A DNA stretch of 35,391 nucleotides, from NCBI GenBank assembly GCA_019750475.1, contig JAIEOO010000341.1, forward strand, positions 1-35,391. The letters run 5' to 3'. The translations under genes and the position numbers were made by a program. The first letter of the stretch is position 1. Each line of letters starts with the position of its first letter. The notes below the pieces were generated by a model. That model worked only from the letters and a program-made list of their open reading frames with translations. It was not told the origin of the DNA and did no database searches. The DNA comes from Acetobacteraceae bacterium. GTDB lineage: Bacteria > Pseudomonadota > Alphaproteobacteria > Acetobacterales > Acetobacteraceae. Shown here in pieces: positions 1 to 35,391 of the stretch.

Positions 1-50
1 CCAGGGCCCCCGAGGCGCTGGCCGCGGTCAGGGCGGCGCTCGCCGCCTGA
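1..50 (+). CDS. 3' end of a plus-strand CDS truncated by the window edge (...RAPEALAAVRAALAA*)
   Basis: Open frame ending in TGA at 48-50 with a plausible Ala-rich C-terminus; too short to identify. Confidence 0.35.
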   Translation, partial: RAPEALAAVRAALAA

Positions 51-110
51 AGCCGCGAGGCGGCGCTCGCCGCCGTGGCGAGCGCCCCTGTGCCGGGGGC
101 GCGGCCGCCG

Positions 111-485
111 TCAGAGGCAGGTGATCCGGATCCCGGCGCGCACGCTGTCGAGGCTCAGGCCGGGCTTCAGGACGTTGCCCAGCATGATCGTCATCTGGCC
201 GTTCGCGCGCAGGTCGTAGGTCCGTCCGGTCACGAAATCCTCCTGGAAGGCCCGGTGGACCAGCGCGATGCTGAACCGGACGTCGTTGCCGCCCGCGTTC
301 CGGACGATGACGCTCTGCGTCAGCAGGTCGGAGCCCGGGCCCATCCGCGGGACGCGCTGCGTCCCGGTGCTGGTCGAGACGACCGACAGGGCGGCGCAGC
401 CCGGCTGGGCGTGGGCCGCCTCGGGCTCGGCGAGGCCCGCCGCCGCGAGGATGCCGACGGCGAGGGCGATGCGGGAAATCGTCAC
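111..485 (-). CDS. Small secreted protein of unknown function (signal peptide), paralog of the next gene
   Basis: 124 aa ORF with GTG start, N-terminal signal sequence (ISRIALAVGILAAAGLAEPEAAHAQ), shares VPRMGPGSDLLTQS and LGNVxKPG motifs with 609..995. Confidence 0.8.
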   Translation of the reverse strand: MTISRIALAVGILAAAGLAEPEAAHAQPGCAALSVVSTSTGTQRVPRMGPGSDLLTQSVIVRNAGGNDVRFSIALVHRAFQEDFVTGRTYDLRANGQMTIMLGNVLKPGLSLDSVRAGIRITCL

Positions 486-608
486 AGCACGGTTCCTTCT
501 GACGATCGCCTGCGGCCGGAACGCCGGCCGTGGCGAAGGGATGGCGCCGCGGTGACGGCGCGTGCGGCGCGATGCCGGGAGGGGCGGCCCTGGCGGCTCG
601 CCTCTCCG

Positions 609-995
609 CTATCGCGTGCACCCCGGCAGCACGCCGAGGCGGATGTCACTGAGCGCGACGCCCGGCTTCACAACGTTGCCGAGCGTGATGTCCTGCCGGG
701 CACCGCCGGCGAGGCGGTAGGTCTGCCCCATCACGAAGTTCTGCTGGAAGGCGCGGTGCACGATGGTGATCGTGAACTGCACCTCGTTCGCCGTGGTGTT
801 CTGGAACACCGCGCTCTGCGTCAGCAGGTCGGAGCCGGGGCCCATGCGCGGCACCATGGCGGTGCTGGTGCCGGTCGCGACGATCGAGATCGCGGGGCAG
901 CTGATCCCCTGGGCCCGGGCCGGGACGCCGGCGGCCAGGACGCCGGACAGACCGGCCGCGGCGAGGGCGGCGGCGAGGGCGATACGAGGGATCAT
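609..995 (-). CDS. Small secreted protein of unknown function (signal peptide), paralog of 111..485
   Basis: Start placed at MIPRIALAAALAAAGLSGVLAAGVPARAQ (ATG 993-995); shared motifs with the downstream gene. Confidence 0.8.
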   Translation of the reverse strand: MIPRIALAAALAAAGLSGVLAAGVPARAQGISCPAISIVATGTSTAMVPRMGPGSDLLTQSAVFQNTTANEVQFTITIVHRAFQQNFVMGQTYRLAGGARQDITLGNVVKPGVALSDIRLGVLPGCTR

Positions 996-1082
996 GGCGG
1001 GCTTTCCTTCCGACACCGCTATCGTGGCGCGATGGCCGCCCCGAGGCGATAGGGCGTGCCCGATCGCGGTCATCGGCCGCGC

Positions 1083-1475
1083 CTACAGCGCGACGACGAG
1101 GTCCACCTCGACCAGGGCGCCCACCGCGAGGCCCGTCACGCCGACCGTGGTGCGCGCCGGCAACTGCCCCACCGGGAAGCTCGCCTCCCAGATGGCGTTC
1201 ATGGCGGCGTAGTCGCGCTGGAATTCGGTCAGGTAGATGCGGGCCATGATCGTGCGCTCCCAGGCGGCGCCGCAGCCGGCCAGCACCGCTTTCAGGTTGG
1301 CGATCACCTGGCGCGTCTGCGCCTCGATCCCGCCCGGCACGCAGCGCGTGTTGTCCGCCGGATCGGTCGGCATCTGGCCGGTGACGAAGAGGAAGTCCCC
1401 GGCGCGGACGGCGTGGCTGAAGGGCGCGACGCGCTTCGGCCCGTCGCCGAGGACGAAGCGCGTCAGCTCGATCAC
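1083..1475 (-). CDS. RidA family protein (reactive intermediate/imine deaminase family)
   Basis: VIELTRFVLGDGPKRVAPFSHAVRAGDFLFVTGQMPTDP...ARIYLTEFQRDYAAMNAIWEASFP...RTTVGVTGLAVGALVEVDLVVAL matches the RidA/YjgF fold; GTG start overlaps the TGA of the upstream gene (GTGA). Confidence 0.88.
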   Translation of the reverse strand: MIELTRFVLGDGPKRVAPFSHAVRAGDFLFVTGQMPTDPADNTRCVPGGIEAQTRQVIANLKAVLAGCGAAWERTIMARIYLTEFQRDYAAMNAIWEASFPVGQLPARTTVGVTGLAVGALVEVDLVVAL

Positions 1476-2443
1476 AGCCCGCGCTCGGCCCGCGTCGCCG
1501 CCAGGTCGTCGGCCAGGAACTGCGCGACGATCTCCGCCACGCCGTCCTGCGGCGCGAAGCCGAGGCGCCGGGCGCGATCGGCCGTGAAAGAGGCGGGCCA
1601 GCCGCCCACGATGCCGGCGACGGTCGCGTCGGGCTCGCGCTTCACCCGCGCGCGCTGCTCCGGCGTCAGCGCCGCCAGCATCTCGGCCACGCTGACGGAG
1701 AGGCCCGGCGGGTTGATGCCGCGGTCGAGGCCGAGCGGGGCGGTGTCCATCGCGGTCGCGTGGGTCAGCCAGTCCACCGCCCGGCGCGGGGAGCAGACCC
1801 AGACGCGGAAATCGTCGGGGACGGGCAGCGTCGTCTCGAGGCCCAGCAGCGGCTCGCGCAGAATGGCCGAGACGAAGGAGGAGGCCGCCTTGTTCGGCCG
1901 CCCCGGCCGCACGATGACGGTCGGCAGGCGGATGGAGACGGCGTCGAGCATCCCGCGGCGCGAGGCATCGGCCAGCAGCAGCTCGGCCGCGGCCTTCTGC
2001 GCGCCGTAGGAATTGGCCGGCGTCTGGCGCGCGTCGTCGGGCAGGTTGGCCGCCTGCCCGCCGCCGAAGCTCGCCACCGAGGAGGTGAAGACGACGCGCG
2101 GGGGCGCGGCCAGACGGCGGCACGCCTCGATGACGGCGAGCGTGCCCTGCAGGTTCACCCGCAGCCCGAGCGCGTAATCGGCCTCCGCCTGGGCCGAGAC
2201 GACGGCGGCGAGATGGATGACGGCGCCGGTCCCCTCGGGGATGGCGCGGGCGAGGGCCGCCGCGTCCGTCACGTCGCCGGCGAGGCGGGCGACGGGGAAG
2301 GGGGCCTCGAGCGGCGCCGGCTCCGCCATGTCGAAGAGCGTCAGGCCGGAGACCTCGCGGCCGCCGAGATGGCCCTCGGCCGCCAGCCGTGCCGCCATTT
2401 TGCGGCCGAGGAATCCGCCGCCGCCCAGGATCGTGATGCGCAT
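1472..2443 (-). CDS. NAD-dependent epimerase/dehydratase family protein, D-erythronate dehydrogenase (DenD)-like
   Basis: MRITILGGGGFLGRKMA Rossmann motif, YGAQKAAAE (YxxxK), overall resemblance to DenD-type extended SDRs; start at ATG 2441-2443. Confidence 0.82.
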   Translation of the reverse strand: MRITILGGGGFLGRKMAARLAAEGHLGGREVSGLTLFDMAEPAPLEAPFPVARLAGDVTDAAALARAIPEGTGAVIHLAAVVSAQAEADYALGLRVNLQGTLAVIEACRRLAAPPRVVFTSSVASFGGGQAANLPDDARQTPANSYGAQKAAAELLLADASRRGMLDAVSIRLPTVIVRPGRPNKAASSFVSAILREPLLGLETTLPVPDDFRVWVCSPRRAVDWLTHATAMDTAPLGLDRGINPPGLSVSVAEMLAALTPEQRARVKREPDATVAGIVGGWPASFTADRARRLGFAPQDGVAEIVAQFLADDLAATRAERGL

Positions 2444-2489
2444 GGGCCGGACATTGCCCGTGCCGCGGGGCCCGGCCAAGGTGGCGGGC

Positions 2490-3641
2490 ATGATCGGGAC
2501 CCATGATTTCCGCCTCCTCGTGAACCCGCGCCACGGCACGCCGGGCGTCGTCGTCCTGCCGGAGGGCGGCTATCGCCGCGCCCGGGCCGAGATCACCGCC
2601 TGGCCGGGCTATGCCCCCACGCCGCTGGTCGAGCTGCCCGACGCCGCGGCCGCGGCGGGCGTGGCGCGCGTCGCCTGGAAGGACGAGAGCGCGCGCTTCG
2701 GGCTGCGCAGCTTCAAGGCGCTGGGCGGGGCCTATGCGGCGTTCAAGCTGCTCCAGGGCGAGCTGGCCCGGCGCGAGGTGACGCCCCACGCCGCCTCCGC
2801 CGCGCTGGAAGCGGGCGAGTTCCGCGAGGCCGCGCGGCGGATCACCGTCACCTGCGCGACCGACGGCAACCATGGCCGCTCCGTCGCCTGGGGCGCGCAT
2901 CGCTTCGGCGCCGGCTGCGTGATCTTCGTGCACGAGACGGTCAGCCAGGGGCGGCGCGATGCCATCGCGCGCTGGGGCGCCGAGATCCGGGAGGTGCCGG
3001 GGAACTACGACGACGCCGTCCGCGCGGCGCAGCGCACGGCCGAGGCGGAGGGGTGGTTCGTCGTCTCCGACACCTCCTATCCCGGCTACACCGAGGTGCC
3101 GCGCGACGTGATGCAGGGCTACCGGCTGATGGCCGAGGAGGCGCTCGATCAGATGGGCGAGGCGCCGACCCATGTCTTCGTGCCCGGCGGGGTGGGCGGC
3201 GTGGCGGCGGCCGTGGCCGTCCAGCTGCGCGCCATGCGCGGCACCGCGCCGCGGCTGATCGTGGCGGAGCCCGAGAAGGCCGCCTGCCTCCTCGAATCGG
3301 CCGCGGCGGGGGAGGCGGTGACGGTGCCGGGCGAGCTCGACACCGTCATGGCCGGGCTGGCTTGTGGCGAGCCCTCGCTCTTGGCGTGGCAGGAGCTGGA
3401 ACGTTCCGCCTTCGCCTTCACGGCCGTGCCCGACGCCGCCGTGCCCGAAGCGATGAAGGCGATGGCCGTTCGCGGCGTCGAGGCGGGGGAGAGCGCGGTC
3501 GCCGGCCTCATCGCCCTTCTGCTGGCCGCGCGGGAAGAGGAGGGGCGGGCGGCGCTCGGCCTCGGTCCCGACAGCCGCGTGCTGATCTTCGGGACTGAGG
3601 GGGCGACCGACGCTGAGCTTTACGCACGGTTAACGACCTGA
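2490..3641 (+). CDS. dpaL: Diaminopropionate ammonia-lyase (PLP fold type II)
   Basis: KDESARFGLRSFKALGGAYA PLP-lysine motif, TDGNHGRSVAWGA, VSDTSYPGYTEVPRDVMQGY; closely resembles DpaL/YgeX. Confidence 0.88.
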   Translation: MIGTHDFRLLVNPRHGTPGVVVLPEGGYRRARAEITAWPGYAPTPLVELPDAAAAAGVARVAWKDESARFGLRSFKALGGAYAAFKLLQGELARREVTPHAASAALEAGEFREAARRITVTCATDGNHGRSVAWGAHRFGAGCVIFVHETVSQGRRDAIARWGAEIREVPGNYDDAVRAAQRTAEAEGWFVVSDTSYPGYTEVPRDVMQGYRLMAEEALDQMGEAPTHVFVPGGVGGVAAAVAVQLRAMRGTAPRLIVAEPEKAACLLESAAAGEAVTVPGELDTVMAGLACGEPSLLAWQELERSAFAFTAVPDAAVPEAMKAMAVRGVEAGESAVAGLIALLLAAREEEGRAALGLGPDSRVLIFGTEGATDAELYARLTT

Positions 3642-3737
3642 AATCCCCTTCACGCGACTGACGCAAATGTGTCACAGAGAGGCAACGGCGCGCGTCCAAT
3701 AGCGCCCGGCCTCAAGCTTCAGGGAGAGACCCCCAAC

Positions 3738-5096
3738 ATGCTGCGTCGCACCTTCGGAAAGGCCGCTTTGGCGGCGTCCGTTGCCCCCATCGCCGCCCCC
3801 GCGCTGGCCCAGGGTGGCCCGGTCGAGGTCCAGTTCTGGCACGGTCTCCCGCAGCCGCTCGGTGGCCAGCTCGAGGCGATCGTGCAGGCCTTCAACGAGA
3901 GCCAGCAGCGCTTCCGCGTCGTGCCGTCCTTCCGCGGCTCCTACCCGGAGACGATGGTGGCCGCGATCGCCGCCTTCCGCGCCGGCACGGCGCCGCACAT
4001 CGTCCAGATGTTCGAGGTCGGCACGGGCACGATGATGGCCGCAGGCCGCGCCATCAAGCCGCTGCACGAGCTGCTGTCCGAGACCGGCGTGCAGATCAAT
4101 TTCGACGACTACCTGCCGGCCGTGCGCGGCTACTACAGCCTGGCCGACGGCCGCATGATGGGGATGCCCTTCAACAGCTCGACCGCGATCATGTTCTACA
4201 ACAAGGACATGTTCCGCCGCGCGGGCCTCAACCCGGACCAGGGGCCGCGCACCTGGGCAGAAGTCCGCCAGTTCGCGCAGCGCATCCGCGCCGCGGGCAT
4301 CGAGGTGCCGAGCACGACGGCTTGGCCGACCTGGACGCAGGTGGAGCAGTTCAGCGCGCTGCACAACACGCCGCTCGCCACGCTCGACAACGGCTTCGGC
4401 GGCCTGAACGCGGAGCTGCGGGTGAACAACCCGCTGATGGTCCGCCACATCAACACGCTGATGGAGATGGGGCGCGAGGGCACCTTCCGCTGGGGCGGCC
4501 GCGACGCCGCGGGGGATGCCATCTTCGCCTCGGGCCAGGCGGCGATGACCTTCGCCTCCTCCGGCGCGCGGTCCCGCTTCGAGCGCGAACTGCCGGGCGG
4601 CGTGCAGAACCTGGGCGCGGCGATGCTGCCCTTCTATGACGACGTGAACGGCGCGCCGCTCAACTCCATCATCGGCGGCGCGGCCTTCTGGGCGATGAAC
4701 CGCGGCCCGAACGCGACGCGCTCGGCCGACGAGAACCGCGCCATCGCGGAGTTCTACCGCTTCATCAGCCAGCCGCAGGTCGCGGCCCGCTGGCACACCG
4801 AGACGGGCTTCCTGCCGGTGACGCGGACGGCCTTCGAGCAGGTGCGGGCCACGGGCTTCTACACCCAGAACCCGGGGGCCGACATTCCGATCCAGCAGCT
4901 GCTGCGCGGTGGCGGGCAGATGACGGGCAACACGCGCGGCATCCGCCTCGGCGGCTTCGTCGAAATCCGCACCATCATGCAGGAGGAGATGGAGCGCGCG
5001 CTGCAGGGCCAGCAGACGGCGCAGGCGGCGATGGACAACTCCGTGCAGCGCGGCAACGTCGTGCTGCGCAACTTCGAGCGCGCGAACCGCGGGTAA
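3738..5096 (+). CDS. ugpB: Sugar/glycerol-3-phosphate ABC transporter substrate-binding protein (UgpB-like)
   Basis: Signal peptide, [29 protein letters not shown]; followed by UgpA/E/C homologs. Confidence 0.88.
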
Positions 5097-5160
5097 TTCC
5101 CCACCGGGGTTTTGCTGCGCTCCCGCGGTCCTTGCGGGCGCGGGAGCCGGCGGGTGTGAG

Positions 5161-5179
5161 GGGGGCGGGCTCTGCCCCC
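5161..5179 (+). terminator. GC-rich hairpin between ugpB and ugpA (GGGGGC...GCCCCC)
   Basis: Inverted repeat without a U tract; possible mRNA stabiliser or attenuator. Confidence 0.35.
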
Positions 5180-5235
5180 CCATTCCGCTCGCGCGGCAGG
5201 GTTGGTATGGCGGCTGCCGGGCGGGCGGAGAGACG

Positions 5236-6117
5236 ATGCAAAAGAAGGTGATCTTCAAGGGCTGGGTCCTGCCCGTCGCGTTGCTGCTGCCGCAGCTCGT
5301 CATCACGGGGGTGTTCTTCTTCTGGCCGGCCGGCCAGGCCGTCTACCAGTCCTTCCTGCGGGAGGACGCCTTCGGCCTCTCCTCGCAATTCGTGGGCTTC
5401 GAGAACTTCGCCGACGTCCTGACCGACCCCACCTGGCTCGATGCTGCGGGGCGGACGGTGCTGTTCTCCTCGGCGGTGGCGGGGCTCGCCCTCGCCGTCG
5501 CGCTGTTCCTCGCGGTGCAGGCGGACAAGCACATCCGCGGGGCCGACACCTACAAGACGCTGCTGATCTGGCCTTACGCGGTCGCGCCCGCCGTCGCCGC
5601 CGTGCTGTGGCTCTTCATGTTCCACCCCAATATCGGCCTGTTCGGGCGGATGCTGAACGGCCTCGGCATCCCGTGGGACTACAAGCTGAATGGCGGGCAG
5701 GCGATGCTGCTGGTGATCCTCGCCTCGGCCTGGAAGCAGGTCTCCTACAACTTCATCTTCTTCCTCGCGGGGCTGCAATCCATTCCGAAGTCGGTGCTCG
5801 AAGCCGCCGCCATTGATGGCGCCCGGCCGATGCGCCGCTTCTGGACCGTGGTCTTCCCGCTGCTGACGCCGACCGCCTTCTTCCTGCTGGTGGTGAACCT
5901 CGTCTACGCCTTCTTCGACACCTTCGGCGTGATCCACTCGCTCACGCAGGGCGGGCCGGGCAAGGCGACGGAGACGCTGATCTACCGCGTCTACACGGAT
6001 GGCGTGATGAACCTGAACCTCGGCTCCTCGGCCGCGCAGTCGGTCATCCTCATGATCCTCGTCATCGCGCTGACCGTGGTCCAGTTCCGCTACATCGAGC
6101 GCAAGGTGCATTACTGA
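5236..6117 (+). CDS. ugpA: ABC transporter permease UgpA-like
   Basis: Multi-TM permease with EAAAIDGA motif; operon context. Confidence 0.9.
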
Positions 6118-7007
6118 TGTCGGGCGCCGTCATGGACAGCCGCGTGCTGGCGGAGCGCACGCGCCGCCGCCAGAAGCGCGAGGCCTTCGTCACCCATGCC
6201 TGCCTGATCCTGGGCGTGCTGATCTTCGCCTTCCCGATCTACCTGACGCTCATCGGCTCGACGCATGACGTGAACACCATCGGCCGCGGCGAGGTGCCGC
6301 TGCTGCCGGGGGGCGAGGCGGTGGCGAACTACGCCCAGGCCTGGGGCACGGGCGGCGGGCGCTACATGGGCGTGCCGGCCGGCACCATGCTGATGAACTC
6401 GCTGCTGATGGCGCTGGCCATCGCCATCGGGAAGATCGCGATCTCTCTGATCAGCGCCTACGCCGTGGTGTTCTTCCGCTTCCCCGGGCGGATGCTCGCC
6501 TTCTGGCTGATCTTCATCACCCTGATGCTGCCGGTCGAGGTGCGGATCATCCCGACCTTCCAGGTGATGGTGGACCTCAAGCTCATCAACACGATGGGCG
6601 GCCTCGTCGTGCCGCTGATCGCCTCGGCCACGGCGACGCTGCTGTTCCGCCAGTTCTTCCTGACCATCCCCGACGAGTACGTGGAGGCCGCGAAGATCGA
6701 CGGCGCCGGGCCGCTGCGCTTCTTCTGGGACGTGGTGCTGCCGCTGTCGCGCACGAACATCGCGGCGCTCTTCGTCATCCTCTTCATCTATGGCTGGAAC
6801 CAGTATCTCTGGCCGCTGCTCGTCGTGAACGACCGCAGCCTGGAGACGATCGTCGTCGGCCTGACCAAGATGATCGGCGGCGGCGACGCGCAGAACGAGT
6901 GGAACGTGATCATGGCGACCGCGGTCTTCGCCCTGCTGCCGCCGGTGGCCGTGGTGGTGCTGATGCAGCGCTGGTTCGTGAAGGGCCTGACGGAGACCGA
7001 GAAGTAG
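6117..7007 (+). CDS. ugpE: ABC transporter permease UgpE-like
   Basis: Multi-TM permease with EAAKIDGAGPLRFFWDVVLPLS; TGATG overlap with ugpA. Confidence 0.9.
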   Translation: MSGAVMDSRVLAERTRRRQKREAFVTHACLILGVLIFAFPIYLTLIGSTHDVNTIGRGEVPLLPGGEAVANYAQAWGTGGGRYMGVPAGTMLMNSLLMALAIAIGKIAISLISAYAVVFFRFPGRMLAFWLIFITLMLPVEVRIIPTFQVMVDLKLINTMGGLVVPLIASATATLLFRQFFLTIPDEYVEAAKIDGAGPLRFFWDVVLPLSRTNIAALFVILFIYGWNQYLWPLLVVNDRSLETIVVGLTKMIGGGDAQNEWNVIMATAVFALLPPVAVVVLMQRWFVKGLTETEK

Positions 7008-7008
7008 C

Positions 7009-7536
7009 ATGCGCCGGACCCTGGCACTGCTGACGTTGCCGCTCCTCGCGGGCTGCGTGGCGCCGTCGGATGACACCGCGCGCGCGGCGCGCGCCGGGAT
7101 GGCCGACGCGCTGGTGGACGACTTCGCCGTCATCTGCGCCGAGCTGGACGGCCGCGCGGTCGAGGCCGCCGCTCTCCAGCGCCGCTTTGCCCCAGCCGGG
7201 GAGTCCGGTCGCGTGCCCGGACCAACCTGGGCAAGGTCCACCGCCGTGGGCCCGGTCCGAGCCCGTTGGCGCCCCGACGTGGGAGTCTGCGAAGTGTTCG
7301 GCGAGGGCATCGCCGCGGCAGAGGTCCGGAGAGCGTATGCTCGCTTCATGCTGGCGCAGCGGATCGTCAGCGTGCAGCAACCCACGGCGCCGGATGGGCC
7401 CACCCTCGTCCTCATCCGGACCGCGAGGGACGAGCCGCATGTCCTCAGCGACAGCGCGACGGTAGAGAACGGCGTATCCGTCGCCTTCTTCAGCCGGCGC
7501 CTGCTCACCGCGCCGACGACCCCCGCGGCCCGTTAG
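7009..7536 (+). CDS. Putative lipoprotein of unknown function inside the ugp operon
   Basis: MRRTLALLTLPLLAGC lipobox; 1-nt gap from the ugpE stop; 175 aa. Confidence 0.78.
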   Translation: MRRTLALLTLPLLAGCVAPSDDTARAARAGMADALVDDFAVICAELDGRAVEAAALQRRFAPAGESGRVPGPTWARSTAVGPVRARWRPDVGVCEVFGEGIAAAEVRRAYARFMLAQRIVSVQQPTAPDGPTLVLIRTARDEPHVLSDSATVENGVSVAFFSRRLLTAPTTPAAR

Positions 7537-7545
7537 GAGACGAAC

Positions 7546-8619
<1,074 letters not shown>

Positions 8620-8626
8620 TCATCGG

Positions 8627-8639
8627 GGGGCGAAGCCCC
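8627..8639 (+). terminator. Short hairpin GGGGC-GAA-GCCCC downstream of ugpC
   Basis: Perfect 5-bp GC stem shortly after the ugpC stop; no U tract. Confidence 0.3.
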
Positions 8640-8675
8640 ACCCTCCCGCGCAACGCTTCACAGGGAGGTCATCCG

Positions 8676-9656
8676 ATGTCCATCACCCGCCGCGCGGCGC
8701 TCGCCTTGCCCGCGCTCCTTCCCGGCCTCGCGGCCGCCCAGCAGGGTGGCGGGGCCTGGCCCAGCCAGCCCGTGCGGATGGTCGTGCCCTTCGCCGCCGG
8801 CGGCCCGACGGACATCCCGGCGCGGCTGCTGGCCGACGAGATGTCGCGCCACCTGCCGAACCGCATCGTGGTCGAGAACCGCACCGGCTCGGGCATCATC
8901 ATCGGCACCGACATCGTGGCGAAGGCGCCGAAGGACGGGCTGACCATCCTCTACACGACGATCGGCCACGCGGTGGTGAAGGCGCTGTTCGACCGCGTGC
9001 CCTTCGACCCCATCGCCGATTTCACGCCCGTCGCGCTCGTCGGGCAGATCCCGATGATCATGATGGTCAACGCGAACTTCCCCGCGCGCAACGTGCAGGA
9101 ATTCGTGGCCCATGTCCGCGCCAATCCGGGCCGCTTCGACTATGCGAGCTCGGGCAATGGCGGCGCGGTGCACCTGGCGACCGAGCTGTTCCTGCACATG
9201 GCGGGCGGGCTGCGGATGAACCACATCGCCTTCCGCGGCAGCTCGGCCGCCATGCCGGACGTGCTCTCGGGCCGCATCCCGATGATCATGGAGGTCGCGG
9301 CCGGGGCGGTGCCGATGATGCAGCGCGGCGAGCTGCGGGCGCTCGGCATCTCGACGCGGGAGCGTTCGCCCATCGCCCCCAACCTGCCGACCTTCATCGA
9401 GCAGGGCGTCGCCGACTACGAGGCCTACACCTGGCACATGGTGCTGGTCCCCTCGGGCACGCCGGCGCCGGTCATCCAGGCGATCAACGGCGCGGTGAAC
9501 CGGGCGCTGGCGGCGGACGCGGTCCGCAACCGCCTGCAGGAGCTGACGATGCAGGTGATGGCCGGCAGCACGCCGGACAGCGCCGCGGCCTTCCTGCGCT
9601 CCGAGATCGCCAAGTGGGAGCCGATCATCCGCGCGGCGGGCATCCGGGCGGATTGA
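8676..9656 (+). CDS. Tripartite tricarboxylate transporter (Bug/TctC family) substrate-binding protein
   Basis: Signal peptide, WPSQPVRMVVPFAAGGPTDIPARLLADEM...VVENRTGSG. Confidence 0.9.
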   Translation: MSITRRAALALPALLPGLAAAQQGGGAWPSQPVRMVVPFAAGGPTDIPARLLADEMSRHLPNRIVVENRTGSGIIIGTDIVAKAPKDGLTILYTTIGHAVVKALFDRVPFDPIADFTPVALVGQIPMIMMVNANFPARNVQEFVAHVRANPGRFDYASSGNGGAVHLATELFLHMAGGLRMNHIAFRGSSAAMPDVLSGRIPMIMEVAAGAVPMMQRGELRALGISTRERSPIAPNLPTFIEQGVADYEAYTWHMVLVPSGTPAPVIQAINGAVNRALAADAVRNRLQELTMQVMAGSTPDSAAAFLRSEIAKWEPIIRAAGIRAD

Positions 9657-9667
9657 GGTGCCGGCGT

Positions 9668-9686
9668 GATCCCGCGAGGCGGGATC
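9668..9686. terminator. Hairpin GATCCCGC-GAG-GCGGGATC between convergent genes
   Basis: Perfect 8-bp stem with 3-nt loop between convergent Bug SBP and XRE regulator. Confidence 0.45.
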
Positions 9687-9777
9687 GCGCTTCCGCCACG
9701 ACGGGGACGGTCATCCGCCGCTCCGGCCGGTTCGCCGTCGCGGCGCGGGCGCTGCGAGGGGCCGGCGCCCCCGTGCG

Positions 9778-10650
9778 TCACGCCGCGGCGCGGATCAGCT
9801 CGCGCACGCGGTTGGCGGCGTTGCTGCCCTTCAGCGCGTCGCGCCACATCGCCTCGGCCACGCGCTGGTGGATGGAGACGGCCTCGTCGGCGGCCGTGAT
9901 GCCGGAGACGCCGACCGTCGAGGAGGGGGCGGTGTCCGCCGGCAGCGGGGCGGTGACGACGTGGGCGCGGTCGCGGCCGCGCAGGATCATGAACGGCATG
10001 GAGGCGGCGTTGCCCGTGGCGAGTCCGATCTGGAGGCCGATCGGCACGCTCTCCATCAGGTTCGCGATCGACTCGGCCTCCTGCGCGGCGGCGACCTTGC
10101 AGCGCGTGCGCGTGGCCTCGGGGATGGCGAGGTGGCCGGCGACGCCGTCGGAGAGGAACTGCCGCAGCGCCGCCTCGCTCAGCACGGCGATGACGGTCGG
10201 GCGCTTCTGGGCGTAGAGGCGCTTGCGGGCGGAGAGCGCGCCGAGGGTCTGCTCGACGGCGGCCATGGCGATGGTGCGCTCGGGACCGGCCGGCACGGAC
10301 TGGGCCCAGGCTTCGGAGAGCGCGCCCTCGAAGGCGTCGCCGGTCAGCGGCCAGGAATAGGCGCCGCCGACGAGCAGCAGCTGGTCGGCCTGCTCCTCGA
10401 GGCCGCGCAGGCGCTCCTGGAAGGCGGCGGGGCGGCCGAAATACTCGATGCCGATGCCCAGCAGCGCGAGGGGCGAGACCTTCAGCAGCTCCGCCAGGCG
10501 GCGGATGGTCTCGAGCTTGATGACCTCGCCCTTCTCGTAGCGGTAGAGGGCGGCGCGCGAGACACCGAGCCGGGCCGCGATCTCTTCGGCGCGCATGCCC
10601 GATTCGACGCGGTAGGCACGAAGCTGCTGGCCGATATCGGCGAACCTCAT
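9778..10650 (-). CDS. XRE-family transcriptional regulator with large C-terminal domain
   Basis: N-terminal HTH IGQQLRAYRVESGMRAEEIAARLGVSRAALYRYEKGEVIKLETIRRLAELLKVS; ATG at 10648-10650. Confidence 0.87.
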   Translation of the reverse strand: MRFADIGQQLRAYRVESGMRAEEIAARLGVSRAALYRYEKGEVIKLETIRRLAELLKVSPLALLGIGIEYFGRPAAFQERLRGLEEQADQLLLVGGAYSWPLTGDAFEGALSEAWAQSVPAGPERTIAMAAVEQTLGALSARKRLYAQKRPTVIAVLSEAALRQFLSDGVAGHLAIPEATRTRCKVAAAQEAESIANLMESVPIGLQIGLATGNAASMPFMILRGRDRAHVVTAPLPADTAPSSTVGVSGITAADEAVSIHQRVAEAMWRDALKGSNAANRVRELIRAAA

Positions 10651-10682
10651 TGCAACCTCCGGGCGGTATGGCTTTCTAGATA

Positions 10683-10694
10683 CAACCCTGGTTG
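10683..10694. promoter_or_regulatory. Inverted repeat CAACC-CT-GGTTG upstream of the XRE regulator; candidate autoregulatory operator
   Basis: Perfect 5+5 dyad 33 bp upstream of the regulator start codon. Confidence 0.35.
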
Positions 10695-11149
10695 CCGAGA
10701 TCAAGTCTCATCCTCGGCGAATCTGGACCATAACCGCTCCGCGGAGCCGCCGGTTCGGGTCGGGCCGGCGCGTGGGACGCGAAGCAGGCCGTGGGGCAGA
10801 CCACGGCCGGTCGAGCTTGAGGGTGGTCGTTCGGGACGATGCGCGACCGGGGCATCGCCCGTTTCGCAGGCCCGAGGTTTCGCAGGCCTTAGCATGTGTC
10901 TTGCCGAGTCGCAGCCCGTCCTCCGGCGCGGGCGCGGGCCTGTCCGCCGGCCGCGCGCCCCCGTGCCCGCCCGTGGGCGCGGCTGCGGGCGGCGCGTCGC
11001 GCCGACGGCCCGACCTGGCCGCTGCGAAACCAGGCTGGCGGATTGCCGTCCCGGGCACCTTCGGCCAGGGCGCGAATCCCGCGCCCAGCAAGGCTGATCG
11101 CGGCCGCGGCCTGACGACAGTCAGGGCGGAACCGCTGTAGGCTCGCGGC

Positions 11150-12301
11150 ATGGAACCGAGCTTGCATGCCGAACTCACCGCCTGGCGGCGACACCTCCAC
11201 GCCCATCCGGGCCTCACACTCGACGAGGGCGAAACCGCCGCCTTCGTCGTCGGGAAGCTGCGGGGCCTCGGCGTCACCGAGATCGAGACCGGCGTGGGCG
11301 GGCACGGCGTCGTCGCCACGCTGCGCCGCGGCGGGGGGAACCGCAGCGTCGGGCTGCGGGCGGACATGGACGCCCTTCCCATCCAGGAGCTCGACGCGAC
11401 GCTGCCCTGGCGCTCGACCAAGCCCGGCGTGATGCATGCCTGCGGGCATGACGGGCACACCACCGCGCTGCTCGGCGCCGCCGCCCTGCTGCTGCGGGAC
11501 GAGAGCTGGTCGGGCACCGTGCGCCTCGTCTTCCAGCCGGCCGAGGAAGGGGGCGGCGGCGCGCGGGCGATGATCGCGGACGGGCTGTTCTCCCGCTTCC
11601 CGATGGATCGCATCTTCGGCTGGCACAACTGGCCCGGCCTGCCGGCCGGCACGATCGCCGTGCACGATGCGGCGGTGATGGCCGCCGGCGCCCGCTTCGC
11701 CATCACCTTCGAGGGCCATGCCGGCCATGCCGCGCTGCCGCACCTGACGCGGGACCCGATGCTGGGCGCCGGGCATTGCATCGTGGCGCTGCAATCCATC
11801 GTCGCCCGCAGCGTGGACCCGCTGAAGGCCGGCGTCATCAGCGTCACCATCGTCGAGGCCGGGGAGGCGCAGAACCAGGTGCCGCGCCGCGCGCAGCTCC
11901 ATGGCACGGCGCGCTGGCTCGACGACGAGGTGGGAGGGCTGCTCGACAGCCGCATGCGCGAGGTCGCGTCCGGAATCGCGGCGGCCTACGGGCTGCAGGC
12001 CGAGGTGGAGTTCCGCCCGGGCGTCCCGGTGACGGCCAACCACCCGGCCGAGCGGGACCTCGCGGCCGCCGCGGCGGCGACGGTCGCGCCGGTGCGGCGG
12101 GACATGGCGGCGGCCATGACCGGCGAGGATTTTGCCTGGTTCCTCAAGCAGGTGCCGGGCGCCTTCGTCTGGATCGGCAACGGCCCGGCCGAGGACGGGC
12201 GGGAGCTGCACCACCCGGCCTACGACTTCAACGACGCGATCCTGCCGGCGGCGAGCGGCTTCCTGGCCGCGACCGCCCGCCGGGCGCTGGGGGAGGGCTG
12301 A
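11150..12301 (+). CDS. M20 family metallopeptidase/amidohydrolase (hippurate hydrolase-like)
   Basis: WRRHLHAHPGLTLDE, RADMDALPIQE, HACGHDGHTTALLGAA, FQPAEEGGGGARAMI. Confidence 0.93.
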   Translation: MEPSLHAELTAWRRHLHAHPGLTLDEGETAAFVVGKLRGLGVTEIETGVGGHGVVATLRRGGGNRSVGLRADMDALPIQELDATLPWRSTKPGVMHACGHDGHTTALLGAAALLLRDESWSGTVRLVFQPAEEGGGGARAMIADGLFSRFPMDRIFGWHNWPGLPAGTIAVHDAAVMAAGARFAITFEGHAGHAALPHLTRDPMLGAGHCIVALQSIVARSVDPLKAGVISVTIVEAGEAQNQVPRRAQLHGTARWLDDEVGGLLDSRMREVASGIAAAYGLQAEVEFRPGVPVTANHPAERDLAAAAAATVAPVRRDMAAAMTGEDFAWFLKQVPGAFVWIGNGPAEDGRELHHPAYDFNDAILPAASGFLAATARRALGEG

Positions 12302-12306
12302 GCGCC

Positions 12307-12894
12307 ATGACGGACATCGCGCGGCTGCGGAGCTACGTGCAGGCGATGACGCGCCTCGCCGACCGGACGCCGGACGAGGCGACCTGGCTGCGGGAGGGGG
12401 GCGCGCTGCTGCGCGACCTCATCGCCCATGACAACTGGCTGCCGCCCGAGCTGGCCGAGCCCGGGCCGACCTACCGGCAATACCTGCTGCATTGCGACCC
12501 GCTCGAGCGCTTCTCGGTCGTCAGCTTCGTCTGGGGGGTCGGGCAGCGGACGCCGGTGCACAACCACAAGGTCTGGGGCCTCGTCGGCATGCTGCGCGGC
12601 ACCGAGCGCAGCGTGACCATGCACCCCGTCCCCGGCGGGCCGATGCGGGAAGGGCAGGTGGACGTCCTGCGCCCGGGCGAGGTGGTGGAGGTGGGCTCCG
12701 GCGAGACCGACGCCCATTGGGTGGAGAACGCGCTGACCGACGCGCCCTCCATCTCGATCCACGTCTATGGCGGCAACATCGGCGCGGTGGAGCGCCACGT
12801 CTTCGACCCGGCGACGAGCGCGACGCGCCGCTTCGTCTCGGGCTACACCAACGCCGCCGTGCCCAATCTCTGGGACCGCAGCCGGGCCGCCTGA
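12307..12894 (+). CDS. Cysteine dioxygenase type I family cupin protein
   Basis: WGVGQRTPVHNHKVWGLVGMLRGTE cupin motif and later DAHWVENALTDAPSISIHVYGGNIG; 5-nt gap after M20 gene. Confidence 0.83.
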   Translation: MTDIARLRSYVQAMTRLADRTPDEATWLREGGALLRDLIAHDNWLPPELAEPGPTYRQYLLHCDPLERFSVVSFVWGVGQRTPVHNHKVWGLVGMLRGTERSVTMHPVPGGPMREGQVDVLRPGEVVEVGSGETDAHWVENALTDAPSISIHVYGGNIGAVERHVFDPATSATRRFVSGYTNAAVPNLWDRSRAA

Positions 12895-12909
12895 CCGCGC
12901 GTGCCGTCG

Positions 12910-13284
12910 CTATGTCCGACGGCAGCGCTGGTGCAGCGACGTCCCGGTCGCGGTCACCTTGCCGCTCTCGCCGCGGGCGAAGCGCTCCTCGCAGGTGTCG
13001 CGCCATTCGAAGCCGGTGTGCCCCTCGACGCGCACCCGCACGGCGTAGGCGGTGTTCCAGACGCGATGGCAGACCTCCACGCCGGCGGTGAGGTTGCGGC
13101 GGTCCACCCGGCGCCACTCGCCGGGGATCGGTTGCCAGTCGAGGGTGAAGCGCGCGACGTAGCCGGAGGAATTGGCGAGGCAGATCAGCGGATCGTCGGC
13201 CCGCGTCCCGGCGGGCTGCGCGATCGCCGCCGGCCCGAGCAGGAGCAGGGCGAGACCGAGCGGCGGGATGGCTCTGCGGCGCAT
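12910..13284 (-). CDS. Small secreted protein of unknown function
   Basis: Signal peptide (IPPLGLALLLLGPAAIAQ), four cysteines in the mature part (ICL, VCHR, DTC, QRC). Confidence 0.7.
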   Translation of the reverse strand: MRRRAIPPLGLALLLLGPAAIAQPAGTRADDPLICLANSSGYVARFTLDWQPIPGEWRRVDRRNLTAGVEVCHRVWNTAYAVRVRVEGHTGFEWRDTCEERFARGESGKVTATGTSLHQRCRRT

Positions 13285-13372
13285 GGCGGGTACCTCCTTC
13301 GCCCGGGATCATCCACGGCGCGGGAGGAGGCGTCCAATCGGCGCGCGCGATGGCGCCGATCGGGGTGCCGCG

Positions 13373-14131
13373 TCAGCGGCGGTAGGCGGCGAGCTGGACC
13401 TGGCGCTGCGGCTGCGGGCGGCGCGCCTGGGCGCGGGACGGCGGCTGCGCGGTGCGCTGGGCCGCCGGACGCGCCGTGTCGCGCACGACCTGGCGGGAGC
13501 GGACGAAGGAGACCGGGCGGATCATCTCGTCCTCGACCGCGGCGAAGGTGCTGGCCGGGCGGTTGTGGATGAAGCCGTAGGTCGGATACTCGCGGCCGAA
13601 GGTGTCGTTGTCCCAGCCGACCTGCACGCGCACGCGGGTCCAGGAGTTGTCGTCGCTGACGTCCATCACGCGGACGTTGCGCATCACCGTGCCGCGCCGG
13701 ATGCCCGGGCCGCCCCAGTTGGCGTGATCGATCTCGATCATGCGGCTGTGCACGACGCGGGAGACGACCGCGACATGGCCCGACGACATGCCGCCCGAGC
13801 CCGGGAAGGCGAGGACGGAGCCGGCCTGGGGGCGCTGCCCGCGGGCGTAGCGGCCGGCGGCGTTGTGCCACCAGTCGCGGCCGTTGCCGGCGATGTCCAT
13901 GCCGGTGATGGAGCGCGCGTAGGGCACGCAGGAAATGCCGCCCCAGCCCGATGATGTGCCATGTCGCACAGACGAGCGGCTGAAACCGCGGGAAGCTTGG
14001 GGCGTTGAACGGGACGTCTGCCCCTGACGGGCTTCGCTGCGACCATCGGTCCGTGCGGCGTCGGCCGGGTTCGCCATCGGCAAGGCCGAGAGGGCGAGCG
14101 TCAAGGTCAGCGCCACGGCGGAAAGTCGCAT
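13373..14131 (-). CDS. Secreted CHAP-domain protein (putative peptidoglycan amidase/endopeptidase)
   Basis: Signal peptide, GGISCVPYARSITGMDIAGNGRDWWHNAAGRYARGQRPQAGSVLAFPGSGGMSSGHVAVV: catalytic Cys and His context of CHAP. Confidence 0.85.
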   Translation of the reverse strand: MRLSAVALTLTLALSALPMANPADAARTDGRSEARQGQTSRSTPQASRGFSRSSVRHGTSSGWGGISCVPYARSITGMDIAGNGRDWWHNAAGRYARGQRPQAGSVLAFPGSGGMSSGHVAVVSRVVHSRMIEIDHANWGGPGIRRGTVMRNVRVMDVSDDNSWTRVRVQVGWDNDTFGREYPTYGFIHNRPASTFAAVEDEMIRPVSFVRSRQVVRDTARPAAQRTAQPPSRAQARRPQPQRQVQLAAYRR

Positions 14132-14495
14132 GCAAATCCCTCCTGGATCCCGGTCGGCGGGCTGCGGGCCAGCCGCGCCGTTCGGTTACCGTCGGGCTGC
14201 AATCCGCCGCAACACGCGTGGCGATACAATGCGAAACCTGTCGTGATTTGTCCGATGGGTTGTCGTTTGCGTCGCGTTAATAGGACTGTCGTCCTTGGCC
14301 GGACCTCGCCCGGTTCATGTGCAACAGTGTGGCTGGCGCGCATGCAACAGTTTTGCGGCGCCGCGACTCAGTCCTGTTCGGTGCCCCGAAGTGGGAAGGT
14401 TGGGCCGCGAAAGCAATGCGCGCGGACGCCCGTCAACAAGCGCAGGATTGCGTTCCGCGACCGGGGGGCGTTGCTGTCCCGCCGGCCGGATGATG

Positions 14496-14522
14496 ACGCC
14501 GCGCCGGCAAGCGGCGCGGCGT
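14496..14522 (-). terminator. Strong hairpin ACGCCGCGCCG-GCAAG-CGGCGCGGCGT downstream of RidA-like gene
   Basis: Perfect 11-bp stem, 5-nt loop, about 20 nt past the stop of the minus-strand gene; no clear U tract. Confidence 0.55.
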
Positions 14523-14542
14523 TGCTTGCGTCGTCTCGGCCT

Positions 14543-14893
14543 TTACTTGCAGGCCGTGACCATGATTTCGACGAGGTGGCGCGGATCGGCCATGTTCGCC
14601 TGCACGCAGGCCCGCGCCGGACGGCCGGCATCGCCCAGCCACTCGACCCACACCTTGTTCATCGCGTCGCGGTCGCGGATGTCCTTCAGCCAGATCTGGG
14701 CCTGGAGCAGGCGGGTCTTGTCGGTGCCGTTCGCCTCGAGCGCGGCGTCGATCTTCGCGACCACCTGCCGCGTCTGGCCCGTCACGTCCTGGCTGAGATC
14801 GTCGGCCGTCATGCCGGCGCAGAACACGAAGTTGTGATACTCCACGGCCGAGGACAGGATCTGGTTGCTGCCGTGGCGGTTGATGCGGCTCAT
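14543..14893 (-). CDS. RidA family protein (second copy)
   Basis: MSRINRHGSNQILSSAVEYHNFVFCAGMTADDLSQDVTGQTRQVVAKIDAALEANGTDKTRLLQAQIWLKDIRDRDAMNKVWVEW. Confidence 0.88.
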   Translation of the reverse strand: MSRINRHGSNQILSSAVEYHNFVFCAGMTADDLSQDVTGQTRQVVAKIDAALEANGTDKTRLLQAQIWLKDIRDRDAMNKVWVEWLGDAGRPARACVQANMADPRHLVEIMVTACK

Positions 14894-15044
14894 GCCTTGT
14901 GTCTCCTCACTGGGTGCAGGCCCTGCCTTGTAGAGCGGTTCCGCCCCCGCCGTTAATGGCCGGGGCGGGCCGTCGCCGCGGCTTCGCGACGGCGGCGAGC
15001 GGCTCCGCGGGCGCCCCGCGCGCGGGGCCGTCCGTCAGGCTCGC

Positions 15045-16019
15045 TCAGGGCACCGCGTAGGTGCTGCGGGATTCGGCGGCGAAGATCATCGTCTCGAAGA
15101 CCGAAACGCCGTGGATCGCCTCCTCCCAGGGCAGCGGGTAGGGCGCGCCGCCGGCGACCGCCGCGGCGAAGGCCTCGAGTTCCGCGCGCTCGATGTCGGT
15201 GACGGGGAAGTCGCGCGTCACCGGATCGCCGTCCCGCTGGCACACCGTCAGGCGCTCATGCCCGTGCAGCTCGGCCCAGGCGTCGGTGCCGAAGAGGGCG
15301 ACGCGCCAGAAGCGGGGCGCGGCGGCGAGGGTGGCGAAGGTGCAGGTCGCGCCGCTCTCGAGCGTCGCGAGCATCGCGGTGGTGTCGTCGATGGTGGGCA
15401 GCACCTTCGCCTGGCTCACCACCCGCACGTCGCAGAACCGCCCGGCGAGGTTGATGATCATGTCCACCATGTGGATGCCCATGCCGCCCATCCCGCCGAG
15501 CGGGCTCTCCGCGCGGTCGGCGCGCCAGGCGCCGGGCTTGTAGGCGAAGCCGCCCGGGCCACTGAACTGCCCCTCGACATGCAGCAGCGTGCCGATCTCG
15601 CCCGCGGCCAGCAGGCGCTTCATCTCGGCGACGGCGGGCAGGAAGCGCCGGTTGTGGCCGAGGGCGAGGACGACGCCCGCCCGGCGCGCGGCCTCGACCG
15701 CGGCCTCGGCGCTCGCCTTGGTCAGGGTGAAGGGCTTCTCCACGAAGACGTGCTTCCCGGCGCGGGCGGCGGCGATCACCTGCTCCGCGTGCTGGCCGTG
15801 CGGCGTGGCCAGCGCCACCGCCTTCACCTCCGGATCGGCGAGCACGGCCTCGTAGCCGTCGAGCAGGCGGATGCCCTTCTCGGCCGCGTAGTCGCGGGCC
15901 TTGGCGGGGGTGCCGGTGCAGCCGGCGACGAAGCGGATGTTGGCGCCGTTCTTCCCCTGCACGCTGTTGACCAGCGTCTGTCCCCAGCGGCCCATGCCGA
16001 CGATGGCGGTGGCGAGCAT
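15045..16019 (-). CDS. Gfo/Idh/MocA family oxidoreductase
   Basis: TAIVGMGRWGQTLVNS Rossmann; AGKHVFVEKPFTLTKASAEAAVEAA; HNRRFLPAVAEMKRLLAAGEIG. Confidence 0.92.
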   Translation of the reverse strand: MLATAIVGMGRWGQTLVNSVQGKNGANIRFVAGCTGTPAKARDYAAEKGIRLLDGYEAVLADPEVKAVALATPHGQHAEQVIAAARAGKHVFVEKPFTLTKASAEAAVEAARRAGVVLALGHNRRFLPAVAEMKRLLAAGEIGTLLHVEGQFSGPGGFAYKPGAWRADRAESPLGGMGGMGIHMVDMIINLAGRFCDVRVVSQAKVLPTIDDTTAMLATLESGATCTFATLAAAPRFWRVALFGTDAWAELHGHERLTVCQRDGDPVTRDFPVTDIERAELEAFAAAVAGGAPYPLPWEEAIHGVSVFETMIFAAESRSTYAVP

Positions 16020-16166
16020 CGCGTGTTCTCCCGAATTCGTTTCGCCGCGCGTCCTGCGGCCGAAACGGGCGGCGCGCAAGCCGGCGGGTTTCCCCGGCCG
16101 GTTTCCCTTGTGGGGGCCGCTCGGGCGGGCCTAGCCTGCCCGCGAGGACGGAGGGGCGAAGCCGGC

Positions 16167-17420
16167 ATGCGCGATGGCGGTGAGGGCGTTGGGTTCGGCT
16201 CCCCTGGCCCCTGGGCGCCCGAGCCGGGGCCGGCGGCTCCGCGGGCGCTCTGCACCGATTGCGGCCTCTCGCGCATCCCGTCGCGCGCGAAGTCCTGCGG
16301 CACGGCCTGCCAGTTCCTCCGCCCCGACTACGCGGCGCTCGAGGCGCGCATCCATGGCCGCGCGCGCGACGAGGCCCGGCCGGACGAGCTGCATTTCGGA
16401 CCCTTCCGCGCCATGCACCGCGCCCGGATGCTGGAACCGCGCCCCGGCGCGCAATGGACCGGCATCACCACGCGCCTCGCCGAGCGGCTGCTGGAGACGG
16501 GCGCGGTGGACGCGGTGCTGGCCGTGGCGCCCGACCCGGCGGACAGGTGGAAGCCCATGCCCGTCCTCGTCACGCGGGCCGGGGACATGGCGGCGTGCCG
16601 CGGCATGCGGATGGGCTACGCGCCGCTGCTCTCCCTGCTGGAGCCCGCCGCGGCCGCCGGGCACCGGCGCATCGCCGTCATCGGCATTCCCTGCCAGGTG
16701 CACGCGCTGCGCGCGATCGAGGAGACGCTCGGCTTCGAGAGCGTCACCGTCATCGGCACGCCGTGCTCGGACAACACGACGACGGCGAACTTCCACCGGT
16801 TTCTCGCGCTGCTCGAGGCCGATCCGGCGGCCATCACCTATCTCGAGTTCCGCGCCGACTACCAGGTGGAGCTGCGCTACGCCGACGGGCGGCGGCGGCT
16901 GATCCCCTTCCTGATGCTCCCGCTCTCCGACCTGCCGGCCGATTTCTTCCCGCTCACCTGCCGGAGCTGCGTGGACTACACCAACGCGCTCGCCGACATC
17001 ACCGTGGGCTACATGGGCGGCGAGGGCGAGCAATGGCTGATCGTCCGCAACGCGCGCGGCGCCGAACTGCTGGCGCTGCTGGACGGCGAGGTCGCGCTCG
17101 CCGCCCCCGGCACGAAGAGCCGGCGGCAGGCCCATGTGAAGGGCTTCCTCGCCAACACCGAGCGCGCCGCGGGCGGGCTGCCGCTGCGGCGCATGCCGCG
17201 CTGGCTGCGCCCGCTCGTCGCCTGGCTGATGCCGCGCATCGGGCCGCGCGGCCTCGAATTCGCGCGCGCCCGCGTCGAGATGAAGGCGGTGGAGAGCGTC
17301 GTCCACCTGCGGCGCGAGAAGCCGCGGCTGCTGCGCCACATGCTGCCGCCGCATGTCTGGCGGCTCGTCGCGCCCTACGGCCTCGCGCCGCGCGCGACGG
17401 AGGGCAACCGAAAGTTGTAG
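16167..17420 (+). CDS. Coenzyme F420 hydrogenase/dehydrogenase beta-subunit (FrhB) family; BciB/7-hydroxymethyl-chlorophyll-a-reductase-like iron-sulfur flavoprotein
   Basis: LCTDCGLSRIPSRAKSCGTACQFL, PGAQWTGITTRLAERLLETGAVDAVLAV, CQVHALRAIEETL, GTPCSDNTT, SCVDYTNALADITVGYMG; resembles recalled plant HCAR/BciB sequences along its length. Confidence 0.82.
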   Translation: MRDGGEGVGFGSPGPWAPEPGPAAPRALCTDCGLSRIPSRAKSCGTACQFLRPDYAALEARIHGRARDEARPDELHFGPFRAMHRARMLEPRPGAQWTGITTRLAERLLETGAVDAVLAVAPDPADRWKPMPVLVTRAGDMAACRGMRMGYAPLLSLLEPAAAAGHRRIAVIGIPCQVHALRAIEETLGFESVTVIGTPCSDNTTTANFHRFLALLEADPAAITYLEFRADYQVELRYADGRRRLIPFLMLPLSDLPADFFPLTCRSCVDYTNALADITVGYMGGEGEQWLIVRNARGAELLALLDGEVALAAPGTKSRRQAHVKGFLANTERAAGGLPLRRMPRWLRPLVAWLMPRIGPRGLEFARARVEMKAVESVVHLRREKPRLLRHMLPPHVWRLVAPYGLAPRATEGNRKL

Positions 17421-17523
17421 ATTCCGCCGGTTCTTCGCGTGAATGCGGCGCACAACCACGCGCGCGCTTCGGCATTCAAGCCTCCGAGAGCAGAAGCCCG
17501 GCCCCGCCGGCATCGGAGGTCAC

Positions 17524-18456
17524 ATGCGCATGGCGTTCCTCGCGGCCGGCCTCGCCGGCGCGCTCCTCGCGGCCCCGTCCGGCGCGGCGCCGCTCACCGC
17601 CAACGAGATCCTGAGCCAGTTCAACATCGTGGTGACGGGCGACTTCGCCAGCACCTCCGATGTCGAGGGACGGACGGTGGTGGGCGGGAACCTCACCCAC
17701 GGCGCGACCTTCTTCAACAACCCCGGCGCCGCCGCGGCCTCCGCCTTCCGGGCGCTGACGGTGTACGGCGACGTCACCGCCGGCGGGCCGCTCAACGTCA
17801 ACAATGGCGGCGGGGCGGCCATCGGCGGCGCGTCCGCCGCCATCATCAACGACAATGGCGGCGGCGGCGTGACGACGGGCGCGAGCCTGCCGGGCTTCCA
17901 GGCCCATTTCGCCGATCCGCTGAACGCGCTCTCGGCGCAGCTCGCCGGCATGGCGGCGGACAGCGCGCCGCCCGCGGCGCCGCCCGGGTTCCCGAACAAC
18001 GTGATGCTGCAGGCGAGCGCGGGGACCGGCCTCGCCGTCTTCGCGCTGACCACGGCGGAGCTCGCCTCCTACGCCTCCTTCGCGGTGGACCTGAACGGGC
18101 GCGAGGGGGCGGTGTTCAACGTCACCGGCGCGTCCTTCACGGCGACGGGGAACTTCCTCAACGCGCTCTCCGTCGCGCGCGACGTGATCTGGAACTTCGT
18201 GGACGCCGTGACGCTCGATGTCCGGGTGCAATGGGGCGGCACGGTGCTGGCCCCCAAGGCGGCGGTGAGCAACACGACGCCCATCGAGGGCACGCTCTTC
18301 GCGGCGAGCTTCCGCGGCGACGGCGAGATGCACAGCCAGCCCTTCCGGCCGGGCGTCACCCCGCGCGGCTCGCCGCCGACCCCGGTGCCCGTGCCCGCGT
18401 CCCTCGCGCTGCTCGGCCTCGGGCTGGCGGGCCTCGCCGCCGTGCGGCGCCGCTGA
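17524..18456 (+). CDS. Choice-of-anchor A family secreted protein with PEP-CTERM/VPxPA-type sorting tail
   Basis: Signal peptide, NIVVTGDFASTSDVEGRTVVGGNL, C-terminus VPVPASLALLGLGLAGLAAVRRR. Confidence 0.85.
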   Translation: MRMAFLAAGLAGALLAAPSGAAPLTANEILSQFNIVVTGDFASTSDVEGRTVVGGNLTHGATFFNNPGAAAASAFRALTVYGDVTAGGPLNVNNGGGAAIGGASAAIINDNGGGGVTTGASLPGFQAHFADPLNALSAQLAGMAADSAPPAAPPGFPNNVMLQASAGTGLAVFALTTAELASYASFAVDLNGREGAVFNVTGASFTATGNFLNALSVARDVIWNFVDAVTLDVRVQWGGTVLAPKAAVSNTTPIEGTLFAASFRGDGEMHSQPFRPGVTPRGSPPTPVPVPASLALLGLGLAGLAAVRRR

Positions 18457-18523
18457 CGCCGTTCGCCCGCGGCTTCCGGCACGGGGCTTGCAACGCCCCT
18501 GCCGCAAGGCCGAGGAGAACGCC

Positions 18524-19504
18524 ATGCGTCGTCGCCAATTGCCGCTTCTGGCGGCATCCGCCGCCTCCTTCGCGGCACCGGCGGTCAGCCGGGCGCAGGG
18601 CGCCTGGCCCACGCGCCCCGTCCGCATCGTGGTCACCTTCCCGCCCGGCGGCTCCTCCGACATCGTGGCGCGGGTGCTGGCGGAGGTCCTGTCGCCCGTC
18701 TTCCACCAGCGCTTCGTGGTGGACAACCGCCCGGGTGCCGGCGGCACGCTGGCCGCGCGGCACGTCGCGGAGCAGCCGGCCGATGGCTACACGCTGCTGC
18801 TGACCAACACCGCGCCCATCACCACCTCCCCGCCGCTCTACCCGCAGGCGGGATACGACCCGGTGCGGAGCTTCACCCATGTCGCCTTCATCGGCGCCGC
18901 GCCGGTCGCCGTGGTGGTCAACAGCGCGAGCATCCCGGTCACCGACCTGCGCGGCCTCGTGGACTGGGTCCGCGCCCAGCGCGAGCCGCCCTCCTTCGGG
19001 TCGTCGGGCACGGGCTCCGTCGGGCACATCCTGGGCGAGATGTTCCAGCGCCAGACCGGGCTGCGCCTGACCCACGTGCCCTATCGCGGCTCCGCCCCGC
19101 TGCTGCCCGACCTGCTGAACGGGCAGGTCCCGCTCGCCTTCGACACGCTGCCCCAATATGTCGAGCACTTCGCCGCCGGGCGGCTGCGGGGCATCGCCGT
19201 CAGCGCCGCCCGGCGCAGCGCCGTCGCGCCGGCCGTGCCGACGACGGCCGAGGGCGGCCTGCCCGACCTGCTGGCGGCGAACTGGGTGGGCCTCTCGGCC
19301 CCCGCCGGCCTGCCGCCCGCGATCGCCGAGCGGCTGAGCGCCGAGATCGTCAAGGCCGTGGAGGCCGAGCCGATGCGCGCGCGCCTCCTTGACCACGCGA
19401 TCACGCCGGCGCCGCTCGGCCCGCAGCCCTTCACCGCCTTCGTGGAGCGCGACGTGCGGGAGATCGGCGGGACGGTCCGCGCGCTCGGCATCACCGCCGG
19501 CTGA
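18524..19504 (+). CDS. Tripartite tricarboxylate transporter (Bug/TctC family) substrate-binding protein
   Basis: WPTRPVRIVVTFPPGGSSDIVARVLAEVL...VVDNRPGAGGTLAARHVA. Confidence 0.92.
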   Translation: MRRRQLPLLAASAASFAAPAVSRAQGAWPTRPVRIVVTFPPGGSSDIVARVLAEVLSPVFHQRFVVDNRPGAGGTLAARHVAEQPADGYTLLLTNTAPITTSPPLYPQAGYDPVRSFTHVAFIGAAPVAVVVNSASIPVTDLRGLVDWVRAQREPPSFGSSGTGSVGHILGEMFQRQTGLRLTHVPYRGSAPLLPDLLNGQVPLAFDTLPQYVEHFAAGRLRGIAVSAARRSAVAPAVPTTAEGGLPDLLAANWVGLSAPAGLPPAIAERLSAEIVKAVEAEPMRARLLDHAITPAPLGPQPFTAFVERDVREIGGTVRALGITAG

Positions 19505-19513
19505 GGGCGGCCG

Positions 19514-20737
19514 TCACACGCGGCGGACGACGTAGCTCCCGGCTTCGAGGGCGGCGATGATGGCGTTGCCCTGGGCGGCGTCCCGCACCTCCACCATGAG
19601 GTGCAGCTCGGTGCTCTGGACGGTGGGCGCGCCGAAGAGCTGCTGGTGCTGCACCTCGATCACGTTGCCGCCCAGCGCCGAGATGCGGCCGGCGATGTCG
19701 GCCAGCATGCCGGGGCGGTCGGGGATGTCGAAGCGCAGGCGCAGGATGCGGCCGTCGCGGAGAAGCTGGCGCAGCAGCACGTTGGACAGGGCGCGGGCGT
19801 CGATGTTGCCGCCGCAGACCGCCGTGCCGATCCGCTGGCCGGCGAAACGCTCGGGATGGGCCAGCACGGCGGCCAGCCCCGCCGCGCCCGCGCCCTCGGC
19901 CACGGTCTTGGCGCCCTCGGCCAGCAGGGCGATCGCCTGCTCGACCGCGCGTTCGGGCACGACCAGCACCTCGACGCCGAGGTCGCGCAGCAGGCCGAGA
20001 GGCAGTTCGCCCACGTCGCGCACCGCGATGCCCTCGGCGACGGTCGGGCCGCCGACCTGCACGGGTTCGCCCGCCAGGCGCTGGCGCATGGCCTGGTAGC
20101 CCTCGACCTCGACGCCGAAGACGCGGGTGGCGGGCGCGGCCTGCCGCGCGGCGATGGCGCAGCCCGCGGCGAGGCCGCCGCCGCCCACCGGCAGGATCAG
20201 CGCGTCGGGCGGCTCGGGCGCGTCCTCCAGCAATTCGAGGGCGAGCGTCCCCTGGCCGGCGATCACCCCGGGGTCGTTGTAGGGATGGACGAAGGTGAGC
20301 CCTTCCTCCTGCGCGAGGCCGTGGGCGTGGGTCGCGGCCTCGGCCAGGGTCTCGCCGACCAGCACGACGCGGGCGCCGAAGGCCTCGGTCCGCAGCACCT
20401 TCGTCGCGGGCGTGAAGCGCGGCATGACGATGGTGGAGCGCACGCCGGCGAGGGTCGCGTGGCGGGCGACGGCCTGGGCGTGGTTGCCGGCCGACATGGC
20501 GATGACGCCGGCGCGGCGCTCAGCCTCCGTCAGCAGGGCGAGGCGGTTGGCCGCGCCGCGCTCCTTGAAGGCGCCCGTCGCCTGGAGGTTGTCGAGCTTG
20601 AGGAAGACGCGCGCGCCCGTGGCGGCGTTGACCGCCGGGTTCTCGATGGTCGGCGTGCGGAGGATGCGGCCCGCGATGCGGCCCGCCGCCGCGCGGATGT
20701 CGGCGGCGGTGACCGGCGCGGCCAGGAGGTCGAGCAT
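19514..20737 (-). CDS. ilvA: Threonine ammonia-lyase with C-terminal ACT domain
   Basis: PLP fold II: LKLDNLQATGAFKERGAANRL, MSAGNHAQAVARHA, PVGGGGLAAGCA; ACT-like tail FDIPDRPGMLADIAGRISALGGNVIEVQH. Confidence 0.9.
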   Translation of the reverse strand: MLDLLAAPVTAADIRAAAGRIAGRILRTPTIENPAVNAATGARVFLKLDNLQATGAFKERGAANRLALLTEAERRAGVIAMSAGNHAQAVARHATLAGVRSTIVMPRFTPATKVLRTEAFGARVVLVGETLAEAATHAHGLAQEEGLTFVHPYNDPGVIAGQGTLALELLEDAPEPPDALILPVGGGGLAAGCAIAARQAAPATRVFGVEVEGYQAMRQRLAGEPVQVGGPTVAEGIAVRDVGELPLGLLRDLGVEVLVVPERAVEQAIALLAEGAKTVAEGAGAAGLAAVLAHPERFAGQRIGTAVCGGNIDARALSNVLLRQLLRDGRILRLRFDIPDRPGMLADIAGRISALGGNVIEVQHQQLFGAPTVQSTELHLMVEVRDAAQGNAIIAALEAGSYVVRRV

Positions 20738-21210
20738 CAGGCGAAGCGGACGGAGGTGATCTCGACGGCGCGGGCCCCGCCGGGCGCCGGAACCTCGACG
20801 CTGTCGCCCACGCGCTTGCCCATCAGCGCCTTGGCGAGCGGGGAGGAGATGGAGATGGAACCGGTCTTCATGTCGGCCTCATACTGGCCGACGATGCGAT
20901 AGGTGTTCTCCTTCTCGGTCTCCTCGTCCACGATGGTGACGCGGGCGCCGAAGCGGACCTGATCGCCATTCATCTTGGAGACGTCGATCACCTCGCTCGA
21001 CGGGATGATCGCCTCGAGCTCCGCGATGCGGCCTTCGATGAAGGACTGCCGTTCCCGCGCCGCGTGGTACTCGGCGTTCTCGGAGAGGTCGCCATGGGCG
21101 CGCGCCTCCGCGATGGCGCGGATGATCGCGGGCCGTTCCTCGCTCTTGAGCAGACGCAGTTCGTCCTCAAGCCTGGCCAGGCCCTCGGCCGTGATCGGGA
21201 ACTTCTGCAC
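20737..21210 (-). CDS. greA: Transcription elongation factor GreA
   Basis: [67 protein letters not shown] overlap with ilvA. Confidence 0.96.
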
Positions 21211-21292
21211 AGCGACGTCCTTCGACTGGTTGCCAGCAATACTTCCCCACCCCGGATGAATTTCCGGAAAGACACGCCGGAGGTGAGGGGGA

Positions 21293-21318
21293 GGGAGGGG
21301 ACCTGATCGCCCCCTCCC
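21293..21318 (-). terminator. Hairpin GGGAGGGG...CCCCTCCC just downstream of carB
   Basis: 8-bp inverted repeat about 4 nt past the carB stop on the minus strand; no U tract. Confidence 0.4.
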
Positions 21319-21321
21319 GGC

Positions 21322-24582
<3,261 letters not shown>

Positions 24583-24591
24583 GGTGGGCTC

Positions 24592-25023
24592 TCAGCGGAA
24601 GTCGCGGTCGGAGGGGATGAGGCCGAGATAGGCGCGCACGCGCCACTGGGCCTCGACGAAGAAGGCGAGGGGGGCCGGGCGCCAGGCGGGCAGGCGCCAT
24701 TCGGCATGGTGGGCGATGCGGATGCCGGCGGCCGTCCAGCTGGCCTGGGCGGCGGCGAGGGTGGACATGGCCGTCACCTCCGCCACGCCGCGGATCCAGC
24801 CGGCGCCGTCGCGCAGGATGAGGAAGCCCGAGCCCTGGCCGCCCATGGCGGCCGGGCGTTCCCGGGCGCAGGCCTCGACCTTCGCGCCGTTGGGGCCGGC
24901 GCTGCGCCAGGCGGGGTCGTCGCAGTCGAGCGCGCCATAGGGCGCCACGATCCAGAGGAACAGCGCGAAGGCGGCGAGCGCCGCGGCGACCGAGACATTG
25001 GCGCCGTTGAAGGGGAGCATCAT
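24592..25023 (-). CDS. Hypothetical protein with N-terminal TM segment
   Basis: 143 aa ORF, ATGA overlap with upstream gene, N-terminal hydrophobic segment. Confidence 0.7.
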   Translation of the reverse strand: MMLPFNGANVSVAAALAAFALFLWIVAPYGALDCDDPAWRSAGPNGAKVEACARERPAAMGGQGSGFLILRDGAGWIRGVAEVTAMSTLAAAQASWTAAGIRIAHHAEWRLPAWRPAPLAFFVEAQWRVRAYLGLIPSDRDFR

Positions 25024-25283
25024 GGCGGGTTCGCGTGGCGCCGCGCCGTCCAGAGCAGGAGCGGCAGCAGCAGCAGATGCGGCACGCCCCAGAAGGCGAG
25101 CGCGGTCGGCACGTGCTCGGGCGGGACGAAGAGCATCGTCACGCCATGGACGGCGGCGCTGATCCCGAAGGCCATGAGGGCCGCGCGCATCGCCGGGTAG
25201 AGCTTGCGCAGGGCATGGGCCAGCCAGAACAGGACGAGGCCCGAATAGCCGAGGGCGAAGAGGGCGAAGGGCAGGTTATCCAA
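25020..25283 (-). CDS. Small multi-TM membrane protein of unknown function
   Basis: 87 aa hydrophobic ORF in an overlapping gene string. Confidence 0.7.
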   Translation of the reverse strand: MDNLPFALFALGYSGLVLFWLAHALRKLYPAMRAALMAFGISAAVHGVTMLFVPPEHVPTALAFWGVPHLLLLPLLLWTARRHANPP

Positions 25284-25512
25284 GGCGCTTCGTCTCCTTC
25301 AGCCAGAGGGCGAGGCCGACGATGGCGTGCGAGGCGGCGACGAGGCCCACCACCGTCCAGCGCCCGAAATCGGTGAACCAGTAGAGCGAGGAGCCGAGCA
25401 GCAGCATGGAGAGGCCGATGGCCGCCGGGGTGTGCGGCGTGACGCGCTTGCAGATCACGGTCAGCACCACGGCGAGGAAGACGCAGGGGATGAAGAGCAG
25501 CAGCGCGGTCAT
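25276..25512 (-). CDS. Small membrane protein of unknown function
   Basis: MTALLLFIPCVFLAVVLTVICKRVTPHTPAAIGLSMLLLGSSLYWFTDFGRWTVVGLVAASHAIVGLALWLKETKRLG; ATG 25510-25512 overlaps the LysE stop. Confidence 0.68.
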   Translation of the reverse strand: MTALLLFIPCVFLAVVLTVICKRVTPHTPAAIGLSMLLLGSSLYWFTDFGRWTVVGLVAASHAIVGLALWLKETKRLG

Positions 25513-26144
25513 GCCTCGCGTCCCGTCACGGCGAGCTTGAGGGCGAGCAGCGCGAGCGCGCCGCCCAGGATGTAGCGCTGCGCGGCGAGCCAGGCGGGCC
25601 GCGTCGAGAGGAAGCGCGCCGTGCCGGAGGCGCCGCAGACCAGCAGCGCGTCGAAGGCGGTGCAGGTGGCGATCTGCACCGCCCCCAGGATGACGGATTG
25701 GGTGAACACGTCGCCCCGCGCCGGGTCGAGGAAGGGCGGGAAGACCGCGACGTAGAACAGCGCGACCTTCGGGTTCAGCGCGGCGGTGGCGAAGCCCACG
25801 GCAAAGAGGCGGGCATCGGGCTCGGCCGGCAGGGGGCGCGGGGCGAAAAGCGGCTGGCCGCCGGGGCGCAGGCACTGCCAGGCGAGGAAAGCGAGGTAGA
25901 GCGCGCCGCCGATGCGCAGCACGTCCCAGGCATAGGGCACGGCGAAGAGGGCGGCGGTGATCCCCGCCGCCGCCGCGAGCATGATGGCGAGCGAGCCGGT
26001 CTGGCAGCCCGCGAGCGAAACCATCCCCGCCCGCGTCCCCTGCGCCAGCGCGCGGGAGACGAGGTAGAGCATGTTCGGGCCCGGCGTGGCCGCGAGGCCG
26101 AGCGACAGGGCCGCGAAGACGAGGAGGGTTTCGAGGGAGGGCAT
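25509..26144 (-). CDS. LysE family amino-acid exporter
   Basis: LGLAATPGPNMLYLVSRALAQGTRAGMVSLAGCQTGSLAIMLAAAAG. Confidence 0.92.
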   Translation of the reverse strand: MPSLETLLVFAALSLGLAATPGPNMLYLVSRALAQGTRAGMVSLAGCQTGSLAIMLAAAAGITAALFAVPYAWDVLRIGGALYLAFLAWQCLRPGGQPLFAPRPLPAEPDARLFAVGFATAALNPKVALFYVAVFPPFLDPARGDVFTQSVILGAVQIATCTAFDALLVCGASGTARFLSTRPAWLAAQRYILGGALALLALKLAVTGREA

Positions 26145-26827
26145 CAGCCGACGGCCAGCCGCGATATGGCCAGGAGCGCACCCATGACTGCAAGAAGGAC
26201 AGCGTTGAGTGCGTGCGCGGCTAGCTTATCGAGCAGCCATACGACAACGCTTCCCTTAGTTACCGCGTGGGAGAGCTCCCCGGCTCGGATCCAGCCCCTC
26301 TGAAGACGGGATCGGAGCGACTTCAGTTCATCGGCTGCAACCCGGCGTTCTTCGGCATCCAAAGGAAGGTCGTTCGCTCCTGTAGTCAGGGCATGCTCAA
26401 TCTTCTCAATGCCTTCAACGGCTGTCGTGCGGTTTGGATCATTGTCATCCAATCGCACTAACCGATCCGAAGCAGGGATGATGTTTAACTGAAGCCGGTC
26501 GGTCGGCCATCCAACGGTCTCTTGCATATCACCGGCCAACTCCTGAACCCGAAGAAATCCAGTCGCGGTCGGGCGCAAAACGATGCCGTCATCGAAAAGA
26601 AATTTGGCGTCCGTAACGCTCCTCAGTCCGTTCTGAAGCTGCTCAAAGATAACCGCCCGAAAGGCGGCTGACGCTTCATTCCCAAGAATTTCCGTGCCGC
26701 GCAGCGCTAGCGCCTGGGCATGTCCGATTCGATCTAATTCCCTATTCGCGTCGAAATAAGCGTAAATAGAGACTAGGAGAGCTTCGTCGTTCTTCGCCTC
26801 TTCGAGACATCTGCGGTAGTCCATCAC
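26144..26827 (-). CDS. Orphan protein of unknown function with C-terminal TM segment(s), atypically low GC
   Basis: 227 aa ORF; TGATG junction with LysE and abutting the SDR stop (TGAGTGATG; start GTG 26827 or ATG 26824); visibly A/T-richer than its neighbours. Confidence 0.75.
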   Translation of the reverse strand: MMDYRRCLEEAKNDEALLVSIYAYFDANRELDRIGHAQALALRGTEILGNEASAAFRAVIFEQLQNGLRSVTDAKFLFDDGIVLRPTATGFLRVQELAGDMQETVGWPTDRLQLNIIPASDRLVRLDDNDPNRTTAVEGIEKIEHALTTGANDLPLDAEERRVAADELKSLRSRLQRGWIRAGELSHAVTKGSVVVWLLDKLAAHALNAVLLAVMGALLAISRLAVG

Positions 26828-27601
26828 TCACCCCTGCACCGAGAACCCGCCATCCACCGGGATGGCCGTGCCGGTGATGAAGCGCGCGCTGTCGCTCGCG
26901 AGGAACGCTGCGATGCCCTCGAAATCGGCGGGGTCGCCCCAGCGGCCCATCGGCGTGCGGGCGCGGACATTGGCGTCCAGTTGGGGCATGTCCGCCCGCG
27001 CCTTCCGCGTCAGCGCCGTGTCGATCCAGCCCGGCAGCACGGCGTTCACCGTGATGCCGTCCGCCGCCCAGGCGGTCGCGAGCGACTTGGTCAGCTGCAC
27101 GATCCCGCCCTTCGACGCCGCATAGGCGATATGCAGCGGCATCCCGAAGATCGAGAGCATGGAGCCGTTGTTGATCACCCGGCCCACGCCACCCGCCTTC
27201 AGATGCGGATGCGCCGCGCGGGCGCAGAGCATGGCGGAGGTGAGGTTGGTGTCGAGGACGGCGTGCCAGTTCTCGGTGGCGTAGCTTTCGGGGCGGCCGC
27301 GGATGTTGGTGCCCGCGTTGTTCACCAGGATGTCGAGGCGGCCGAGCCGCGCCACCGTCTCCGCCACGGCGTCGTTGACCGAGGCTTCGTCGGTGACGTC
27401 GCAGGTGACGGCGTCCGCGGTGGCGCCGAGCGCGCGCAGCTCCGCAACGGCTTCGGCCGATTTGGCCGCATCCCGCGCCGCGAGCATGACGGCCGCACCC
27501 GCCTTCGCCAGGCCGCGCGCGAAGCCGAGGCCGATGCCGCCATTGCCGCCGGTGACGAAGGCGACGCGGCCCCCAAGGGCAAACATCGCTTGGGCGAACA
27601 T
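26828..27601 (-). CDS. SDR family oxidoreductase
   Basis: VAFVTGGNGGIGLGFA, NNAG, YAASKGG; TGATG overlap with carA stop. Confidence 0.93.
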   Translation of the reverse strand: MFAQAMFALGGRVAFVTGGNGGIGLGFARGLAKAGAAVMLAARDAAKSAEAVAELRALGATADAVTCDVTDEASVNDAVAETVARLGRLDILVNNAGTNIRGRPESYATENWHAVLDTNLTSAMLCARAAHPHLKAGGVGRVINNGSMLSIFGMPLHIAYAASKGGIVQLTKSLATAWAADGITVNAVLPGWIDTALTRKARADMPQLDANVRARTPMGRWGDPADFEGIAAFLASDSARFITGTAIPVDGGFSVQG

Positions 27602-28977
27602 CAGCGGGCCTTTTCCATCAGCGCCGTGAAGCGGTGGAACAGATAGTGGCTGTCGGACGGGCCTGGCGAGGCCTCCGGATGGTATTGCACGGAGAAGGCC
27701 GGGCGGTCGGTTGCCGCGATGCCCTCATTGGTGCCGTCGAACAGGCTGCGATGCGTCACGCGCACGTTGCCGGGGAGCGTCTTCTCATCCACCGCGAAGC
27801 CGTGGTTCTGGGAGGTGATCTCCACCTTGCCCGTCTCCAGGTCCTGCACGGGCTGGTTCGCGCCGCGATGCCCGCGGTCGAGCTTGTAGGTCTTCGCCCC
27901 GAGCGCGAGCGCGAGGAGCTGGTGGCCGAGGCAGATGCCGAACACCGGCACCTGCTTTTCGAGAACGCCCTGGATCGCCGGCACGGCATACGCGCCGGTG
28001 GCGGCAGGGTCACCGGGGCCGTTGGAAAGAAAGACGCCGTCGGGCTGGTGGCGCAGGATGTCCTCGGCCGTCGCGGTGGCGGGCAGCACCGTCACCTCGC
28101 AGCCGGCATCGGCCAGGCAGCGCAGGATGTTGCGCTTCGCGCCGTAATCCACGGCGACGACCTTGTGCTTCTTCGCGGGGGAAGGCGCGAAGCCCTCGCC
28201 CCACTGCCACAGGCCCTCTTCCCACGTGTAGGCCTGGCGCGTCGTGACCTCCTTCGCGAGGTCCATGCCTTCGAGGCCGGGCCAGTCCCGCGCCATCTTC
28301 ACCAGGGCCGGGATGTCGAACCGGCCATCGGCGGGGAAGTGCAGCACGCCGTTGGGCGCACCGCCGTCGCGGATGCGGGCGGTCAGGGCGCGCGTGTCCA
28401 CGCCGCAGAGACCGGGCAGGTTCCAGCGCTTCAGCCATTCCTGCAGGTGCAGGGTCGCGCGGTAATTGGCCGGCTCGGTGACGTCCTGCTTGACGATCAG
28501 GCCGCGGGCGGCGGGGCTCGTCGCCTCGATGTCCTCGTTGTTGGTGCCGACATTGCCGATATGCGGGAAGGTGAAGGTGATGATTTGCCCGGCATAGGAC
28601 GGGTCGGTCAGCGTCTCCTGATAGCCGGTCATGCCGGTGTTGAAGCAGATCTCGGCCACGTTGGTGCCGTGGGCGCCGAAGCCGGCGCCCCAGAAGACGG
28701 CCCCGTCCGCGAGCACGAGGGCGGCCGTGGCGCCGGCGGGCGGGGTGTGGGCGTCGGACAAGGCGGGGGTCTCCGTGGGGACGTCGCTGTTGGTGATCTT
28801 GGCGCCGGGCATGTCCGAGAGGGAGAGGCCGGTGGCGGCGATGATGGCGGGCCAATGCTTGGCCGGGATGGCCCGGGACTGGCGCCATTTCCGGATGGCC
28901 TCGGTGCCGATCTGGCAGGCCTGTGCGGCGGCCTCGGGCCCGCCCATGAGGGCGAGGATGTCATCCACGCTGCGCAT
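27601..28977 (-). CDS. carA: Carbamoyl-phosphate synthase small subunit with N-terminal HTH-like domain
   Basis: CarA core from about residue 83 (ALVLADGAVFWGAGFGA...FGICLGHQLLALALG...PGPSDSHYLFHRF); first about 56 residues read as a Cro/YdaS-like HTH (GGPEAAAQACQIGTEAIRKWRQSRAIPAKHWPAIIAATGLSLSDM). Confidence 0.94.
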   Translation of the reverse strand: MRSVDDILALMGGPEAAAQACQIGTEAIRKWRQSRAIPAKHWPAIIAATGLSLSDMPGAKITNSDVPTETPALSDAHTPPAGATAALVLADGAVFWGAGFGAHGTNVAEICFNTGMTGYQETLTDPSYAGQIITFTFPHIGNVGTNNEDIEATSPAARGLIVKQDVTEPANYRATLHLQEWLKRWNLPGLCGVDTRALTARIRDGGAPNGVLHFPADGRFDIPALVKMARDWPGLEGMDLAKEVTTRQAYTWEEGLWQWGEGFAPSPAKKHKVVAVDYGAKRNILRCLADAGCEVTVLPATATAEDILRHQPDGVFLSNGPGDPAATGAYAVPAIQGVLEKQVPVFGICLGHQLLALALGAKTYKLDRGHRGANQPVQDLETGKVEITSQNHGFAVDEKTLPGNVRVTHRSLFDGTNEGIAATDRPAFSVQYHPEASPGPSDSHYLFHRFTALMEKAR

Positions 28978-28995
28978 CGGCTAGGATGTGGAAGA

Positions 28996-29054
28996 AATTT
29001 CCCACCCGCGCAAGCGCGATTCCCGGCAGGGGCGCTATGCGCGGGAGGGAAATT
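28996..29054. promoter_or_regulatory. Long inverted repeat (17-nt arms, 16/17 matching, plus inner AGCGC/GCGCT arms) in the carA-yqeY divergent intergenic region
   Basis: AATTTCCCACCCGCGCA (28996-29012) versus TGCGCGGGAGGGAAATT (29038-29054). Confidence 0.8.
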
Positions 29055-29093
29055 CCCAGTTCATTGCAAATACGTTTCGACAGAGAGGCCCAC

Positions 29094-29543
29094 ATGTCCC
29101 TCCGCCAGCGCTTCACCGACGAACTCAAGGCCGCCATGCTCGCCCGCGACACGGCCAGGACCGCCACGCTCCGCATGATCACCGCGAAGCTCAAGGACGT
29201 GGACATCGCCGCCCGGCCCAACCCCCCCGTCGCCGATGAGGAAATCGTCGGCATGCTGCGCGGCATGGCGAAATCCCGCCGCGAGTCCGTCGAGCTCTAC
29301 AAGCAGGGCGGCCGGCAGGACCTGGTGGACAAGGAAGAGGCCGAGATCGCCGTGATCGAGGGCTTCCTGCCGCAGCAGATGGACGAAGCGGCCATGCAGG
29401 AAGCCGTCCGGGCCGCCATCGCCGAGACGGGCGCGACCGGCATCAAGGACATGGGCAAGGTCATGGCCGCGCTGAAGGCCAGGCACGCCGCGACGCTCGA
29501 CATGGCGAAGGCCGGACCGATCGTCAGGCACGCGCTCGCGTGA
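29094..29543 (+). CDS. GatB/YqeY domain-containing protein
   Basis: MSLRQRFTDELKAAMLARDTARTATLRMITAKLKDVDIA...IEGFLPQQMDEAAMQEAVRAAI...MGKVMAALKARH. Confidence 0.93.
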   Translation: MSLRQRFTDELKAAMLARDTARTATLRMITAKLKDVDIAARPNPPVADEEIVGMLRGMAKSRRESVELYKQGGRQDLVDKEEAEIAVIEGFLPQQMDEAAMQEAVRAAIAETGATGIKDMGKVMAALKARHAATLDMAKAGPIVRHALA

Positions 29544-29544
29544 T

Positions 29545-29605
29545 CCCCGCCGAGGTTTTCCGCGCCACTTCGCTGCGCTGCGTTCTGCGGAAAACCTCGG
29601 CGGGG
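29545..29605 (+). terminator. Perfect 19-bp inverted repeat immediately downstream of yqeY-like gene
   Basis: CCCCGCCGAGGTTTTCCGC (29545-29563) and GCGGAAAACCTCGGCGGGG (29587-29605), 23-nt spacer; 1 nt after the stop codon. Confidence 0.6.
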
Positions 29606-29870
29606 GCCCCGTCGGCACCCGCGCCGGAGGGGGAAGTTGGTCCGGGCCTTCCGCTGTGGTTGTGCGCGTCTTGGCAGGTGGCGCCGCCCTCGCGGCGGAG
29701 CCGCTTCGGGGCACCGGGGCGGGCCCTGGAGGCAGGGCGTCTTCGGCGCCTGCGCGACCGAATGCGGGGAGGGGCCTCGCCCGCTGGTCGCCGGACGGGG
29801 CCGCGTCCCTGCCCTACCTCCCTCCCGTCCGGCGGGTTATGTCGGGGGCGAACACAGGGGAGGGCAGGGC

Positions 29871-31544
29871 ATGCCGGATGGGGTGAACATGGCGCGCACG
29901 GGCGGGCGGCTGCTGGCCGACGCGCTCGTGGCGAACGGGGCGACGCATGTCTTCGCCGTGCCGGGGGAGAGCTACCTCGACCTGCTCGACGGCCTCTACG
30001 CCGTGCGCAACCGCGTCGAACTCATCACCTGCCGCTTCGAGGCCGGCGCCGTCCACATGGCCGAGGCCCACGGGAAGCTCACCGGCAAGCCCGGCGTCGC
30101 CATCGTCACGCGCGGGCCCGGCGCCTGCCACGCCGCCATCGGCGTCCACGTCGCCATGCAGGATTCGACCCCGCTCGTCCTGCTGGTGGGCCAGATCCCG
30201 GTGGAGGAAACCGATCGCGAATCCTTCCAGGAGGTGGACTACCGCCGGATGTTCTCGCCGCTGGCGAAGTGGGTGACGCAGATCGACGACGAGCGCCGCA
30301 TCCCCGAGATCATGGCGCATGCCTTCGACGTGGCGGTGAGCGGCCGGCCCGGCCCCGTCGTCGTCGCCATCTCGGAGGAGATGCAGAAGCGCGCCGTCGC
30401 CGTGCCCGATATCGGCGCAGCACCCGTCCTGCCGCCGCACCCGGCGCCCGACGCCATTCCCCGGCTGATGGCCATGCTCGCCAAGGCCGAGCGCCCGCTC
30501 GCCATCCTGGGCGGCAGCCGCTGGACGCCCGAGGCCCGCGACGCCGTTGCCGAGTTCCTGACGGCCAACGACATCCCGACCGCCGTCTCCTTCCGCCGGC
30601 AGGGGCTGTTCGACGGGACATCGGCCCATTTCGCCGGCGACCTCGGCGTCGGCGCCGACGCGGCGCTGGTGAAGCACGCGAAGGAGAGCGACCTCATCCT
30701 CGCCATCGGCACCCGCATGGGCGAGCCGGTGAGCCAGGGCTACACGCTGCTGGATATGGCGGGGGCCACGCCGCTCGTGCACGTCCACCCCGAGCAGAGC
30801 GAGATCGGCCGCGTCTACCGCCCGGCCCTCGGCATCGTCTCCGACCTCAACGCCTTCGCCGCCGCCATCCGCGGGCAGCGCGTCGCCGCGCCGCGCTGGG
30901 GCGCCTGGCGGAAGGCGGTGCGCGCCAGCCGCGAGGCCCAGGCGGTGGCGCCCGACTACGAGGGCCCGCTGAACCTCGCCCGCGCGCTCCAGGCGCTCGA
31001 GCGGGAGCTGCCGGAGGACACGATCTTCGCGACGGATGCCGGCAACTTCGCCACCTGGCCGACGCGCTTCATGCATGTGGGTCGGCGCCAGGAATTCCTC
31101 GGCCCGACCAACGGCGCCATGGGCTACGGCGTGCCGGCGGCGATCGGCGCCGCCATCACCAACCCCGGCCGGCGCGTCGTCTGCTTCGTCGGCGATGGCG
31201 GCTTCCTGATGACGGGCCAGGAGATCGCGACCGCCTTCCACCACCAGGCGGCGCCGATCATCCTGGTGTTCAACAACAGGATGTACGGCACGATCCGCAT
31301 GTACCAGGAGCGCGCCTACCCCGAGCGCGTCTCGGGCACCGAGCTCACCAACCCCGACTTCGCCAAGTTCATCGAGGCCTTCGGCGGCCATGGCGAGATC
31401 GTCGAGGCGACGGAGGAGCTGGTGCCGGCCTATCGCCGCGCGGCGGCGAGCGGCAAGCCCGCCATCATCGAGATCCGCATGAACCCCGAGCAGGTGACGA
31501 ACCGCGCCACCATCGCCGAGCTGCGGGCGCAGTCGAAGACGTGA
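29871..31544 (+). CDS. Thiamine pyrophosphate-dependent enzyme (acetolactate synthase-like large subunit family)
   Basis: CRFEAGAVHMAEAHGKLTGKPGVAIVTRGPGACHAA (catalytic Glu region) and GDGGFLMTGQEIATAFHHQAAPIILVFNN (TPP motif). Confidence 0.9.
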   Translation: MPDGVNMARTGGRLLADALVANGATHVFAVPGESYLDLLDGLYAVRNRVELITCRFEAGAVHMAEAHGKLTGKPGVAIVTRGPGACHAAIGVHVAMQDSTPLVLLVGQIPVEETDRESFQEVDYRRMFSPLAKWVTQIDDERRIPEIMAHAFDVAVSGRPGPVVVAISEEMQKRAVAVPDIGAAPVLPPHPAPDAIPRLMAMLAKAERPLAILGGSRWTPEARDAVAEFLTANDIPTAVSFRRQGLFDGTSAHFAGDLGVGADAALVKHAKESDLILAIGTRMGEPVSQGYTLLDMAGATPLVHVHPEQSEIGRVYRPALGIVSDLNAFAAAIRGQRVAAPRWGAWRKAVRASREAQAVAPDYEGPLNLARALQALERELPEDTIFATDAGNFATWPTRFMHVGRRQEFLGPTNGAMGYGVPAAIGAAITNPGRRVVCFVGDGGFLMTGQEIATAFHHQAAPIILVFNNRMYGTIRMYQERAYPERVSGTELTNPDFAKFIEAFGGHGEIVEATEELVPAYRRAAASGKPAIIEIRMNPEQVTNRATIAELRAQSKT

Positions 31545-32461
31545 CGGCCTGGACTCTCGCCATCCATGGCGGCGCGGGGACCATCCCCCGCGCCGAGCTG
31601 GCGGACGCCGCGCCCTACCGCGACGGGCTTCTGGCCGCGCTGGAGGCCGGGGCCGCCGTGCTGCGCGCGGGCGGCACGGCGGGCGAGGCCGTGATCGCCG
31701 CCGTGATCAGCCTCGAGGACTGCCCGCTCTTCAACGCGGGGCGCGGCAGCACCTTCACCGCCGCCGGCACGATCGAGATGGACGCGGCGCTGATGCTGGG
31801 GGAGGGCGCGGCCGGCGCCGTCACCGGCGTCACCCGCATCCGCAACCCGATCCGCGCCGCCGAGGCGGTGATGCGGAACACGCCGCATGTGCTGCTGGCC
31901 GGCGAGGCCGCCGATGCCTTCGCCGCCGCCGAAGGGCTGGCGCTGGAGGCGCCCGGGTATTTCCGCACGCCGCATCGCTGGGCGCAGCTCGAGGCCGCGC
32001 GCGCCGCGCGGTCGGTGGCGCTCGACCATGACCTGCCGGCGCGGATGGGCACGGTCGGCGCCGTGGCGCGCGACGCGGCCGGGCGGCTGGCCGCCGCGAC
32101 CTCCACCGGGGGGATGACGAACAAGCGCGCCGGCCGGGTGGGCGACAGCCCGATCATCGGCGCCGGCACCTGGGCGGATGGGCGCGTCGCCGTCTCCTGC
32201 ACCGGCACGGGCGAGGCCTTCCTCAAGGCCGCCGCCGCGCATGAGATCAGCGCGCTGATGCGCCACGCGGGCCTCTCGCTGGAGGAGGCGGCGCGGCGCG
32301 TCGCGCTCGAGGACGTGCCGCGCGCCGGCGGCCGCGGCGGGCTGATCGCGGTGGACCGCGACGGATCGGCGGCGCTGCCCTTCGGCACGGAAGGGATGTA
32401 TCGCGGCGTCGTCTCGGCCGGCGCCCCGCCGCGCGCCGGCATCCACGCGGAGTGGCTGTAG
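31541..32461 (+). CDS. Isoaspartyl peptidase/L-asparaginase (Ntn hydrolase, plant-type)
   Basis: LAIHGGAGTIPR, FNAGRGSTFTAAGTIEMDAALM, MGTVGAVARDAAGRLAAATSTGGMTNKRAGRVGDSPIIGAGTWA (TVG nucleophile region); GTG start overlaps upstream TGA. Confidence 0.93.
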   Translation: MTAWTLAIHGGAGTIPRAELADAAPYRDGLLAALEAGAAVLRAGGTAGEAVIAAVISLEDCPLFNAGRGSTFTAAGTIEMDAALMLGEGAAGAVTGVTRIRNPIRAAEAVMRNTPHVLLAGEAADAFAAAEGLALEAPGYFRTPHRWAQLEAARAARSVALDHDLPARMGTVGAVARDAAGRLAAATSTGGMTNKRAGRVGDSPIIGAGTWADGRVAVSCTGTGEAFLKAAAAHEISALMRHAGLSLEEAARRVALEDVPRAGGRGGLIAVDRDGSAALPFGTEGMYRGVVSAGAPPRAGIHAEWL

Positions 32462-32569
32462 GGCGGCGGATAACCATCGCGCCGATGGGCGCGGCGGGCG
32501 ACGGGCGCCAACCGGCCCGGCCAGCCCGCGTTGGGGACCGCGACCTTTCCCCTTCGCGGAGTGCCGTTC

Positions 32570-33628
32570 ATGCCCTCACCCAGGCTCAAGCCCGTGTCCC
32601 GCCAGGTGATCGTGCTGACCGGCGCGACCTCCGGCATCGGGCTCGCGACCGCGCGGATGGCGGCGCGGCGCGGCGCGAAGCTCGTGCTCACGGCGCGCAA
32701 CGCGGAGGCCCTGTCGGAGCTGGCCGAGGAGCTGCGCGCCGCGGGCGCGCAGGCCGAGTGGATCGCGGCGGACGTCGCCGACAAGCCGGCGATGGAGCGC
32801 GTGGCGGCCTTCGCGGTCGAGCGGTTCGGCGGCTTCGACACCTGGGTGAACGACGCCGGCGCCTTCACCCTCGGCCATGTCGAGGACACGCCCTATGACG
32901 ATCACCGGCGCGTCTTCGACGTGATCTACTGGGGCGTCGTGCATGGCACGCAGGCGGCGCTTGATCACCTCAAGGGCCGGCCCGGCGGCGGGGCCATCGT
33001 CAACATCGGCTCCATCCTGTCGGACCGGACCATCGCGTTGCAGGGGCCCTATTGCGCGGCGAAGCACGCGGTGAAGGGCATCACCGACGCCGTCCGGATG
33101 GAAGCCCGCATGCGCGGCTATCCGGTCAGCGTCAGCCTCATCAAGCCGGCCGCCATCGACACGCCCTATGCCGAGCATCTCCGCAACCTGACGGACGCGC
33201 CCGGTGCCCGGCTGCCGCCGCCCGTGTATCACCCGCGCCTCGTCGCCATCGCCATCCTGCACGCGGCGGAGCACCAGGTGCGGGACCTCACGGTGGGCGG
33301 CGCCGGCGCGATGATCAGCTTCGTCGGCAACCTGCTGCCGTCCTTCACCGACGCGGCGATGGTCGCTGCGGCGAAGCGGCTGCAGACGACGAGCGTGCCG
33401 CCGCGGCCCGAGCGGGCCGACAACCTCCACCAGCCCCGCGCGGACCTGGCGGAGCGCTCCTCGAAGGGCGTGAAGGTGCGCGAGACCTCGCTGCTGCTGC
33501 AGGCGCAGATGAACCCGATCTCCACCATGGTGGCGACGGCGGTCGGGCTCATCGGCCTCGCGGCGCTGATGCGGTCGCGCCCGATGCCGGCCTGGCAGCG
33601 CGCGGCGCGCCGCCTCGCGCGGATGTGA
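32570..33628 (+). CDS. SDR family oxidoreductase with C-terminal extension
   Basis: VIVLTGATSGIGLATARMAARRGAKLVLTARN, NDAG, YCAAKHA; C-terminal hydrophobic extension. Confidence 0.92.
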   Translation: MPSPRLKPVSRQVIVLTGATSGIGLATARMAARRGAKLVLTARNAEALSELAEELRAAGAQAEWIAADVADKPAMERVAAFAVERFGGFDTWVNDAGAFTLGHVEDTPYDDHRRVFDVIYWGVVHGTQAALDHLKGRPGGGAIVNIGSILSDRTIALQGPYCAAKHAVKGITDAVRMEARMRGYPVSVSLIKPAAIDTPYAEHLRNLTDAPGARLPPPVYHPRLVAIAILHAAEHQVRDLTVGGAGAMISFVGNLLPSFTDAAMVAAAKRLQTTSVPPRPERADNLHQPRADLAERSSKGVKVRETSLLLQAQMNPISTMVATAVGLIGLAALMRSRPMPAWQRAARRLARM

Positions 33629-33704
33629 CCCCGCCCCGGGCAGCCGTCCTCCCGGCGCTGCCGCGGCGCCGTCCCGGTCCGGCCGATGGGGGCGTGACGC
33701 GCGC

Positions 33705-34337
33705 CTACCTGTCGGGCTGGGCCGGGAGGTAGGCGCCGCCATCCGTCGGGCGCAGCGCCTCGAACATCGAGGAGACGACGCTGTAGTCGCGGTAGCCGCA
33801 GCGGGCGAGGGGACGGGCGGCCACCGTGTCGAACCGGCCGTCCACGATGAAGCGGTCCTCGATATGCACGCCGACGACCTGGCCAATGATGACGTAGCCA
33901 TCCACCGGCCGCCCGTCCGTGTCCTTCAGCTCCATGTGGTGGACGACGCGGCATTCCAGCGCGGCGGGGGAGGCCGCGACGCGCGGCGGCTTCACGAGGC
34001 GCGACGGCGCGCTGGCGATGCCGGCGGCCTCGAACTCCGACACGCCCTCCGCCAGCGCGGCGGAGGAGGCGTTCATCGCGTCGAACAGCGCCTCGGTGCA
34101 GAGGTTGAAGACGAACTCGCCGGTCGCGACGGCGTTGGCCGCGCTGTGCTTGAAGCCTTCCGAGGTGAAGGCGAGCATGGGCGGCTTCGAGTGGACCGCG
34201 TTGAAGAAGCTGTAGGGCGCGAGATTGGCGCGTCCCTCGCCGTCGAGCGTCGAGATCCAGCCGATGGGGCGCGGCGCGATGATCGCCTTGAAGGGGTCGA
34301 AGGGCAGGCCGTGGCCGTTGCGGGGTTCGTAGAACAT
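33705..34337 (-). CDS. Flavin reductase family protein (FMN-binding split barrel)
   Basis: MFYEPRNGHGLPFDPFKAIIAPRPIGWISTLDGEGRANLAPYSFFNAVHSKPPMLAF. Confidence 0.93.
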   Translation of the reverse strand: MFYEPRNGHGLPFDPFKAIIAPRPIGWISTLDGEGRANLAPYSFFNAVHSKPPMLAFTSEGFKHSAANAVATGEFVFNLCTEALFDAMNASSAALAEGVSEFEAAGIASAPSRLVKPPRVAASPAALECRVVHHMELKDTDGRPVDGYVIIGQVVGVHIEDRFIVDGRFDTVAARPLARCGYRDYSVVSSMFEALRPTDGGAYLPAQPDR

Positions 34338-34579
34338 GGCTGGATTCGTGCCGCAGACGCGGCGGCGCGTCCATTGTCCCGCGCCATCGGCGCGCGGATC
34401 CGCACCCGTTCCGCGGCGGCCGGCGGGGAGGCCAGGACGGGCGGCATCGGCGTCAGGGCGGCGCGCGATCCGGGCGGCATCGCCGGGATCTTTCGCGCCG
34501 GATGACGCTGTTCATGGCCGCGCTCCCCCTTGGCGGGGAGGCACCGGACGGGCCACGCTCCGGACGAGGAGGACACATC

Positions 34580-35391
34580 ATGCGACGCTGGCTGCTCGGC
34601 CTGTTCCTGTCCTGCGGGCTCGTCTCGGCGGCGGCCGCCCAGGGCCAGCCGCCCATCCGGCTGATCGTGGGCTTCCCGCCCGGCGGCGGGATCGACCTGC
34701 TCTCCCGCGTCATGGGGGAGGGGCTGGCCCAGCGCCTCGGCCGCGTCGTGGTGGTGGAGAACCGCACGGGGGCGGGCGGCAACATCGCGGCCGACGCCGT
34801 GGCGAAGGCCGCGCCCGACGGCAACACGCTCGGCGCCGTGCCGGCCGGGCCGCTCGTCATCAACCGGCACCTCTACCGCGCCATGCCCTTCGACCCGCTG
34901 GCCGACTTCACGCCGATCAGCCGCTTCGCCGCCATCCCGGTGGTGTTCCTCGCCTCGCCCAACAGCGGCATCGGCGACGTCGCCGGGCTGCGCGCCGCGC
35001 TGGCGCGCGGGCCCATCGCCTGCGGCACGCCGGGGGCGGGGACGACGCAGCACCTGGCGACGGCGCTGCTGATGCGGGCGCTCAACGCCGAATGCACCCT
35101 GGTGCACTACCGGGGCACGGGGCCGGCCCTGCCGGACCTGCTGAACGGCACCATCCAGCTCTACACCGACACGGTCGTGACCGGCCTGCCCCCGGCCCGG
35201 GACGGCCGGGCGCGGGCGCTCGCCATCGCCTCGCCGTCGCGTGTCTCCTTCGCGCCGGACATCCCCGTGGTGGCGGAGACGGTGCCGGGCTTCGCGGCGG
35301 AGACCTGGCTGGCGCTCATGGCGCCGCGCGGCCTGCCGGAGGCGGCGGCGGCGCGGCTCGAGGCCGCGATCCGCGAGCTGGTGGCCGACCC
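34580..35391 (+). CDS. Tripartite tricarboxylate transporter (Bug/TctC family) substrate-binding protein, truncated by window edge
   Basis: MRRWLLGLFLSCGLVSAAAAQGQPPIRLIVGFPPGGGIDLLSRVMGEGLAQRLGRVVVVENRTGAGG; no stop before the window end. Confidence 0.9.
   Translation, partial: MRRWLLGLFLSCGLVSAAAAQGQPPIRLIVGFPPGGGIDLLSRVMGEGLAQRLGRVVVVENRTGAGGNIAADAVAKAAPDGNTLGAVPAGPLVINRHLYRAMPFDPLADFTPISRFAAIPVVFLASPNSGIGDVAGLRAALARGPIACGTPGAGTTQHLATALLMRALNAECTLVHYRGTGPALPDLLNGTIQLYTDTVVTGLPPARDGRARALAIASPSRVSFAPDIPVVAETVPGFAAETWLALMAPRGLPEAAAARLEAAIRELVAD

Follow-up and report, generated by a model that had tools for sequence, protein, structure and literature searches.

The interval between carA and yqeY in the window (the whole stretch of 35,391 nt analysed here) is, on the sequence comparisons described below, very probably a two-operator autoregulatory region, in which a Cro-like domain fused to CarA would repress its own gene, carA, directly. 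The genes and coding features concerned are as follows.

27601-28977, minus strand: carA, an HTH-CarA fusion of 458 aa (CPSase small subunit, glutamine-hydrolysing; TIGR01368, 461.6 bits; PF00988, PF00117)
28810-28968, minus strand: carph-isopro / Cro-like HTH domain at the N-terminus of CarA (NF046037; predicted fold)
28876-28905, minus strand: putative recognition helix TEAIRKWRQS, residues 25-34 (covariation; predicted helix 3)
29094-29543, plus strand: yqeY, divergent from carA (PF09424)

A single 458-aa open reading frame thus holds both the whole enzyme (TIGR01368, PF00988, PF00117) and a DNA-binding domain (NF046037). The N-terminus scores 63.5 bits against NF046037 (carph-isopro), for which the curated cut-off is 38, making it a member, and it keeps all invariant residues of the HTH. 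By CarA, the nearest named relatives are Roseomonas, Rubritepida and Roseococcus, which places the window in the Acetobacteraceae. A PDB sequence search with the HTH gave no match. In an AlphaFold2 model of the domain (pLDDT 86.5), Q33 lies inside helix 3 (residues 25-34), and the best PDB matches found by Foldseek are Cro proteins (TM 0.63-0.70, probability 1.0, weak E values of 0.03-0.1), namely the all-helical phage proteins Xfaso 1 Cro (3bd1), N15 Cro (6on0/2hin) and P22 Cro (1rzs). A Cro-type helical fold with a recognition helix is therefore predicted for the CarA N-terminus. The NF046037 entry names a domain only, and we found neither an operator nor a function described for it in the literature searched. 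The carph-isopro domain also scores high at the N-terminus of non-CarA proteins of ~400-550 aa in many other alphaproteobacterial families (L081-L110); since class-wide NF046037 matches are mostly non-CarA, they are uninformative on a carA operator.

The first-pass annotation had described a single long dyad at 28996-29054, next to the HTH-CarA gene. Its arms, AATTTCCCACCCGCGCA (28996-29012) and TGCGCGGGAGGGAAATT (29038-29054), are indeed complementary at 16 of 17 positions, the pairs AGCGC/GCGCT and CCC/GGG are present further in as claimed, and the distances given, about 20 bp from the carA start (28977) and about 40 bp from the yqeY start (29094), agree with ours. What that description had overlooked is that the outer arms belong to two copies of a shorter palindrome, with the 17-bp consensus TGGGAA-N5-TTCCCA. 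Each arm contains part of one copy, O1 or O2, and the arms pair with each other because two similar palindromes pair by construction. The elements between the two genes are listed below.

28988-29004: putative operator O1, GTGGAAGAAATTTCCCA (carA strand TGGGAAATTTCTTCCAC); 10/12 to TGGGAA-N5-TTCCCA, with family conservation
29042-29058: putative operator O2, CGGGAGGGAAATTCCCA (carA strand TGGGAATTTCCCTCCCG); 10/12, with a second copy in 96/108 family genomes
29005-29045: GC-rich inner stem between O1 and O2, overlapping the first 4 bases of O2; species-specific
29008-29013, minus strand: candidate carA -35 box TTGCGC; tentative, from the window sequence and the family promoter profile
28983-28988, minus strand: candidate carA -10 box CATCCT, weak; tentative, on the same basis

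The hairpin proposed for either strand was borne out by RNA folding energies far outside those of dinucleotide shuffles: -47.2 kcal/mol on the plus strand (z -5.5) and -46.3 on the minus strand (z -5.8), with 0/200 shuffles folding equally well. Folding with DNA parameters gave z -6.2 for O1-O2 and, when restricted to the inner 41 nt, z -3.7. By these measures the dyad is genuine and not a product of chance. O1 and O2 are the only sites reaching 10/12 or better within the 35-kb window; among 20,000 order-1 simulated intergenic sequences, 0.6% had at least one site at 10/12 and none had two. We searched the 4.56-Mb genome for a second significant copy of the dyad and found only the self-match; hence the dyad is no dispersed repeat, and we rejected a REP/MITE-type hairpin as a candidate. 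No plasmid relatives of the carA-yqeY intergenic DNA were found.

We assembled 108 Acetobacteraceae genomes with the HTH-CarA fusion. A strict double-site pattern had detected only G080 among 289 class genomes (1/5 family genomes); being too strict, it was replaced by inspection of CarA upstream regions. With a core/symmetry score of at least 8.5, both sites were present before carA in 96 of the 108 genomes. The centre spacing of O1 and O2 in these 96 genomes was most often 39 bp (28 genomes), 38 (24) or 40 (19), followed by 37 (7), 41 (4) and a tail, such that 82 fall between 37 and 41. In 19 congeners the carA-yqeY interval lacks the long dyad and carries two copies of TGGGAA-N5-TTCCCA. Aligning this interval from relatives, as the first-pass annotation had proposed, revealed conserved half-sites, as expected of an operator, rather than a conserved long stem, as expected of an RNA. 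Exact palindromes were present in 41 of 60 family genomes searched and, when each was counted once by coordinates with a dispersed repeat in G085 set aside, 51 of 57 lie at carA. Such a near-exclusive target fits a dedicated autoregulator. The G085 repeat (TGGGAAACACCTTCCCA / TGGGAAAAACCTTCCCA, dispersed 11 times away from carA) is a repeat family that matches the operator pattern by chance.

Although yqeY adjoins carA in 94/108 family genomes, with no phage or prophage control region, O1 and O2 are kept in genomes without divergent yqeY, for instance in L060 and L062 (900 nt inspected) and beside a different divergent ORF in L221, indicating that the sites belong to carA. We also considered O2 as a yqeY promoter element, and rejected this because no -10 or -35 lies at a fixed position relative to O2 and because O1 and O2 remain where no divergent yqeY is found.

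O1 and O2 sit in the promoter of HTH-CarA's own gene. When 94 family genomes were aligned on O1, TTG stood at -6 to -4 before O1 (T 84%, T 76%, G 80%), and directly after O1 began an A/T-rich, NATA-like -10 element (A at 77%); in relatives, the 17 bp of O1 coincide exactly with the spacer separating the -35 and -10 hexamers. In 67 of the 94 genomes the ATG comes 12-13 nt after O1, so that transcription is predicted to begin on or beside the ATG, which would agree with a leaderless mRNA. In some others the ATG is ~40-80 nt from O1 and the O1/O2 pair is still intact. Together, these positions indicate that O1 and O2 belong to the promoter and lie outside the carA mRNA. In the window itself, O1 and O2 are 54 bp apart, compared with 37-41 bp in most relatives, the candidate -35 box TTGCGC is displaced 3 bp away from O1 compared with its position in relatives, and a generic sigma-70 scan of the region before carA detected no promoter. 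Since the sites match at 10/12, the spacing is 54 bp and the -35 and -10 elements are weak and out of register, operator function is less certain in this species than in its relatives.

The paired sites depend on the HTH. The O1/O2 pair was absent from all 25 testable loci encoding an HTH-less CarA (L301-L327 minus two that were cut or misplaced), of which 24 come from other alphaproteobacterial families and one, G047, from the Acetobacteraceae; it was also absent from G420 and G511, two further Acetobacteraceae with an HTH-less CarA. Among the remaining family genomes lacking an HTH match, those that were re-searched either had an assembly devoid of CarA or, in the case of G044, a CarA truncated at a contig end. 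Three loci from small-genome family members, L327 and L352 (genus g28) and L351 (G511, genus g29), have CarA without the HTH and lack the operators; they are candidates for natural co-loss.

The residue that follows an invariant KWR in the predicted recognition helix (Q33 in the window) covaries with position 2 of the half-site. With Gln, found in most genomes, position 2 is G in 233 cases and C in 22; with Ser it is C in 62 and G in 4. Ala and His are accompanied by C (6:0 and 2:0, respectively), and Thr by a mixture (3 C, 5 G). At the genome level, C is in the majority in 2/70 genomes with Gln versus 21/24 with another residue, the latter having been deliberately enriched by a Ser-variant query. 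The exceptions are Thr variants and one Ser variant that keep half or more G, and two Gln genomes with C. Fisher's exact test gives P ~1e-15, a statistic that ignores ancestry. The best tree, built from the catalytic part alone, implies ~6 changes of the helix residue; because well-supported branches force only one, the number of independent changes is uncertain. For Cro, rules that relate the recognition helix to the operator half-site had been proposed earlier (Hall et al. 2005, as cited in PMC4997575).

Conservation, promoter position, HTH dependence and helix covariation, all computed here, strongly support the suggestion of the first-pass annotation that the region is an operator for HTH-CarA, with the amendment that the two 17-bp palindromes within the long dyad, and not the dyad as a whole, form the operator. 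We infer binding by CarA, and repression rather than activation. Dimers of the N-terminal Cro-type HTH would bind O1 and O2, and CarA, alone or within the CPSase complex, would occupy O1 and exclude RNA polymerase; as O1 fills the spacer between -35 and -10, its occupancy should block the polymerase. Binding at O2 would be cooperative, plausibly through a single multimeric CPSase complex that displays several HTH domains; occupancy of O2 may affect yqeY too. The outcome would be a negative feedback loop in which carA is repressed by the enzyme subunit that it encodes.

Dimeric HTH regulators in general recognise palindromes like these, and O1 and O2 could instead be operators of a different transcription factor, from another locus, that regulates carA (and yqeY), the CarA HTH having some other target or none. 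We consider this unlikely, because the sites track the HTH fusion, including their absence beside HTH-less CarA inside the family, because changes at base 2 of the half-site go with changes at a residue in CarA's own recognition helix, and because there are almost no other genomic targets, as expected of a dedicated autoregulator. Less probable still, and in our judgement very improbable, is that the 59-nt hairpin works at the RNA level in the carA or yqeY leader (as an attenuator, a riboswitch or a stability element), as the first-pass annotation had alternatively suggested on the basis of what is indeed a very stable fold on both strands. For carA the conserved promoter speaks against this, since its predicted start point at the ATG leaves the dyad upstream of the mRNA; moreover, of 15-16 testable pairs no more than 5-12 survive in the 19 congeners, and what is conserved is each 17-bp palindrome, not the long stem. 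A yqeY-leader RNA, conceivable for this one species, finds no comparative support. The dyad matched no Rfam family, and a scan found no terminator.

A third explanation is no rival of the operator reading and would complement it: the long dyad may be a recent mutational product of template switching between similar palindromes plus an inner GC-rich extension, possibly forming a cruciform and having no role beyond that of the operators. We regard the case for this as evenly balanced. The inner stem is absent from 19/19 congeners, there are ~16 bp extra between O1 and O2 relative to them, and the window region is the family extreme in folding energy (-45.3 kcal/mol; the family median is -21.2 and the runner-up reaches -33.8). 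The extreme fold, the extra length and the loss of pairs in congeners together indicate that the inner stem is lineage-specific, and it perhaps arose by such template switching, yet we found no intermediate or closer sister genome.

The proposed autoregulation by CarA resembles that by phage Cro in using a small dimeric HTH on palindromic operators and in the correlation between recognition helix and operator. It differs in that the CarA domain is joined to a biosynthetic enzyme with a housekeeping role, with the operator in that enzyme's promoter and no phage context. Trigger enzymes such as PutA, BirA and NadR are metabolic enzymes with an HTH that repress their own or pathway genes. HTH-CarA likewise combines an enzyme with an HTH, repression in this case being our reading of the sequence; unlike those proteins, it has no precedent in the literature searched, where we found no paper on HTH-CarA or on CarA as a DNA-binding trigger enzyme. 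Transcription of carA is tightly controlled in E. coli, partly by the enzymes PepA and PyrH acting as regulators (PMC6245113). There, separate factors (ArgR, PurR, RutR, IHF, PepA, PyrH) act over hundreds of bp, whereas Acetobacteraceae carA would rely on a pair of 17-bp sites and a domain of the enzyme itself.

If our reading is correct, a Cro-like/CarA fusion provides family-wide, one-protein feedback control of an enzyme central to the synthesis of arginine and pyrimidines. The carph-isopro domain, otherwise no more than a named model, would thereby acquire a concrete DNA target, and the natural series of helix residues and operators (Gln, Ser, Ala, Thr, His) would allow recognition rules to be tested. 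The reading itself is open to direct test in culturable members of the family. UMP favours the heterodimer and ornithine the tetramer of E. coli CPSase (PMC6245113), which makes a link between oligomer state and O1/O2 occupancy attractive by analogy. More tentatively, an effector-dependent CPSase oligomer might serve as a pathway sensor whose HTHs bridge O1 and O2, its allosteric state setting carA transcription; arginine and pyrimidine supply would then set carA transcription without another regulator throughout the Acetobacteraceae.

Directly after the yqeY stop, at 29545-29605, we observed a perfect 19-bp inverted repeat with no T-run. It is dispersed in the genome at ~25 or more places, several of them 97-100% identical over 70 nt, and is a REP/MITE-like hairpin rather than a simple terminator.
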